Origin: Romboutsia hominis
GTDB taxonomy: Bacteria; Bacillota; Clostridia; Peptostreptococcales; Peptostreptococcaceae
Direction: 5' to 3'
DNA length: 64,000 bases
NCBI RefSeq assembly: GCF_900002575.1
Contig: NZ_LN650648.1
Span: forward strand, 1,713,565 to 1,777,564
The position numbers were made by a program, and so were the translations under genes. Below the pieces are notes generated by a model. It did not search any database and was not told the DNA's origin. It worked only from the letters and a program-made list of their open reading frames with translations. Below are positions 1 through 64,000 of the stretch, one piece after another. Numbering within the stretch: position 1 is the first letter of the stretch; the number at the start of each line of letters is the position of its first letter.

Positions 1-138
1 TTGTATTAGTTTTGATTAATTATACCATATTTTAGCCATTCTAGACAATAAAATTCGTTATATATACTAACGTTTATTTTCCATTTAAAAAGTAAGTTCG
101 ATTTTATTTAACTTAAAATATATTTACTGTTTTTAATA

Positions 139-173
139 AAAAAAGTCATTCTAAATATTTTTTAGAATGACCT
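139..173 (-). terminator. Terminator after the HAD phosphatase gene
   Basis: A 9-bp inverted repeat (gtcattcta / tagaatgac) is followed on the minus strand by a run of seven T. It lies just past the stop of the phosphatase gene. The first 138 bases of the window show no gene. Confidence 0.8.
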
Positions 174-186
174 TTAAATTTAAATA

Positions 187-983
187 TTAAGCAAAAGCTT
201 CATTTCCTATAGCTAATTCTTTTATAGCTTCTATAACTCCATTTTCATCATTGGTTTTTGTTACAAACCTTGCTTTTTCTTTTATTTTATCCTCTGCGTT
301 TCCCATTGCAAAACTATAGTAAGCCGATTCCATCATCTCTAAATCATTCATATGATCTCCAAATACCATAGTTTCTTCATATGATATATTAAATTTTTTT
401 TGTATTACTTTTATAGCTTGCTTTTTATTTCCATTAGATTCACATATATCTAGACTATTAGGCCCAGACATAGATATACTTAAATCTTTCTTATAATCTT
501 TAATATTTGTTAACACGTCTTTTATTATATTTTCATCTGCAAAAACACTAACCTTCATTATACTATCATTTATCTTGGTTATATCTTCTACAACCTCAAC
601 ATCTGTATTCCATGCTTTACAAGCTATCTTAACCTTTAAACTTTCACTATATGTTTTTTCTTTTCCACAAAATATAGTATTATGATTAGCATATTTTCTT
701 ATAATGTTTGATATACTTTTTAATTTTTCTTATCTATATAATTTTCATATAAAACTTCGCCCTTATAGACAACTAAATTTCCATTGTTAGGTGCAAGTAT
801 TATATTATCTATTATTTCTTTCTTAAATATATTAGTTAAAGACTGTATTTCCCTACCACTTACTGCTGCAAATAGTATGTTATTAGAATTAAGTTGTTCT
901 AAAACTTCATAAAATTCTTTATCAACACATTTATTTGAGTCAAGTAGTGTCCCATCCATATCTGAACCGATTAATTTTATCAT
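187..983 (-). pseudogene. Cof-family HAD phosphatase, frameshifted
   Basis: The reading begins at ATG 983 after AAGGAG with MIKLIGSDMDGTLLDS, the HAD nucleophile motif DxD. The frame ends early at 720. Translation in another frame continues without a gap to 187 and contains VFGDHMNDLEMM, the C-terminal GDxxND motif of Cof-type phosphatases. Adding one base in the T5 run at 724-728 joins both halves into a normal protein of about 265 residues (DKK then KLKSISNIIRKY). Such enzymes dephosphorylate sugar phosphates or cofactors in the cytoplasm; the substrate cannot be told. Without the repair the protein would lose its Mg-binding C-terminal core. This may be a base-calling error or true decay. 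Confidence 0.85.
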
Positions 984-1079
984 ACCCTTTACTCCTTGCC
1001 ATATATTTTGTAAATTTATTGTATATCACTTATACAACATTATATAATAATTATAAACTTTTAGAAAGGATTGTGCTTT

Positions 1080-1433
1080 ATGAAAATAGTTTCATCAAAA
1101 AAAGATCTAGATATAGCCCTTAACGATAGCGAAAATAAAATTGTAGTTAGTAATTTTAAAATTGTAAATTCTTTAAAGTTGCTTAACAATATTAATATAA
1201 CGCATGCACAACGAAACAGATGCAAATATACCCTAGAAAATAATATAGATGATTCGGCATTTTTAGGATTTATAGGTTTTGCACCAATAATATCTGAAAT
1301 AGGAAACGTTTCATTCTTAAATTCTATGGGTATAATTTCTAGTGTAGGTTTACATCAAATACTTATAATATTAAGTCATTATACTATAAAATATGACGAT
1401 AAAAACAATAATATTATATTAACTAAGATATAA
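1080..1433 (+). CDS. Hypothetical protein, 117 aa
   Basis: I do not recognise this protein. The start is ATG 1080, with AGAAAGGA about 11 bases upstream; TTG 1071 lies too close to that site. The N-terminal half is polar and Lys/Asn-rich. The middle (about residues 60-95) is hydrophobic and Gly-rich (FLGFIGFAPIISEIG), which could be one membrane-associated segment, and the tail is charged. The gene is divergent from the phosphatase gene and sits 32 bases upstream of the HesB-like gene on the same strand, so the two may share a transcript. Codon use resembles the neighbours. Confidence 0.7.
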   Translation: MKIVSSKKDLDIALNDSENKIVVSNFKIVNSLKLLNNINITHAQRNRCKYTLENNIDDSAFLGFIGFAPIISEIGNVSFLNSMGIISSVGLHQILIILSHYTIKYDDKNNNIILTKI

Positions 1434-1465
1434 TAATTCATAATAAATTAATTTTAGGAGGGCTT

Positions 1466-1795
1466 ATGATTATAAATATAACCGATTTAGCAAAAAATGC
1501 GTTAGATAATTTATTTATAGAGTATAATGTTGATTAAAAAAATATAAGACTTTATTTAAAAGAAATTGCATGACATGGACCTATATTTGACTTGGCTCTG
1601 GATGAGGCAAAAGAAAATGATAATATATTTAAAGTAGATGGGTATAATGTAATAATTGATAAGGATTTATCTACTAAATTTAGTGTTGTTAACATCTATT
1701 ATAATTCATTTGAATATTATGGTAATTTTAAAATAACAACTGATTTTATATGGAAAGATGAATACCATTACTGCGATTGGTCTAAAAAATGGTAA
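1466..1795 (+). pseudogene. HesB/IscA-like protein with in-frame TAA and TGA
   Basis: A strong site (AGGAGG) precedes ATG 1466. The frame reads MIINITDLAKNALDNLF, then TAA at 1535-1537, then KNIRLYLKEIA, TGA at 1571-1573, then HGPIFDLALDEAKEND and about 65 more residues to a stop at 1793. This matches the HesB/IscA-like iron-sulfur fold. The TGA falls exactly where the family has the G-C/U-x-G-P cysteine, and selenocysteine is known at this position in HesB-like selenoproteins. The upstream TAA (probably from AAA, Lys) is a true stop. Both stops are in the same frame, so no indel is involved. The C-terminal Cys pair of classic IscA is missing. I read this as a decayed gene, possibly of a former selenoprotein. 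Confidence 0.75.
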
Positions 1796-1827
1796 AAAAT
1801 ACCCTAGCTTACTAGGGTATTTTTTAT
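1794..1827 (+). terminator. Terminator after the HesB-like gene
   Basis: The inverted repeat ataccctag / ctagggtat is followed by a T-rich run, directly after the stop codon of the HesB-like gene. Confidence 0.85.
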
Positions 1828-1921
1828 ATTAGTCTTATGTCTTTATAAAATTTCTTGTTTATAAAAAGTTTAGTTAATATTTAATTTTGTTGTAATTTAA
1901 AATCCTTATTACCTAAGACTC

Positions 1922-2875
1922 TTATTCAAACAAGCTTAAATAGTCTTCATATCCTTCTTCTTTCATTTTCTCTTTAGGTATAAAGTTTAAGGATGCTGAA
2001 TTTATGCAGTATCTAAGACCACCTTTTTCTTTAGGGCCATCATCAAATACATGACCTAAGTGAGAATTGGCCTTGCTACTTCTAACTTCTGTTCTGAACA
2101 TACCATGAGAAAAATCACTTTTTTCCATTATAGAATTTTTATTTACTGGCTTTGTAAAACTTGGCCATCCACATCCTGAATCAAATTTATCTTTTGATGA
2201 AAATAAAACTTCACCACTTACTATATCTACATATATACCTTCTTCTTTATTATCAAAATACTTATTTTTAAATGCAGGTTCAGTCTTATCATTTTGTGTT
2301 ACTTCAAATTGAATTGGAGTTAGTTTCTTTTTTAGTTCTTCTCTATTAAAATTATTTTTATCCCAATTTTCCTTTATAAACTTATATCTACCTGATCCTA
2401 CATAATACATATAGTAATGATTTGGATTTTTCTTATAATAATCTTGATGATAGTCTTCCGCTTCGTAAAATTTAGTAGCTTCTCTTATCTCTGTAACTAT
2501 TTCAGAATCAAATACCTTACTATTTTCTAGTTTTTTCTTTGATCTAGTAGCAATCTCTTTTTGCTCTTTATCATGATAAAATATTACAGTTTTATATTTT
2601 TCTCCTCTATCATTAAATTGACCATAACTATCTGTTGGGTCTATTTGTTTCCAATATATATCTAAAAGTTCATCATAACTTATTACTTCATCATCATAAG
2701 TAACTTCTATAGCCTCTATGTGGCCTGTTTTATCACTACAAACTTCTTCATATGTAGGATTTTTCGTGTGTCCTCCAGTATATCCTGATACAACTTTAAG
2801 TACTCCATCATATTTATCAAAAGGTTTTACCATACACCAAAAACATCCACCTGCAAAAGTTGCCTTTTTTATCAA
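1922..2875 (-). CDS. msrAB: Bifunctional peptide methionine sulfoxide reductase MsrA/MsrB
   Basis: This cytoplasmic repair enzyme reduces both S- and R-methionine sulfoxide in proteins. The N-terminal MsrA domain (about residues 1-160) has the motif GGCFWC with its catalytic Cys at residue 11. The C-terminal MsrB domain (about 185-317) shows [23 protein letters not shown] and the catalytic RYCINSASL near residue 290. The MsrB CxxC zinc pairs are absent. I chose TTG 2875 because AAGGAG lies 7 bases upstream; the GTG at 2884 abuts that site. It follows the CPBP protease on the same strand, about 120 bases away, or 28 if that gene's frameshift is repaired, so the two may be co-transcribed. Confidence 0.95.
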
Positions 2876-2997
2876 ACTTATCACTCCTTATAAAATATAT
2901 ACGTTATTTATTCCCTTTTTCTACATTAGATAATCTCCTTTTTATATAGTCTTTTTCTAAAGATATTTTATAATCTTCATATATATTAGCACTATTA

Positions 2998-3813
2998 TTA
3001 TTTAATATATTTTTTATTTAGATTTATAAATCTTATGTAGTAGTATACAGAAAGTGTCGTTATGACCAATCCTAAAATCAAGTACATATGTATTGTTGAT
3101 GTAGTCATATCTATATTTTTATTTATCTTAGATTCTTGTGGTAACTTTAAAACTATAGACATTGAGTTATTTATAATATGTAAAAAAATTGGAATTAAGA
3201 TATTTTCATATTTTATATATAATATACAAAGCACCCCTCCAAACAAACTTGCAAGTATAGATTTATCTATGCTATGACCTATTCCGAATAAAATAGATGA
3301 TATTAATATACCAATTTTATAATTATATTTTTTAGATATACTGATAAATAATACTTTCCTAAATATTATTTCTTCTAATATTGGTCCTATTATTGCTACA
3401 CTTACTATCATTATAATAATATTTCCTGTATATATTGGATCACCTGATGATGTTAATAAGCTATTTTCATATGGTTTATAAGTTAACATAGCTATAGATA
3501 TTAATAGCAATGTAACTCCTAAGCTTAACATAATGGAGTTTATATATCGTCCTATTATTTCTTTTATGTCTAATTTTTCTTTGAAATCTATGTAAGATTT
3601 TTTTATATCATCTATTGATATCCCTAAATATAATAATAAAATTATTATAGATATTACCTGAGTACAAATAATAAATACCTTATTTCTATCATCATATATA
3701 GATAGATTCATAAGAATACCTATATACTTATAATTAAAGGTTAGTACTATTAAAAATGATATTACTTGTATTAATATAAAATCTATTATTTTTATATCAC
3801 TCTTTCTCCTCAT
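2998..3813 (-). CDS. CPBP-family intramembrane protease, C-terminus possibly frameshifted
   Basis: The protein has about eight hydrophobic segments and the ABI/CAAX-protease motifs: EEIIFRKVLF (EExxxR) near residue 145, FGIGH near 177 and a late HIINN. These residues form the membrane-embedded glutamic protease site. In bacteria the family includes prenyl-protein peptidases and bacteriocin-immunity proteins; the substrate here is unknown. After the present stop, another frame stays open for about 36 codons to a stop at 2904, reading NSANIYEDYKISLEKDY, which looks like real coding sequence. Removing one base (or adding two) in the T6 run at 3010-3015 would fuse this tail to the protein. Confidence 0.88.
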   Translation of the reverse strand: MRRKSDIKIIDFILIQVISFLIVLTFNYKYIGILMNLSIYDDRNKVFIICTQVISIIILLLYLGISIDDIKKSYIDFKEKLDIKEIIGRYINSIMLSLGVTLLLISIAMLTYKPYENSLLTSSGDPIYTGNIIIMIVSVAIIGPILEEIIFRKVLFISISKKYNYKIGILISSILFGIGHSIDKSILASLFGGVLCILYIKYENILIPIFLHIINNSMSIVLKLPQESKINKNIDMTTSTIHMYLILGLVITTLSVYYYIRFINLNKKYIK

Positions 3814-3985
3814 AAAATGTCTCCTAGTTCATATATGATTTTTACATTTTAATACTTCCCTTTATATTATATCATTAGATATCAATTTTAAATTAATATT
3901 ATTTATCATTAACTTAAAATAAAATATTACTATTGTTTATATACAAGCTACTTACCTAAATTTAAATGTATAACTTTATTTTAAA

Positions 3986-4028
3986 TAAAAAAGAGCTTAT
4001 ATATTAATCTATATAAACCCTTTTTATT
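3986..4028 (-). terminator. Terminator after the aminotransferase gene
   Basis: An 11-bp stem (gagcttatata / tatataaaccc, with G-U pairs) is flanked by A and T runs, so it could act on either strand. It sits immediately after the aminotransferase stop. Confidence 0.8.
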
Positions 4029-4031
4029 TAT

Positions 4032-5225
4032 TTATTTATCAAGTTCTAAATATGCTTCTAATCCTTCTTTTAAAATTTTAGATGCCTTAGCTAAATCTTC
4101 TTTATTTAATATATATGCAAGTCTTATCTCATCTTTTCCAAGACCTTCTGTTGCATAAAATCCTTCAGCAGGACAAGGCATAACTGTTTCTCCATCTATA
4201 TCAAAATCTTTCAATAACCATTTTACAAAATCATCAGCACTTTTAACTGGTAATTTAGCAACTATATAAAATGCACCAGTTGGTTTTTTACATATAACTC
4301 CAGGTACTTTTACAAGTTCATTATATAATACGTCTCTTCTTTCCTTATATTCTTTATTCACATCTTGTAGATAAGATTTATCAGTTTTATAAAGTTCTAC
4401 AGCTCCTATTTGCTCTAAAGTAGGTACTGATAGCCTAGCTTGACATAATTTTAATATTTGTGCCATAAATTCTTTATTTTTAGATGCTAGTGATCCTATT
4501 CTAGCTCCACAAGCACTATATCTTTTAGATACACTGTCAACTATTATAACTCTATCTTCTACTTCTTTAACACTTCCTAAACTAGTATATTCTCCATCAT
4601 ATACAAACTCTCTATAAACTTCGTCTGCTATTATCCATAAATCATGTTCTTTAGCTATATCACTAATCATTTTTATTTCTTCCTTAGAGTAAACTACTCC
4701 TGTTGGATTGCCTGGGTTTGAGAATAATATAGCACGAGTTTTTGAGTCTATCTTTTCTACTATTTCTTCCTTTTTAGGTAAGTGGAAACCATTTTCTGCA
4801 AGTGTAGTTATTGGCTTGATCTCAACACCTACTGAATTTGCAAAACTATTGTAGTTTGAGTAAAATGGTTCTGGTATTAATATATTGTCTCCTTCATTAC
4901 ATAAAGCTATCATGCAGAAAAATAATGCTTCACTACCACCATTTAATATAAGTATATCTTCCTTTTCAAAATCTATATTATATTCATTATAGTATCTTTT
5001 TATAGCTTCTCTAAGTTCGTCTAACCCTTCTGATAAAGCATACTCTAATACATCTTCTTTGTTACTTGAAATAGCTTCAAAGAAACTTTTAGGTGTTATT
5101 ATATCGGGTTGACCTATATTAAGATGATAAACCTTTTTTCCTTTTTTCTTGGCTTCTGCTGAATAAGTTAATAATTCCATTATAGTAGAAGCTGGTACTG
5201 ATTTTATTCTTGAAGAAATATTCAT
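4032..5225 (-). CDS. PLP-dependent aminotransferase (AspC/AraT-like, class I)
   Basis: At 397 residues it has the usual length of class I fold-type I aminotransferases, which move an amino group between amino acids and 2-oxo acids. Visible motifs include NGGSEALFF, FSNPGNPTGVVYS (substrate and cofactor contacts), IIADEVYREFVY (the Asp that binds the pyridine nitrogen) and SVSKRYSACGARIG, with the PLP-binding Lys near residue 233. ATG 5225 has AGGAGG a few bases upstream. It is a single gene, divergent from the sulfurtransferase and followed by its own terminator. Substrate specificity (aspartate, aromatic or branched) cannot be settled from sequence alone. Confidence 0.92.
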   Translation of the reverse strand: MNISSRIKSVPASTIMELLTYSAEAKKKGKKVYHLNIGQPDIITPKSFFEAISSNKEDVLEYALSEGLDELREAIKRYYNEYNIDFEKEDILILNGGSEALFFCMIALCNEGDNILIPEPFYSNYNSFANSVGVEIKPITTLAENGFHLPKKEEIVEKIDSKTRAILFSNPGNPTGVVYSKEEIKMISDIAKEHDLWIIADEVYREFVYDGEYTSLGSVKEVEDRVIIVDSVSKRYSACGARIGSLASKNKEFMAQILKLCQARLSVPTLEQIGAVELYKTDKSYLQDVNKEYKERRDVLYNELVKVPGVICKKPTGAFYIVAKLPVKSADDFVKWLLKDFDIDGETVMPCPAEGFYATEGLGKDEIRLAYILNKEDLAKASKILKEGLEAYLELDK

Positions 5226-5473
5226 AACGTTTGCCTCCTAATGATTCATTGTCAGTTATTTTATTTTTGATATCTAATTAACGTTTCATCTATATTCTAA
5301 CATAAATATAATTTTTTTTTAATGTTTTTACATATTTACCCAAAAGTAATTATTTTCAATATATTAAGTAAATTTAGTAATATATTGAATTTTATTGTCT
5401 ATATGTATATATTTATAAATGTAAGTGTAGTATTTAACTTAATAATTTTATATTAGTACTAGGAGGAATATTT

Positions 5474-6316
5474 ATGACAAATTTAGTTAGCCCTAATTGG
5501 TTAAAAGAAAATATGGATAATAAAGACTTAGTTATAGTGGATTGTAGGTTTGACTTAATGGACAAAGAATACGGTAAAAAAAGCTACAATGAGAGCCATA
5601 TAAAAAATGCAGTAAGAGTTGATATAGAAAATCAGCTATCTAGTGAGGTTAAAATCCATGGTGGTAGACATCCTCTTCCTAGTGTAGATGACCTAGTAAA
5701 TACCTTTAAAAGTATAGGGATAGATAATAATTCTATAGTTGTAGCATATGATGAGGGTGATTTAGCAGGGCCTTCTAGATTATGGTGGATATTAAAGTAT
5801 CTAGGTCATGATAAAGTTTATGTTTTAAACGGAGGTATAAATGAATTTAAAAGCATTGGTGGAGAAATTACTAATGAAATACCAAAAACTAAAATAGGTA
5901 ACTTTAAAGCTACTGTAAACAATAATATGAGAGTTGATATGAATTATGTAAAAGAGAGATTATATAATAAGGATATTGCTATCATAGATTCCAGAGAATA
6001 TAAAAGATACTTAGGTGAATTTGAGCCAGTAGATAAAAAAGCTGGACATATACCTAGTGCCAAGAACTATTTTTGGATGGATGTATTAAATAAGGACAAT
6101 GAGTTTATAAACTTAAAATGTTTAGATGATTTAAAAAGACACTTTGAAAAGTTAAATGATTATAAGGAAATTATAGTTTATTGTGGTTCTGGTATAACAG
6201 CTTGTCCTAATAGTTTAGCTCTTAGTGAAGTTGGTATATGCCATAAAGTATATCCTGGAAGTTTTAGTGACTGGATAAGTTATGATGAAAATGAAGTTAG
6301 TACTTTAAGCGAATAA
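5474..6316 (+). CDS. Sulfurtransferase, 3-mercaptopyruvate type (two rhodanese domains)
   Basis: The 280-residue protein has two rhodanese domains, an inactive N-terminal one (about 1-130) and a catalytic one (about 150-275). The active-site loop is CGSGITA, with Cys at residue 237. The CGSGxTA form is typical of 3-mercaptopyruvate sulfurtransferases, whereas thiosulfate-type enzymes carry CRxGxT. The enzyme moves sulfane sulfur from mercaptopyruvate or thiosulfate to thiol acceptors or cyanide. AGGAGG precedes ATG 5474 at good spacing. It is a single gene with its own terminator. Confidence 0.92.
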   Translation: MTNLVSPNWLKENMDNKDLVIVDCRFDLMDKEYGKKSYNESHIKNAVRVDIENQLSSEVKIHGGRHPLPSVDDLVNTFKSIGIDNNSIVVAYDEGDLAGPSRLWWILKYLGHDKVYVLNGGINEFKSIGGEITNEIPKTKIGNFKATVNNNMRVDMNYVKERLYNKDIAIIDSREYKRYLGEFEPVDKKAGHIPSAKNYFWMDVLNKDNEFINLKCLDDLKRHFEKLNDYKEIIVYCGSGITACPNSLALSEVGICHKVYPGSFSDWISYDENEVSTLSE

Positions 6317-6319
6317 ATT

Positions 6320-6358
6320 AAAAAGCATGTTAGGTAATATCAACTAACATGCTTTTTA
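6320..6358. terminator. Bidirectional terminator between sulfurtransferase and GGDEF genes
   Basis: A perfect 14-bp stem (aaaaagcatgttag / ctaacatgcttttt) lies between two convergent genes and has A and T tails on both sides. Confidence 0.9.
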
Positions 6359-6368
6359 ATTTAAATTA

Positions 6369-8081
6369 TTATTTCTTATCGTTATCCACAACAACTTTAT
6401 TTTTTCCTGTATTTTTAGCTTTATACATATTTTCATCTGATTTTTTTAAGGTATTTTCATAATGTATATTTGAAAAAGCCACTCCTATACTTACAGTTGT
6501 TTTTATATCCTTGCTCCAACTTATACCTTCTACTGAAGACCTAATCATTTCAGCTAAAAGTAATACTTCTTCTTTTATTTTATAACAGGATATTATTACA
6601 AATTCTTCTCCACCATACCTACATAAATAAGTGTGTTCTTGCAATAATTTTTTTATGGTATTAGTTATAACTTTTAAAACTTCATCTCCAAATTGATGCC
6701 CATAAGTATCATTTATATATTTAAAATTATCTATATCTATCATTACTATAGAGAATTTTATATTTTTATCCAATAGCTCCTCATATTTACTATCAAAATA
6801 AGCTCTATTGTATGTATTTGTCAGTTTATCTTGTAATGTTAAATGTTTCATACTTATTAACCTATTTTTATTATACCTATGTATTACGACAAATATAATA
6901 CTTCCAAATAGTATTATTATAAATAGAAACTTTATCATATTATTTTCCTTCTCTAACTTGTACTCTTTACTAGCTTGTTCTATTATATAATATGAATAAT
7001 CTTTGTATTTATTGTCTTCAGATTCTTTTATTACCTCAAGTAACTTATCTGTATATAAATTCGCTTCATTATATTTTTTTTGTTCTTCTAATAATTTTAT
7101 TAATCTTGTTAAGGCATACCTTATGTCCTGTTCTCTATTTTTTTCATATTCATCTTCTTTAAGTACTTCTTTATATGTATATACAGCACTATCAATATCT
7201 CCAATAGCCTCATAATATTTACCCGTAGCAAGTTGATATATAGTTTTTCTATTTCCCACCATTAACTTTTCATTATTTAACAGTTCTTTAGATTTATCTA
7301 AATATATCTTTGCTTGTTTTGAATTATTTTCTGATAAATAAATTGAAGATTTTATAGTATATATCAATATATTTAAATCATAATATTCATTTACATCTAT
7401 ATAATTACTATATTTTTCTACCTCTTCTATGTATTTTTTTGCATTACTATACTCATTGTTTTTTAAATATATTTCAGCTATGTTTAAATTTCCATACACT
7501 TGTATAAATTTATTTTTATATTCATCATTAATTTTTATATCAAGTCCATCTTTTATACTCTTTATTCCGGTGCTTTCACCTTCTATCTCCGAAAACAATA
7601 CACCTAGATCTACTAAGCATTTAGCTTCATTAAATTTATCATTCATTTTTTTAGATAATATTAGCGTGTTTAATATATATCTAGATGCTTTTGCATAGTT
7701 TTGTTCTAGTAAATACGCACTTTGAAGTTTACTGGATACTATAAATTTAGAATTTATTGATAAATGCTTACTTTGTTCCATTGTAGTTAGTATGTTTATA
7801 ACTTCTTTTAATCCTCTTTCTGTATTTCTAATATAATCAGTCATTTGAATTATATATTCACATACTATGTTGTAATCTTTAGGCTTTATTTTTGAAAATT
7901 CATTTTTTAAGATATCTATTGCTTTATTATATTGTTTATCATATGTATTTTTTTTAATTTTACTTTCTATTTGCATAATCTCATTTTTTATATTTTGTTT
8001 ATGTGCCCCATATGATAATGATATACATGTAGCAATAGCTATGATTATATATATTATTTTTCTTATTTTTACTCCCCCCAA
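6369..8081 (-). CDS. Membrane-anchored TPR-GGDEF protein, putative diguanylate cyclase
   Basis: The order is an N-terminal signal or anchor segment (about residues 8-25), a long helical region of TPR-like repeats (about 40-370), a transmembrane helix (about 380-398, FLFIIILFGSIIFVVIH) and a C-terminal GGDEF domain. The active loop is RYGGEEFVI near residue 490, with the metal-binding IDIDNFKYIND before it. It is therefore likely an active cyclase making c-di-GMP, with the TPR part outside the membrane as sensor. No RxxD inhibitory site is obvious upstream of GGEEF. The start TTG 8081 follows AAAGGA; no ATG lies close by. It is a single gene. Confidence 0.92.
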   Translation of the reverse strand: MGGVKIRKIIYIIIAIATCISLSYGAHKQNIKNEIMQIESKIKKNTYDKQYNKAIDILKNEFSKIKPKDYNIVCEYIIQMTDYIRNTERGLKEVINILTTMEQSKHLSINSKFIVSSKLQSAYLLEQNYAKASRYILNTLILSKKMNDKFNEAKCLVDLGVLFSEIEGESTGIKSIKDGLDIKINDEYKNKFIQVYGNLNIAEIYLKNNEYSNAKKYIEEVEKYSNYIDVNEYYDLNILIYTIKSSIYLSENNSKQAKIYLDKSKELLNNEKLMVGNRKTIYQLATGKYYEAIGDIDSAVYTYKEVLKEDEYEKNREQDIRYALTRLIKLLEEQKKYNEANLYTDKLLEVIKESEDNKYKDYSYYIIEQASKEYKLEKENNMIKFLFIIILFGSIIFVVIHRYNKNRLISMKHLTLQDKLTNTYNRAYFDSKYEELLDKNIKFSIVMIDIDNFKYINDTYGHQFGDEVLKVITNTIKKLLQEHTYLCRYGGEEFVIISCYKIKEEVLLLAEMIRSSVEGISWSKDIKTTVSIGVAFSNIHYENTLKKSDENMYKAKNTGKNKVVVDNDKK

Positions 8082-8223
8082 AATATATCCTTTCTTTTTT
8101 GTATAGATATTCCTAAACTTCTTACAGTTTATATTTTATCATATTTTTAAATTTTGTCATATTTTACATTTTTATTTAATTATTCTTTATATATCAAACT
8201 ATCTTCATAGTTACTTTTATAAT

Positions 8224-8254
8224 AAAAAACTCCCTATTTCTAGGGAGTTTTTGT
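8224..8254 (-). terminator. Terminator after the MutS2-like gene
   Basis: The inverted repeat aaaaaactcccta / tagggagttttt overlaps the end of the MutS2-like gene and is followed by A/T runs on both strands. Confidence 0.85.
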
Positions 8255-10155
8255 TATAACCTATTATTTTTTATATCTTTTTGTATCTTCTTTAAAGCTT
8301 TTTTAGAGCCTCTTTTTATATCTTTCTCTAATTTTCTTTCCTTGTAACTTACAAATAAAGAATTTAAATCATAATCTCTAGGGTATAAATCAATAGCTTT
8401 TAGATTTAAGCTAATTCTTTTTATATTTACATCTATTATCTCTTCATTATACAATACCTTGACGTTGTTAAACTTATCTACACCTTCATATACTATAGCA
8501 AATTCATCTTCATCTAGTAATTTTACTCTATCTCCCATTTCATAATTAGGTATACCTTTTAATACTTCTAATGCTTCTTCTGTTTTATTAATTTTATTTC
8601 TATCTACTAAGTCAAGGTTGTAATTCTTACTTTCTATATATCTTTTCGCTCTACTTAGTACTTTATTTCTTATACCCATTTTCTTTGATATAAATAAAGC
8701 ATTACTATCCTCTGATTTACCTATAGTAAGTTTATATAATGGTTCTAATGTATTTTTATCAAACATCATTCCTGCATTTTCAAACTCTGGATGCATTGTT
8801 GCAAAATGTTTAATCTCTGCATAATGAGTTGATGCTACAATTATAGATCCCATTTTATATAACTCTTCAAGTATTGATATTGCAAGACCCGCACCTTCAT
8901 TAGGCTCAGTTCCTGACCCAATTTCATCAAATAATACTAATGTTGACTTATTTGACGCATTTATAATGTTTGCTATATTTTGTATGTGAGATGAAAATGT
9001 ACTTAAAGAATTCTCTATGCTTTGATTATCTCCTATATCAACAAATATCTTCTCAAATACGCTTATTTCAGTATTTTTATCTGCACATATATCAAATCCA
9101 CATTGAGTCATAAGAGTTAAAATTCCAACTGTTTTTAAAGCTACAGTTTTCCCTCCTGCATTAGGTCCTGTTATAACTAAACTTCTATAATCCTTACCTA
9201 TTACAAAATTAAGAGGAACCACATCACCTTTAAGTAGTGGATGTTTTCCATTTATTATATTTATATATCCATAGTTATTTAGTTTAGGTGTTATTCCTTT
9301 TATAGAATCGCTATATTTAGCTTTTGCAAATACCATATCATATTCTGCAATTATTTCTATATTTATTTTTATATTTTGTATTTTTTCATAAATAAGGTCT
9401 GTTAAATAAGAAAGTACCTTGTATTCTTCTATAGATTCTTCTGATTTTAAAGTTATAAGCTCTATACTAAATTTTGAGACACTATTAGGTTCTACAAAAA
9501 CTGTATTTCCTTTTGATGATGTATCTAATACTACACCATCTACCTCATTTTTATATGATGCTTTAATAGGTATTACATACCTTTCATCTCTTTTACTTAT
9601 TATAAATTCTTGTATATATTTTTTGTTTCCTGATGCTGTTAAAAACTTGTTTAATCTTTCTCTTATTTTTCCTTCAGCAACTTCAATATTTCTTCTAATT
9701 TTTTTTAATTCTTTACTAGCATTAGAATCTACTTTATTTCCTTTTATACAATACTTAATTTCTTCCTCTATACTTTTACACTCTGTTATATTAAGTGCAT
9801 AAGAACTTAATGCAGGGGAATAAAATTCTTTATCTATCATAAAAGATTTTATCTTTTTACATCCTCTTAAAAAATCTTCAATACGTATAAGTTCTGTAGG
9901 CTCTAGTATCATTCCTTTTTCTACTTTTTCTATAATCGGCATTATATTAAAAAGTCCTTCTAAAGGTATATGATTGCTATTTTCTATTATTTTTCTAGCT
10001 TCATTATTTTCATTTAACCTTCTTTTAACTACTTTATAGCTACTACTTGGCATTAATTTATCTATAAGTTCTTTTCCAAGTGAGCTTACGCAATATATTT
10101 TAACTAACTCTTTAACTTCGTTTAATTGTAATTTTTCATATGTTTGTGTGTTCAT
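8254..10155 (-). CDS. MutS2-like ATPase without Smr domain
   Basis: The protein has a MutS core-lever region (about 1-300), then an ABC-type ATPase with Walker A GPNAGGKTVALKT near residue 330 and Walker B STLVLFDEIGSGTEP near 405. A KOW/SH3-like segment (GDRVKLLDEDEFAIVYE) follows near 537. Typical MutS2 is about 780 residues and ends in an Smr nuclease domain; this one stops at 633 in a Lys-rich tail (KKALKKIQKDIKNN) with no Smr. MutS2 proteins act on recombination intermediates or, as shown in Bacillus, on collided ribosomes. The missing nuclease suggests a remodelling rather than cutting role, which is inference. ATG 10155 has AAGGAG 6 bases upstream, inside the leader structure described separately. 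Confidence 0.88.
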   Translation of the reverse strand: MNTQTYEKLQLNEVKELVKIYCVSSLGKELIDKLMPSSSYKVVKRRLNENNEARKIIENSNHIPLEGLFNIMPIIEKVEKGMILEPTELIRIEDFLRGCKKIKSFMIDKEFYSPALSSYALNITECKSIEEEIKYCIKGNKVDSNASKELKKIRRNIEVAEGKIRERLNKFLTASGNKKYIQEFIISKRDERYVIPIKASYKNEVDGVVLDTSSKGNTVFVEPNSVSKFSIELITLKSEESIEEYKVLSYLTDLIYEKIQNIKINIEIIAEYDMVFAKAKYSDSIKGITPKLNNYGYINIINGKHPLLKGDVVPLNFVIGKDYRSLVITGPNAGGKTVALKTVGILTLMTQCGFDICADKNTEISVFEKIFVDIGDNQSIENSLSTFSSHIQNIANIINASNKSTLVLFDEIGSGTEPNEGAGLAISILEELYKMGSIIVASTHYAEIKHFATMHPEFENAGMMFDKNTLEPLYKLTIGKSEDSNALFISKKMGIRNKVLSRAKRYIESKNYNLDLVDRNKINKTEEALEVLKGIPNYEMGDRVKLLDEDEFAIVYEGVDKFNNVKVLYNEEIIDVNIKRISLNLKAIDLYPRDYDLNSLFVSYKERKLEKDIKRGSKKALKKIQKDIKNNRL

Positions 10156-10161
10156 TTTTAT

Positions 10162-10244
10162 CTCCTTTATTTATCAGCTTTTATTCTTAAAAGGCTTCTT
10201 GATAAATAAGGACTTTTATTATTGCTCCTTATTTATCAAGAAGC
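10162..10244 (-). promoter_or_regulatory. Leader hairpin that can alternatively pair with the MutS2-like gene's ribosome binding site
   Basis: On the minus-strand RNA, a 5' arm (10244-10226) and a 3' arm (10212-10194) form a perfect 19-bp hairpin with a 13-base loop. The segment carrying the Shine-Dalgarno of the next gene (10175-10162, GATAAATAAAGGAG) almost repeats the end of the 5' arm (GATAAATAAGGAG). The 3' arm can therefore pair with either one, with a single bulge in the second case. The 5' arm holds the last codons and stop of a short leader ORF. This is the layout of a translational switch. It is inference from sequence only. Confidence 0.6.
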
Positions 10245-10279
10245 TCACACACACTCTCAAAATATTTATTTTTTTTCAA
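10229..10279 (-). CDS. Putative 16-residue leader peptide upstream of the MutS2-like gene
   Basis: TTG 10279 follows GGAGAGG at 5 bases and encodes MKKNKYFESVCELLDK, with a TAA stop inside the 5' arm of the leader hairpin. A consensus-like promoter starts about 20 bases upstream, so the peptide would be the first thing translated from this RNA. A ribosome ending here would cover the 5' arm and free the 3' arm to pair with the downstream ribosome binding site. The peptide itself matches nothing I know. Confidence 0.5.
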   Translation of the reverse strand: MKKNKYFESVCELLDK

Positions 10280-10307
10280 AAAATCCTCTCCTTCCTTAAT
10301 ACATTTT

Positions 10308-10336
10308 ATTATCTCATATAAATAAGGTACTTTCAA
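10308..10336 (-). promoter_or_regulatory. SigA-type promoter of the MutS2-like leader transcript
   Basis: On the minus strand, -35 TTGAAA (10336-10331), a spacer of exactly 17 bases, and -10 GATAAT (10313-10308). Transcription would begin near 10301, about 145 bases before the MutS2-like start codon. Confidence 0.65.
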
Positions 10337-10407
10337 TATATCATAATCATTTATAATGTTTTTATATTAAAACATTATTTAATTAAATCAAATACTATTT
10401 TATTAAT

Positions 10408-10446
10408 AAAAAAGTACTGGAAATTTTTAATTCCCAGTACTTTTGT
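10408..10446 (-). terminator. Terminator after the TIGR02206-type membrane protein gene
   Basis: The inverted repeat aaaagtactgg / ccagtactttt is flanked by A and T runs. It lies just after the membrane protein stop and upstream of the MutS2 leader promoter. Confidence 0.85.
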
Positions 10447-10455
10447 TTAAAATAT

Positions 10456-11181
10456 TTATGCAACCTCATAAAATTCTTCTACAGAGCTATCTTCTTTTTT
10501 ATTTATAATTATATATTCTATACTTAAAACTATATTAAAAATCATCATAACTATAAATCCATATAAAAATGGGTTTAAATTATTGCCTATACCAATAGGT
10601 GATGATTTCATATATGCATAGTTAGCATTTATCGTTCTATCAACAAAAAATATTACTATATGATATAAATTTGTTGTAATAAGTATTTTCTTAAAATCAT
10701 CTTTACTCATACCTATTTTCTTTACAAATAGTAAATAAACAGACCCCCAAAGTAATAGTATATGACCTATAAAATATGAGAATTGAGTTATATGAGGGAA
10801 TGAAAAAGGATCTAGCCCTAAAAATATTAATGCTGATATTGAACCAAACATTCCCCAATAAGATCCCATTTTGCAAATGAAATCTTTCTTAAAAATCAAT
10901 CCTATTGCCAACATAAGTATTGCTATCCTACAATGAAATAATGGTAGACCTTCTCTGATAAAATTATAGTTTCCAACAAAGTACCAAAGATATAATGTTA
11001 ATTGTTGAACTAATAATATACTACCAGTAAAAACTTCAAATAATCTACTTTCCTTTTTTGATTTTATAATAAGTAAACTACCAAAAAAAGCTATCAATAA
11101 TAATATTATGTGTATAATTCCAAAGTTAACAAAATTATTTTGTTCTGTAGATGTCCTAAAAAAATAATAAAATTTACCCAT
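10456..11181 (-). CDS. TIGR02206 (YwaF)-family membrane protein
   Basis: The 241-residue protein has about seven hydrophobic segments and the family's conserved stretch EGLPLFHCRIAI (residues about 78-89), followed by FGSISALIFLG. These fit the YwaF/TIGR02206 group of integral membrane proteins, whose function is not known. I chose ATG 11181 (MGKFYYFF) because AAGGAG lies 6 bases upstream; the in-frame TTG at 11214 has no site. It lies on the same strand as the 4-hydroxybutyrate dehydrogenase, about 110 bases downstream, so read-through is possible. Confidence 0.85.
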   Translation of the reverse strand: MGKFYYFFRTSTEQNNFVNFGIIHIILLLIAFFGSLLIIKSKKESRLFEVFTGSILLVQQLTLYLWYFVGNYNFIREGLPLFHCRIAILMLAIGLIFKKDFICKMGSYWGMFGSISALIFLGLDPFSFPHITQFSYFIGHILLLWGSVYLLFVKKIGMSKDDFKKILITTNLYHIVIFFVDRTINANYAYMKSSPIGIGNNLNPFLYGFIVMMIFNIVLSIEYIIINKKEDSSVEEFYEVA

Positions 11182-11293
11182 GTATGTCTCCTTAATTTGA
11201 TTGTATACCTTCAATATTATAAATTGCTATAAGCTTTTTTGCAAATATTAAATTAATCCAATTATTTTTAGGAGACTTTTAATTATATTTTGA

Positions 11294-12412
11294 TTAATAT
11301 AATTTAATATATATGTTTTTCATTTCTTCTTCACTTATCTTTACATAATTGTTTTGTAATAGTCTTTGTTGTGTATTTATAACACTTTGAGCAAATATAC
11401 TTATTTCTTCTTCCTTCATTCCAAATTCTCTAAGTGGTTTTTTAGTTAATAAATTATTCAATAATTTTTCTATTTCAAAATAAACATTTTTTTCATCATC
11501 TAATCCTAAGGTTTGAGCTAATACCTTATTTACTTCTTTTATCTTTCCATTTGGATTTTTTTCATTATAAAGCTTAAATACTTCTGTAAACATATGGTAG
11601 TTAGCCTCTCCATGAGGAACATGATAAACTCCACCTAATGGGTAACTCATAGCATGAACTGCTCCCACTCCAGTATTACCAAATGCTATTCCTGCATAGT
11701 TACTAGCCAATAAAAATTCTTTTAATAAATTTTTTCTATACTCTTTTCCATTTTCAACAATTTCTTTGTATCCTTTAATGATTATCTCAATTGCTTTTAT
11801 AGCAAATAACTCTGTAAATGAATTTGATTTTGGTGAAACAAAAGATTCTATAGCATGTATTAATGCATCTACTGAACTCGACATAAATACATTAAAAGGC
11901 AAGTTCTTCATTAATTCTGGTATTAAAACTGCATAATCTGGAATTAATTCATCACATGCTAAACCTAGCTTAGTGTTTTTAGATTTTATTTCTGCTATAG
12001 ATATATTTGTAACTTCACTTCCAGTTCCACAAGTTGTTGGTATTATTATAAGTTCTTTTTCTTTTACAAGTTCTACTTTTCTTTCAAATAAGTCTACACA
12101 ATCATCAACATCTTTAAATATTAGCAATTTAGCTATATCTATAACAGTTCCACCACCTATAGCTATAACTCTTTTATAATCTAAATCTTTTATATCTTTT
12201 ATTATGCCATTTATCATTTCATCATTTGGTTCTCCATTGCCATATTCATTTTGCAAAACCAAATTACAATCTAAGTTTAAATCCTTTATAAATCCATTAT
12301 ATATAGAACTACGAGTTAATATTAAATCCTTCTTTTCTAATTTAAATTCATCCACAAACTCTTTGAAGTTTTCGAAAGAATGAATTTCTGTTAATAGTTT
12401 TAATTGTTTCAT
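11294..12412 (-). CDS. 4hbD: 4-hydroxybutyrate dehydrogenase (iron-containing alcohol dehydrogenase family)
   Basis: The 372-residue protein resembles the Clostridium kluyveri enzyme along its whole length as I recall it. Shared stretches include YGNGEPNDEMINGIIKDI, RVIAIGGGTVIDIAKLL (NAD-binding GGGxxID), IIPTTCGTGSEVTN and the metal-binding AVHAMSYPLGGVYHVPHGEA, with the His residues typical of group III iron alcohol dehydrogenases. It interconverts succinate semialdehyde and 4-hydroxybutyrate with NAD(H), a step of succinate or 4-aminobutyrate fermentation. The other pathway genes (CoA transferase, 4-hydroxybutyryl-CoA dehydratase, succinate semialdehyde dehydrogenase) are not in this window. 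AAGGAG lies upstream of ATG 12412. Confidence 0.93.
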   Translation of the reverse strand: MKQLKLLTEIHSFENFKEFVDEFKLEKKDLILTRSSIYNGFIKDLNLDCNLVLQNEYGNGEPNDEMINGIIKDIKDLDYKRVIAIGGGTVIDIAKLLIFKDVDDCVDLFERKVELVKEKELIIIPTTCGTGSEVTNISIAEIKSKNTKLGLACDELIPDYAVLIPELMKNLPFNVFMSSSVDALIHAIESFVSPKSNSFTELFAIKAIEIIIKGYKEIVENGKEYRKNLLKEFLLASNYAGIAFGNTGVGAVHAMSYPLGGVYHVPHGEANYHMFTEVFKLYNEKNPNGKIKEVNKVLAQTLGLDDEKNVYFEIEKLLNNLLTKKPLREFGMKEEEISIFAQSVINTQQRLLQNNYVKISEEEMKNIYIKLY

Positions 12413-12806
12413 ATAATTTTCTCCTTATGTATTATTAATCTAATCATTTTTAATTTCCATCATATATTACTCCCACTTAAAACTTTTCCCTAATTTTATC
12501 TTTAATTATATATATAATTAAGGATAAAATCCATAATATAACTTAAATATTTATATAAAAGAGGTCCTTTCAATCATTTTTAAATTTAAAAATTTACATT
12601 AATAACAATTCTAATTATTTAGAATATTACATTTACAAATATTTACAATTTTCTGTGTTATAATATAAAAAAGGACTTTTATATTATAACTATGGATCCA
12701 TATATATAAAGCCCAAACAATATAAGTATAATTTTTTTATTAAGTATAAATAATTATTTATAATAATTTAATAAAAGAATAATACTATAAGAGGATGGTG
12801 TACTTT
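12413..12806. other. Gene-free intergenic region between divergent genes
   Basis: No open frame with a ribosome binding site is visible. It holds an extended -10 motif (TGTTATAAT, 12656-12664) that could serve the rightward HdeD-like gene, although no matching -35 lies at 17 bases. A short palindrome, tatggatccata, lies at about 12691-12702. Confidence 0.4.
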
Positions 12807-13298
12807 ATGAAAAAACTTGAAGCTCTTCTTATTATAGAAGGTATATTACTTGGAATAATTGGTGTATTATTCTTTACTAATCCAATACAATCATACTTTA
12901 ATTTCACAACTATTGCTGGAATAATGTTAATTGTATCAGGTATATTTACATTAATTAGAGCATTTAAGTCAACAGACAAATCTCACTATATTTTTAGTGG
13001 TATTATAAACGTATTATTTGGTCTTATATTATGGTTATTCCCTATATCTACTACAAGTTCATTAATATTTGTATATGGTATATGGGCACTTGTAAGAGGA
13101 CTTTACCTATTTATAGTATCATTTAAAAGAAAAACTTTTGGGTTTAATGCAAATACTTTATACAATATATGTCTTGTAATATTAGGTTTATTAATATTTA
13201 TAAATCCTATACAGATATTACTTTATACTCCATTTATAATAGGAATTTATTTTATAATATCTGCTATATTTGAGATATACTTAGGTTTTAAATTATAG
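12807..13298 (+). CDS. HdeD/DUF308-family membrane protein
   Basis: The 163-residue protein is almost all membrane: about six helices arranged as repeated pairs, starting with LLIIEGILLGIIGVLFFTNP. Short loops of the type NPIQ recur near residues 28 and 136, typical of the DUF308 repeat. The family includes the acid-stress protein HdeD of enteric bacteria; the role in clostridia is not established. GAGGATGGTG stands upstream. ATG 12807 gives the usual family start (MKKLEALL), while an in-frame GTG at 12798 lies too close to the site. It is a single gene with a terminator directly after it. Confidence 0.85.
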   Translation: MKKLEALLIIEGILLGIIGVLFFTNPIQSYFNFTTIAGIMLIVSGIFTLIRAFKSTDKSHYIFSGIINVLFGLILWLFPISTTSSLIFVYGIWALVRGLYLFIVSFKRKTFGFNANTLYNICLVILGLLIFINPIQILLYTPFIIGIYFIISAIFEIYLGFKL

Positions 13299-13306
13299 TA
13301 ATTACT

Positions 13307-13336
13307 AAAAGCTAGTCAATTGACTAGCTTTTTTTT
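13307..13336 (+). terminator. Terminator after the HdeD-like gene
   Basis: A stem aaaagctagtca / tgactagctttt is followed by a run of eight or more T on the plus strand, starting 9 bases after the stop. Confidence 0.9.
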
Positions 13337-13405
13337 ATAAAAATATTATTATGTATGAGTTTTAATTAAAATGATAAACTAAATATATATAAAGGAGGGA
13401 TGCTT

Positions 13406-13735
13406 GTGGATAAACTACTATGCTCTTTTAAATCTGTTATAAATTGTGATAATTTTTCTACTTGTAGTAACTGCATGTTTAATAAACATTTTGTGCATCA
13501 TTCTAACATGTCAGTTTTTAATATAGATGCTCTATCATTTGATAAAAGTCTAGTTAATGATACTAATTCTTTAACTAACTTTTTGAGTAAATTTATATCT
13601 GCATTGGATGAAAATTATAATGGTATGGAAATTTCTGAAATTCACTTTAAAAAAGATAATAGAGAAAAAAATCATTATGAACTAAAAGTAGTAAGTTATC
13701 CTTTAAATCCTAAAAGCTACATAAATAAATCTTAA
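13406..13735 (+). CDS. Small cysteine-containing hypothetical protein, 109 aa
   Basis: I do not recognise it. GTG 13406 is preferred because AGGAGG ends 8 bases upstream; ATG 13400 is only one or two bases from that site. The N-terminal part holds four cysteines in a CxxxxxxxxC...CxxC arrangement (C6, C14, C20, C23), followed by FNKHFVHHSN, which could bind a metal ion. The rest is an alpha/beta-looking segment ending in a short beta-rich stretch (HYELKVVSYPLNP). It has no membrane segment or signal peptide. It stands alone between terminators. Confidence 0.7.
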   Translation: MDKLLCSFKSVINCDNFSTCSNCMFNKHFVHHSNMSVFNIDALSFDKSLVNDTNSLTNFLSKFISALDENYNGMEISEIHFKKDNREKNHYELKVVSYPLNPKSYINKS

Positions 13736-13892
13736 AATAGTGTAAAATTTATATACACTTTAAGACACTAAGTTATTTAATTATTTTTGCCTTCTTGATG
13801 AACCATTTTTATAAGTAAAAATCCTATTCAAAGTGTATTATATTTTAAAACTTTAAATTAAATTATTTTAGATATTCAAATTACAAATATAT

Positions 13893-13933
13893 AAAAAAGG
13901 ACAGTTTAATTTTTAAAATTATTCTGTCCTTTA
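13893..13933. terminator. Terminator between convergent genes
   Basis: The inverted repeat aaaggacag / ctgtccttt has A and T tails. It lies between the small Cys protein (+) and the ClC gene (-) and could serve both. Confidence 0.75.
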
Positions 13934-14024
13934 TATATATTTATAAATAAGATTATGTATAAAATATTTAATTAAATAAACTATACACATATTAATTTAC
14001 ATTAATAATTCTTTCATTATGTCA

Positions 14025-15262
14025 TTAGTTCAATAAATTATTTTGTGTTGAATTGTACTTTTTTATAAGTTCAACACCTAATATTGCCGATATTATTATA
14101 AAAATAGCAAGATTTATTGGGAAAAATAACACAAGTAAAAATATTGCTACAATATAATTTTCCATTATCGCACTTAAAAAAGTAGTAGCAACTACGCATG
14201 CTGAGAATACTGGGTCTACTCCAAATATAATCGAGATAGCAAACCCCATAGTAATTCCAGAAAACATTATAGGGAAAAGATGCCCTCCAATCCATCCTGT
14301 TGAAATACATAACTCTGTTGCTAAAAGCTTGAAAAAGCATATTATAAGAAGCCATGCTAATCCTAGACTTTTCCAATTTAATATTATATCTTTTAACTCA
14401 TGTTCTCCAGAGAAAAATATATAAGGTATTGTTATACCTAATATTGCTAATAATCCCCCTCCTAAAACTGCTTTTATTACTTTATAATCATCTAAAGGTT
14501 TTAGTATCTTATTTAATACACTTCCCATTTTTTTATAATACAATGTTAAAAGCAATCCTACTATTAAAAGAGGTATAAAAATAATAGTTCCCTTTTGCCT
14601 ATATTAGCCTTTGAAAATCTTGTTATAAATGATGCTCGATTATCAAGTTTTGATAATAAATCAAATACATAAAAACCTGAGGATATAGTTAATACATATA
14701 CTATTGTCTTAGCTTTTTTTATTTTATCTTTATTACTTATTAAACTATAAAAACCATATAATGGAGCAGCAAATATGATACCTATAGTTGATTCTATACT
14801 TGATTCAATTAAAATTTCATTTATATCATTTTCAATTTCTTTTCTTTTAAATCCATATTTAAGTAAATCACCGGATAAAGTAACTAATCCTCCTACAATT
14901 CCACTTAATGCTGCCTCTGGCCCAAGACTCGCTCCAAACCAAAGAATAATCAATGCTGATATTATTGACTTATGCAACGATTTATACTCAACTCTTTTGG
15001 TTTCTTTAAACTCCTTTAAAACAATTGGCATTGTTTTTGGATATTTCCCAAAATATTTTTGACATAATCCTACCATAATGCCACCTAAAATACATACAAA
15101 TAAAACTAAGTAGTTATTATTAATCTTAAATATAAAGTCATACCATATCAAGTTTATTCCACTAAATATTAAAGTTAAAAATAACCATGTGATAGCTCCA
15201 ACACACGCTCCTATTAAGATGCTATAACTTCCAGCAACACACAAACTTAAAAATCTTTTCAT
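14025..15262 (-). pseudogene. ClC-family chloride channel or H+/Cl- antiporter, frameshifted
   Basis: The first 230 codons (ATG 15262) hold the ClC helices with GASLGPEAALSGIVGG, the family's GxxGP selectivity-filter helix. This frame ends at 14564. The continuing frame reads GTIIFIPLLIVGLLLTLYY and runs to 14025 with CISTGWIGGHLFPIMFSG, the second conserved filter segment. Adding one base near 14590-14596 (CCC-TTTT on the plus strand) restores a protein of about 412 residues, the normal size of a ClC core without CBS domains. As written, the break falls in the middle of the membrane domain and would abolish transport. It may be a base-calling error. Confidence 0.85.
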
Positions 15263-15463
15263 TTGTTTTTCTTCCTTTGTTGTAAATTTTAAGATATATA
15301 ATAAGAATACACTTTGTTTTATATCTTACTTCTTATTTTTATATTTTATACAATCTAACTATTTTTGTCTAACCCCTAAATCTTCTTATATGTTAACCGG
15401 TATGTTATTTTTTATTTATATTCCAATATTTATGCTAATTGTAAGTATATAATATATATTTAT

Positions 15464-15503
15464 AAAAAACCCTACGTCAATTTTTCAGACGTAGGGTCTT
15501 TTT
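15464..15503 (-). terminator. Terminator after the LCP gene
   Basis: A strong stem aaaaaaccctacgtc / gacgtagggtctttt, with a T run on the minus strand, overlaps the LCP stop codon. Confidence 0.92.
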
Positions 15504-16431
15504 ACTTAATATATTCATGTAAAGCTTTTATATTATCCTCCATATTAGCTTCTATACACCACATTCCTTTATAAGTAGTACTCTTAAAGCTACCCTCATA
15601 AGGAATCATATTCTGACTTACTTTGAAGTTTATATTTTCATTAATAATACTTTTAAGCTTTTTAATATCATTTATAGGTATATTAGTACTAACTTTTCCT
15701 ATAATTGCCATAGCCATTTCAAATTGCTCATCCTTTTCTTTTTCTTCATACTTTTTTAAAAGTCCTTTTAACACATTTCTTTGTCTTTCAGTTCTTTCAT
15801 AATCTCCATTACCTTTTTTTCTTATTCGAGAATAGGCTACAGCTTGGCGACCATTTAAAGTCTTAATTCCACTTCCTTTTATGTAATCAGCTTTTTTATC
15901 TAGTTCTTCTATTTTATTTAATTCTACTAGATTTTTATTTATCTCTTCAACTTCATAATCTTTTAAATCTATATCAACTCCACCTATAATATCTATAACC
16001 TTAGCTAGGCTATAAAAATCCACGGCCAAGTACTTATCTATATCTAAATCAAAGTTTTTATTTATAGTATCAAGTGCAAGTTTTGCACCTCCATATGCAT
16101 AAGCATGATTTAATTTATCTTTTTTGTGACCTTTTATATCTACTAAGGTATCTCTTAAAAGCGATACTAAATTAACTTCTTTGTTTTTTAAATCAATACT
16201 TGCTATTATAATAGAATCAGAACGAGCTGGTTCATTATCTTTTCTTCTATCTAATCCAAATAATGCTATATTTATATTCTTATTACTTTTAATATCTTCT
16301 TCTATATTTTGTGGCTTTATAGTTATTTTTTTATTATTTTGTGATTTATTTATTAGCCCTACTAATAATAATATTGGTATTATGATTATTATTAATGCTA
16401 CCAATATACTTCTTTTCTTAAAGATCTTCAA
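15502..16431 (-). CDS. LytR-CpsA-Psr (LCP) family protein
   Basis: The 309-residue protein has a short cytoplasmic start, one transmembrane anchor (about 9-27, LVALIIIIIPILLLVGL) and an extracellular LCP domain (about 52-235). Conserved LCP features are visible: INIALFGLDRR near the domain start, ARSDSIIIASID, VSLLRDTLVDI, KLNHAYAYGG, IIGGVDIDLKDYEV and a late RIRKKGNGDYERTERQRNVL. These Arg and Asp residues bind the polyprenyl-pyrophosphate substrate. LCP enzymes attach secondary polymers (teichoic acid or polysaccharide) to peptidoglycan. It is a single gene; its promoter region lies towards the cyclase gene. Confidence 0.94.
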   Translation of the reverse strand: MKIFKKRSILVALIIIIIPILLLVGLINKSQNNKKITIKPQNIEEDIKSNKNINIALFGLDRRKDNEPARSDSIIIASIDLKNKEVNLVSLLRDTLVDIKGHKKDKLNHAYAYGGAKLALDTINKNFDLDIDKYLAVDFYSLAKVIDIIGGVDIDLKDYEVEEINKNLVELNKIEELDKKADYIKGSGIKTLNGRQAVAYSRIRKKGNGDYERTERQRNVLKGLLKKYEEKEKDEQFEMAMAIIGKVSTNIPINDIKKLKSIINENINFKVSQNMIPYEGSFKSTTYKGMWCIEANMEDNIKALHEYIK

Positions 16432-16507
16432 TTTTTCACATCCTTTTAATTTTCCTTTGATTTTTCACTTTTTTGATTTACTTTATAGTTATAATACTTC
16501 TTATTTT

Positions 16508-17140
16508 TTAATAATTAACTATACCTATAGCTCTTACCTGTGAACCATCTGCATTATCATATTTTAAAGGTGCAGCTATAAATAGAAATTTTTCTGGTAA
16601 ACTTTCTAAATTAGTTAAATTTTCTACTATTACTTTACTTTTTTCAAATAGTATAGTGTGAATTTCAAAATCATTTGATTCATAAGTATCTACTGATAGC
16701 ATGTCTATCCCTATACCTTTTATAGATGTATTTGCTAAATAAATTGCACACTCTTTAGTTAGTGTAGGATAGTTTTTATAATATAAATCTTTATTAAAAT
16801 ATTTACTCCATCCTGATTTAAATATTATAAAATCACTTTCTAATATATCTTTTTCAAAATTTTTAATATAATCTAGTTCTATTTTTTTCATATTATTTAC
16901 ATCTATAAGCAAAGCATTTCCTAGGAAATTATTTATTTCCATCTCATCTAAACTTTTTCCCTTGCTATCCATATGCTTAGGTGCATCTATATGAGTTCCA
17001 TTATGAGAATACATACTTATTAAAGTTTCTTCATATCCATCCTTCTCTATATTTGCTACTTTTTTTATATTTGGACATGTTCCTTTCGAATATACTAACA
17101 TATCATCATGTAATTTTTGAGTTAAATCATATACCTTCAT
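16508..17140 (-). CDS. Cyclase-family metal-dependent hydrolase (kynurenine formamidase-like)
   Basis: The 210-residue protein carries the family signature HNGTHIDAPKH (H46, H50, D52, H56), the metal-binding and catalytic motif shared by kynurenine formamidases, isatin hydrolases and related enzymes. Further conserved pieces are FKSGWSKYF, IKGIGIDMLSVD and EIHTILFEKSKVIVENLTNL, with the late His and Glu. It would hydrolyse an amide or ester in the cytoplasm; the substrate is unknown. No tryptophan-degradation gene is nearby. TTAGGAG stands upstream of ATG 17140. It is a single gene upstream of the LCP gene, about 75 bases apart on the same strand. Confidence 0.87.
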   Translation of the reverse strand: MKVYDLTQKLHDDMLVYSKGTCPNIKKVANIEKDGYEETLISMYSHNGTHIDAPKHMDSKGKSLDEMEINNFLGNALLIDVNNMKKIELDYIKNFEKDILESDFIIFKSGWSKYFNKDLYYKNYPTLTKECAIYLANTSIKGIGIDMLSVDTYESNDFEIHTILFEKSKVIVENLTNLESLPEKFLFIAAPLKYDNADGSQVRAIGIVNY

Positions 17141-17340
17141 ATCTATTCACTCCTAATTTTATATTTTCCTCAATATAATTAATATGATTATAGCACATAC
17201 ATTTACCATAAAGTACATGTTTTATTTTTGTATATTTTTTTACATAATAATTTAATTTTTAGCACAAAATTTTCTTTTATTTCATATATAAGATTAAAGG
17301 GGTTTACTCTTACTAAATTTAAAAGGTTGGTGTTTTGATT

Positions 17341-17925
17341 ATGATTTGTAAAAAATTTAATAGATGTAATAACTGTAATAATAGATGTAATTGTAATTGC
17401 ACGAATAATAATTGCAATCATCATTGGACAAATCCAAACCATATTTGCGGATGTAATAATGGAGGAGGTTCTAGACCAAAGGTTTGCCAAGATGAAATAA
17501 GAAGAACTAACAACTTGATAGATCAAATAGATAATAAAAATGAAGAAGCTATAGATAACTTAGAAAATGCCTTAGATAATTTTGATAATGTTAATTTATT
17601 AGCATTAAGAGATGATGTAGCTAACGCAAAATGTCAGCTTGATAAATTGACTAACTGCTTAATGGATATAATAGATAATTTAGGTGATGTTGTAGACGAA
17701 TTTAATGATGAAGCTATACCTAATCAAGTTCAAGGTATAAGAAATGTTTTAAAAGCTTTAGATGATCAAGATGATATAGCAGACTTAATAGAAGATTTAG
17801 AAGATGCTTTTGATGATACAGTAGACTGTTTTAGAGAAAATTGTAGAAGAAATTCAGATGACGATAATCATCATCATGATCATGATTGTCACTGTAAATG
17901 TGAGTGTAAAAAATGCAGAGATTAA
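17341..17925 (+). CDS. Cys/His-rich acidic protein of unknown function
   Basis: I do not recognise this protein. It has three parts. An N-terminal Cys/Asn-rich zone (about 1-50) has more than ten cysteines in CxxC-like spacing (CNNCNNRCNCNC). An acidic helical middle (about 52-165) has repeated Asp/Asn/Leu heptad-like pattern and two isolated Cys. The C-terminus is a His/Asp/Cys cluster (DDDNHHHDHDCHCKCECKKC). The ends look suited to metal binding or disulfide cross-linking, as in clostridial spore-surface proteins; that role is inference. It has no signal peptide. TTG 17335 is an alternative start, two codons earlier. It stands alone, with its own terminator. Confidence 0.8.
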   Translation: MICKKFNRCNNCNNRCNCNCTNNNCNHHWTNPNHICGCNNGGGSRPKVCQDEIRRTNNLIDQIDNKNEEAIDNLENALDNFDNVNLLALRDDVANAKCQLDKLTNCLMDIIDNLGDVVDEFNDEAIPNQVQGIRNVLKALDDQDDIADLIEDLEDAFDDTVDCFRENCRRNSDDDNHHHDHDCHCKCECKKCRD

Positions 17926-17927
17926 TA

Positions 17928-17963
17928 TAAAAAATCTAGCCCTAAATTAGGCTAGATTTTTTA
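17928..17963. terminator. Terminator between convergent genes
   Basis: The stem aaaaaatctagcc / ggctagatttttt lies between the Cys/His-rich gene and the DUF3298 gene and suits both directions. Confidence 0.9.
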
Positions 17964-18638
17964 TTTGTATATTAAGTATTTTTTATAATCTTTAAATTTC
18001 AATTTAAACTTTGGTATACCTACATAATATGGTGATATTTCATAAAGTGGGAAATATATAACTATTCCATCTTCATCTGTATAAAAACTTTGATCTTCAC
18101 TTATACCTTTAAATCCATAATCATCTTTAAAATATTTTTCAGGTTCTTTCATAATTTCTTCTCTTATAAAATCATTTATAAGCTTTTTATAATCTATACC
18201 TTCTCCAAATAAATCTTTAAGCTTTAAAATTTTACCTGTTAATAAATTATAATTGTAGCTTTCTAAGTAAGTCATTCCATGTGCTCCACCACTAAATTTA
18301 TATTTAGTCATAGGTATACTTATTATTCTATTTCTATCATAAGTTGCTTCGTAATTAATATATACTTCATATTTATACTTTACACATTCCTTACATTCTT
18401 TACTTATCTTAGTATCATACAGTTTCTTATACTCTTTTGCCTCTAGTTTTGTATTATTTTTAAAATCTAATACATCTTTATATATCTTATTGTTTATTTC
18501 GTTTATTATATATAAGTCAAATTTTTCTTGACAAATACATTCTTCTTTAAGTTTTATAATAGGATAATTTATATCATATATAAAAAATTCACTATCCCTA
18601 CTTATATTAATTTTAGATATATACAAGCAATTTTCCAT
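17961..18638 (-). CDS. DUF3298/DUF4163-domain protein (RsiV C-terminal-like)
   Basis: The 225-residue protein has the DUF4163 plus DUF3298 arrangement. The first half contains an acidic/Lys-rich beta region. The second half shows KFSGGAHGMTYLESYNYNLL, LKLKDLFGEG and a late FYTDEDGIVIYFPLYEISPYYVG, all characteristic of DUF3298. In other Firmicutes this pair forms the extracellular sensor of the anti-sigma factor RsiV, which binds lysozyme. Here no membrane segment or signal peptide is visible, so it is either cytoplasmic or exported in another way. No ECF sigma gene adjoins it. ATG 18638 follows AAAGAGGTG. Confidence 0.82.
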   Translation of the reverse strand: MENCLYISKINISRDSEFFIYDINYPIIKLKEECICQEKFDLYIINEINNKIYKDVLDFKNNTKLEAKEYKKLYDTKISKECKECVKYKYEVYINYEATYDRNRIISIPMTKYKFSGGAHGMTYLESYNYNLLTGKILKLKDLFGEGIDYKKLINDFIREEIMKEPEKYFKDDYGFKGISEDQSFYTDEDGIVIYFPLYEISPYYVGIPKFKLKFKDYKKYLIYK

Positions 18639-18731
18639 TTAATCACCTCTTTAAATTAACATCTATATACTTATATATATGACTTTATGTATTTGTATAA
18701 TATTAATTTAATTTAAATTGGTGTTAAAATT

Positions 18732-19580
18732 CTATATTAAATCATGAGCATATTCTTTTATCGGTGCTTTTATTAGTAATAATATAGCACCAATTATAAA
18801 TATCATAGCTATTAATACTTTTACTAATATATTTTGACAAGTAGTTATTATATGACCTAAATTTGACCAATAAGTCCATATATACTTTTCTACAAAACCA
18901 TACTTATCTTTATAAAATTCTATTAATAGATAAATTGTAGATAAAACTGGCATTCCTGCAAATAATAATAGAATAGTTACTTTTTTAAGCCTATAAACTA
19001 ATGCTCCTATAAAAAGACCTAGAGCACTAAATATAAAATTGTTTATAAATGTATTTATAATCATATCTAGTATAGATAATAATGTATCATCCCTAGTTGT
19101 ATATATTAATGATGTAGCCCAACTACCTCCTGTTATTTCTTCTTGAATTTTATTTAATACCTCACTTATTTCCCAAAATATAGATCTACTAATTATTGCT
19201 GCATCATATCCAGTAAATCCATTTAGTATTGTGCTTTCTAAAAACTCTACACCAACACCAATTACAGTAGATACAAAGCACAAGCAAAGGATATATAAAA
19301 TCATACTTTTTAAATAACTTTTTCTATCACCTTTTATGCTTATAGCAATACTAAAGTCCTTTTGTAAAATACAAATTGAACATATAAACATCACAAGTCC
19401 TAATATATAGTAGGTTTCACTTCTAAATATTAAAAAATTATCTTCTATTGTATAATTTTTAGTGTATATAGCACCTATTAAATTCATTCCATCTATTCCA
19501 ATAATTAATAGTAAAAGAATAAACATGTATATATATGTATTTTTATTTAACATCTTTAAGTATGGTTTTAATTCTTTCAT
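18732..19580 (-). CDS. ABC transporter membrane subunit (GntR-ABC operon)
   Basis: The 282-residue protein has about six to seven hydrophobic helices and no ATPase motifs. Its stop is at 18732 and its ATG overlaps the stop of the upstream ATPase gene (translational coupling). It is the membrane half of a small ABC exporter of the YtrA-regulated type. The large loop between about residues 120 and 165 lies between the third and fourth helices. The substrate is unknown; homologous operons in Firmicutes respond to cell-wall-active compounds. Confidence 0.85.
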   Translation of the reverse strand: MKELKPYLKMLNKNTYIYMFILLLLIIGIDGMNLIGAIYTKNYTIEDNFLIFRSETYYILGLVMFICSICILQKDFSIAISIKGDRKSYLKSMILYILCLCFVSTVIGVGVEFLESTILNGFTGYDAAIISRSIFWEISEVLNKIQEEITGGSWATSLIYTTRDDTLLSILDMIINTFINNFIFSALGLFIGALVYRLKKVTILLLFAGMPVLSTIYLLIEFYKDKYGFVEKYIWTYWSNLGHIITTCQNILVKVLIAMIFIIGAILLLIKAPIKEYAHDLI

Positions 19581-20455
19581 TATTTTATCTCCTCTTTAGA
19601 AATACTTATAAACATATCCTGAAGGCTCATTGCCTCTATATCTAAACTTAACTCTTTAATTTTGTTTAATTCCTCTTTACTTAACTTTTCATAATATGCA
19701 TAAGTTTCATTATTTCTAAAGGTTTTAATAGGCTTTTTATTTTTAACTATGTCTAACTTATTTAGATCTTCTTTGTTTCCACTAATATATACTGAGTTCT
19801 CCTTTAAATTTTCTATACTATCATAAAAAACTACTTTTTTATTATTTATTATTACTACCTCTTCCAATAGATTTTCAACTTCATCTATTAAATGTGTTGC
19901 TATTATTATAGTTTTAGGGTAATTTATATAATTATCTAGTAATAAATCATAAAACTCTACTCTATTTAATGCATCAAGGCCTATAGTTGGTTCATCAAAT
20001 ATTACTATATCGGCATTAGAACATATTCCGATTATATTAAATACTAATGTTTTTAATCCTCTTGACAGATTTTTGTACCTCTTTTTTGTATCTATATTAA
20101 ATTTTTTACAAAGCTTATGTTGAAGTTTTTTATCGTAGTTTTTGTAAAAATATAAATATATATCAAATATGTCTTTTATCTTGGCATCTTCATTTAAATA
20201 TTCTTTTTCTCTAACTATACATATATTTTCTAATATACTTGGATTTTTTCTTGCCTCTACCCCCTTTATATATATTTTACCCTCTTTTGATAATAGTTGA
20301 TTAGTTATTATATTTAAAAGTGTAGTTTTCCCTGCCCCATTTTTACCTAAAAGACCATATATTTTATTTTCATGAAAATCTATATTTATATCGTCTAATA
20401 TTTTTTGATTTTTGAAACTATAACTTAAATTCTCTACTTTAACCCCTATATTCAT
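19580..20455 (-). CDS. ABC transporter ATP-binding protein (GntR-ABC operon)
   Basis: The 291-residue ATPase shows Walker A GLLGKNGAGKTTLLN (about 34-48), the signature NLSRGLKTLVF, Walker B ADIVIFDEPTIGLD and the switch ATHLIDEVENLL. The C-terminal extension (about 215-291) is typical of drug or peptide exporters of this class. The signature reads LSRGLKT where canonical ATPases have LSGGQ, as often seen in this family. It lies directly after the GntR regulator and overlaps the membrane gene by one base. Confidence 0.93.
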   Translation of the reverse strand: MNIGVKVENLSYSFKNQKILDDINIDFHENKIYGLLGKNGAGKTTLLNIITNQLLSKEGKIYIKGVEARKNPSILENICIVREKEYLNEDAKIKDIFDIYLYFYKNYDKKLQHKLCKKFNIDTKKRYKNLSRGLKTLVFNIIGICSNADIVIFDEPTIGLDALNRVEFYDLLLDNYINYPKTIIIATHLIDEVENLLEEVVIINNKKVVFYDSIENLKENSVYISGNKEDLNKLDIVKNKKPIKTFRNNETYAYYEKLSKEELNKIKELSLDIEAMSLQDMFISISKEEIK

Positions 20456-20827
20456 TTACTCCACCTCTTTGTAACATTTAATCATATCTATTAATTCTTG
20501 TTTTTCTATTTGAAGTTTTTTAGCTTCTATCAATAATTCCCTTATAAAGATATTCTTAAAGTTTTCTTTTCTAAAATTTCTTATAATTTCTTTAGCACCC
20601 TCATTTACAAACATACCAATTCCTCGTTTTTTATAAACTACATCTTTATCTACCAACGTATTTATCCCCTTTAATACTGTTGCTGGGTTGATTTTATAAA
20701 GCTTTGATATTTCAGTAGTTGATGGTATTTGTTCATGTTCTTTTATTTCATCTATTAGTATTTCATCTTCTATAGCTTTTGCTATTTGAATAAATATTGG
20801 TTCTTCTTCATTTAGTGTAAGCTTCAT
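20456..20827 (-). CDS. GntR-family regulator, YtrA type
   Basis: The 123-residue protein has a winged helix (about 10-75) with the GntR features FIQIAKAIEDEI, IPSTTEISKLYKINPATVLKG and a VYKKRGIGMFV wing, followed by a short helical tail for dimerisation. This short tail defines the YtrA subgroup, which controls ABC operons such as the two genes that follow. ATG 20827 has AAGGAGG 5 bases upstream. A perfect palindrome between promoter and start codon is the likely operator, so autorepression is expected. Confidence 0.92.
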   Translation of the reverse strand: MKLTLNEEEPIFIQIAKAIEDEILIDEIKEHEQIPSTTEISKLYKINPATVLKGINTLVDKDVVYKKRGIGMFVNEGAKEIIRNFRKENFKNIFIRELLIEAKKLQIEKQELIDMIKCYKEVE

Positions 20828-20846
20828 GCAACCTCCTTACCTAAAT

Positions 20847-20911
20847 GGTTAGTTAATATAGTAACTAACCTATTTTTTAAAAATGATAATACATTTTATA
20901 CTAAATAGCAA
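20847..20911 (-). promoter_or_regulatory. Promoter and palindromic operator of the GntR-ABC operon
   Basis: On the minus strand: -35 TTGCTA (20911-20906), a 17-base spacer, and -10 TATCAT (20888-20883). Just downstream of the expected start lies a perfect palindrome with 9-base arms GGTTAGTTA / TAACTAACC and a 6-base spacer (20870-20847). The position fits a GntR repressor blocking transcription. Confidence 0.75.
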
Positions 20912-21008
20912 GTTAATTTTATTATTTGATAATTATTTTTAAAATATATTTAAATGTTAATGACAATGGGTAATAATAATTACTATAATTAAAATATAGG
21001 AGGATGTT

Positions 21009-21425
21009 ATGAGTTTTAAAAGAATAAACAGCTTATGCATTACAAATAATGAGAGAAGTTTTGTTATAGTTTATAACTTTAATGCAAAAGATACTTTAAT
21101 GATTAAAAACATATTAAAATTATTAGGAATAAAAGATGTTTGCACTTTAAATAAAGATAATGCAAACTCTAAAATAGAGGACATAATAAAAGGTAATATA
21201 GATGACACTTGTGTCCAAGGTATAAATCAAAGGGCTGTTATATTTAATAATATAGCACATACTAAGATAAGTGGATTTTCTGATAACTTAAGAAAATTTA
21301 AAATAAATAGACCTTTAATGGCTGTAGTTACAGAGGACAATATTTCCTGGTCATTAAATACTTTAATAAACAATTTAATTAATGAAAGAAATGCAATAAA
21401 TAGTGGCAATACTTTAAATCACTAA
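21009..21425 (+). CDS. DUF3783-domain protein
   Basis: The 138-residue cytoplasmic protein matches DUF3783 in its C-terminal half: RAVIFNNIAHTKISGF, then RPLMAVVTEDNISWSLNTLINNLINER. The N-terminal half resembles a small alpha/beta domain (SFVIVYNFNAKDTLMIKNILKLLG). The function is not known; in clostridia such genes stand alone, as here. AGGAGG lies about 6 bases before ATG 21009. It is divergent from the GntR operon, about 100 bases from that promoter. Confidence 0.82.
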   Translation: MSFKRINSLCITNNERSFVIVYNFNAKDTLMIKNILKLLGIKDVCTLNKDNANSKIEDIIKGNIDDTCVQGINQRAVIFNNIAHTKISGFSDNLRKFKINRPLMAVVTEDNISWSLNTLINNLINERNAINSGNTLNH

Positions 21426-21568
21426 TTTATATCTGCATTTTTTCCTAAATATTATCAATATTTAGATGTTTTATTGATTATTTTGTGCTATGATTTAAGT
21501 AAATAAACTAACTTTGATTATAAAAGAAAATATAGACCTTTGTTATTTATTTAAGTTATATATTATCT

Positions 21569-21601
21569 AAAAAAATAAGTAGGAGGTATCTCCTACTTAT
21601 A
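21569..21601 (-). terminator. Terminator after the sigma factor gene
   Basis: An 11-bp stem ataagtaggag / ctcctacttat with a 4-base loop is followed by seven T on the minus strand, directly after the sigma factor stop. Confidence 0.92.
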
Positions 21602-22486
21602 CTAATAAAAATATTTCAGTTGTTTAATTCTACTTGGGTGTCTTAACTTTCTTATGGCCTTAGCTTCGATTTGTCTAATTCTTTCTCTAGTTACACCAAA
21701 AACTTTACCTATTTCTTCTAAAGTTTTTGGTATGTCATCATCAAGACCAAATCTCATTCTAAGTACTCTTTGTTCTTGTTCAGTAAGACCTGTTAATAGT
21801 TCTTCTATCTTTTCTCTTAGGTTATTTTTTTCAACCTCATGCATAACTACATCGCCAAAATTAGCATCCGATGGTATAAATTCAACTAAACTACTATCTT
21901 CATCTTCTTTTATAGGTGTATCTAGTGATACTACATTTTTATCCCTTTTTAGTATATCTATCACTTTTTCAACTTCTAACTCACATATTTCTGCCAATTC
22001 TTCAATTTTTGGATCTCTTTGTAATATGTTTGCAAGTTCTTGCTTTTTTCTTTTTACAAAATTTATTCTTTGATGAAGATGTACCGGTATTCTAATAGTA
22101 TTTTCACAGTCATCTATGTACCTTGTTATACTTTGCTTGATCCACCAAGTAGCATAAGTACTAAATTTATATCCCTTTGTATAGTCATATTTTTCAACAG
22201 CTTTAATTAAACCAATATTTCCAGCTTGAATTAGGTCTAGCATATCTACATTTTCTTTTCTATATTTTTTTGCTATACTAACAACTAATCTGTAATTTGC
22301 ATTAATAAATTTTTCCTTAGCTTCTAATGAAGAGTTAGTTATTTCCTTAGCAAGTTCTACTTCTTCACCTGCAGATAGCATTTTGTACTCCTCTATTTCC
22401 TTTAAGTACATTTTCATTGCATTTGATCCACCTGATGAGTCTGAATAAATATAATTTTCGTAAGTGTTTTCAGTTTTAGCCCCCAT
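21602..22486 (-). CDS. RNA polymerase sigma-70 factor, primary/group 2 type (RpoD-like)
   Basis: The 294-residue protein contains regions 1.2 ([15 protein letters not shown]), 2.1-2.4 ([20 protein letters not shown]... [19 protein letters not shown]), 3 and 4 ([18 protein letters not shown] and the helix-turn-helix [19 protein letters not shown]). Region 1.1 is absent, which makes it shorter than the usual SigA (about 360-380 residues). With the full set of core-binding and -10/-35 recognition residues it is either an alternative primary-type (group 2) factor or the housekeeping factor itself. It stands alone, away from dnaG, which argues for group 2. ATG 22486 follows AAAAGGGG. Confidence 0.9.
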
Positions 22487-22904
22487 AATCTAACCCCTTT
22501 TGCATATAGTTCAGTAATTAATATATTAAATTACCTTTACCTAATTTTATAATATGATTACTAATATTAAAAAATTCCTTTTAAGATACTTTTATAGCAC
22601 ATAAAAAATTATAATTCTTTAAATAATTTAATATATAATTTTATCCATGTACTTTAAAAGATTCCTCCTTTAATTATATTTGATAAAAGACATGCTTATA
22701 TCTTTTAGTCAATAGATTTATTATTCTACTATTCTCTCTTACTTACCAAATTTCCTTCTTTTTTTTATTTTTTTTTAATTTTTTTGAATATATCAAATAA
22801 ATTACTAAGCTATCTAAAATTTATATATGATTTTAAATTAAGTAAAGCTTTAGTTCTTATTCAAAGTAAAGTTAAATAATTATTATAAAAATTTATTTCA
22901 AAAA
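22487..22904. other. Gene-free AT-rich region upstream of the sigma factor
   Basis: No open frame with a plausible ribosome binding site is seen on either strand. It probably holds the sigma gene's promoter and long leader. Confidence 0.4.
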
Positions 22905-22906
22905 GA

Positions 22907-23022
22907 AAAAAAAGACTGCTTTATAGCAATCTTTTTTTCCCGAACGACTTTAATAAGTCCCCTATTAATAAATCCTTAGCGTTTGCCCCAACACTTGCGG
23001 TTTTATAGTTATTTTTTAACTA
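22907..23022 (-). ncRNA. Candidate orphan small RNA, about 115 nt, unknown family
   Basis: A consensus-like minus-strand promoter begins just upstream. The RNA would start with a perfect 7-bp hairpin (ATAGTTA / TAACTAT). A GC-richer middle follows that can fold: GUGUU-GGGGCA-AACGC is one hairpin, GACUU-AUUA-AAGUC another, and CCG near the start may pair with CGG before the terminator. It ends in a terminator (AAGATTGCT / AGCAGTCTT plus T8). No coding frame or ribosome binding site is present, and the next gene is 400 bases away. It matches no riboswitch class I can recall. Confidence 0.55.
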
Positions 23023-23026
23023 TTTA

Positions 23027-23055
23027 ATAATACCATCATTAAAAAATCTAGTCAA
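23027..23055 (-). promoter_or_regulatory. SigA-type promoter of the orphan small RNA
   Basis: On the minus strand: -35 TTGACT (23055-23050), a spacer of exactly 17 bases, and -10 TATTAT (23032-23027). Confidence 0.75.
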
Positions 23056-23131
23056 GCAAATATACATTCTACTTACTTAAAGAGTTTTATTTAATAAGTT
23101 TTTAGTTTTATTAGCTTAATATATTTGTAAT

Positions 23132-23162
23132 AAAAAATCCTCTTAAGTAAGAGGATTTTTTG
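23132..23162 (-). terminator. Terminator after the HsdR_N-like gene
   Basis: The stem aaaaaatcctctt / aagaggatttttt lies 20 bases past the stop of the minus-strand gene. Confidence 0.88.
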
Positions 23163-23182
23163 TACTTATATATGTATGTTTA

Positions 23183-23686
23183 TTAGTGTTTACAACCACA
23201 ATCATCTCCACAGCCACATTCATGACCTTCTTCATGAGAACAACCGCATCCTTCGTGATTATGAGCCTCTTCATGTTTTTTAGCTATTTCTTCCATTTCA
23301 AAGAATTCTTTAACCATTTGTTCATATGTTGGAAGTGAAGCTTCTGTGTCATACTCTTCTCCAGTCCAATCAGCATACATCATAGAATCTCCATTAGTTA
23401 ATACTAATCTTCCTGCCATAGTCATATTGTCAACATCTTCTAAGAAATCTATTTGCTTTTGAACTACTTCACCTTCTAGTTCTATATCTTCATCCATACA
23501 AGTTACTATCATAACTGGTGCATAGTAATCTTCTTCATCTTTAACGTTAACTACTATATCTAATGTTCCTTCTGCTCCTTCTTCAAATTCAGCTAAAGGT
23601 ACATCTGTATCTATCATATCATGTGGAACTAATAAATCTTCCATTAAATATTTTATAACTCTTTCTTTTACTAATTGTTTTGACAT
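23183..23686 (-). CDS. HsdR_N-like domain protein with Cys/His metal-binding tail
   Basis: I chose ATG 23686 because AAAGGAGATATTAAC precedes it; the open frame extends upstream to 23749 without a site. The first 130 residues resemble the small type I restriction HsdR_N-like nuclease fold: RVIKYLMEDLLVPHDMIDTD, then GTLDIVVNVKDEEDYYAPVMIVTC (the D-x(n)-ExK region here reads VMIVTCMDED, so the catalytic Lys is not evident), and KQIDFLEDVDNMTMAGRLVLTNG. The tail after about 140 is rich in Cys, His and Gly (CGCSHEEGHECGCGDDCGCKH) and likely binds metal. No restriction or modification partner is nearby. It is a single gene of unknown role. Confidence 0.75.
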   Translation of the reverse strand: MSKQLVKERVIKYLMEDLLVPHDMIDTDVPLAEFEEGAEGTLDIVVNVKDEEDYYAPVMIVTCMDEDIELEGEVVQKQIDFLEDVDNMTMAGRLVLTNGDSMMYADWTGEEYDTEASLPTYEQMVKEFFEMEEIAKKHEEAHNHEGCGCSHEEGHECGCGDDCGCKH

Positions 23687-23987
23687 GTTAATATCTCCTT
23701 TCTTATTAAAGCTTTTATAGTAAAACTTTACCTTTTTATAGTATACCACATTTGTTTATTTTTCAATCTTTAATAGCTAAAATTTCACTTACATTATAAA
23801 TTTATAATGTCTTTCCTTCAAGATTTTATCTATATTTCAACATCTTTAGATAATCATTTACATATCTTTACAGTATATTTTTTGTTATTTTGTATGTTAT
23901 TATTATTCACGAGGGGATCCCCCCTAATCTAAAGGTTACAAATCAGTAACATTTTAAAAATATTCAATCAAAGAGGTGTATTATTTT

Positions 23988-24926
23988 ATGAAATTAAATA
24001 AAAAGATAAAAACTTTATTAGCTTTAGGTGTAATAAGTGTTACAACTGCATCTTCAATAATCCCAGTTAATGCTTTATCTAAAGATACTATTAAATCTAA
24101 TTGTGAGAAAAAATCTATATATGTATGTATAAATGGAGTTGACTTTAAACTTCCATTAGACGTACTATGTCCTATAAAAGCAAATGTACCTAAATTTTCA
24201 TTTGATTTAAAAAATAACTCTGTAACAACTTTAAATCCTGATAAAAATTCTGAAGCATGTAAAAAACCTTCTACTTCTAACAATAATACTAATGTAGATA
24301 ATAAACCTTCTACTCCTAACAATAGTACTAATGTAGATAATAAACCTTCTACTCCTAATAATAATACTAATGTAGATAGTAAACCTTCTACTCCTAACAA
24401 TAACACTAATGTAGATAATAAACCTTCTACTCCTAGCAATAACACTAATGTAGATAATAAACCTTCTACTCCTAGCAATAACACTAATGTAGATAATAAA
24501 CCTTCTACTCCTGACAACTCAACTGCTCAAAGTGGTAATTTCTCATCTTATCAAAGAGAAATTGTAAATATAGTAAATGCTGAAAGAAGTAAAAGAGGTT
24601 TAGCTCCACTTACACTTGATAGCTCATTATCAAATGTTGCTACTAAAAAATCACAAGATATGATAAATAGAGGATATTTTGATCATAATTCACCAACTTA
24701 CGGTTCTCCATTTGATATGATGAAGCAATTTGGTATAAGCTACAAAGCTGCTGGAGAAAACATCGCTATGGGACAAAAAGATCCACAAGATGTTATGAAT
24801 TCATGGATGAACTCAGATGGCCACAGAAAAAATATATTAAGTCCTAACTTTACTCATATAGGTGTTGGTATTGCCAAAGCTAGTAATGGACAACTTTACT
24901 GGACACAAATGTTTATCGGAAAATAA
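23988..24926 (+). CDS. Secreted CAP-domain (YkwD-like) protein with Pro/Thr/Asn repeats
   Basis: The layout is a signal peptide (about 1-31, cut after VNA), a unique region (about 35-90), six and a half tandem repeats of KPSTPNNNTNVDN (about 93-177), and a C-terminal CAP domain (about 185-312). CAP motifs are visible: IVNIVNAERSKRGLAPLTLD, YFDHNSP, AAGENIAMGQ, SWMNSDGHRKNILSPNFTHIGVG and YWTQMFIG. Bacterial CAP proteins are exported to the envelope or medium; their chemistry is unsettled. The repeats look like a flexible cell-wall-spanning linker. No sortase or choline-binding motif is seen. ATG 23988 follows AGAGGTG at about 11 bases. Confidence 0.92.
   Translation: MKLNKKIKTLLALGVISVTTASSIIPVNALSKDTIKSNCEKKSIYVCINGVDFKLPLDVLCPIKANVPKFSFDLKNNSVTTLNPDKNSEACKKPSTSNNNTNVDNKPSTPNNSTNVDNKPSTPNNNTNVDSKPSTPNNNTNVDNKPSTPSNNTNVDNKPSTPSNNTNVDNKPSTPDNSTAQSGNFSSYQREIVNIVNAERSKRGLAPLTLDSSLSNVATKKSQDMINRGYFDHNSPTYGSPFDMMKQFGISYKAAGENIAMGQKDPQDVMNSWMNSDGHRKNILSPNFTHIGVGIAKASNGQLYWTQMFIGK
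24264..24518 (+). repeat. Tandem 39-bp coding repeats (6.5 copies)
   Basis: Six full units of 39 bases encode KPST(S/P)(N/S)N(N/S)TNVD(N/S), followed by a partial seventh (KPSTPDN). Units differ by a few bases, and the last two full copies are nearly identical, which points to recent slippage or recombination. Copy number may vary between strains without breaking the frame. Confidence 0.92.
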
Positions 24927-24935
24927 TAAATCAAA

Positions 24936-24971
24936 TAAAAAGGTAGTCATAAAAAATGACTACCTTTTTAT
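24936..24971 (+). terminator. Terminator after the CAP protein gene
   Basis: The stem aaaaaggtagtcat / atgactaccttttt lies 10 bases after the stop codon. Confidence 0.9.
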
Positions 24972-25132
24972 TTTGCTTAATTTATATACTAAATTTTTAT
25001 CAAACAGAAATCATACTATTTATTAAGATTTTATTACAATCTTGTAATCCACTTTATACTAAAAATAGTTTATAGTATACTATATTGGAAATGTATTATG
25101 GTTAACTTTAAAAGTTGAAAGGAATGAAATTT

Positions 25133-26428
25133 ATGAATAAAGGATTTAAGAATTTTAAGAAAAAGGCTATAGGTTTGTCTCTTGCACTTTGCTTAACAAT
25201 AGCAAACTTAGGAGTAGCATTTGCTGATGGTTCACGTGTTGTTACACTAGGTGCTAACTTAAACCCTTCTCAAAGAGAACAAATGTTAAAATACTTTGGT
25301 GTTAATGAAAATCAGGCAGTTATAATAGAAGTTAACAACAAGGAAGAAAGAGAATACTTACAAGGAGTTGCAACTGAAGAACAATTAGGTAAAGTTACTA
25401 TGTCTTGTTCTTATGTTGAGCCAACTAAAAAAGGAAATGGAATAAATGTTAAAACTGCAAACTTAACTTGGGTAACTAGTGCAATGATAGCCACTACTTT
25501 ATCTACTGCAGGAATAGAAAATGCTAACGTAATAGCAGCAGCTCCATTCCCTGTATCTGGTACTGGTGCATTAACAGGTGTTATGAAGGCATTTGAGGAT
25601 GCTACAGGTAAGTCACTTTCAGAAGAGAAAAAGGAATTAGCTACAGAAGAGTTAGTTACAACTGGTGATTTAGGTGATTCAATAGGTCAGGATAAAGCTA
25701 CTGGTGTTATAAATGATATAAAAACAGAAATCATAAAAAATAACACTAAGGATACAGTTCAAATTGCTGATACTATAAACAATATAACTAATAACTATAA
25801 TGTTAATCTATCTGATGAGCAATTTAAACAAATAGAATCTTTAATGTCAAAGATAGCTAGCCAAGACTACAATTACAATGACATGAAAGATACTTTAGAA
25901 AATGTATCTAATGTTGTTGAAAATAACTTAAAAGATCTTGGTGAAAGTATACAAAACTCTGGAATACTTGATACTATAAAAGGATGGTTTGAAGGTATTG
26001 GAGATTGGTTTGGTAATTTATTCAGTAAAGATCAAAATAAAGATCTAGGTATACTTGAAAATACTAATGACCAAATGTTAGGTGAAAATGCTACTATAAA
26101 TGCTACAGATGATAAAGCTGTTAATTTACCATCTAGTGAAGAAGTTGAAGGATTCTTTGCTAAAGTATGGAACTGGCTTACAGGATTATTTACATCTGAT
26201 GAAAAAGCTCCAACTAAAGAATCAACGCCAAATAATACAACAACTACAACTGATGGCAGTTCAAATGTAGAAAATACTACTAATGAAGGTAAAGATATAC
26301 CAGTATCAAATGAAGAAAATAATAATTCACAAGATACTACAAATAGTGAGAATAACTCTACTGAAATGCCATCACAAAATACAAACCAAAATGATAGTTC
26401 AAACGCAGAGATACCCCCTGCACAGTAA
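25133..26428 (+). CDS. Secreted DUF1002-domain protein
   Basis: The 431-residue protein starts with a signal peptide (about 1-31, ending NLGVAFADG). A DUF1002 domain follows (about 32-270): VVTLGANLNPSQREQMLKYFG, TANLTWVTSAMIATTLSTAGIENANVIAAAPFPVSGTGALTG in two stretches, and a helical region. Two related amphipathic segments, GWFEGIGDWFGNLFS near 287 and FFAKVWNWLTGLFTSDE near 340, look like membrane-surface helices. The tail is Ser/Thr/Asn/Glu-rich and disordered. The function is unknown. ATG 25133 is chosen for its 10-base distance from AAAGG; upstream in-frame TTG 25115 and ATG 25124 fit less well. Confidence 0.87.
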   Translation: MNKGFKNFKKKAIGLSLALCLTIANLGVAFADGSRVVTLGANLNPSQREQMLKYFGVNENQAVIIEVNNKEEREYLQGVATEEQLGKVTMSCSYVEPTKKGNGINVKTANLTWVTSAMIATTLSTAGIENANVIAAAPFPVSGTGALTGVMKAFEDATGKSLSEEKKELATEELVTTGDLGDSIGQDKATGVINDIKTEIIKNNTKDTVQIADTINNITNNYNVNLSDEQFKQIESLMSKIASQDYNYNDMKDTLENVSNVVENNLKDLGESIQNSGILDTIKGWFEGIGDWFGNLFSKDQNKDLGILENTNDQMLGENATINATDDKAVNLPSSEEVEGFFAKVWNWLTGLFTSDEKAPTKESTPNNTTTTTDGSSNVENTTNEGKDIPVSNEENNNSQDTTNSENNSTEMPSQNTNQNDSSNAEIPPAQ

Positions 26429-26454
26429 AATTAATTAAAAAATGTCTATAAATT

Positions 26455-26489
26455 AAAAGGTATCAGATTAGAATCTGATACCTTTTTTG
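26455..26489 (+). terminator. Terminator after the DUF1002 gene
   Basis: The stem aaaaggtatcagatt / aatctgatacctttt is followed by a T run. Confidence 0.9.
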
Positions 26490-26596
26490 TATTATAATTT
26501 ATTCTTCTATTCACTATATCTTACTCTATCTATTAATGACTCTTTGTTAAATAACTTATTTATAAATTTTCCTATAAATGAACTAAAACATTGCTA

Positions 26597-26880
26597 TTAC
26601 AGGAATTTATAAACTACATAGTACACCCCACTATTTTTCATAACTTTATATACTATATATCCAATAACAATCCCTACACTAAACGATAAAATTAGAGTAA
26701 TAAATGTGTAAAATGACCCTTCTAACTTTAGCATTTTAAGTAATTGTTTATCACTCATGCCTATAGCTTAAAGTATATCTATTTCTCTTTTTCTAGATAT
26801 AATACTAGTTATAATAGTGTTTATAATATTTGCTAAACTTATAGCTTCTATAACACTTAACTTCTTATTATCATTATTTA
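26597..26880 (-). pseudogene. Remnant of an FtsX-like ABC transporter permease (C-terminus only)
   Basis: Minus-strand translation gives DNKKLSVIEAISLANIINT, IITSIISRKREIDIL, a TAA stop, AIGMSDKQLLKMLKLEGSF and a final membrane helix ending VYKFL before TAA at 26597. This is the conserved end of FtsX/MacB-type permeases (SRKRE..LRAIGMS). The first four-fifths of the gene and its ATPase partner are missing. The internal stop falls between RKREIDIL and AIGMS. It is a decayed fragment with no start or ribosome binding site. Confidence 0.8.
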
Positions 26881-27256
26881 TTTAACTTAGTCAATAATTT
26901 AGACAATTTTATGATTTTTCAGATTTTTCACATTTCATTTATTTAGTATATTAATTAATTAAATAAGATATTATATTAATAAAACCATTTATAAACTTTA
27001 ATATTTTTAGTATATACATACTTTTTATTTATATTTTAAGCAGTTTATATGTATTATATTGTCTTTTTAAAGCAATTTTATTATAATTATCTTAAATAAG
27101 AAAGCCTTTTTTAAAATTTTATATTTTATAAATGAAAACTTTCTAAAAGTGCATGTAGAAAGATTTTATCTAATCTAAGCTTTAAAATGATTATAATTTC
27201 TAATGTGCTATGAAAAATAGATAAATGTCATATAATTAAATTAAGGAGATACTATC
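26881..27256. other. Gene-free AT-rich region upstream of aspartate decarboxylase
   Basis: No gene is visible. It probably contains the promoter of the rightward decarboxylase gene. Confidence 0.4.
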
Positions 27257-28882
27257 ATGGAACCGATTAATATTAAGAGACAAGAACTAGAAAACATCTA
27301 TGGAAAAATCAGTCCATTTGAATTTAAAAACAAACTTTTAGAATTAGCAACTAATCCTTCTAAGAAAAGTACACGTACATTACTTGACGCGGGAAGAGGT
27401 AATCCTAACTGGATAGCACATGCTCCTCGTAACGCATTTTTCACTTTTGGGCATTTTGCTATTGAAGAAAGTAAACAAACTTGGAATAATGGACCTTTAT
27501 CTGGTATGCCAAGAAAAAAAGATATATCTAAAAGATTTTTTACATATTTAGATAATAACCCTGATCTTCCAGAAGTAGATTTTCTACGTAAAATGGTTGA
27601 GTTTTGCTTATACGAATTAGGATTTAATTCTGATGATTTTTTACATGAAATAACTGATGCAATAATTGGGGATAACTACCCATTTCCAGATAGAATGCTT
27701 ATTCATATAGAAAAAATAGTTAAGGCTTATTTAACTAAAGAGCTTAAATACGATACTTTAAAAGGTGGAGATTTTGACATTTTTGCTGTTGAGGGTGCTA
27801 CTGCTGCAATGTGTTATGTATTTGACTCATTAATAGCTAATAATCTACTTTTAAAAGGAGATAAAATAGCTATAATGACACCAGTATTTACTCCATATTT
27901 AGAAATACCTCATCTACCAAGATATGAATTTGATGTTGTATATATAAATGCAGATGAGAAAACGCCTGATGGAAAACATACATGGCAATGCACTGATAAA
28001 GAACTTGAAAAGCTTTGTGATAAAGATATAAAAGCTCTATTTGTTGTAAATCCTAGTAATCCACCATCAATGGCTATATCTCCTGAAAGTACTAGTAAAA
28101 TAGTAAATATAGTTAAAAATTATAATCCTGATTTAATGATTATATCTGATGATGTTTATGGAACTTTTGTCCATGGATTTAAGTCTTTAATGTCGGAATT
28201 ACCATACAATACAATAGGTGCTTATTCATATTCTAAATATTTTGGTGTAACAGGTTGGAGATTAGGTACTTTAGCACTGCATCACAACAATGTATTTGAT
28301 AAACTTATAAATGAACTTCCATACTCTATAAGAAAAAGAACTAATAAAAGATATGCTGATATGAATACTAATCCAGAAAAAGTGCCATTTATAGATAGAT
28401 TAGTCGCAGATAGTAGACAAGTTGCACTAAACCATACTGCTGGTCTTTCTACTCCGCAACAAGTTCAAATGGCATTTTTATCATTAGTATCTCTTATGGA
28501 TAATGACGATTCATACAAAAACCTTACAATAGACATATGTAGAACTCGTAAAAAGTTATTATTTGATAGTCTTGGTATGGATTTAGAATTTGATAAAAAT
28601 GATGCATCATACTATACTCAATTTGATGTATTAGATTTAGCTAAAGACTACTATGGAGAAGATTTTTCTTATTACTTAGAGATTAATTACAATCCTGTGG
28701 ATATATTATTTGATTTAGCAGAGGAATCATCAATAGTTTTACTAGGTGGAGGTGGATTTGCTGGACCTAAGTGGTCTATAAGAATATCACTTGCTAATCT
28801 ATTTGATGATGCCTATTCTGAAATAGGTCACTCTCTTAAAAAAGTACTAGATAACTACTTTAATGAATATAAAAAAGCCTAA
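27257..28882 (+). CDS. asdA: Bifunctional aspartate aminotransferase / L-aspartate 4-decarboxylase
   Basis: The 541-residue protein is a large class I aminotransferase-fold enzyme. It has the distinctive N-terminal region of aspartate beta-decarboxylases: RTLLDAGRGNPNWIAHAPR, then TWNNGPLSGMPRKKDIS. Later come FVVNPSNPPSMAIS, ISDDVYGTFV and SYSKYFGVTGWRLG, with the PLP-binding Lys. Its length matches the known enzymes of Pseudomonas, Alcaligenes and clostridia. The reaction makes L-alanine and CO2 from L-aspartate, consuming a proton; paired with an Asp/Ala antiporter (AspT) it can yield proton-motive force. No aspT gene is adjacent. ATG 27257 follows AAGGAG. It is a single gene. Confidence 0.93.
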   Translation: MEPINIKRQELENIYGKISPFEFKNKLLELATNPSKKSTRTLLDAGRGNPNWIAHAPRNAFFTFGHFAIEESKQTWNNGPLSGMPRKKDISKRFFTYLDNNPDLPEVDFLRKMVEFCLYELGFNSDDFLHEITDAIIGDNYPFPDRMLIHIEKIVKAYLTKELKYDTLKGGDFDIFAVEGATAAMCYVFDSLIANNLLLKGDKIAIMTPVFTPYLEIPHLPRYEFDVVYINADEKTPDGKHTWQCTDKELEKLCDKDIKALFVVNPSNPPSMAISPESTSKIVNIVKNYNPDLMIISDDVYGTFVHGFKSLMSELPYNTIGAYSYSKYFGVTGWRLGTLALHHNNVFDKLINELPYSIRKRTNKRYADMNTNPEKVPFIDRLVADSRQVALNHTAGLSTPQQVQMAFLSLVSLMDNDDSYKNLTIDICRTRKKLLFDSLGMDLEFDKNDASYYTQFDVLDLAKDYYGEDFSYYLEINYNPVDILFDLAEESSIVLLGGGGFAGPKWSIRISLANLFDDAYSEIGHSLKKVLDNYFNEYKKA

Positions 28883-28886
28883 AAAT

Positions 28887-28925
28887 AAAAAGAGTAATCT
28901 TAATTTATTAAGATTACTCTTTTTA
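28887..28925. terminator. Bidirectional terminator after asdA
   Basis: The stem aaaaagagtaatctta / taagattactcttttt lies between convergent genes. Confidence 0.92.
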
Positions 28926-28934
28926 TATAATTAT

Positions 28935-30554
28935 TTATACTTCAAATACTTTATTCCATATTAACCTAACTAAAATTACTAAGCCTATTAAATAAGTTAT
29001 TTTTAAAAATATGCTACTACTAAGTAAGAAATGGCCTAATGCTATTACACCAACAAACACCATGGATTTTATCATAGTTCCTATGTTTGATGCTGTATTA
29101 GTGTTTTGATATTCACAAGTAAATGGCATATGCTTTTCATTTAATTTAAAAGTAATCATTGATGATAATACAGTAGCTACAAATACTATTGCTAAATCTA
29201 CTATAACTTTTGGTGATAATATTATTATAAATCCTATACTCATTAATATAAATAAAGGAAGTATTAAAAGATATATACTAGCTTTAAAAGCTGCTGTATA
29301 TATATTTTTCTTATTATTTATCGGAAGTATATCATATACCCAACTAGCTTCATATTCTTTAGAAAATTTCAGAGTTGTTAATATACTTTGGCTCATAAGC
29401 ACAAAAAAGTACATTAATAGATATACTGGCTCAGATCTTAGTTCTGTTAAGAAATTATTATCACTCCTAGAGCTACTAATCATCATTAAAAATGGCATAA
29501 ATGCCCCCATAACTAATGATGGATATACTTTTGTTTTAAACTCTCTATCTTTTTTAAGAATATCATATACAAAGTTAAAGAATGCTCTTTCTTCTTTATC
29601 TTTACATATTAGTTTACTAACTTTTATACTTAATTTTTCTTTAAATTTTTTATTGACATAAGTATTATCATTTAATTTTTGAAGGTTATATTCAAATCTT
29701 GGTATTAGCTTTACATATACGAATATAGATACTATAGGAACTACAATAGCTAATCCACTCATGATTATAATTAAATTATTTACATCTATATTATATAAAA
29801 GATTAAAGCTTGAACCAAACCACATAGGAGGAAGTAGTAGATTCCAAAACTTTGGTTCATATACAAATTGTAAATCTACAAAGGTAAATGCTCTTGCTAC
29901 AACTTGATATCCTAGTATAAATACCAATATAAATAAAGCTTGAAAAGCATTTAAGACATCCTTTAGCCTTTCTCCACTAAATAACTTTAATATGACAAAA
30001 TACATTATGGCAGTAACTATAATCATAAATACATTTATTAAAAATATATTTAGTATAAATAATAATATAAACTTAATACCATATCTAATACTACAAAGTA
30101 TAGCTGCTATACTTATTGATAAGCTAAGTAATGTCATATATATAAATATATGTGTAAATTTAGCTGCATTTAGAGTTTTTACATCTACGCCTTTAGTTTC
30201 TAATATATCTTTATCATTTATATCAAGTATTACACTTGAAAAATCTGATACAAATACACTTAAGATCATAACCATAAAAAAACTAAAATATAAACTCATT
30301 TTTACAATAGGGTTAATATCTAGTGTTATAATAGGTGCTGATGCTAACCCAACAATTGCATATATTATTAAGCTTATATAAAAATTATTTTTATCTTTAC
30401 CTTCTTCATTGCTACTTATATTGCGCTGCCCACGTCTACCATCCATTATAAGTTTATGCTTAACTATAAGTCGCATTAAACTATAATTTACACCAGCTTT
30501 AGTATATAAATATTTAAATATATCTAGTATTTTTAAAATAAAAGAGTCTTTCAT
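28935..30554 (-). CDS. ABC transporter membrane subunit, large (539 aa)
   Basis: The protein has about 12 hydrophobic segments grouped in two halves, with a central polar stretch (about 295-340, rich in Lys/Glu). No ATPase motif is seen. The start codon lies two bases from the end of the ATPase gene, so the two are coupled. Together they form an export-type ABC transporter whose permease is longer than the usual ABC-2 subunit, perhaps two fused units. The substrate is unknown. Confidence 0.85.
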   Translation of the reverse strand: MKDSFILKILDIFKYLYTKAGVNYSLMRLIVKHKLIMDGRRGQRNISSNEEGKDKNNFYISLIIYAIVGLASAPIITLDINPIVKMSLYFSFFMVMILSVFVSDFSSVILDINDKDILETKGVDVKTLNAAKFTHIFIYMTLLSLSISIAAILCSIRYGIKFILLFILNIFLINVFMIIVTAIMYFVILKLFSGERLKDVLNAFQALFILVFILGYQVVARAFTFVDLQFVYEPKFWNLLLPPMWFGSSFNLLYNIDVNNLIIIMSGLAIVVPIVSIFVYVKLIPRFEYNLQKLNDNTYVNKKFKEKLSIKVSKLICKDKEERAFFNFVYDILKKDREFKTKVYPSLVMGAFMPFLMMISSSRSDNNFLTELRSEPVYLLMYFFVLMSQSILTTLKFSKEYEASWVYDILPINNKKNIYTAAFKASIYLLILPLFILMSIGFIIILSPKVIVDLAIVFVATVLSSMITFKLNEKHMPFTCEYQNTNTASNIGTMIKSMVFVGVIALGHFLLSSSIFLKITYLIGLVILVRLIWNKVFEV

Positions 30555-30555
30555 G

Positions 30556-31329
30556 CTACACCTCTTTTAATACTTTTATAAATTCATCAGACAGATTTGA
30601 ATGTTCTTCAAATCCTGTTAGCTGGTTAAATATCTCTTCTAAAGAACCTTCAAAATTAGTATTTTTTATTTGTTCGAAGTTACCATCTGCTACAATATTT
30701 CCTTTATCTAGAAGTATTATTCTATCGCTTATTTTTTCAACAACTTCCATTATGTGAGATGAGTAAAATATAGTCTTTCCTTCTTGCTTTAATTTGTGTA
30801 GTATTTCTTTTATTAAAAGTACACTATTAGCATCAAGTCCACTTAATGGTTCATCTAAAAATAATATGTCTGGATTGTGAAGCATTGAACTTATTATAAC
30901 TACCTTTTGCTTCATTCCTTTTGAAAATGATGATAGTCTAGACTCATAAGCATGTTCTATTTTAAGTATTTCCATAAGCCTTCTAGCTTTTTTATCACTC
31001 TTTTCATAACTTAGCCCATACACTTGGCCAATAAAAGTTAAGTATTCTCTAGCTGTTAAACTTTCATAGACTTTGGCTACTTCAGGAACATAACCTATTT
31101 TATTTTTATATTTATTATTAATATCTTCTATATCATTCCCAAATATATATACGCTACCGCTATATCCCTTAACTAATCCCAGTAGTATTTTTATAGTAGT
31201 ACTTTTACCTGCTCCATTTGATCCTATATACCCTATAATATTTCCCCTATCTATATTTAGATTGATCCCCTTTAAAACTTCTTTTTGACCGTAATTCATC
31301 CTTAGGTCTTTTATTTCTATAACATTCAT
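30556..31329 (-). CDS. ABC transporter ATP-binding protein
   Basis: The 257-residue ATPase has Walker A GYIGSNGAGKSTTIK (about 35-49), signature SSFSKGMKQKVVI, Walker B PDILFLDEPLSGLD and switch SSHIMEVVEKI. It matches the ABC-2/CcmA-like exporters. ATG 31329 follows GGAGGT. It precedes the large permease in a two-gene operon, with no regulator adjacent. Confidence 0.93.
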   Translation of the reverse strand: MNVIEIKDLRMNYGQKEVLKGINLNIDRGNIIGYIGSNGAGKSTTIKILLGLVKGYSGSVYIFGNDIEDINNKYKNKIGYVPEVAKVYESLTAREYLTFIGQVYGLSYEKSDKKARRLMEILKIEHAYESRLSSFSKGMKQKVVIISSMLHNPDILFLDEPLSGLDANSVLLIKEILHKLKQEGKTIFYSSHIMEVVEKISDRIILLDKGNIVADGNFEQIKNTNFEGSLEEIFNQLTGFEEHSNLSDEFIKVLKEV

Positions 31330-31436
31330 ATTCTACCTCCCTGAATACGTTTTACATCTAATTATAACATAGGTATATCTATCTAACAAACTAAGTTAAA
31401 CTCACGATTTTAAAAATATTTAATCTCTTAGTAAAC

Positions 31437-31467
31437 AAAAATACTACCTAATTAGGTAGTATTTTTT
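31437..31467 (-). terminator. Terminator after the SulP gene
   Basis: The stem aatactaccta / taggtagtatt with flanking A and T runs lies just after the SulP stop. Confidence 0.88.
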
Positions 31468-31472
31468 ATAAT

Positions 31473-32777
31473 TTATGCTACATCTTCTATCTCACTATCA
31501 ACTTTATTCTTAAGTACTATGTTAGCTACTATATGTATAGTCATTCCAACTGCTATAGCGATAACTAAGTCAAATACTATAGTTAATATAAATGTAGCTA
31601 AAAGAACTACTACATCTTTTTTAGGTAAGCTCATCATTTCTTTCATTTCTTTCCACTCACCCATATTATAAGATACTATTATTAATATCGCAGATAAAAC
31701 TGTCATAGGTATCATTTTTGCAAGTGGCATTAAAACTACCATTATTAAAAGAAGAGTTATTGCATGTACCATACCTGATATAGGACTTTTCCCACCATTT
31801 TTTACATTCGCTGCTGTTCTTGCTATTGCTCCAGTTGCTGGTATCCCACCAAATAGTGCTGATGCTATGTTTCCAAGTCCTTGTGCTACAAGTTCCATAT
31901 TAGAATCATGTTTGTCATTTATCATATTATCTGATACTACACAAGAAAGAAGTGATTCTATCCCAGCTAATACTGCTATAGTTATAGCTGGTTGTATTAA
32001 GGATACTATTTTATCTATACTAAAACTTGGCACACTTGGCATTGGTATGCTTGCTGATATGTTAGTATATACACTTCCTATAGTGTCTACATTTAAGCTA
32101 AAAACATTTACAACTACTGTTGAAAGTATTAATGCTATTATAGATGCTGGTACAGTTTTATTTATTTTTGGCCAGTATATCATAATTAATATACATGCTA
32201 TACCCACTATGAAAGTCATCATATCAAATGTATTTATATTATGTATGTAGCTTTCTATTTTTCCTATAGCTTCTGCTGGAACATCATTTATTTTAAGACC
32301 TAGTAAATCTTTGATTTGAGTTATAAGTAAAGTTACTGCTATACCACTAGTAAATCCTACTGTAACAGTATGAGGAACATATTCTATAAGATTTCCAAAT
32401 TTTAAAAGACCCATTATTACAAGAAGTATACCTGCCATAATAGTTGCTGTTATAAGACCATCCATACCGTACATTTTCACAATACCATAGACTATTACAA
32501 CAAAGGCTCCTGTTGGCCCTCCAATTTGAACTTTACTTCCTCCAAGGAAAGATATGATAAATCCTGCAAATATTGCAGTAATAAGACCTTTTTCTGGTGA
32601 TACACCTGAAGATATAGCAAGAGCTATTGATAATGGTAATGCTATAATTGCTACTATAAATCCTGCTACTATATCTTTTCTCACTTGCTCACCACTTAAT
32701 TCATTTTGCTTAAACATTGTAAATAACTTTGGCGACATATTCTGTTTTTCCCTCCAATAAATTTCATCCTTATACAT
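31473..32777 (-). CDS. SulP-family inorganic anion transporter
   Basis: The 434-residue membrane protein has the SulP core: DIVAGFIVAIIALPLSIALAI in the first helix, GGSKVQIGGPTGAFVVIVYG in the substrate-binding region, and the later family segments. It has about 11-12 helices. The usual C-terminal STAS domain is missing; the protein ends soon after the last helix (MTIHIVANIVLKNKVDSEIEDVA). It may move sulfate, bicarbonate or another anion. Two starts are possible: ATG 32777 with TAGGAG 4 bases upstream, and ATG 32738 (MSPKLFTMF) with GGAGG 12 bases upstream; the second is closer to the family's usual start. It is a single gene. Confidence 0.9.
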   Translation of the reverse strand: MYKDEIYWREKQNMSPKLFTMFKQNELSGEQVRKDIVAGFIVAIIALPLSIALAISSGVSPEKGLITAIFAGFIISFLGGSKVQIGGPTGAFVVIVYGIVKMYGMDGLITATIMAGILLVIMGLLKFGNLIEYVPHTVTVGFTSGIAVTLLITQIKDLLGLKINDVPAEAIGKIESYIHNINTFDMMTFIVGIACILIMIYWPKINKTVPASIIALILSTVVVNVFSLNVDTIGSVYTNISASIPMPSVPSFSIDKIVSLIQPAITIAVLAGIESLLSCVVSDNMINDKHDSNMELVAQGLGNIASALFGGIPATGAIARTAANVKNGGKSPISGMVHAITLLLIMVVLMPLAKMIPMTVLSAILIIVSYNMGEWKEMKEMMSLPKKDVVVLLATFILTIVFDLVIAIAVGMTIHIVANIVLKNKVDSEIEDVA

Positions 32778-32924
32778 AATACTCCTACTTTACAATAAAG
32801 TCAAAAAAATTTCTTATATTTATTTTAAAAATTTTATACATCCCTATTTATTAGTTTTCAAATTATGTTTTTATAATTTTTAGTGGTATAATATGCTTAT
32901 GATAATTTTGTGGAGGTGTCTATT

Positions 32925-33539
32925 TTGACTAAAATATTTAGACGATTATTTATATTCTTATTCATATTTTTCATATCATCTATAATGATACAGAATATAA
33001 CTATTTTTATAATTCCAATAATTTGTGTTAATCTATTTGCTATATATTATTCTATAAAAGTGCCTATTAATAGAAATCATTCTAAAAAACAAGTTACTCA
33101 TATAATAAATGTTGACTGTAAAGAAATTACAGATTATTCTTTTTTAGCACTTTTACTTATATTTTATATACTACCTGCATTAAATGATTTTAGATTTAGT
33201 ACATTATATAACTTTTTTAATGTTTCTTTTAAGCAACAATTTATATTTTTAAGTTTGTTAACTTTTATATTAATATCTTTACTACTTTTATTTGTGTCTA
33301 TACTTGAACATAATAATACTAAAAATAAAGTATTTGATGAAGGCATAATATTTAATGATGGAGTTTTACATTCTTGGGATGAACTTACTGGTTATAAGTT
33401 TGGTTATTTAGTGGCTGGTTCTAAATATGTAGATCTTACACTATACTATGGTAGTATATCTAAGACTCTTAGAATAAATAAAAAAGACCTTCACATATAT
33501 GAAGATTTAATGAATAAAAAATATTTTAAAATTGCTTAA
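32925..33539 (+). CDS. Membrane protein of unknown function (DUF5673-like C-terminus)
   Basis: TTG 32925 has GGAGGTG 8 bases upstream, giving 204 residues. Two N-terminal helices form a hairpin (about 5-45). A second pair lies near 75-130 (FLALLLIFYILPAL and FIFLSLLTFILISLLLLFV). A soluble beta-rich tail follows (KVFDEGIIFNDGVLHSWDELTGYKFG), which resembles the DUF5673 or PH-like domains at the end of small membrane proteins. It stands alone, with a -10 TATAAT at 32887-32892 but no good -35. The function is unknown. Confidence 0.75.
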   Translation: MTKIFRRLFIFLFIFFISSIMIQNITIFIIPIICVNLFAIYYSIKVPINRNHSKKQVTHIINVDCKEITDYSFLALLLIFYILPALNDFRFSTLYNFFNVSFKQQFIFLSLLTFILISLLLLFVSILEHNNTKNKVFDEGIIFNDGVLHSWDELTGYKFGYLVAGSKYVDLTLYYGSISKTLRINKKDLHIYEDLMNKKYFKIA

Positions 33540-33558
33540 ATTAATGTGTTTTTATATG

Positions 33559-33610
33559 AAAAGAGTACATTCATAGATTTTAATTTTAATCTATGAATGT
33601 ACTCTTTTTC
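33559..33610. terminator. Bidirectional terminator between convergent genes
   Basis: A long perfect stem (21 bp, from aaaagagtacattcatagat) lies between the membrane protein and the sensor kinase genes, with T runs on both strands. Confidence 0.93.
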
Positions 33611-33674
33611 GTTGTTTTAAATAAGTTAGGTTATATTTAAATTTTTAAAGATATACTTCTAAATTAATATTTGC

Positions 33675-34589
33675 TTAATCTTTATCATGTTTTTTAGTAT
33701 TTAAATTTAACTTACAGCTTATTACTAAATCATAATTTCTAAGAGTAGCATTTATATCACCATTCATTTTTTGCATTAAACTTTTGGCTATATAAAGCCC
33801 TAGACCTGTGCTATCATTATTTCTTGTTTTATCTTTTTTGTAAAATCTATTAAACATGTTATCTATATCTTCACTATTAAGATTAGTATTATATTCTATA
33901 AACTTAACTATAGCAAACTCTTTTTCTTTTTTTATTATTATATCTATATCTGACTTAGAATACTTAAGACTATTAGATATTACATTTTCTATAACTCTAG
34001 TAAAAGCATTACTATCTATACTTACAATTATGTCTTTTTCTTCTACATATATATTTGGCTTTATATTTTTATTTGTAAAATCTTCATAGAAACTAGCTAT
34101 TATATTATATATAATATTATTTAAATTATCCTTTTTTATATTCAATTTATAACTATCCAGTTCTATAAGTGATAGTTTAAAAAACTCATCAAGTAATATT
34201 TCAAGTCGCTTTGAACGTTCTTGAATCGTATTTATATATTCATTCTTACTTTCCTCATTTACTTTATCACTCTTTAGCATTTGAACATACCCAAGTATAG
34301 ATGTTAAAGGTGTTCTCAAATCATGAGATATACTTGCTATTGACTGCTTTAAATTTTCTTCTCTTAGTTTTTTATTTATATTTGTAGCTTCTATTATATC
34401 TATTTGATTATTGATATTATAAGCCAACATTTCTAGATCTTTATCTATTAACTTTATATCTATCTTTTTATTAGTTTTATTTTCATTATAGTATTTCAGC
34501 TGTTTTGTAATGTTTCTTATTTCCTTTTTTATAGAAAATAAATAGATGAGTAATATTATAATAATTACTCCAAAGAATATTGCTATCAT
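33675..34589 (-). CDS. Sensor histidine kinase with a single N-terminal helix
   Basis: The 304-residue kinase has one N-terminal membrane helix (about 2-20), a short linker, an H box SISHDLRTPLTSILGY with phospho-accepting His 89, and a HATPase domain: VIENVISNSLKYS (N box), FNRFYKKDKTRNNDSTGLGLYIAKSLM (F and G boxes). No extracellular loop is present, so sensing must happen in the membrane or through the adjacent ABC transporter, as in Bce-type systems. The gene is last in a block of response regulator, ATPase, permease and kinase on the same strand. ATG 34589 lies 31 bases after the permease stop. Confidence 0.93.
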   Translation of the reverse strand: MIAIFFGVIIIILLIYLFSIKKEIRNITKQLKYYNENKTNKKIDIKLIDKDLEMLAYNINNQIDIIEATNINKKLREENLKQSIASISHDLRTPLTSILGYVQMLKSDKVNEESKNEYINTIQERSKRLEILLDEFFKLSLIELDSYKLNIKKDNLNNIIYNIIASFYEDFTNKNIKPNIYVEEKDIIVSIDSNAFTRVIENVISNSLKYSKSDIDIIIKKEKEFAIVKFIEYNTNLNSEDIDNMFNRFYKKDKTRNNDSTGLGLYIAKSLMQKMNGDINATLRNYDLVISCKLNLNTKKHDKD

Positions 34590-34620
34590 AATTTACTCAT
34601 TCTCCTTTTCTATCATAAAT

Positions 34621-35418
34621 TTATTTAATATCTTGTTTATTTATTAATATACATCCAAGTGTAGATGTTATTATTATAACTATTATAGCATTTAATCCTA
34701 AACTTACCATAACCTCATTACTTGGATATTTTCCACAAATATCAAGTAATCCACCATATGGAATATATTTAGTTAGATACAATACATTTTTTTCTGTCAA
34801 AAATGCTGGTAAAAGTAGGATTAATACTCCAAATCCCATAAGTTCTGATTTTATCTTCATTATACTAGCTAAAAGTACATAAAAACTTGTAGATGAGTAT
34901 AATAGTAGCATATATACAGTTAAAAACTTTGATATTTTTAAAATATCAAAATTTCCAAATTCATACATTAATCCGCCTATTAATGTATTGAGTATTATTG
35001 GAAATAAAGCTATAATACTTACCCCTATAAATGAAACTATTAACTTTGATATATATATACTCGTTCTGCTATATCCATAGTTTATCTTATGCATTATAGT
35101 TTTATCTACGTATTCATCTACAACTATATTTCCTACAAAATATACTAAAATCATATACGTAACAGCTGTAAATCCTATTGCTGAGAATAAAAAATCTTGA
35201 GCACTTAAATTTTTTATATTGCTAAAATCATTCATAGTAAATCCATATTTTCTGTTATTTATAAAAGTTACTATTAAGCTAAGAATTTCATCTCCTTGAG
35301 GCTTAAATATGTGAAGACCTAATCCTAATAATAATGGAATTAGGGTTATTAGTAGCATTTTTATAAAAACTTTACTTTTTCTTAGCTTGTACAGTTCTGA
35401 CTTAATTAAATTTTCCAT
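34621..35418 (-). CDS. ABC transporter permease (lantibiotic/bacitracin-resistance type)
   Basis: The 265-residue ABC-2-type permease has six helices and starts with MENLIKSELYKLRKSKVF, the typical opening of lantibiotic-immunity or bacitracin-resistance permeases. It overlaps the ATPase stop by one base (ATGA), so translation is coupled. It belongs with the flanking ATPase, response regulator and kinase. A cell-wall-active peptide substrate is inference from this arrangement. Confidence 0.88.
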   Translation of the reverse strand: MENLIKSELYKLRKSKVFIKMLLITLIPLLLGLGLHIFKPQGDEILSLIVTFINNRKYGFTMNDFSNIKNLSAQDFLFSAIGFTAVTYMILVYFVGNIVVDEYVDKTIMHKINYGYSRTSIYISKLIVSFIGVSIIALFPIILNTLIGGLMYEFGNFDILKISKFLTVYMLLLYSSTSFYVLLASIMKIKSELMGFGVLILLLPAFLTEKNVLYLTKYIPYGGLLDICGKYPSNEVMVSLGLNAIIVIIITSTLGCILINKQDIK

Positions 35419-36335
35419 TATAATCTACCTCCTATTAAGTTCATAAAGTAATCTTCTAAATCATCTCCAATAGATACAATTTCTTCAGTTATTACATTAG
35501 AACTAATAAGAGCTTTAGATACTTCTATTTGGTTATCTATATAATCATATAATTTTATAGTATTATTTTTTAATACTTTAAAATTAGTAGTTTTTAATAC
35601 AGATTCTAAACAAACTACAGCTTTGTTTATATCATCTACCTTTATTCTAAGAGCCTTTTTACATTTATCATATAACTCCTTTTGGCTTATTTCTTCTATT
35701 AATTTTCCATTATTTATTATCCCATAGCAAGTTGCTACTTGATTTAACTCGCTTAATAAATGACTCGATATAATTATTGTCATATTCTTTTCTTTATTTA
35801 ATTTTTTTAATAAATCTCTTATTTCAACTATTCCCTTAGGATCTAGTCCATTTACAGGTTCATCAAGTATTAAAATTTCAGGATCAGATAGTAATGCCAT
35901 AGCTATTCCTAGTCTTTGTTTCATTCCTAATGAAAACTGCTTAACTTTCTTTTTGCCTGTATTTTCTAATCCTACCATCTTTAACTTTTCATTTACACAA
36001 CTACTTCCTGGTATTCCTTTTTGTATTCTTAATACTTCTAAATTTTCACTAGCACTCATATCTAAATATAAAGCTGGTGTTTCTATAAGTGCTCCTAATC
36101 TTTTTCTTTCTTTATTTATTTTATTTTTCTCTACTTCTTTAAATATTTCTATATATCCTTCGCTAGGATTGACTAATCCCGTTATTATTTTCATTATAGT
36201 AGTTTTACCAGCTCCATTTTGACCGATAAATCCATATATATCCCCTCTTTTTACAGATATACTTACATTATCTACGACTAAGTTTTTCTTATATTTCTTA
36301 CTTATATTGTAAGTTTTTAGTATATATTCTTTCAT
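35418..36335 (-). CDS. ABC transporter ATP-binding protein (BcrA-like)
   Basis: The 305-residue ATPase has Walker A GFIGQNGAGKTTIMKI (about 36-51), signature QFSLGMKQRLGIAMALL, Walker B PEILILDEPVNGLDPKGI and switch SSHLLSELNQVA. With its C-terminal extension (about 225-305) it matches BcrA-type exporters for bacitracin and lantibiotics. It lies 77 bases downstream of the response regulator and overlaps the permease. Confidence 0.93.
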   Translation of the reverse strand: MKEYILKTYNISKKYKKNLVVDNVSISVKRGDIYGFIGQNGAGKTTIMKIITGLVNPSEGYIEIFKEVEKNKINKERKRLGALIETPALYLDMSASENLEVLRIQKGIPGSSCVNEKLKMVGLENTGKKKVKQFSLGMKQRLGIAMALLSDPEILILDEPVNGLDPKGIVEIRDLLKKLNKEKNMTIIISSHLLSELNQVATCYGIINNGKLIEEISQKELYDKCKKALRIKVDDINKAVVCLESVLKTTNFKVLKNNTIKLYDYIDNQIEVSKALISSNVITEEIVSIGDDLEDYFMNLIGGRL

Positions 36336-36412
36336 GGCCCCTTCTCCTTCCTTTATACCTATATATTAAGATTTAAGTTCTAATAAAGCATAAAGAAATT
36401 ATTAAGAAAGTA

Positions 36413-37111
36413 TTAATTTTTATCTATTAGCTTATATCCTATTCCCCATACAGTTTGTATGTATTCTTTATGTATTCCATATTTAGATAGTTTATTTCTA
36501 ATATTACTAATATGTACTGTTATAGTATTGTCATCTCCTAAAAATTCATCTTCCCAAACACTTTCAAATAAATTAGCTTTTGTAAATACCTTATTTGGAT
36601 TTTTTATAAATATATTTAAAATTTTATATTCTATATTAGTAAATTCTATTAATTTATCATTAACGGTTACTTCTCTTTGTATATTATTCATTTTTATATC
36701 TTTAAAGCTTATTACATCTTCATTTATAGTATTTTTACCTATTTTATATCGTCTTAAATTCGTTTCTATTCTAGCTAGCACCTCATCTATATCAAAAGGC
36801 TTTGTTATATAATCATCCGCTCCCATTTTTAGTATTTTTACCTTTAAATCTATCTCCTCTCTAGCAGATATAACTATTGTAGGTATATCCATTTCTTTTC
36901 TTATATAAGAAAGTACATCTTCTCCATTTTTTCCTGGTAGCATTATATCTAAAAGTACCATAGATATATTTCCATACTTTATATTTATAATAGCCTCTGT
37001 ACCTGAAAAGGCAGATATTATATCATATCCATTTTGCCTTAGCATATCACATAAGAGCTTATTTATGCTTATATCATCTTCAACCACTAATATTTTTGTA
37101 TTTTTCCTCAT
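36413..37111 (-). CDS. OmpR-family response regulator of the ABC-kinase system
   Basis: The 232-residue protein has a receiver domain (about 5-118) with VVEDD, LLDIMLPGKNG (phospho-accepting Asp near 55) and the late KPF, then a winged-helix DNA-binding domain (about 133-230) with FTNIEYKILNIFIKNPNKVFTK in two stretches and the wing TVWGIGYKL. It is first of four genes (regulator, ATPase, permease, kinase). AGGGG precedes ATG 37111. Confidence 0.94.
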   Translation of the reverse strand: MRKNTKILVVEDDISINKLLCDMLRQNGYDIISAFSGTEAIINIKYGNISMVLLDIMLPGKNGEDVLSYIRKEMDIPTIVISAREEIDLKVKILKMGADDYITKPFDIDEVLARIETNLRRYKIGKNTINEDVISFKDIKMNNIQREVTVNDKLIEFTNIEYKILNIFIKNPNKVFTKANLFESVWEDEFLGDDNTITVHISNIRNKLSKYGIHKEYIQTVWGIGYKLIDKN

Positions 37112-37163
37112 AATATCCCCTTTATTAATTTGTTATTTATATAATTGTACCATAAACTCACAT

Positions 37164-37793
37164 TTATTTAACAGAGACGAATTTATTGTCTTTTATATAA
37201 AATCTCCATAAATAATCTTTAGCTTCTTTAGCGTAATCTATATTAACTCTTTTACTATTTATTATTTCAAAATCATTACTACTATATATTTTCTTATTTC
37301 CTTCATAATAAAAATCACTTATAAAAAGTTCTTCACCTAGTATACTTTTACTATTTAAATCTCTACCTATATTAAGTGCCATACAAAGCTTCCCTGGTCC
37401 ATTAGCTATATTTTTTTTCTGATATGAATTTAAGTCTTTATAATGTTTTTTATATCTATTAAAAGATATCTCATCTATTTCTTTAATAGGTTCTACTGCT
37501 CTTATAAGTACACATTCTGGTATATTTTCCTTGTTTGCAGATATATTTAAACAATTGTACATACCATATATTAAGTATACATATATATGACCGCCTTCTA
37601 AATAAAGAGGTGCTGTTCTATTGCTTTTTTTATCATTATATACATGTGATGCTTTATCATCTTTTCCCATGTAGCTTTCAGTTTCTACGATTTTTGTTAC
37701 TATGGTTTCATTGTTGTATTTTCTTATTAAATATTTACCTAATATACCTTTAGCCACTTCTATACCATCTTTATTAAAAAAATCTTTATTCAA
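37164..37793 (-). CDS. DNA-3-methyladenine glycosylase (AAG/MPG family)
   Basis: The 209-residue protein shows the AAG-family landmarks: AKGILGKYLIRK, VETESYMGKDDKASHVY (catalytic Glu region), GGHIYVYLIYGMYNCLN, VLIRAVEPI and NGPGKLCMALNIGRDLN. It excises alkylated purines and hypoxanthine from DNA to start base-excision repair. The start is TTG 37793, with AAGGAGG 8 bases upstream and no nearby ATG. It lies between the two-component/ABC operon and kdpE, on the same strand, with a terminator between it and kdpE. Confidence 0.93.
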   Translation of the reverse strand: MNKDFFNKDGIEVAKGILGKYLIRKYNNETIVTKIVETESYMGKDDKASHVYNDKKSNRTAPLYLEGGHIYVYLIYGMYNCLNISANKENIPECVLIRAVEPIKEIDEISFNRYKKHYKDLNSYQKKNIANGPGKLCMALNIGRDLNSKSILGEELFISDFYYEGNKKIYSSNDFEIINSKRVNIDYAKEAKDYLWRFYIKDNKFVSVK

Positions 37794-37896
37794 ATATTAT
37801 ACCTCCTTGTTTTTTATATATTTTAATGTCATATGATTAGTATGTATCAAATTGAATAAATTTAATATCTATATTAGATACATTTAATTTTACTAT

Positions 37897-37938
37897 AAAA
37901 AAAGAGTACTATTCTATTTAGACTAAGTACTCTTTTTT
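37897..37938 (-). terminator. Terminator at the end of the kdp operon
   Basis: The stem aaaaaaagagtact / agtactctttttt closes the operon just past the kdpE stop. Confidence 0.88.
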
Positions 37939-37948
37939 ATTATTCTTT

Positions 37949-38647
37949 TTATAATTCATCATTTAACTTATATCCTATACCTATTTCAGTTATTATATAT
38001 TCTGGATTTGCTGGTTCTTTTTCAATTTTTCTTCTTATCGTTGCCATAAATACTCTTAATGATTTTATTTCACCTCCAAGCGTACTTCCCCATATTTCTT
38101 TTGCAATAAACTTGTGTGTAAGAACTTTACCATGATATCTTACAAGTAAAGATAATATATCATATTCAATAGGAGTTAGATGTATTTCTTCATTTTTAAT
38201 TGTTACCTTCCTTTTGTCAAAATCTATATATAAATCTTTATAATCAAAATTATTTTTAATTATAGCCTTAGGCTTATTTTTTTGCGAATGTCTAATAGCT
38301 ACTCTAACCCTAGCTAATAGTTCAGCTACAGAAAATGGCTTTGTTATATAATCATCTGCTCCCATATCAAAAGCTTCTACTTTTTCTCTATCTTGTTCTC
38401 TTGCTGATACTACTATTATAGGTACATCACTCAAATTTCTTATATTTTTTATGACCTCTATACCATCTATATCTTCAAGACCTAAATCTAGTAATATGAC
38501 ATCTGGAGAGTAAGACATACAAAGAGATATACCTTCTTTACCAGTTGTTGCTTCTTTAACCATATAGTCTTGTGTTGTTAGTGATGCATTTATAAATTTT
38601 CTTATTGTACTGTCATCTTCTATAATTAATATAAGATATTTACTCAT
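37949..38647 (-). CDS. kdpE: KdpE response regulator
   Basis: The 232-residue OmpR-type regulator has a receiver domain with IIEDDSTIRKFI and VILLDLGLEDIDG (phosphorylated Asp near 54) and a C-terminal winged helix ending EIGIGYKL. Its position directly after kdpD, 16 bases apart, and its likeness to KdpE fix the role: it activates kdpABC when potassium is low, on phosphorylation by KdpD. It is the last gene of the operon. Confidence 0.95.
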   Translation of the reverse strand: MSKYLILIIEDDSTIRKFINASLTTQDYMVKEATTGKEGISLCMSYSPDVILLDLGLEDIDGIEVIKNIRNLSDVPIIVVSAREQDREKVEAFDMGADDYITKPFSVAELLARVRVAIRHSQKNKPKAIIKNNFDYKDLYIDFDKRKVTIKNEEIHLTPIEYDILSLLVRYHGKVLTHKFIAKEIWGSTLGGEIKSLRVFMATIRRKIEKEPANPEYIITEIGIGYKLNDEL

Positions 38648-38663
38648 TTTATTTCCCCTCTGT

Positions 38664-41360
38664 CTAGTCTTCTTTTGGAAGTATGAATTTAAATGTTGCT
38701 CCTTTGTCTTTATTATTTTTTACACTTATATCACCTTTATGGGCATTTATTATAGACTTACATATGGAAAGACCTAGCCCAACTCCTTTTCTAGAATCGC
38801 TGTATTTTATTTCACCAGTAAAAAATCTATCAAAAATATTATCTATAACATTTTCACAAACACCCGGTCCATTGTCTTTTACCTCAAAAGCAATATATTC
38901 TCCCTCCTCATAAACCTTTATATTTATTTCACACTCCTCTTTAGAATATTTTATAGCATTATCTATTAAATTTATTAATACTTGTTCTATAAGTTTAGCA
39001 TCCATAGGAACAAACAGTATTTCATTTGGTATATCTATCTTAAGTTTTATATATTGTATCCTCTTTTTTATATGGGATAAAGCCTCTGATATAACTTCTT
39101 CTATCATTTCTGGATTTTTCTTAACTTCAAGCTTTCCTTCATCTATCCTTGTCATACTAAGTAGGTTTTCAACTAACCTTATTAACCATTGAGTATCTTC
39201 AAATACTCCATGTAACAACTCATCTATTATACTTTCATTTATTGCATCTTTATTTTTTATGATAGTACTAACTGCACCACTTATTCCTGCAAGTGGTGTT
39301 CTTAAATCGTGGGATATTGCTCTTAATAGGCTACTTCTTAATCTTTCACTTTCAATTTCAAGGCTAGCTTCTTTTTGCACTTCTGCTAATATCTCTCTGT
39401 CTATAGATATAGCCATTTGTGCTATTACCGCTTCTATTAGGCATATATCCTCATTATCTATCTTTTTACCTAAAGAAGAAATACCTATAACACCTAAAGT
39501 CTCATTCATACCAATTATAGGCATATAAAAACCTCTAGATCCTGGTAATGTAGCTGTACCATTTCCGGCAATAGTACTATTGTTAAATACCCATTTAGCT
39601 ACTGCCTTTTCAGACTCTGATATAAAAATCTCTTCATTTTCTTTATTTTTTATATTCTTATATAATTTTAATTCTTTTTGCTTCTTATCCTTTATATAAC
39701 ATACTACATTTTTATCAAGACCTACCGAAAGTAATTCTAATCCTTTTTTTATAATTTCTTCTTTATTCGATAATCTCAAGAAGCTTCTATTTATTTCATA
39801 TAACATATGAGTATTTTGTTCTCTTTTTGAATATATTTCAACTTGCTGTTGTATTATTGATGTAAGTGTTGATGTTATTATACCTACTATACAAAATACA
39901 ACTAGTGTTATTATATGATTTGGATCATCAATATCTAAAGTATAAAAAGGTTCTGTAAATAAGTAATTTAAAAGGATTACATTTATAACTGAGCTTATTA
40001 TTCCCGCTGTATATCCTTTTGTAACAACAGATACTAAAGCAACACCTAGTATATAAATTAAATATATATTTTCTTGTATAAATCCCATATATTTTAATAC
40101 AGAAGATATTACCGTAACTACTATTGTTATGCATAATAATTTTATTATATCAAGACTACTTACTTTAATCTTTGATATTAAACTACTTTCATTTTTAGTT
40201 ATATATCTATTACTGCTTCTTCCTTTATAAGGTATTACATGTATATCTATGTAGTCAGCTTCATCTATTAATTTATCTACTATATCTTTTTTAACAAATT
40301 TAGAAAATATACTATGAGTTCTATGATTTCTACCTATTATAATTTTGGTTACATTTCTCATTTTTGCAAATCTTAAAATATCTTCCACCATATTATCGCC
40401 ATGTAAAAGCACAATCTCAGCACCTAGTTTTTTTGCAAGTTCTAGGTTATTTTCTAACTGTTTTTTTGCTTCTTTTGACATTTCTTTCTGGCTTGGATTT
40501 TTTATATGTATAGCTATTAATTTTGATAACGATGCTTGTGATATTCTAGATGCAGTTCTAAGTATTTTTTGAGATGATGGCGATGGTGAAACACATGCAA
40601 GTATTGTTTCTGAGGTTGGGATTACTATTTCTTTTCCTTTTGATAGTCTAGTTATTTCAACCTCTTTATTTACCTTTTGTGCTGTTTTTCTAAGTGCCAA
40701 TTCTCTTAGTGCTATTAAATTATCTTTAGTAAAAAAATTTTCTTGTGCCCTTATTGCTTGTTCTTTTTTGTATATTTTACCTTGATTAAATCTCTCTAAC
40801 AACACATCCGGTTCTACATCTATTAACTCAAGTTGTGATGATAAATCTATTATTTTATCTGGGATAGTTTCTTTTACACATACATTGGTAACAATTTCAA
40901 TTATATCATTTAAACTTTCTAAATGCTGTACATTTACTGTAGTATATACATCAATTCCTGCCATTAGAAGTTCCTCTATATCTTGCCATCTTTTAGCATG
41001 TCTGCATCCTTTAGCGTTTGTATGTGCCAACTCATCTACTAATATTACTTCTGGGTTTCTTTTAAGAGCTAAATCTAAATTAAATTCCTTTAAAACTATA
41101 TTTTTATACTTTACTTCTTTTATGTCTAAAACCTCTAGTCCATCTATTAAAGCCAGAGTTTCTTTTCTTGAATGTTGTTCTACATATCCTACTACTACAT
41201 CTACTCCATTTTCTTTTAGAGTATGTGCAGATTCAAGCATGGAGTAGGTTTTACCTACTCCTGCTGCATACCCAAAGAATATTTTCAATTTACCTCTTTT
41301 TGACTTTTCTTCTTCACTATTTAATTTTGATAATAAACTTTCTGGATCTGGTCTATTCAT
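38664..41360 (-). CDS. kdpD: KdpD sensor histidine kinase
   Basis: The 898-residue protein has the full KdpD architecture. First is the N-terminal KdpD domain with Walker A GYAAGVGKTYSML (about 30-42) and DELAHTNAKGCRHAKRWQDI. A universal-stress-type domain follows (about 250-370), then four membrane helices (about 405-500), a GAF-like region (about 520-650) and the kinase module with H box AISHDLRTPLAGISGA near 680 and ATPase boxes ending FDRFFTGEIKYSDSRKGVGLGLSICK. It senses potassium limitation and, in Firmicutes, often binds c-di-AMP through the stress domain. It lies between kdpC and kdpE. Confidence 0.96.
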   Translation of the reverse strand: MNRPDPESLLSKLNSEEEKSKRGKLKIFFGYAAGVGKTYSMLESAHTLKENGVDVVVGYVEQHSRKETLALIDGLEVLDIKEVKYKNIVLKEFNLDLALKRNPEVILVDELAHTNAKGCRHAKRWQDIEELLMAGIDVYTTVNVQHLESLNDIIEIVTNVCVKETIPDKIIDLSSQLELIDVEPDVLLERFNQGKIYKKEQAIRAQENFFTKDNLIALRELALRKTAQKVNKEVEITRLSKGKEIVIPTSETILACVSPSPSSQKILRTASRISQASLSKLIAIHIKNPSQKEMSKEAKKQLENNLELAKKLGAEIVLLHGDNMVEDILRFAKMRNVTKIIIGRNHRTHSIFSKFVKKDIVDKLIDEADYIDIHVIPYKGRSSNRYITKNESSLISKIKVSSLDIIKLLCITIVVTVISSVLKYMGFIQENIYLIYILGVALVSVVTKGYTAGIISSVINVILLNYLFTEPFYTLDIDDPNHIITLVVFCIVGIITSTLTSIIQQQVEIYSKREQNTHMLYEINRSFLRLSNKEEIIKKGLELLSVGLDKNVVCYIKDKKQKELKLYKNIKNKENEEIFISESEKAVAKWVFNNSTIAGNGTATLPGSRGFYMPIIGMNETLGVIGISSLGKKIDNEDICLIEAVIAQMAISIDREILAEVQKEASLEIESERLRSSLLRAISHDLRTPLAGISGAVSTIIKNKDAINESIIDELLHGVFEDTQWLIRLVENLLSMTRIDEGKLEVKKNPEMIEEVISEALSHIKKRIQYIKLKIDIPNEILFVPMDAKLIEQVLINLIDNAIKYSKEECEINIKVYEEGEYIAFEVKDNGPGVCENVIDNIFDRFFTGEIKYSDSRKGVGLGLSICKSIINAHKGDISVKNNKDKGATFKFILPKED

Positions 41361-41374
41361 ATTTCCCCCATTAA

Positions 41375-41944
41375 CTATTTGATTTTTTCTAAATCTAAGT
41401 TAAGATTTAATACATTAACTTTATCTTCTCCAAATATACCCATAAATTTCTTTTCTGTATTGTTATCTATTAATTCTAATAATTTTTCTTTCGAAACTTT
41501 ACTATATTTTGCTACACGATCTACTTGATATATTGCTCCTTTTAATGATATATGTGGGTCTAATCCACTTCCTGATGCTGTAACTAAATCAACAGGTATT
41601 TTCTTATCACTATTTTCTTCATACTTTTTATATAATTTTACTCTTTCATCTATTACTTTTTCAAAATCTTCTCCTGTTGGGGACATATTACTTCCAGCAG
41701 AACTTAATCCATTATATGGATAGTCTGAAGTTGCTGATGGTCTTGACCAAAAGTAATCTGGGCTAGTAAAGTTTTGTCCTAATATTTCTGAACCTATGCT
41801 TTTACCATCTTCTTTTATTATACTACCATTTGCCTTGTACGGTACAAATATTTGTGCAAAAGCTGTTACTGTAACTGGATACAAAATTCCTGTTATTACT
41901 GTCATTATTATAAATATTAAAGATGCTTTTTTTATATATTCCAT
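41375..41944 (-). CDS. kdpC: KdpC, potassium-transporting ATPase subunit C
   Basis: The 189-residue protein has one N-terminal membrane helix (about 8-30, IFIIMTVITGILYPVTVTAFAQ in part) and an extracytoplasmic domain with the family's FTSPDYFWSRPSAT, GLSSAGSNMSPTG and DLVTASGSGLDPHIS. It assists KdpB, perhaps by delivering ATP. It lies 20 bases downstream of kdpB and 14 bases upstream of kdpD. Confidence 0.96.
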   Translation of the reverse strand: MEYIKKASLIFIIMTVITGILYPVTVTAFAQIFVPYKANGSIIKEDGKSIGSEILGQNFTSPDYFWSRPSATSDYPYNGLSSAGSNMSPTGEDFEKVIDERVKLYKKYEENSDKKIPVDLVTASGSGLDPHISLKGAIYQVDRVAKYSKVSKEKLLELIDNNTEKKFMGIFGEDKVNVLNLNLDLEKIK

Positions 41945-41964
41945 ATTAAACTCTCCTTATTTAA

Positions 41965-44031
41965 CTATATAAACATAATCATGCTTATAAGCATATCTAT
42001 TAATTTTATAAATATAAATGGTGTGATAATGCCTCCGACACCATATATCATTAAGTTTTTTGATAATAACTTACTAGCAGGAAGCTCTATGTATTTAACT
42101 CCCTTTAAAGCAAGAGGAACTAACGCTATAATTACAAGTGCATTGTATATAACAGCACTCATTATTGCACTTTCTGGGCTAGATAGATTCATTATATTCA
42201 ATTTATCAAGTTGAGGATATATACCTATAAATAGGGGTGGTATTATAGCAAAATATTTTGCTATGTCATTTGCTATACTAAAAGTTGTAAGAGCTCCTCT
42301 AGTCATTAATAGCTGTTTACCTATTTTTACAATCTCTATTAACTTTGTTGGACTTGAGTCTAAGTCTACCATATTACCAGCCTCTTTAGCAGCTTGAGTT
42401 CCTGTATTCATTGCAACTGCAACATCTGCTTGTGCAAGTGCCGGAGCATCATTACTTCCATCTCCTGTCATTGCTACTAAATGCCCTTTTCTTTGATATT
42501 CATGTATTAAATCAAGCTTAGCTTTAGGAGTTGCTTCTGCTAAAAAATCATCTACTCCAGCTTCTGCTGCAATAGCTGCTGCTGTTAATGGATTATCACC
42601 CGTTATCATAATAGTCTTTATTCCCATTTTTCTTAAATCGTTAAATTTTTCAGATACACCTTTTTTTAGTATATCTTTTAGATATATTACGCCTAATACT
42701 TTTTCATTTTTACAAACTACTAAAGGAGTTCCTCCCTTTTTAGATATTGACTCTACTATCTCATCACATTCCTTTGGATAATTACCTCCCATATTTTCTA
42801 CAAATTCTTTAATAGCACTTGCTGCCCCTTTTCTTATCTTGTCTTGACCTATATTAGTACCACTCATTCTAGTTTTTGCAGAAAATGGAACAAATTCAGG
42901 ATTTTTAACATCTAAGTAGTTTCCATTTATTGCCTTCTTCTTTTTTGCAAGTATTACTATACTTCTTCCTTCTGGAGTTTCATCTAGTGTAGAACTTAAT
43001 TCAGTATAATAAACAAACTCCTCCATATCTACATTTTTAAGAGGTATAAATTCACTTGCCTGTCTATTTCCATAAGTTATAGTACCTGTTTTATCTAGAA
43101 GTAAAATGTCTACATCACCTGCTGCCTCTATAGCTCTTCCTGATGTTGCTAATACATTTTTATTATTTAATCTACTCATTCCTGCAATACCGATTGAGGA
43201 AAGTAGTGCTCCTATTGTAGTAGGTGCTAGACAAACTAATAAGGCTACTAAAGATGTTATAGAAACTACACTTCCTACTCCATTTTGATTTACAGCAAAT
43301 CTACTAAATGGATATAGTGTAATTGTAACTACTAAAAATATTGCTGTTAACGCTATTAGTAAAGTTTGAAGAGCTATTTCATTTGGAGTTTTTTTTCTTT
43401 GTGCCCCTTCAACCATAGCAATCATTTTATCTAAGAAACTTTCACCTGCATTTGATGTAACTTTTACTATTAAGTAGTCTGATACCACCGTTGTTCCACC
43501 GGTTACTGCGCATCTATCTCCACCAGATTCTCTTATAACTGGTGCACTCTCACCTGTTATAGCACTTTCATCAACAGATGCCACTCCTTCTATAACATCT
43601 CCATCTGCTGGTATTTGGTTATTTGCTTCTACTAAAACTATATCTCCTTTTTTTAGTAAATTAGATGGAATCATTTCAAATTCACTATCTATATTACACT
43701 CTTTGAGCTTTTTAGCTAAAACGTCCTTTTTAGCAGCTCTTAAGCTACTTGCTTGTGCTTTTCCTCTACCTTCTGCTATTGCTTCTGCAAAATTTGCAAA
43801 TAACACTGTTGACCATAAAAATATACTAATTGTTATAGTAAATGGTGTATTGTCATTTGTTATGTTAAAAATAGATAAAACACTTATAATACTAGTTATT
43901 ATGGAACCTACATAAACTATAAACATTACCGGATTTTTTAGTTGATTCTTGAAATCTAATTTTTTTATAGAATCTTTAGTAGCCCCTTTTAAAATATCTT
44001 TATTTATGAAAGTCTTATTTAAATCACCCAT
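41965..44031 (-). CDS. kdpB: KdpB, P-type ATPase subunit of the potassium pump
   Basis: The 688-residue P-type ATPase has the phosphorylation site DKTGTITYG near residue 315, the TGES actuator motif (AITGESAPV), the [19 protein letters not shown] hinge and [21 protein letters not shown]. It is the catalytic subunit that energises KdpA. Its length is normal. It overlaps neither neighbour; spacing to kdpA and kdpC is under 25 bases. Confidence 0.97.
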
Positions 44032-44048
44032 AATCTTATCTCCTTATA

Positions 44049-45791
44049 TTAAAATATCATGCTCAAGTGTTCTGCTATTGGTCCAAGTGCTAAAGATGGT
44101 AAGAAACTTAATGCACCTATCATAAGTACTACTCCTACCAATAAAAATACGAATAGTGTATTGTTAGTGGCTAATGTACCCGAACTTTGTGGAACTATTT
44201 TTTTGCTAGCTAAAGACTCTGCTATATTTATTATTAATATTATAGGTATAAAGCGAGCAAGTAACATTACTATACCTGTTAATAAATTTACGAATATATT
44301 ATTTGCACCAAATCCTGCGAATGCACTACCATTATTGTTTCCTGTAGAGCTTAATGCATATAATATTTCTGAAAATCCATGAGCTCCACTATTATTTAAT
44401 AAATCACTTGCATTTGGTAACATACAAACCATAGCAGTTCCAACTAAAACCAAGACTGGAGTAGTTATTATTAAAATAGATGCCATCTTCATTTCAAAAG
44501 GTTCTATTTTCTTTCCTAGATACTCAGGAGTTCTACCTACCATAAGACCTGATATAAATACTGTTAATATTACAAACGCTAACATGCCATATAGCCCACA
44601 ACCAACTCCTCCAAATACTACTTCACCTAGTTGCATAAGTAGTGTTAAAATCATTCCTCCTATTGGTGTGAAAGAGTCATGCATAGAATTTACAGAACCA
44701 TTAGATGCTGATGTTGTTGTTACCCCCCATATAGCAGAATTCGTAACTCCGAATCTAACCTCTTTTCCTTCCATATTTCCTCCAGACTGATTATCATCTA
44801 TCTCACTGTATATATATGGATTATTTACTAATTCTGGAGTTGACTTGTATTCATAATACATAGTTGTTGCCATAGCTATTACAAATATTACTATCATTGC
44901 AGATAAAAGTGTGGTTCCTTGTTTTTTATCTTTTACCATGTCACCAAATGTAAAGCATAATGCTGCTGGTATTAATATAATTGATACTACTTGAGCTATA
45001 TTTGATAATAATGTTGGGTTTTCAAGTGGATGTGCTGAATTCGTTCCAAAGAATCCTCCTCCATTTGTTCCTAATTGTTTTATTGCTATTTGGCTTGCTG
45101 CAGGACCTCCTGGAATAATCTGAGTATCTACTGTACTTTTATCATCTAAAACTATTTCTTCTACTAAGCTTACTTCTTGATAAGGTTTAAAGTTTTGCAC
45201 TACTCCTTGAGTTGTTAAGAATATTGCAAGTACCATAGATAAAGGTATCAGCACATATAAAGTCGATTTTATTAAATCTACCCAGAAGTTTCCTAGTTTA
45301 GAACATTTAGTTCTCTTAAATCCTCTTATTAAAACCATAAGTACACTTATCCCAACTGCTGCTGATACAAAGTTTTGAACTGTTAGACCTAACATTTGAG
45401 ACATATAGCTTAATGTAGTCTCTCCACTATATGCTTGCCAATTTGTATTAGTTATAAAGCTTGCTGCTGTATTAAAAGCTAAATCCCAATTTACATTACT
45501 TAATTTTTCAGGATTTAGTGGTAATATATACTGAATCATTTGTAAAAACATAACAAATAATAAACTAATGACACTAAATGCCATTAAACTTAAAATATAT
45601 TCTTTACCTGACATTTCTTCATTTTCATTTATTTTAAGAACTTTATATATCCATTTTTCTATAGGTTTTATTACTTTACTTAGAAATACTCTTTTACCTT
45701 TAAATACCTTAGATATATAAATTCCCAAAGGTTTTGCTAGCAATAAAACTATTGCTATAAAAAATATTACTTGAATTACAATGCTACTCAT
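44049..45791 (-). CDS. kdpA: KdpA, potassium-binding and translocating subunit
   Basis: The 580-residue membrane protein has about ten helices and the potassium-channel-like filter segments, among them FNTAASFITNTNWQAYSGE, GTNGGGFFGTNSAHPLENP and SSTGNNNGSAFAGFG. It selects and moves K+ across the membrane with KdpB. It is first in the operon (kdpA-B-C-D-E), ATG 45791 following AGGAGGAG. I find no kdpF reading frame upstream, so the small KdpF subunit is lacking or not recognisable. Confidence 0.96.
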   Translation of the reverse strand: MSSIVIQVIFFIAIVLLLAKPLGIYISKVFKGKRVFLSKVIKPIEKWIYKVLKINENEEMSGKEYILSLMAFSVISLLFVMFLQMIQYILPLNPEKLSNVNWDLAFNTAASFITNTNWQAYSGETTLSYMSQMLGLTVQNFVSAAVGISVLMVLIRGFKRTKCSKLGNFWVDLIKSTLYVLIPLSMVLAIFLTTQGVVQNFKPYQEVSLVEEIVLDDKSTVDTQIIPGGPAASQIAIKQLGTNGGGFFGTNSAHPLENPTLLSNIAQVVSIILIPAALCFTFGDMVKDKKQGTTLLSAMIVIFVIAMATTMYYEYKSTPELVNNPYIYSEIDDNQSGGNMEGKEVRFGVTNSAIWGVTTTSASNGSVNSMHDSFTPIGGMILTLLMQLGEVVFGGVGCGLYGMLAFVILTVFISGLMVGRTPEYLGKKIEPFEMKMASILIITTPVLVLVGTAMVCMLPNASDLLNNSGAHGFSEILYALSSTGNNNGSAFAGFGANNIFVNLLTGIVMLLARFIPIILIINIAESLASKKIVPQSSGTLATNNTLFVFLLVGVVLMIGALSFLPSLALGPIAEHLSMIF

Positions 45792-45864
45792 TTTTTCTCC
45801 TCCTAATTTTTGTATATGATTATTCTATTATTTTTTATATAAAATGAATGTTAATATAATTCTA

Positions 45865-45883
45865 TATACATTAAGATTGTATA
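45865..45883 (-). promoter_or_regulatory. Dyad upstream of kdpA, possible regulator site
   Basis: The inverted repeat TATACA (45865-45870) / TGTATA (45878-45883), with a 7-base spacer, lies about 75-95 bases upstream of kdpA in its promoter region. It could be a KdpE site. The assignment is a guess from position. Confidence 0.3.
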
Positions 45884-45893
45884 AAGATTAAAT

Positions 45894-45926
45894 AAAAAAG
45901 TACCTAGATTAATCTAGGTACTTTTT
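45894..45926 (-). terminator. Terminator between the 54-residue protein gene and the kdp operon
   Basis: The stem aaaaagtacctagatt / aatctaggtacttttt starts just after the stop of the small gene, separating it from kdpA. Confidence 0.92.
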
Positions 45927-45927
45927 G

Positions 45928-46092
45928 CTATTTTTTATCATTATATATTTTACTACTATCAGAAACATTTTTTAAAGTTGACGTCCACTCATTATTAGTA
46001 GCGTCTTTTTTATTTCTATTAGCTTTATTAGTTACACATTCATTAGAACCTGACCATTGGTTATTTCCTTCACATTTTTTGTTATTATTCAT
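45928..46092 (-). CDS. Small Asn-rich protein with two NNxW motifs, 54 aa
   Basis: ATG 46092 is preceded by AAGGAGTGACATT. The protein starts MNNNKKCEGNNQWSGSNECV and ends SDSSKIYNDKK. Two short motifs, NNQWSGS and NNEWTST, resemble a duplicated unit. It has two cysteines and no hydrophobic segment. A strong terminator follows the stop. It lies 58 bases after the BCCT transporter gene on the same strand and may share its transcript. The function is unknown; the ribosome binding site and terminator make a real gene likely. Confidence 0.6.
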   Translation of the reverse strand: MNNNKKCEGNNQWSGSNECVTNKANRNKKDATNNEWTSTLKNVSDSSKIYNDKK

Positions 46093-46150
46093 AATGTCAC
46101 TCCTTAAAAGTAATATCGTTTATATTTTTTCTTATTTGTATATTTTAATA

Positions 46151-47644
46151 CTAGTGCTTTTTTGGGTGCTTTGGTATTTTATATATTTTTTCTTTCCTAA
46201 GTTCCATTATAAAAGATAGCATCATAAGTACTAATATTATACTAAATGGAAGTGCCGTAACTATTGACATTGTTTGAAGTCCTTGAAGTCCTCCACTAAG
46301 AAGTAGTGCTACTGCAACTAATGCCTGAAGTATTCCCCAGACTAATTTTACCTTATTAGTTGGTTCCATAGAACCTTTAGCACTAAACATACCTAATACA
46401 AAAGTTGCTGAATCTGCCGATGATACGAAAAAAGTAAGTATAAGTATCGTTGCTATTATGCTTATAATATATCCAAATGGCAAACTCTCTAACATTACAA
46501 ATAAAGTTGAACTCATATCTGCTTTTAATGCTTCAAGTAGTGCTAGATTGGTATTTATCTCTAAGCTTAATGCAGTTCCTCCAAATACAGCAAACCATAT
46601 ACAACTAAATAAAGATGGTACTAATAATACTCCTATTATAAATTCTCTTATGGTTCTTCCTTTAGATACCCTTGCTATAAATACACCAACAAAAGGTGAC
46701 CAAGCTATCCACCATGCCCAGTAAAATAATGTCCAATTGGCTATCCAATTTGATTCTTCAAATGGTGTTAATCTCAAACTCATAGATATAATATTTTGAA
46801 GATAATTTCCTAAATTATTAGTAAATACCTCAAGTATATTTGCTGTTGGTCCTAGTATAAATACAAATATTAAAAGTAATACAGCTATACCTACATTTAT
46901 ATTACTAAGTATTTTAATTCCTTTTTCAAGTCCAGTTGTTGAAGATATTAAAAATAATATAGTAGATATTATTATTATTATTATCTGATTAAATATATTT
47001 ATATTTATTCCAAATAAATTGTTAAGTCCTCCGTTTATTTGCATGGCTCCAAGACCTAAAGATGTAGCAACTCCAAATGCCGTTGCTATTATTGCAAGAA
47101 TATCTATAAACTTAGATTGTGGAGAATTCAAATCACCTCCTATAATTGGAGATAGAGTCTGACTTATAAGTAACTTTTTGTCCTTTCTAAATCTAAAATA
47201 AGCTATAGTAAGTCCTACTAAAGAGTATATAGCCCATGCATGAAGTCCCCAATGAAAAAATGAAAAAGTTATAGCAGCATTAGCAGCTTCAGGTGTAAGT
47301 TTTGGTATTCCTGATAAAGGATAAATATAATGATCTAAAGGTTCTGCTACTCCCCAAAACACAAGACCTATACCCATTCCTGCGCTAAATAGCATTCCAA
47401 ACCAAGTTATATTGCTAAATTCAGGTCTATCATCCTCATGCCCAAGTCTTAGTCTACCGTATTTACTAAAAGCTAATGCAATCATAAATACTAATACTAA
47501 AAATGTAATTATAAGAAACATCCATCCAAATTTATCTGTTGTAAAAGCTAACGCAAGTGTAGCTGTACTTGCTAAAGAATTTGGAGATATAAGTCCCCAC
47601 AATACAAATAACCCAATTATTGCTACGGATATATAAAAAACCAT
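46151..47644 (-). CDS. BCCT-family betaine/carnitine/choline transporter
   Basis: The 497-residue membrane protein has 12 helices and the BCCT signatures: FSAGMGIGLVFWGVAEPLDHY (first conserved segment) and NWTLFYWAWWIAWSPFVGVF, whose Trp box binds the quaternary ammonium substrate. It imports glycine betaine or related osmolytes with Na+ or H+, or exchanges them. A short C-terminal tail (KIYKIPKHPKKH) replaces the long osmosensing tail of BetP. Being next to kdp, it fits an osmotic-adaptation region. ATG 47644 follows AAGGAG. Confidence 0.93.
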   Translation of the reverse strand: MVFYISVAIIGLFVLWGLISPNSLASTATLALAFTTDKFGWMFLIITFLVLVFMIALAFSKYGRLRLGHEDDRPEFSNITWFGMLFSAGMGIGLVFWGVAEPLDHYIYPLSGIPKLTPEAANAAITFSFFHWGLHAWAIYSLVGLTIAYFRFRKDKKLLISQTLSPIIGGDLNSPQSKFIDILAIIATAFGVATSLGLGAMQINGGLNNLFGININIFNQIIIIIISTILFLISSTTGLEKGIKILSNINVGIAVLLLIFVFILGPTANILEVFTNNLGNYLQNIISMSLRLTPFEESNWIANWTLFYWAWWIAWSPFVGVFIARVSKGRTIREFIIGVLLVPSLFSCIWFAVFGGTALSLEINTNLALLEALKADMSSTLFVMLESLPFGYIISIIATILILTFFVSSADSATFVLGMFSAKGSMEPTNKVKLVWGILQALVAVALLLSGGLQGLQTMSIVTALPFSIILVLMMLSFIMELRKEKIYKIPKHPKKH

Positions 47645-47716
47645 ATGAAAAACTCCTTATCAAATGTATTTCTGATTTAGTTTCTCTTAAATCTATATTT
47701 TGTATACTGATTTTTA

Positions 47717-47749
47717 TAAAAAAGAGTACTTCTAAGAAGTACTCTTTTA
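47717..47749 (-). terminator. Second terminator after the lipoprotein gene
   Basis: The stem aaaaaagagtacttct / agaagtactctttt with a minus-strand T run lies between the lipoprotein gene and the BCCT gene, in tandem with another at 47792. Confidence 0.82.
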
Positions 47750-47791
47750 CTCTATCCGAAAAATTAATTATATAAATTTATATGTATTAAT

Positions 47792-47827
47792 AAAAAAACA
47801 TCTATAAAGATTTATAGATGTTTTTAT
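47792..47827 (-). terminator. Terminator after the lipoprotein gene
   Basis: The stem aaacatctataaa / tttatagatgttt with A and T runs lies 6 bases past the lipoprotein stop. Confidence 0.88.
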
Positions 47828-47832
47828 TAAAA

Positions 47833-48516
47833 TTACTTTTTAACATTATCATTTTTATTAATATTGTTATTGTTATTATTATTGTTGTTATTATTAGTAT
47901 TGTTATATTTACTAGTATCTATTCCTAATGATCTATTCATATCTTCTAATAATTTTTCAAATTGGTTTTTTTCACCTTTATCTGTTTTTGTTGCTTCATC
48001 TACAACTCTCATAAAGTCTTCTTTTGACTTACTTAAATCTTCTTTTGATATTTTATCTAAATTTTTTAATTTTGTATCTATATTAGCTATAGTTTTTTCG
48101 CCTTCTCTTATAAGATCTTTATTCATTTTATCTAATTCTTTATCATCTATTTTTACATCATTTTTTAAATTATTTACAAAAGCTTGAGTTTTATCTCTTG
48201 CATCTTTATATGCTTCTTTTACATTAGATAAATATTTTTCATTTCCTGGGTACTCATTTGTTTCATAGTACTTAGATACACTTTGTGGAGATAAGTAAAC
48301 TTTATAATTATTTAAATCATTCATATAATCTCCATAAAATCTTGAGTACTGAGTTACATAATCATTATCTCTTACAGAAGTATTATCTCCTGTTGGAGTC
48401 TCTACTTTTGTACCTTTTGTATTTTCGTTTGCATTTTTTCCATTGTTATTACATGCTACTACTCCAAGTGATAACATTAATGAAAGTCCTATTGTCATAA
48501 GTTTTTTTAGTTTCAT
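47833..48516 (-). CDS. Lipoprotein of unknown function with a poly-Asn tail
   Basis: The 227-residue protein starts with a lipoprotein signal (about 1-22): positively charged start, hydrophobic core and lipobox LGVVAC, with Cys 22 as lipid anchor. The mature part is a hydrophilic, mostly helical domain (about 50-200) with many Lys, Asp and Glu. The tail holds a run of Asn from a triplet AAT/AAC repeat. Triplet slippage there would change length but not the frame. I do not recognise the domain. It is a single gene followed by two terminators. Confidence 0.85.
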   Translation of the reverse strand: MKLKKLMTIGLSLMLSLGVVACNNNGKNANENTKGTKVETPTGDNTSVRDNDYVTQYSRFYGDYMNDLNNYKVYLSPQSVSKYYETNEYPGNEKYLSNVKEAYKDARDKTQAFVNNLKNDVKIDDKELDKMNKDLIREGEKTIANIDTKLKNLDKISKEDLSKSKEDFMRVVDEATKTDKGEKNQFEKLLEDMNRSLGIDTSKYNNTNNNNNNNNNNNINKNDNVKK

Positions 48517-48807
48517 ATTTTACCTCCAATTTTTCTTTATGTAATTATTTACTCTACTATTATTTACTAAATCTTAAATATTATTATAAAAAATTTAACA
48601 TTTTAAATTTCTTATTTTACCATAATTGCCATAAAAATTAATCTATATTTCTGTATTATTTTTATAATTTTTGAACAAACTTTTAATAAGAATATTGTAA
48701 TAAAATTTGCATTTAATTTAAGTTATATAACGATAATAAAATGTTTATACCTAATACTAAACGTGATATTTTCAATACTAAAAATTATTAATTAATAAAA
48801 TTTATCA

Positions 48808-48861
48808 TTGAAATTGATTATCATTTATTCTATAATATAATTAATTGATAATAATTTTCAT
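48808..48861 (+). promoter_or_regulatory. SigA-type promoter with two Fur-box-like sites
   Basis: -35 TTGAAA (48808-48813), a spacer of exactly 17 bases and -10 TATAAT (48831-48836). The spacer carries TGATTATCATTTA, and just downstream lies TTGATAATAATTTTCAT (48844-48860). Both resemble the Fur consensus GATAATGATAATCATTATC. Iron repression of the next gene is likely. Confidence 0.7.
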
Positions 48862-48876
48862 TAGGAGTTGATAGTT

Positions 48877-49461
48877 TTGAACTGTTATTCATGTAAAACT
48901 AATATAAATTCATCATATATAAAATGGTTATTAGAAATACTAGGTCCTGTACTTATGGGTTCTAAGCCTTGTGAAATACTTAGTATACCTAGTTTTGATA
49001 AAAATAAAGATAATAAAATAAACGATATAAAAAATCACTTTAAATTATGTAAAAAAATTAATTATATAATAATAGATAAAAAAGAAAAGGGACTTAAACT
49101 ATTATTTATAAATAAAGACTCCTTATCTACTCAATTAAATAATAAAAAAATCCATAACTTTTTAAAATATTTAGGTTATCCATCTAATTTAGATACAGAT
49201 TTATACCTTAATCACTTGATAAACAAATTAGAGGGAGATGATTTCCCAGATGAAATAGGTATATTTTTAGGATATCCACTTAAAGATGTAGTAGGATTTA
49301 TGGGTTATGGTAGTTATAAGTTTCATAACACTAAATATTGGAGAGTATATGGTGATCCTAAACCTTCAGAAGACTTGTACTCTAAATTTCTAAGCCATAG
49401 AGAAAAGTTAAGAGATATGTTAAAGTCTCAAAGTGTAAAATATATACTTTCATCTCTTTAA
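48877..49461 (+). CDS. DUF3793-family protein
   Basis: TTG 48877 is chosen since AGGAG lies 9 bases upstream; the TTG at 48868 abuts that site. The 194-residue protein matches DUF3793: an N-terminal LEILGPVLMGSKPCEILSIP, a middle with INYIIIDKKEKGLKLLFINKDS, and the hallmark FPDEIGIFLGYPLKDVVGFMGY. The family is common in anaerobic Firmicutes, often near iron or flavodoxin genes; its chemistry is not known. The Fur-like promoter supports an iron-limitation role. It is a single gene with a terminator. Confidence 0.87.
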   Translation: MNCYSCKTNINSSYIKWLLEILGPVLMGSKPCEILSIPSFDKNKDNKINDIKNHFKLCKKINYIIIDKKEKGLKLLFINKDSLSTQLNNKKIHNFLKYLGYPSNLDTDLYLNHLINKLEGDDFPDEIGIFLGYPLKDVVGFMGYGSYKFHNTKYWRVYGDPKPSEDLYSKFLSHREKLRDMLKSQSVKYILSSL

Positions 49462-49493
49462 AATAGTTAACCAGAAATACATAAATATACAAC

Positions 49494-49534
49494 AAAAAAA
49501 GAGCTATCTTTATATAAAGATAGCTCTTTTTTTA
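49494..49534. terminator. Bidirectional terminator between convergent genes
   Basis: The stem aaagagctatcttta / taaagatagctcttt with long A and T runs lies between the DUF3793 gene and the nrdJ/small-ORF transcript. Confidence 0.93.
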
Positions 49535-49538
49535 TATT

Positions 49539-49607
49539 TCATCTGCTATATCCCAACATTTGCCCACGCATAAACCCATCTACTATTTCTTTAATAAATT
49601 TTAACAT
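49539..49607 (-). CDS. Putative 22-residue peptide downstream of nrdJ
   Basis: GGGGGAG stands 5 bases before ATG 49607, which opens a frame of 22 codons: MLKFIKEIVDGFM then RGQMLGYSR. The stop is 5 bases from a terminator. The first half looks like an amphipathic helix. The strong ribosome binding site, right after nrdJ and before the terminator, is the reason to list it. No known family comes to mind. Confidence 0.45.
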   Translation of the reverse strand: MLKFIKEIVDGFMRGQMLGYSR

Positions 49608-49675
49608 GGAATCTCCCCCTATATCTCCTCGTTATTTATTTTATAATTATATATATTTGCTAAAATTTCTTTTTA

Positions 49676-51784
49676 TTAGTTACACTTACTATACCCACAT
49701 TGCAAACATACCCCGCATCCACCTGATGGTATTATAGATTCACTTTTACACTCTGGACATATAAATTTTTCATTTTCTATTGTATCTGCATATAAATTTT
49801 CTTTTTTATCATCTTTTGGCTTTTCATTAACCAATATCCCACTTCTCTTACAACCATCTCTGTATATAGTTATCCCTTTCAAATTATTTTTCCAAGCACT
49901 CATATAAATATTGTACACATCATCTACAGTAGCTTCATGAAATAGATTTATTGTAGATGATATAGATGCATCTATATGTTTTTGCCATGCGTTTTGCATT
50001 TTTATTCTATCCTCTGGATTTAACTTCATAGCGGTTACAAATATATTTGGTAAATCTTTTTCATTTACTATATTATATTCATCCATATACTCTTTTACTA
50101 TAGGAGTATATACCTTGTAATATACATCCTCATCATGCAAGCTTTCTGTTTTTCTTATGTATGATAAGTTAAATATTGGCTCTATACCACCACTTATACC
50201 AAGCATAGTTGATATAGAGCCTGTAGGTGGTATTGTCAATAATTGAGAGTTTCTAAGCCCATATTTCCTAATTAAATTCTTAACATCATCATCAACATTT
50301 TCTTTGAAGAAATTAGAACTAAAAACTACTTCTTCATCATATTTTTCATAACTTCCATAATCCCTTGAAAGAATTGCTGATTGCTTTAAGGCCTCATTTA
50401 ACATAATCTTTGATAACTTTTCACATAAGTTTATAGAATTTTCACTTCCATATACTAAATTTAACTTTATAAGCATATCCGCTATTCCCATAACACCTAA
50501 ACCTATTTGTCTATAATTTTTTACACTCTCTTTTTGTATATCTAGAGGATGAAGATTAAGACCTTCTTCTAACACTTCATTTAATCCTACAACACAATCA
50601 CGTACAGTTGACTTAAATTTATTAAAATCAAAAACTGCTTTTTTTGTAAATGGCTCAACTACAAACTCAGCTAAATTTATAGAACCTAGTAAACAGCTTC
50701 CTCCAGCTGGTAATGGCTCTTCTGCACAGGGATTTACACCTTCATATCTAAAATTTTTATCTTCACTTAGTAAGTGATTTTTATTAATATTATCCCAAAA
50801 TAAGATACCTGGCTCTGCATAATCCCAATTATTTTGTATGAGTTTCATAAATAAACTATATGCATCTACTTCTTTATTTATAACTTCATCAGTTTCCTTT
50901 ACTAAAAATTTACAAATAAACTTTTCTTTATTTTCTACAGCTCTCATAAACTCATCATTTATTCTAACCGATATATTTGCTTTAGTAATTTTTTCTAAAT
51001 TTGTTTTTATATCTATAAACTCTTCTATATCAGGATGATTAACATCCATTGATATCATAAGTGCTCCTCTTCTTCCCCTTTGGCCTATAAGACCTGTTGT
51101 CATAGAGTAAAGATCCATAAATGATACAGCCCCTGTAGTAGTCTTTGCTGCATTATATACCCTTGATCCTCTTGGTCTTAAATTTGATATATCAATTCCT
51201 ACGCCTCCTCCATAACTAAATGTTCTAGCTAAATATTTTGCAGTATCGAATATAGACTCTATATTGTCTTTTGGTCTAGATAATACATAGCAATTAGAGT
51301 AGGTTACTTTTATACCATGCTTATTAAGACCTCTATTTGCAAGTATTCTTCCTGCAAATAAAAACTTCTTTTCTCTTATAAGCTTTTCTATTTTTTTATT
51401 TCCTCCAGATACTCTTACTAGCCACTCATCAAAGCTTTCATTATTATATTGATATTTGTTTGACCATATAGACTTTTGAAGCTCTTCCATTTTCCACTTA
51501 GAATATCTTATATTTGCTCTTTTTTCTCTATATAATATGTACTTTTTAGCTACATCTTTTCTATTTGATTCCATAAGATATAACTCTACCATATCTTGTA
51601 TTTCTTCTACGTTTATAGGTTTATTTGTATTAATTAAACTTTTTTCTATCTTGTTAGCTATATCTATAGCTAACTCTTTATCTTCATCAAACTTGCTATT
51701 TATAGTTGATTTATAAATAGCATTATATATCTTACTTTTATCAAAGCTCTCTTTTGTTCCATCTCTTTTTATTATATTTATCAT
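49676..51784 (-). CDS. nrdJ: Adenosylcobalamin-dependent ribonucleotide reductase (class II)
   Basis: The 702-residue enzyme reduces ribonucleotides to deoxyribonucleotides using B12 as radical source. An N-terminal ATP-cone (about 1-85) regulates overall activity. The catalytic part shows SNCYVLSRPKDNIESIFDT, NPCAEEPLPAGGSCLLGSINL (active-site Cys and Glu), and PPTGSISTMLGISGGIEP. The C-terminus has a Cys cluster, CPECKSE...CGVCLQCGYSKC, that acts in reduction or zinc binding. Class II enzymes work without oxygen and need no second radical subunit; none is present. No B12 riboswitch is visible in the 100 bases upstream. Confidence 0.95.
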   Translation of the reverse strand: MINIIKRDGTKESFDKSKIYNAIYKSTINSKFDEDKELAIDIANKIEKSLINTNKPINVEEIQDMVELYLMESNRKDVAKKYILYREKRANIRYSKWKMEELQKSIWSNKYQYNNESFDEWLVRVSGGNKKIEKLIREKKFLFAGRILANRGLNKHGIKVTYSNCYVLSRPKDNIESIFDTAKYLARTFSYGGGVGIDISNLRPRGSRVYNAAKTTTGAVSFMDLYSMTTGLIGQRGRRGALMISMDVNHPDIEEFIDIKTNLEKITKANISVRINDEFMRAVENKEKFICKFLVKETDEVINKEVDAYSLFMKLIQNNWDYAEPGILFWDNINKNHLLSEDKNFRYEGVNPCAEEPLPAGGSCLLGSINLAEFVVEPFTKKAVFDFNKFKSTVRDCVVGLNEVLEEGLNLHPLDIQKESVKNYRQIGLGVMGIADMLIKLNLVYGSENSINLCEKLSKIMLNEALKQSAILSRDYGSYEKYDEEVVFSSNFFKENVDDDVKNLIRKYGLRNSQLLTIPPTGSISTMLGISGGIEPIFNLSYIRKTESLHDEDVYYKVYTPIVKEYMDEYNIVNEKDLPNIFVTAMKLNPEDRIKMQNAWQKHIDASISSTINLFHEATVDDVYNIYMSAWKNNLKGITIYRDGCKRSGILVNEKPKDDKKENLYADTIENEKFICPECKSESIIPSGGCGVCLQCGYSKCN

Positions 51785-51888
51785 TAGCTAATCCCTCATA
51801 TTAATATTTTATATTTTGATTATTAATATCTTTCCTTAATCTAGTTTAAATTATTAATATAAAAAACTAATTAATTTTATATATACTT

Positions 51889-53871
51889 TTAGTTTAAGTA
51901 ATAATTTAGTATATTCTTAACCTTAGGTACTACATATTCACTAGTAGATTTATTTATATTCTCTACTATCATAGATATAGCTATTTTGGGGTCATCTTCA
52001 TTTACTGCAACAAACCATCCATTATTAATACCGCTATTATCATCTTTACTATTTTTAATTTCAGCAGTTCCAGTTTTCCCCATTATATTTTTACCTTCTA
52101 TTTTAGCAAGATATCCAGTTGAATCTTCATCGTTTATAGCACCTTTAAAGCATTTTTTTAATTCTTCTATATATTTCTTATCTATAGCATTTTTATATAC
52201 TTTACTTTCTTTGTTTTCACTTATAACAAGTCTTGGTATCATTATATTTCCATCATTAACTAAAGCACTATAAGAAAGTACAACATCTAGTGGTGTCATT
52301 AAAATTTCCCCTTGACCATATCCTGTATCTCCTAAAAGAATTTCATTGTCTAATTTCCCATTATTAGATATTTGAGAGTTTTGCATAGGATATTCAAAAG
52401 TAATTTTTTCTCCTATTCCAAATTTTTTAAGACCTTTTATATAATCTTCTTCTCCTAATTTTATAGCCTTATCTGCAAAGTATATATTATCAGAATATTT
52501 TACTGCATCGTATAGATTAACAGGTCTTTTTGTATCTTTTACTCTTGTTACGCTATAATTCCCCCAACTACTATCCTTTTGCCAACTCTCCCCCTTTATA
52601 TCCATGTATTCGTTAGGATTTATAACTCCACTTTCTAATCCAATACTAGATGTAATTAGTTTTATAGTTGACCCTGGAGAGTATGAATCATTAGCTCGAT
52701 TTTCAAACTGTATATTATTTTGATTTTCCCACTTATTAGCTATTTCTTTAGTCTTGTATGTAACCAGTGTATTAGAATTATAAGATGGAGAACTTACCAT
52801 AGCTAATACTTCTCCATTTAGAGGATTAATTGCTATAGAAGCTCCTTTATCTCCTTTTAATTCATTGTATATACTATCTTGAAGTTTAGAGTCTATAGAT
52901 AACTTTATATCTTCTCAATTTCTTTGATTTACTTTGCCTATTTCTATTTTCTCATTTCCTCTTTTTAGATAAGCCTCTACTCCATCAATTGCTCTTAGTC
53001 TATCTTCATATATTTGTTCTAATCCTGCTTTTCCAATCTTACTAGTCTGTGAATATCCTTTACTTTTTTCTAATTCTTCTTTTGTTATATTTCCTATATA
53101 TCCAATTAAATTTCCCAAAGCTTCACTATTTTTATATACTCTAGACACTTCTTCTTTTATACTAATGCCTTCTATTAATTTCAAATTATTTATTCTATCA
53201 TTTTCGTACGGTGATACATTTAATAAATGTACTAACTGGCTACTTGGCTTATCTTTTATTGTATCTTCTATATATTCTTTGCTTATATCTAGTATTGTTG
53301 CTACCTTGTCTATATTTTCTATTTTGTTTTTATTAAATACTTCTGGATGTATATAAACTGAACTTACATTAGAGTCAATTGCTAGTTCTTCGTCGTTTCT
53401 ATCTAATATTTTTCCCCTAGTAGCCTTTTTGGTTTCTACTCTTACTAAATCTCCTTTTTTCATATTAGGTAGTATTAAACTTTCATCCCATAGTATTTTG
53501 TATCTATCATCTTCCTTAACTAAATTTATATTAAAATTATCATAATCTAATTTGCCTACGATAGTGTTTATACTCATAGATGCTAATATTTTTAAATCTT
53601 TATCAATCTCTTTTATTTTTATATTTATATCTCTTGCGTTTATTGAGCCATAAATTTTTTCATATCTATTTGTAAATTCTTCATAGGATATCACCTTCTT
53701 GGATTTAATAGATATATTTTCATATAATTTATCAAACTTTCTATCGTTTAAATCCTTAGTAAAACTATCTATAATTTGTTTTACTTCACTTTCATTACTA
53801 CATCCTACAAACAATAATGTAATCATAATAATTACCCCTAATAATATAAGTATTTTTTTTAATCCCCCCAT
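51889..53871 (-). pseudogene. MecA-like penicillin-binding protein interrupted by an in-frame TGA
   Basis: The reading runs in one frame from 53871 to 51889, about 660 codons, with a single TGA at codon 319 (52917-52915). The N-terminal lipobox (LFVGC), an NTF2-like MecA_N domain (about 25-140) and the PBP dimerisation region lie before it. After it follow EDIKLSIDSKLQDSIYNELK and the transpeptidase with STIK (S401), YSDN (about S460) and KTGTAEI. The usual residue at the stop is Gly (NGEDIKLTID in the family), so GGA to TGA is the likely change. As written the transpeptidase is lost. It is the third gene after the ECF sigma and anti-sigma genes. Confidence 0.88.
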
Positions 53872-53882
53872 AAAAATCCCCC

Positions 53883-54746
53883 CTATTTAAAATATTTAGA
53901 TTTTATTTTATTTACCTCATCATGCTTTATAGCTATTGCTTTTCCAACCTCTCCTCCTAGTATATTCCATACATAGTTATGAACTTCTACTGCATTATCA
54001 AAATCACCTTTTTTCCAATTTAATAATTGTCTATTTAGATATTCCTTAACACCATTATCTTTTATATATCCTAAAGAAGTTATGGCTATATCTACACTTT
54101 CAGGTGTTATCTCTACCATCCCATACTTTCTATCATCTATAGCTTTTATAATACTATTTGCCATTTCATGTATAAACTGTATGCTTTGATATTCACTATT
54201 TGGCATATATAAATTATTTACTTGTACGTTATCTTCCTCTTTTATATCTTCATTTTTTTCTTTATCTGAAATTTTAAGTTCTTTATTTAAGTCTTCATCT
54301 GTTTTATTTACCTTGTACTCTGTAGTTTCTACTACTTCAAACTTTATACTACCATTTTCATCTAACTTAGCTTTTGGTATATATTTATCTACTCCTATAA
54401 AAGATGCTATTTCATCTACTTGTAAAGTGTCATTTATAGTTTGGAAGAAATTTTTAACTGGTGGTAACTTGTGTGCAAGCACAGGGTTATATATACCAAC
54501 AGATAATATAATCCCTAGGCTTGCTGCTATATACATAAATTTCCTTTTGCTTTTTTCTATCTTAATATCTTTTTCTGCATTATTTATGGCATTTTTTATT
54601 AAAATATTTAAGTCACTTGGAACTTCAATTGACTCTATTTTTTCTTTATCTATGTAAAAATCATTAATTTCTTTATCTATGTCTTTTATATCTATATCTA
54701 TATCAATTAAATTATCTTCAACTTTATTTTTTTTACTCATTCCCAT
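53883..54746 (-). CDS. DUF4179-type anti-sigma factor
   Basis: The 287-residue protein has an acidic cytoplasmic region (about 1-65, IDIDIDIKDIDKEINDFYID), one membrane helix (about 69-86, FMYIAASLGIILSVGIYN), and an extracytoplasmic domain with the DUF4179-like start NPVLAHKLPPVKNFFQTINDTLQ. Its ATG overlaps the end of the ECF sigma gene by 14 bases, so the two are translationally coupled, the standard arrangement for sigma and anti-sigma. It likely holds the sigma factor inactive until an envelope signal arrives. Confidence 0.85.
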   Translation of the reverse strand: MGMSKKNKVEDNLIDIDIDIKDIDKEINDFYIDKEKIESIEVPSDLNILIKNAINNAEKDIKIEKSKRKFMYIAASLGIILSVGIYNPVLAHKLPPVKNFFQTINDTLQVDEIASFIGVDKYIPKAKLDENGSIKFEVVETTEYKVNKTDEDLNKELKISDKEKNEDIKEEDNVQVNNLYMPNSEYQSIQFIHEMANSIIKAIDDRKYGMVEITPESVDIAITSLGYIKDNGVKEYLNRQLLNWKKGDFDNAVEVHNYVWNILGGEVGKAIAIKHDEVNKIKSKYFK

Positions 54747-55260
54747 AGCCCTCCTTTAATATACTTTTCATATCTTTTATTGCTTTTCTTAGATGAGTTT
54801 TTATAGTATTAATAAGACGGTCTAGTATATTTGATATTTCTTCTACCTTTAAATCTTCTATATATCTAAGTATAATTGCATCTTTATATTTATCTTCTAA
54901 TTCATCTATAGCATTGTATAAATCTATTTTTGTTTCAATCTTATCATCTATTAAAACTTCTTTTGTATATGAATTTTCATTATGTCCTAAATCTATCATC
55001 CCATTTTTTCTTAAATAATCATTTGTTGTGTTTATAAGTATTTTACTTATCCAAGTTTTAAAATACTTAGGCTCTTTTAATTTTTGTATATTCTTGTATG
55101 CTTTATATACTGTTTCTTGAAATATTTCCTTTGCATCTTCCTCATATTTACACCTTATATATATTTCCTTGTATAGTCTTTTTGAGTATATATTTATCAA
55201 TTTCTCAAAAGCTTCTTTATCACCTTTTATTGCCTTTTCGGCTAGTATTACTTCATCCAC
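54733..55260 (-). CDS. ECF-type RNA polymerase sigma factor
   Basis: The 175-residue factor has region 2 (about 8-75, EAFEKLINIYSKRLYKEIYI, then DAKEIFQETVYKAYKNI and KTWISKILINTTNDYLRK) and region 4 (about 115-170, AIDELEDKYKDAIILRYIEDLKVEEISNILDRLINTIKTHLRKAI). The last segment is the -35-binding helix-turn-helix. GTG 55260 follows GGGAG at 7 bases. It heads an operon with its anti-sigma factor and the MecA-like PBP, so an envelope-stress or beta-lactam response is likely (inference). Confidence 0.93.
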   Translation of the reverse strand: MDEVILAEKAIKGDKEAFEKLINIYSKRLYKEIYIRCKYEEDAKEIFQETVYKAYKNIQKLKEPKYFKTWISKILINTTNDYLRKNGMIDLGHNENSYTKEVLIDDKIETKIDLYNAIDELEDKYKDAIILRYIEDLKVEEISNILDRLINTIKTHLRKAIKDMKSILKEGYGNE

Positions 55261-55349
55261 TTTTTTACTCCCTTCTTACTTTCATTTCTGATTACATTTA
55301 TTAGACTCTGGGTTTTAGTAAAAAGTTTTAACTTTTTTTTAAAAATATA

Positions 55350-55386
55350 AAAAATACTAGAAAATTTTATTCTAGTATTTTCAGCA
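55350..55386 (-). terminator. Terminator downstream of the fdhD gene
   Basis: The stem aaaatactagaa / ttctagtatttt, with a T run on the minus strand, lies about 180 bases past fdhD. The rest of 55261-55562 has no gene; it should also hold the sigma operon's promoter. Confidence 0.78.
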
Positions 55387-55562
55387 AATATTTTAAGTTT
55401 ACCTTTTATATTTTTATACCATATACTGTAGTTATAATAATGTTATAATTTTTATATATATTTTTTAAGTCAATAAATTTAAAATCTTATTAATACCTTT
55501 ATTATATCAATATACTTATTTTTTCAAAAAACGGTATTAATAAAGCATATATAATAATGTTA

Positions 55563-56331
55563 CTAATCATTATATATATTCATTTTTTCTCCCCTTGCAA
55601 AGCCTATTACTTTAATACCTAATTCTTTTGATAATTTCATAGCCATATCAGTTATAGCTGATCTTGATACTATATATTTTAAATTTAAATTAAAGCATTT
55701 TAATATTATTTCAGATGTTATTCTTCCACTTGTAAGTATTAATTTATTATTTATATCTATATTATCTACTAAACACTTCCCTATTACCTTGTCTAATGCA
55801 TTATGTCTTCCTATGTCTTCTTTAAAAAATAATATCTCTTTAAAATTACTAAGAGCTACACTATGTACCCCACCAGTATTTTTAAATACTTCTGATTTTT
55901 CATTAAATTTATTTATAAGCTTATTTATATTTTTATAATCTAACTTATCTATATTTAAAGTATCATCAAGTTTTATTTTTAACTTTTTTAAAGACTTATA
56001 ATATATACTCCCTTTACCACAACCACTAGTTATAGCTCTTTTTTCATTTAACTTATTATTTATATTGTTTTATTAACTATTTTATATCTACATATCCTTC
56101 TTTTTCAAATACATTAATGCTATTAATATCATTATATGAAGTTATTATCTCATCTGAATACAAAAATCCTACTGCTAAATGTAGTAATGAACTTGGAGTA
56201 CATATTAGTGTTATATATTCATATTCGTTTATATATATAGTAAATAAATACTCTACCACTATATCATCATCAACTTCTATTAATTCCCCATTTATGTATC
56301 TTTTTATTTTATATTTTTTAACCACATCCAT
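55563..56331 (-). pseudogene. fdhD: FdhD, formate dehydrogenase sulfur-transfer protein, frameshifted twice
   Basis: The first 84 codons from ATG 56331 hold the N-terminal half (PSSLLHLAVGFLYSDEIITSY). The rest continues to 55563 in another frame: NEKRAITSGCGKGSIYY, then NTGGVHSVALSN, EDIGRHNALDKVIGKC, SGRITSEI. These are the FdhD landmarks, including the TSGCG cysteine used for sulfur transfer from IscS to the formate dehydrogenase molybdenum centre. Adding one base to each of the T4 runs at 56080-56083 and 56068-56071 gives a continuous VDIKIVNKNNINNKLNEKR join. The gene overlaps mobA and follows fdhF in the same cluster. Confidence 0.88.
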
Positions 56332-56953
56332 AGCTATATATTTCCTTTTTATAAGAATCTAGTTCTTCTCTTGTATTTAAGTTTGTAAACATATTTTCAT
56401 TAAATTTATTATTTTTAAATTCATCTTCTTTAACATAATACACATTTTTATTATTTCTTTCAAAAAAGCTTATTATAGATTTTCTATTTGAGTTTAATAT
56501 ATAATCTTTCATTTCATATCCTAATTTTTTTTTATAAGCACCATGAAAAAGCTGTATTTTATCATTTAATATAGATATATAAATATGAGATTCCTTTTTA
56601 TCTTTTATGTCTTTATTGACCATTGCTTTAATGTATTTTATATAATTATCATCTAAGACAGGCATATCACAAGCTATTATATAAGCATATAAACTACTAC
56701 TATTTTTAAGCCCTACACTTATTCCTGCCAGTGGTCCCATACCCTTTATTTCATCCTCTACAACTTTGTACCCTAAATCTTTATAATACTCTTTTTTATT
56801 AGTCACTATTATTATTTCTTTAAAGTGTTTTTTAAGCTTTTTAGCAATATCTAATATTAATCTCTTTTCATTGATTACTAAAAATTGCTTATCAAACCCC
56901 ATTCTACTACTTTTTCCGCCAGCTAGTATTATAGCTGTATTTAGATTATCCAT
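56318..56953 (-). CDS. mobA: MobA, molybdenum cofactor guanylyltransferase
   Basis: The 211-residue protein is a nucleotidyltransferase that adds GMP to the molybdenum cofactor, giving the bis-MGD used by formate dehydrogenase. Visible motifs: AIILAGGKSSRMGFDKQFL (the GTP-binding loop), VVEDEIKGMGPLAGISVGL, and IIACDMPVLDDNYI (metal-binding Asp). ATG 56953 is chosen for AAAGGTG 6 bases upstream; the in-frame GTG at 56962 lies on that site. Its end overlaps the start of fdhD by 14 bases. It lies downstream of fdhF behind a weak terminator-like palindrome. Confidence 0.93.
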   Translation of the reverse strand: MDNLNTAIILAGGKSSRMGFDKQFLVINEKRLILDIAKKLKKHFKEIIIVTNKKEYYKDLGYKVVEDEIKGMGPLAGISVGLKNSSSLYAYIIACDMPVLDDNYIKYIKAMVNKDIKDKKESHIYISILNDKIQLFHGAYKKKLGYEMKDYILNSNRKSIISFFERNNKNVYYVKEDEFKNNKFNENMFTNLNTREELDSYKKEIYSYGCG

Positions 56954-56987
56954 ATTAATCACCTTTATATTAAAGTAGTGTTTTAAA

Positions 56988-57021
56988 AATAAGGATATAA
57001 ATTAATTTATATCCTTATTTA
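56988..57021 (-). terminator. Palindrome between fdhF and mobA
   Basis: A perfect 34-base palindrome centred on aatt has T-rich DNA after it on the minus strand. It lies right after fdhF and could reduce read-through into mobA and fdhD. Confidence 0.6.
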
Positions 57022-57028
57022 CTATATT

Positions 57029-59716
57029 TTAAGCATGTGCTAATTCTTTATTTCTTATTTTTTCTACTTTTATAGCACATACCTTTAAATCTGGTACTTT
57101 ACTCACCTTATCTAATGTAGTATTAGTAAGATAATTTGCAGCTCCATCAGCAAAGTGGAAAGGCATAAAAAATACATCTTCATCAACTATATCAGTTATT
57201 CTTACATAAGTTTCTATTTCTCCACGCTTTGAAGATACCTTTATTTTTTCATTTTCTTTAAATCCTAGCTTATTGGCTGTTATTGGATTTACTTCTATAT
57301 ATGAATGTGGTGCCTTTTCATTAAGACCCTCTACCTTACCTGTCATTGTTCTGGTATGATAATGATATAATATCCTTCCATTAACTAATGTATATGGATA
57401 CTCTTCACTTAAACCTTCAAAACTTAATGTATAATCACAAGGAACAAATGTTGCTTTACCTTTTGCAAATTTATCTGTATGTAATATTTTAGTTCCCTCA
57501 TGATTAATGTTGGTACATGGCCACTGTAATCCTTTCATTTCTATTCTTTCATAAGTTATTCCAGCGTATGATGGTGTTAATTCACTAATCTCTTTCATTA
57601 TTTCTTTTGGAGATTCATAGGTTTTATCATATCCTAATTTATTCATGATCTCCATCAATATAACCCAATCAGGTTTTGAATTATATACAGGCTTTATAGC
57701 TTCCCTTATTCTTTGAACTCTTCTATCCGTATTTGTAAATGTTCCATCTTTCTCTGCAAAAGATGCAGCAGGTAAAACTACATCTGCAAGTTCTGCTGTT
57801 TCAGTTAAGAATATATCTTGTACAACCAAGAAATCTAGTTTTTCTAGAGCCTTTTTTATATGATTTATATCTGGGTCTGATATCATAGGATTTTCACCCA
57901 TTATATATAAAAACCTTATATCGCCATGTCCTATAGCATTAGTTATCTCTGGAACTGTTAAACCTACCTTATTAGGCAATTTTACTCCCCATGCATTTTC
58001 AAATTTTTTAACAATATCTTCATTTAATACACTTTGATATCCTGTAAATACATTCGGTAAAGCTCCCATATCACATGCACCTTGCACATTGTTTTGGCCT
58101 CTAAGTGGATTTACTCCAGTATATTCTTTTCCTAAATTACCGCATAAAAGTGCTAAATTTGATATACTCATTACATTTTGGGTTCCTGTTGAATGTTGAG
58201 TTATACCCATAGAGTAAAATGTTGCACTGTCATTAGTTGCATATATTCTAGCAGCTTTTATAATATCATCTTTATCTACTCCACATATTCTAGCACCTTC
58301 CTCAGGTGTATAATCTTTAACTAATTCTTTTAAAGCTTCATAGTTTTCAGTTCTTTCTTTTATATATTCATCATCTTGTAAATTTTCAGATATTATAACA
58401 TTCATCATAGTGTTTAATAAGGCTACATTTGTTCCAGGATTTATCTGTAAAAATACATCAGCTCTTTTAGCTAGCTCTATTTTTCTTGGGTCTGCTACGA
58501 TTAATTTCGCTCCTTTACTTACTGCTTGTTTTATTTTCGCTCCTATAACAGGATGATTTTCTGTTGTATTAGAGCCTATTACAAATATAGATTCTAAATT
58601 ACTTACCTCTTCAATGCTATTTGTCATAGCACCACTACCTAATGTAGTTGCAAGACCTGCAACTGTTGAGGAATGTCAGAGTCGAGCACAATGGTCTACA
58701 TTATTAGTTCCCATTACTCCTCTTATCATTTTTTGGAATAAATAGTTTTCTTCATTACTACATCTTGCTGAAGATAGCCCTGCAAAAGCATCACTACCAT
58801 AAACTTTCTTCGTTTTATTAAAGTTTTCTAATATGTAGTCATATGCTTTCTCCCAAGTAACTTCTTCAAATTTTTCACCAACTTTTATTAGTGGATTTTT
58901 AAGTCTATCTTCATGATTTATAAATTTGTATCCAAATTTACCTTTAACACACAGTAGTCCATCATTTACTTCACCAAATACTGGTTGAGATCCTACTACC
59001 TTATCATCTTTAACTTGTAACTCTAATTGACATCCCACTCCACAATAAGAACAAGTAGTCTTCACTTTTTTAGTGTTGTAAAAATCTGCATTTTTAGGAA
59101 CTAGTGCTCCTACTGGACAAATTGATACACAATTACCACAAGATACACAACTTGATTCATTTAAATTTTCTCTAAAGAATGGAGTAATTTCAGTTTCATA
59201 ACCTCTATCAACTGAACTTATAGCACTCACTTCTTGTAATTCTTCACATACTCTTACGCATTTTTTACAAAGAATACATTTATTTGGGTCATAATAAAAA
59301 AATGGATTACTGTCATCAATAGGCAATTTCTTAGGCTGGTTGTCATATTTAGGTTTGAAATTATTTAGATATATACTTGAATAGTCTTGTAATTTACATG
59401 AACCTGATCTTGCACATGTTGTGCACTCTAATGGATGGTCTGATATCATAAGTTCTAATATTTCTTTTCTTGCGCTTTGTACTTTCTTGCTATTTGTTAA
59501 TATTTCCATTCCTTCTTTTACTATTTTTCCACAAGCTACTTCTAAATTTTTGCTTCCTTTAATCTCTACTACACACATTCTACATAGTCCGCTTGGATTT
59601 AATCTTTCATCATTGCAAAAGTTCGGCAATTCTATTCCTATACTTTTACAAGCATTAAAAATTGTGGTTCCTTTTTTAACACTAACTTTAGTATCATTTA
59701 TAATTATATTTACCAA
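57029..59716 (-). CDS. fdhF: Selenocysteine formate dehydrogenase, catalytic subunit
   Basis: The reading runs from TTG 59716 to 57029, with an in-frame TGA at 58678-58676 (codon 347) read as selenocysteine: NVDHCARL-U-HSSTVAGL. Full length is 895 residues. Order: 2Fe-2S ferredoxin domain (1-78), a histidine-ligated cluster motif HPLECTTCARSGSC (about 90-105), two 4Fe-4S sites (CILCKKCVRVC and CVSCGNCVSICP), a further 4Fe-4S site CSYCGVGC, and the molybdopterin domain with the selenocysteine. It oxidises formate to CO2 or reduces CO2, with electrons passing to ferredoxin or a hydrogenase partner. GGGGG precedes the start by 8 bases. It leads the fdhF-mobA-fdhD cluster. Confidence 0.95.
58646..58678 (-). 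promoter_or_regulatory. SECIS element after the fdhF UGA codon
   Basis: Eleven bases after the UGA lies a perfect 7-bp stem AGTTGCA / TGCAACT with loop GGTCT. The loop and upper stem match the E. coli fdhF SECIS core (UUGCAGGUCU), which binds SelB. This supports selenocysteine insertion rather than a true stop. Confidence 0.92.
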
Positions 59717-59810
59717 AGTATTACCCCCTATTAAAATTTAACTGTTTTAATATTTTCAACCATATATACTTCTATTCCTTCTATAATATGATATTTTATA
59801 TTAACTTATG

Positions 59811-59843
59811 AAAAAAAAGCCTATGAAAATACATAGGCTTTTT
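59811..59843 (-). terminator. Terminator after the VanW gene
   Basis: The stem aaaagcctatg / cataggctttt with A and T runs directly follows the restored VanW stop at 59844, 134 bases from the present stop. Confidence 0.92.
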
Positions 59844-59977
59844 TTATTTATTAGGTTTTTTATATACACTTTTATGAATGTACTCTGTATCTATTACATT
59901 TCCATTTGAATCTTTATATTTTCTATAAGTTTTTGATGCATCTAAACCATTTTGTTTAAATGCCTCTACATATATTT

Positions 59978-61120
59978 CTATATTTTTTTATCACTATCAT
60001 TTCCATATATCCTACAAGTTAAAGTACCATTTCCTACTACGGTTTTCACATATACAGGATGGTTGTATTGATTTTTAAATCTAAAATCAGTTCCACCGTC
60101 ATTTACCATAGCATCTCTACCTATTGGAACATAAGTTGATAATAAGGAATGATTAGTTATTGAAATTAGCTTAAGCCCAGATTCTAAAACTGCATTATAT
60201 AAAGTAGTAGAAACTTGACATACGCCTCCACCTAATCCATCTTCTAGCTTTCCATTTATAATAACAGGTGCATCCTTATATCCATTAGCCTTATTTCTCA
60301 CCCCTGTATATTCATTATATGAGTATTCTTCACCAGGCATTAAAAGTACATCACTACTTTTATTTCCCGCTACTCTTATATTTTGTACTCTCCCAGTTAA
60401 AGATGTAGAAAACTTAGTTGTAAATTCTCCTAATAAAGTATTTACACTTTTAGCATCTTCAGTTTTAACATGAGGTTTTTTTATATTTACCTTTAAATTT
60501 ATATCACTATAGTTTTTATTCTTTATATTATTTAATATTACATCTTTAGTGTTTGCTATGTCTAATTCTTTACCAATTGTTGATGGTGATGTACTAATTC
60601 CTCCATAATTTGATATATAAACTTTCGCATTAATCATATCAACATTTATATCTTTTGATATATTTTGTATTTTTTCACTAAGCTTAGCCTCATTGTAATT
60701 AGAATTTATATTGAACTCTTTTTTATCCTTTCTAAGTGATAAATATCGTTTTATGTTTTCTATGTAACTATCAGTTTTAGTATAGTTATAAGCTTTATCA
60801 ATTACATTTTTTGTATCATAAGTTAGATCTATATCATTTGGAGATATCTTATATGATTTATCTTCATACAAAAGATTTATGTCACGTGGTGATATATTTT
60901 CATCTACAACTTTAATAGCTTCTTCTTTTGTCATATTAGATACATCTACATTTTCTATATATATGTTTTTTGCTATTTTATCATTATAAATACAATTTTT
61001 ATTAAAATAATTAATCATAATTCCAAGTATAAATATTAACCCTATACTAGATATAATAGATGTCTTTCTTTTATTCTCTTTAAGTCTATAAGACCTAGAT
61101 GACTTTTTTTCTTTACTCAT
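59978..61120 (-). CDS. VanW-family protein with peptidoglycan-binding-like repeats, C-terminus frameshifted
   Basis: The 380-residue protein has one membrane helix (about 23-40) and two PG_binding_4-type segments (about 50-215, VDVSNMTKEEAIKVV and related). A VanW domain follows (about 225-375) with LMPGEEYSYNEYTG and GLGGGVCQVSTTLYNAVLESGL. After the present stop, another frame reads EIYVEAFKQNGLDASKTYRKY and on to a stop at 59844, the usual C-terminal tail of this family. Adding one base to the T7 run at 59983-59989 restores it (total about 424 residues). It is probably an envelope protein; its enzymatic role is not established. Confidence 0.88.
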   Translation of the reverse strand: MSKEKKSSRSYRLKENKRKTSIISSIGLIFILGIMINYFNKNCIYNDKIAKNIYIENVDVSNMTKEEAIKVVDENISPRDINLLYEDKSYKISPNDIDLTYDTKNVIDKAYNYTKTDSYIENIKRYLSLRKDKKEFNINSNYNEAKLSEKIQNISKDINVDMINAKVYISNYGGISTSPSTIGKELDIANTKDVILNNIKNKNYSDINLKVNIKKPHVKTEDAKSVNTLLGEFTTKFSTSLTGRVQNIRVAGNKSSDVLLMPGEEYSYNEYTGVRNKANGYKDAPVIINGKLEDGLGGGVCQVSTTLYNAVLESGLKLISITNHSLLSTYVPIGRDAMVNDGGTDFRFKNQYNHPVYVKTVVGNGTLTCRIYGNDSDKKI

Positions 61121-61213
61121 TACTCCACCTCATTTTAAATTGTAATTAAATTATATTTGATTAAATTTTTTCAAACAAGATTAGAATAAAATGTGTAACT
61201 TTATTGTTACATT

Positions 61214-61846
61214 TTATCTGAATTTACAGATTATTGGATAATGATCTGAATAGTCTATCTTATCTATATAATAATCATCTATAGTTATTAGTTTGTCTGA
61301 GAATATATAATCTATTCTAGCATCATTTTTTATAAATGTTCCTTTTTGGAAATTTCCTGTATAAATAGCTACATCATTATACGTATTTATACTTAAATTT
61401 TTCTCATTTAAATCTCCGCATATTATAATCTTATTCGGTAGTTTATTTGAGTAATTTAATATCTCATTTATCTGAATATACCTTTCGTTTTTATCTAATC
61501 CTAAGTGGGTATTTATAATATTAAACTTTCCATTTTTAGAAAATACGTTTGTATATAAAAATCCTCTTTGTTCTTTTTTACTAGTTAGCAACACGTGTTC
61601 GTGTACGTCTATTTCATATTTTGAAAAAGTGCATATACCATACATCATATTTTGATTTATAATATTTGCACAAAATACTCCATCCATATTTAAGTTTTGT
61701 TTTAACTTCGCAAACTGTGGATACAAAACTTCTTGTATGCAAATAACATCAAATTCTTTGCTCTTTAAGTATTTAGTTATCTTATTTAAAGTGTTTTTAT
61801 TATTTAAATCACTAGCCTTATGTATATTATATGTTACCATTTTCAT
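61214..61846 (-). CDS. Endonuclease/exonuclease/phosphatase-family protein
   Basis: The 210-residue protein is a metal-dependent phosphodiesterase of the EEP fold: MVTYNIHKASDL, FDVICIQEV (metal-binding Glu), INTHLGLDKNERYIQINEIL (catalytic His), IIICGDLNEKN (Asp-x-Asn) and a terminal SDHYPIICKF (Asp-His pair). These residues cover the active site, so it should be catalytically competent. The substrate may be DNA, an inositol phosphate or a lipid; it cannot be told here. No signal peptide is seen, so it acts in the cytoplasm. It stands alone. Confidence 0.92.
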   Translation of the reverse strand: MKMVTYNIHKASDLNNKNTLNKITKYLKSKEFDVICIQEVLYPQFAKLKQNLNMDGVFCANIINQNMMYGICTFSKYEIDVHEHVLLTSKKEQRGFLYTNVFSKNGKFNIINTHLGLDKNERYIQINEILNYSNKLPNKIIICGDLNEKNLSINTYNDVAIYTGNFQKGTFIKNDARIDYIFSDKLITIDDYYIDKIDYSDHYPIICKFR

Positions 61847-61883
61847 ACCAAAGCCTCCTTAATTACACTTATTTATAAAATAT

Positions 61884-61925
61884 TAAAACCTAGCTTAGAC
61901 ATGTTATCAGCTAAGCTAGGTTATT
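61884..61925 (-). terminator. Terminator after the 52-residue protein gene
   Basis: The stem aacctagcttag / ctaagctaggtt with A/T tails lies 3 bases past the stop of the small gene. Confidence 0.85.
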
Positions 61926-61927
61926 TT

Positions 61928-62086
61928 TTAATGCTTAATTTCCTTTTGAATTTTTGTAAACCTTCCCTTACTACCTATAAATATAAATCCTGTTCTATTA
62001 TACAATTCATTTAACTCACTTAAACTTACTTCCCCATTTTTTAAATTAGATAATGTTATCTCCTTTATATTTCTAGTAGTTATCAT
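61928..62086 (-). CDS. Small hypothetical protein, 52 aa
   Basis: ATG 62086 follows AAGGAG at 11 bases. The protein starts MITTRNIKEITLSNLKNG, is basic and mostly helical, and ends KGRFTKIQKEIKH. It has no membrane segment. A terminator follows immediately, and the gene is on its own. I do not recognise it. The ribosome binding site, intact frame and terminator support a real gene. Confidence 0.6.
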   Translation of the reverse strand: MITTRNIKEITLSNLKNGEVSLSELNELYNRTGFIFIGSKGRFTKIQKEIKH

Positions 62087-62509
62087 CCTTAGTAACACTC
62101 CTTTTTAAAATCTTTATATCTCATTATATTTTTAAACTTTTTTAAATATTACTATTTTTTAAATTATTTATATATTTTAATTTTAAAACAATCGTTCCTT
62201 TACTTTTCTTACATTTTAGATTATATACCAAACAACCGTTCTTAGCAATAGCAAATATACATTTTTGATATTAATATTATTTTTTATTTTCTATGTATAT
62301 TTTGTTCTGTTTTTATAATTTATTTAAATACTATATTTTGTCTAATCTTTATGTATTTTTTAAAAATATTTGAATTTTAAGGATTATCATTGTTGCAATT
62401 TGAGGAAAACTATTCATGTTTGTAATATTATCTTGCCTTTATTTTATTGTTTATTTCTTCTCCAAGTACTACTATTATATTGAGGGGATATAAAAAAAGG
62501 GGGATGAAT
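62087..62509. other. Gene-free AT-rich region between divergent genes
   Basis: No open frame with a ribosome binding site is seen. Only loosely similar short stretches occur (caatcgttc and caaccgttc, about 62190-62240). Confidence 0.4.
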
Positions 62510-63040
62510 GTGAAAACTACAGTTAATAAGACCATTCCATTTAAGCAAAGAGATAATGATAAAAACAATAATATAAAGCCTGATAATAAGTCTAATGTCT
62601 ATGGTAAAGTCATTCCTTATCCTAGGTTTAAAAAGAAAAAAGAAAAAAGTGTTAATTTTATCAAGAATAATAAAATATTTTTCATTATACTTTCTATAGT
62701 ATTATTCTTTAGTTTGATATTTTTTATAGATACAACTCTTTTAAAAGGTAAGATCGGTCCAACTGGAAGACCTTTATCAATTAATAAACAAACTAATATT
62801 GCTGTTTCTGATAAAGAATTCAAAACTTATTCTGAAATTCTAGAAAAAGATATAGTTAGTATATTATCTATAAACAGCAAGTATAATATATCCCCTAATT
62901 CTATGCATAAAAATGGAGATAGAGTGTATGTTCAAGGTGATATACACATAAACGGCAAAAATAGCCAACCTTTTGATGCAATACTCGATAATAGCAATAC
63001 TAGCTCGATTGTTATAAATGGAGATGAATATGTAAAGTAA
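62510..63040 (+). CDS. Membrane-anchored hypothetical protein, 176 aa
   Basis: GTG 62510 is favoured since GGGGG ends 6 bases upstream; ATG 62504 abuts the site and in-frame codons further upstream lack one. The protein has a basic Asn/Lys-rich cytoplasmic part (about 1-54), one membrane helix (about 57-75, FFIILSIVLFFSLIFFID) and an outer domain (about 80-176) that looks like a small alpha/beta fold (EFKTYSEILEKDIVSILS, VYVQGDIHINGK). The function is unknown. It is followed by a strong terminator shared with the MoeA gene. Confidence 0.72.
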   Translation: MKTTVNKTIPFKQRDNDKNNNIKPDNKSNVYGKVIPYPRFKKKKEKSVNFIKNNKIFFIILSIVLFFSLIFFIDTTLLKGKIGPTGRPLSINKQTNIAVSDKEFKTYSEILEKDIVSILSINSKYNISPNSMHKNGDRVYVQGDIHINGKNSQPFDAILDNSNTSSIVINGDEYVK

Positions 63041-63065
63041 AATATAAATATATAATCTTTAAAGT

Positions 63066-63110
63066 AAAAAAATAGGTAAAAAGCAATTAATTGCTTTTTA
63101 CCTATTTTTT
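63066..63110. terminator. Bidirectional terminator between convergent genes
   Basis: A perfect 22-bp stem (starting aaaaaataggtaaaaagcaa) lies between the hypothetical membrane protein and the MoeA-type gene. Confidence 0.93.
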
Positions 63111-64000
63111 ATAAACTTATTATTTCACCTGTATTATTAGTATTATATCCGCCTAAACTTTTAACATTTTTTAAAAATTTATTGTCTTTTATTACTTCGA
63201 GTAGATTTTTTATAAACTCAAGTTCTAGGTATTCAGTTTTAATAAGTAAATCATATTCTTCTTCACATATAGGTATAAAATCTAAATCAAATACTTTAGC
63301 TGCTGAATATACACCTAATCCACAATCACAATCATCATTTTGTATTGCTTTGGCTAGTGACATATGAGTTAATTCTTCCCTTTCATATCCTTTTATATCA
63401 CTCTTTTTTATGTTTTCTTTTTTTAGTAAATAATCAAATAACACTCTAGTTCCAGAACCTTTTTGTCTATTTATATATCGTATATTAACCAAATCTTTAA
63501 TTCCTTTTATATTAAGTGGATTCCCTTTCTTAACTATTAAACCTTGTGTTCTATTTACAAGTTTTATTATAGATACATCTTCATCTATATATTTCTTTAC
63601 ATAAGATTTATTATAAGTTTCACAGTCTACATCAAATAAATGTATTGGAGCTATATGGCACTCATCCTTTTTTATAGACAATATTCCTTGAAAACTACCA
63701 ACATGAGTTGAACTAAGCTTAAATTTTCCTTCAGTTTTTTTAGTCAACTCATTATTTATTAGATCCATAACTATATCATGACTTCCTATAGATACTATTG
63801 TTTTTTCTATTTTGCTTATATCATTTAATAGTTGTACATCTACATAGCTACCTTCTTCTATTCCTTCTATATTTTGAGGTATTGTTATAACTCCATCAGC
63901 ATGTACTAAGCTAGTTACAGTTCCCGCTCCTCTTTTTATAGGCGTAGCGACATATTCATTATTTATATTTCCTACTTTAACTCTTACAAATTCTTTATAC
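63109..64000 (-). CDS. MoeA-type molybdopterin biosynthesis protein with PBP-like C-terminal domain (partial)
   Basis: The gene runs past the right edge of the window; its start is not seen. The visible 296 codons begin in the MoeA C-terminal beta domain (YVATPIKRGAGTVTSLVHAD, then GVITIPQNIEGIEEGSYVDV). A periplasmic-binding-protein-like domain follows: GSFQGILSIKKDECHIAPIHL, LIVKKGNPLNIKGIKDL, INRQKGSGTRVLFDYLL and CDCGLGVYSAA. This MoeA-PBP fusion is known in anaerobes and is thought to insert molybdenum or sense molybdate. It lies near the formate dehydrogenase cluster, with which it shares the cofactor. Confidence 0.88.
   Translation of the reverse strand, partial: YKEFVRVKVGNINNEYVATPIKRGAGTVTSLVHADGVITIPQNIEGIEEGSYVDVQLLNDISKIEKTIVSIGSHDIVMDLINNELTKKTEGKFKLSSTHVGSFQGILSIKKDECHIAPIHLFDVDCETYNKSYVKKYIDEDVSIIKLVNRTQGLIVKKGNPLNIKGIKDLVNIRYINRQKGSGTRVLFDYLLKKENIKKSDIKGYEREELTHMSLAKAIQNDDCDCGLGVYSAAKVFDLDFIPICEEEYDLLIKTEYLELEFIKNLLEVIKDNKFLKNVKSLGGYNTNNTGEIISL

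Follow-up and report, generated by a model that had tools for sequence, protein, structure and literature searches.

A conserved leader peptide and alternative RNA pairings upstream of an Smr-less MutS2-like ATPase gene in Romboutsia hominis and its relatives: a probable stall-responsive translational attenuator

In Romboutsia hominis, the gene of a MutS2-like ATPase without an Smr domain is preceded by a short leader ORF and by RNA arms whose pairings exclude one another, the Shine-Dalgarno (SD) sequence of the gene being hidden in one of them. It is likely, with a probability of about 0.6, that this region is a leader-peptide translational attenuator which controls the ATPase and responds to ribosome stalling or to drugs. 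The coevolution of the arms, the conservation of the element, the near-balanced folds and the position dependence in the folding model are established, and translational attenuation is the simplest account because it accommodates the leader, the arms, their balance and the position dependence together. Judged from sequence, the leader-hairpin element is real, conserved and functional-looking, as 43 leaders of one type and the coevolving arms place it beyond chance. The window refers here to the whole stretch of 64,000 nucleotides that was analysed, and the features of interest are on its minus strand (Table 1).

Table 1. Features of the leader region and the MutS2-like gene, in positions of the window.
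Feature	Position	Strand	Description
Promoter	10308..10336	-	-35 TTGAAA 10336-10331, 17-nt spacer, -10 GATAAT 10313-10308; 10/12 matches
Leader SD	10288..10293	-	AAGGAG; direct reading
Leader ORF	10229..10279	-	TTG start 10279, 16 codons, LKKNKYFESVCELLDK, stop TAA 10231-10229
Ser-Val codons	10250..10255	-	AGT GTG (codons -8/-7); conserved motif directly 5' of arm 1
Arm 1	10237..10244	-	GCTTCTTG; local hairpin with arm 2, -7.9 kcal/mol in the window
Arm 2	10224..10231	-	TAAGGAGC; leader stop plus SD-like AAGGAG
A	10226..10244	-	5' arm of the perfect 19-bp hairpin; covers arms 1 and 2
A' (arm 3)	10194..10212	-	3' arm; partner is A or the SD arm
B (arm 4)	10162..10175	-	GATAAATAAAGGAG; contains the SD of the gene, 10167-10162
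MutS2-like ATPase gene	8254..10155	-	633 aa; MutS core, small C-terminal beta-barrel and tail, without Smr

An earlier note on this DNA had described a leader ORF, a 19-bp hairpin and an SD arm nearly repeating the 5' arm of the hairpin, and all of these can be read directly. The hairpin is perfect (10244-10226 / 10212-10194, with a loop of 13 nt), and the SD arm GATAAATAAAGGAG equals GATAAATAAGGAG of the hairpin 5' arm plus one extra A; the gene starts with the ATG at 10155. The leader RNA of the window folds at -38.1 kcal/mol compared to -19.9 in shuffles (z = -5.53), and 0/200 shuffles were as stable. The promoter of the same note is present with its spacing, but such sites are no commoner than in shuffles (8 found, shuffle mean 8.1), and thus the promoter alone is no evidence. 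A TTGA...AAATAAT-like sequence was seen by eye before the leaders of many relatives, and a purine-rich SD-like stretch, also by eye, 5' of the leader start in the 22 representatives. No intrinsic terminator was found between leader and gene when terminator-like sites were scanned over 9800-10700, the sole site (10444-10410) being 5' of the promoter, where it probably ends the upstream gene. This upstream gene (10456-11214) codes for a TMEM164-related membrane protein (TIGR02206). On the downstream side, 6369-8081 codes for a GGDEF (diguanylate cyclase) protein, and no terminator-like site between it and the mutS2-like gene was found in 7900-8500. Searching 9500-11000 against Rfam 15 gave nothing at gathering score, with weak sub-threshold matches to miRNA models only.

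Orthologues were searched in 71 genomes of the family (Peptostreptococcaceae), and the leader was found in 36 of the 37 family loci examined in which the orthologue was at least about 66% identical; in the exception (L039) the contig ends 58 bases 5' of the gene and only A' and B are visible. The 37 loci include one split gene (G012) and one broken gene (G058, L045), and the leader before the latter looks intact. In G048 (L044) the mutS2-like gene is broken and the leader region masked. The masked letters kept this locus out of the long-type set, and L039 was left out due to its contig end and G068 and G069 because they begin at contig edges. Seven leaders of other families (L099, L115-L120) bring the long type to 43. 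Within the family, G020 (L041) has a 48% orthologue with a terminator-type leader, counted with the short type, and no leader was found for the partial orthologue of G035 (L042; 46%). The orthologue loci come from Clostridioides difficile, Romboutsia, Terrisporobacter, Tepidibacter, Intestinibacter, Metaclostridioides, Marinisporobacter and others. The pattern CTTCTTNRTAAATAAGGAG, with at most one mismatch, gave 37 matches in 31 of the 71 family genomes, every one of them at a mutS2-like locus, compared to 8 matches in 8 genomes for the reversed pattern; as far as sequence goes, the leader element is dedicated to the MutS2-like gene. In the Romboutsia/Intestinibacter-type group the element lies 5' of a small CD3324-family gene directly preceding the mutS2-like gene, and a gene of this family in this position, between the two, would be under the same switch. 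It was seen in L009-L012, L021, L030, L031, L038, L051, L068, L104 and L115-L120 (one copy, from L011, was tested against NF040785 and the remaining copies were assigned by eye).

The leaders are 10-19 codons long (43 leaders called by script, some starts being ambiguous). At codons -8 to -6, numbered back from the stop, they have mostly S/L/T/V, G/V/A and V/I/G, a V or I occurring at least once near -7/-6, and this motif is usually followed by x, L, L, N/D, K and the stop, which is TAA in 42/43. The codon CTT is found at -3 in all 43 leaders and also at -4 (CTT CTT) in 37, the codon at -4 being AAA, CGG or CGA in the other six. In eight genes of the window, leucine is coded by TTA in 63%, CTT in 19%, CTG in 1% and CTC in 0%, and TCC makes up 4/194 of the Ser codons. 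Rare codons (GAG, CTG, CTC, TCC, ACC) are kept at -9/-8, just 5' of the Val motif, in many long-type loci, and they may act by slowing translation or by pairing with some other element. In L015 the A-run is one base shorter, so that the usual ATG is out of frame and a GTG remains as the start; the shortening may be real or a sequencing error. The exact IAVV motif of the ermA class is absent, the leaders carrying SVC, TVV, SGV, SAV, LVV and similar. The family leader of L036, MSTVGGLLIK, looks intermediate.

Coevolution of the arms was assessed from duplex energies of native and permuted arm partners (10000 permutations), in 39 distinct triples and in 22 representatives, the latter reducing the kinship among the rows only partly. 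It had been suggested that the 3' arm can pair with either the 5' arm or the SD, and both pairings were better in the native than in the swapped combinations: A:A' had a mean of -23.5 compared to -20.2 permuted, and A':B -14.1 compared to -12.2, in the triples, and the corresponding values in the representatives were -23.55 and -19.36, and -14.10 and -11.73. The native mean was reached by 0/10000 permutations in all four tests. The covarying arms include AACAAATAAGG with CCTTATTTGTT in L012, L021 and L031, and AATAACTAAGG with CCTTAGTTATT in L030 and L045, in which the SD arm is altered to ATAGCAAAGG. A fourth arm within the leader end, overlooked in the earlier note as were the terminator-type leaders of distant relatives, is seen in the self-folding of the leader end (1:2) in 22/22 representatives, mostly as CTTCTT with AAGGAG. 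Also this pairing was better native than permuted (-8.75 and -7.28; 0/10000), and the signal was weaker (10/10000) when the two most divergent rows, L099 and L120, were removed; in these two both sides of 1:2 are altered and the hairpin is kept. The pairing of arm 1 with arm 2 would account for the retention of CTT at -4 in leaders whose A' can reach only the second CTT. Added together, 1:2 and 3:4 come to about -22.9, close to the A:A' energy. In constrained folding of the 22 leaders, with closed meaning the SD paired in any way, the open fold minus the closed fold was +0.5 kcal/mol on average (sd 3.0; 13/22 within 3), and without a ribosome 11 of the 22 favoured the open and 11 the closed fold.

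The effect of ribosome position was modelled by equilibrium folding with a fixed footprint masked from -14 to +15 around the P-site, and the probability of an unpaired gene SD was calculated for 42 unique RNAs and for 168 controls in which the stretch between the leader stop and the SD was shuffled. The mean SD accessibility of the 42 RNAs was 0.55 without a ribosome, 0.61, 0.68, 0.71, 0.54 and 0.41 with the ribosome at codons -9, -8, -7, -6 and -5, respectively, and 0.19-0.21 at codons -4 to -1, whereas the profile of the shuffled controls was flat (0.44-0.52). Codon -7 exceeded the last codon by more than 0.3 in 29/42 RNAs compared to 9/168 controls, and the most open position was -7 in 18 RNAs, -12 in 11, -11 to -9 in 12 and -1 in one. 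Within this folding model, the position dependence supports the earlier idea of a ribosome-responsive switch on the MutS2-like gene.

The RNAs can be split into two subtypes by A'. In the window's subtype (8/42 RNAs: L006, L007, L016, L027-L029, L033 and L036, the window's own RNA included) A' pairs with both CTT codons; here the free RNA is predicted open (mean 0.74), accessibility is still 0.67-0.75 when the start or -12/-11 is occupied by a ribosome, and the RNA is closed on average from P-site -9 on (0.38 or less), with 0.29 at the last codon. The window's own RNA has 0.75 when free and would thus not be off by default; it stays at 0.59-0.75 with the P-site at -12 to -8 (0.70 at -8), drops to 0.45 at -7 and is about 0.30 after that, the last codon included. 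The main subtype (34/42 RNAs) is near balance when free (mean 0.51, below 0.35 in 16), its SD is opened by a ribosome at -9, -8 or -7 (means 0.67, 0.76 and 0.80; median 0.93 at -7) and closed at codons -4 to -1 (means 0.17-0.19; median 0.16 at the last codons). The -7 effect above 0.3 is thus found in 29/34 RNAs of the main subtype and 0/8 of the window's; the 13/42 RNAs without it are all eight of the window's subtype and five of the main one (L034, L037, L040, L099, L120). The initial idea that Val-motif stalling switches the gene on in every species was dropped for the window's subtype after the split. In the model, both subtypes are closed by a ribosome at the leader end and not by one that is short of the end, the positions concerned being different in the two subtypes.

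According to the earlier note, an untranslated leader would leave the gene open and a ribosome on the leader would shut it. The open untranslated state is found in the window's subtype but not in the other 34 RNAs, the free state of which is not generally open owing to the additional self-folding of the leader end. The shutting is seen with a ribosome on the last codon in the window's subtype, but an early ribosome keeps the SD of the window open and a ribosome at -7 opens the main subtype. As an early ribosome leaves the gene open and a late one closes it, codon position decides, not the mere presence of a ribosome. Thus, the anatomy given in the earlier note was right, and its logic is partly supported for the window's subtype and does not hold for most relatives. 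The same note had named relatives without the leader, or with uncompensated changes in the pairing of A' and SD, as evidence against a switch; the leader was present in all but one of the 37 family loci, and the pairings coevolve.

In the attenuator that we propose, arm 1 would be CTTCTT (codons -4/-3), arm 2 the AAGGAG at or after the leader stop, arm 3 A' and arm 4 the SD arm. A ribosome at the last leader codons would cover arms 1 and 2, arm 3 would then hide the SD, and the gene would be closed, while an end that is not reached by ribosomes would hold arm 3 and leave the SD free. In the main subtype arms 1 and 2 would also pair, which puts the untranslated RNA near balance, and ribosomes stalling close to the Val motif (-9 to -7) would cover arm 1, let arm 2 take arm 3 and open the SD in an erm-like manner. 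The window's subtype has the full A:A' hairpin of the 19-bp type, which would make the untranslated RNA open, and in the window a stall would have to be early (P-site -8 or before) to keep the SD open. In this way stalling, most likely by ribosome-targeting antibiotics, would turn on a probable ribosome splitter or rescuer; the ribosome stall, the inducer and the activity of the protein are all three what we infer in this proposal.

The 633-aa protein matches TIGR01069 (MutS2) with 592.5 bits against a cut-off of 400, in residues 3-517 only, and it also matches PF00488 (MutS domain V), indicating that the MutS core with its ABC ATPase is present. No match to the Smr domain was obtained in any of the 14 aligned members, and the protein ends in a different tail. 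A small beta-barrel is predicted at residues 543-585 (block pLDDT 81-85), similar to a KOW domain in its location and size, a weak KOW-type match being found in 1/14 members, and in the consensus the barrel is followed by a conserved tail, LYPEGYDL...RKL..DIERGSKKALKKIQKEI. The structure model built from 44 homologues has a mean pLDDT of 84.7 (an earlier model from 14 close sequences was poor, with 42.9) and superimposes on B. subtilis MutS2 on the collided disome (7qv3) with Z 44.6 and rmsd 2.7 over 502 residues, the identity to a 7qv3 chain being 38%. It also matches the MutS2 cores of Thermotoga and Thermus; the fold comparison covers in effect residues 1-513. The same genome carries a longer MutS2 (L002), the DLRG...HG.GTG ending of which we take by eye to be Smr, and the Smr-less MutS2-like protein is therefore an additional paralogue. 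In the tree a branch with full support separates off the canonical MutS2 proteins; the rooting of the tree is unreliable due to long outgroups, and the Smr-less group as a clade cannot be read from it. By analogy, the Smr-less MutS2-like protein probably splits or rescues stalled ribosomes.

Smr-less MutS2-like proteins of 40-66% identity are also found in Clostridia, Bacillaceae, Listeria and Enterococcus. The scan covered named genomes and 297 genomes of the order, and of 41 non-family genomes with a match 21 were viewed first and 20 later, three of the 20 being canonical MutS2. In the first set, 51/51 upstream regions have an SD-preceded ORF of 3-9 codons with the form M-S/I-x(0-2)-V (e.g., MSAVGSK, MSVVVLN, MSGVVSK, MSVVQ), compared to 1/51 reverse complements and 4/37 downstream stretches; the pattern was written after viewing the 51 sequences, and it is these controls that carry the weight. 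Among 17 further Smr-less loci the M-S/I-x-V pattern was found in only 7 (0/17 reversed), and eight had other ORFs such as MLEVVLNK, MLDRVLNK, MYAGVLI and MNGVVLN. Either this pattern or a second one (V-L-N/I/L, optional K, at the end), set after viewing the 17 loci, occurs in 15/17 of them, in 0/17 reversed and in 0/3 of the canonical MutS2 genes. Many of the short leaders have no Leu. The L-N-K endings of distant leaders recall the L-L-N/D-K of the window family, and the likeness of the peptides, extending over a few residues, is suggestive of common descent. In L078 and L080 (Clostridium sartagoforme and C. nigeriense) the leader has shrunk to Met-Ser-Val-stop, and the RNA arms are seemingly kept (by eye). 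Left out of the short-type set were L113 and L114 (31% identity), which have no such leader, L122 (the sequence of L112) and L125, in which none was found in the 209 bases up to the contig edge.

The RNA around the distant leaders is of another type, with a terminator-like hairpin between leader and gene in 48/51 short-leader relatives (a count made without a shuffle control), and a leader end with a complementary A' was seen by eye in many of the distant loci. C. aestuarii (L054) has a terminator-type leader though its protein groups with long-type species in the tree. Rfam gave no match at the leader in ten terminator-type loci, just a lysine riboswitch elsewhere in L108. When 28 terminator-type RNAs were modelled, L041, L098, L124 and L133 were near zero in all states, at least partly as an artefact of cutting, and are uninformative; in the other 24, masking a ribosome on the leader left the terminator pairing within about 0.05 in 22, with changes of up to about 0.14 in L127 and L129. 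The modelling of the terminator-type relatives thus does not show removal of the terminator by a stalled ribosome. In many loci of Bacilli (L073-L110) two features were seen by eye, an inner hairpin that is conserved and has a 3' part like TTTATTTGTTGT and, further on before the SD, a copy of GTAGGTATCTTCAT. It seems that the terminator-type leaders of Bacilli contain further structured RNA.

The same RNA could also be read as a switch of three arms, in which A:A' leaves the SD open as long as the leader is untranslated and any leader ribosome releases A' and closes the gene; a general loss of leader translation would then be the signal, not a codon-specific stall. No other single pairing is as strong as A:A' (mean -23.5), and the window's subtype behaves in this manner, being open when free and closed on average from -9. 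However, the closed fold is preferred by 11 of the 22 representatives without a ribosome, the main subtype is opened by ribosomes at -9 to -7 (means 0.67-0.80 in 34/42 RNAs), and both the CTT at -4, where A' cannot pair, and the coevolving 1:2 hairpin would be left unexplained, and we regard this reading as unlikely. Similarly doubtful, in our opinion, is that the attenuator works as proposed with a signal made by the cell itself (nascent peptide, slow decoding or ribosome collision) instead of a drug. The rare codons directly before the Val motif in many leaders and the action of MutS2 on collided ribosomes (PMC10897456) point in this direction, whereas the close precedents for such leaders are drug-responsive.

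The conservation of CTT at -3 in every leader and of CTT CTT in most of them, despite TTA being the usual Leu codon, could indicate leucine starvation as the signal, with the two CTT codons sensing charged Leu-tRNA. The CTT codons are, however, arm 1 of a coevolving hairpin and -4 varies to AAA, CGG or CGA, a ribosome awaiting Leu at -4/-3 (P-site -5/-4) gives an accessibility of 0.41 and 0.20, Leu is absent from many of the short leaders in distant relatives, and the target is not a Leu gene, all of which makes a leucine attenuator highly improbable. A 19-bp hairpin near the 5' end can stabilise mRNA, and the hairpins might merely protect or stabilise the message or bind a protein, the leader ORF being incidental. 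This is improbable considering that every leader, whatever its length of 10-19 codons, enters the same end in frame (in L015 with another start), that the SD arm coevolves with A' and that the leader is kept in distant relatives with other RNA around it.

The stall-responsive attenuator can be placed in a broader reading, which is tentative and to which we give somewhat less than even odds. The Smr-less MutS2-like proteins of Bacillota may be an unrecognised stress-inducible class of ribosome-splitting proteins, perhaps antibiotic-tolerance factors, that are leader-controlled and in which the RNA logic has been rewired at least twice. In this broader reading a leader centred on a short Val core (M-S-x-V, V-L-N-K, V-x-L-L-N-K) would report stalled ribosomes, and the rewired logic would consist of the terminator type and the SD-hiding type with its two subtypes. 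If this is true, a ribosome-rescue gene is turned on by the very event that its product cures, and a family of rescue ATPases in Bacillota of gut and soil, among them C. difficile, answers ribosome stalling via a conserved leader, pointing to a further route by which such bacteria respond to ribosome-targeting drugs. One kind of leader peptide would then serve different RNA switches, and ribosome stalling in clostridia would have a ready-made reporter. The purpose of the Smr-less MutS2 proteins also becomes directly testable.

In the erm leaders, four arms form exclusive pairings and the SD is hidden until a ribosome stalls in the leader. The element described here has in common with the erm type (ermA/ermB/ermC) a short leader, four arms, hiding of the SD and a Val-containing motif. 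It differs from erm in its target, a MutS2-like ATPase, in having no exact IAVV, the motif given for the ermA leader (PMC12698558), in an arm 2 that is SD-like and lies across the leader stop, and in the untranslated RNA of the window's subtype being predicted open. Relative to known attenuators, the target gene and the arm layout are new, and no report of a leader of such kind on a MutS2-like gene was found among the papers listed in searches of the open-access literature.

Several leader-controlled genes offer close parallels. In cplR of C. difficile, a uORF of three codons (MRI), an SD-hiding hairpin and a terminator precede a drug-induced ribosome factor (PMC10201436), while the window has a 16-codon leader, no terminator and another gene family. 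The 14-codon leader ORF of Listeria hflXr (lmo0762) controls a ribosome-splitting factor (PMC6310831), in that case by transcription attenuation, with an RLR motif and an HflX-like protein, unlike in the window. In B. subtilis vmlR, uORF stalling acts on a terminator and an SD-hiding hairpin (PMC9226507), and this leader resembles the terminator-type relatives, differing by its ABCF target and another uORF. The translational uORF toiL of E. coli topAI senses several ribosome drugs via different stall positions (PMC12121999), although its target is a toxin-antitoxin system and a Rho-dependent second step follows, unlike in the window. Canonical B. subtilis MutS2, which shares the MutS core and the ATPase with the window protein and has the Smr domain that the latter is missing, is described to split collided ribosomes (PMC10897456), its loss leading to sensitivity to chloramphenicol, tetracycline and erythromycin. 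A MutS2-like target is in keeping with the set formed by cplR, vmlR, hflXr and topAI.
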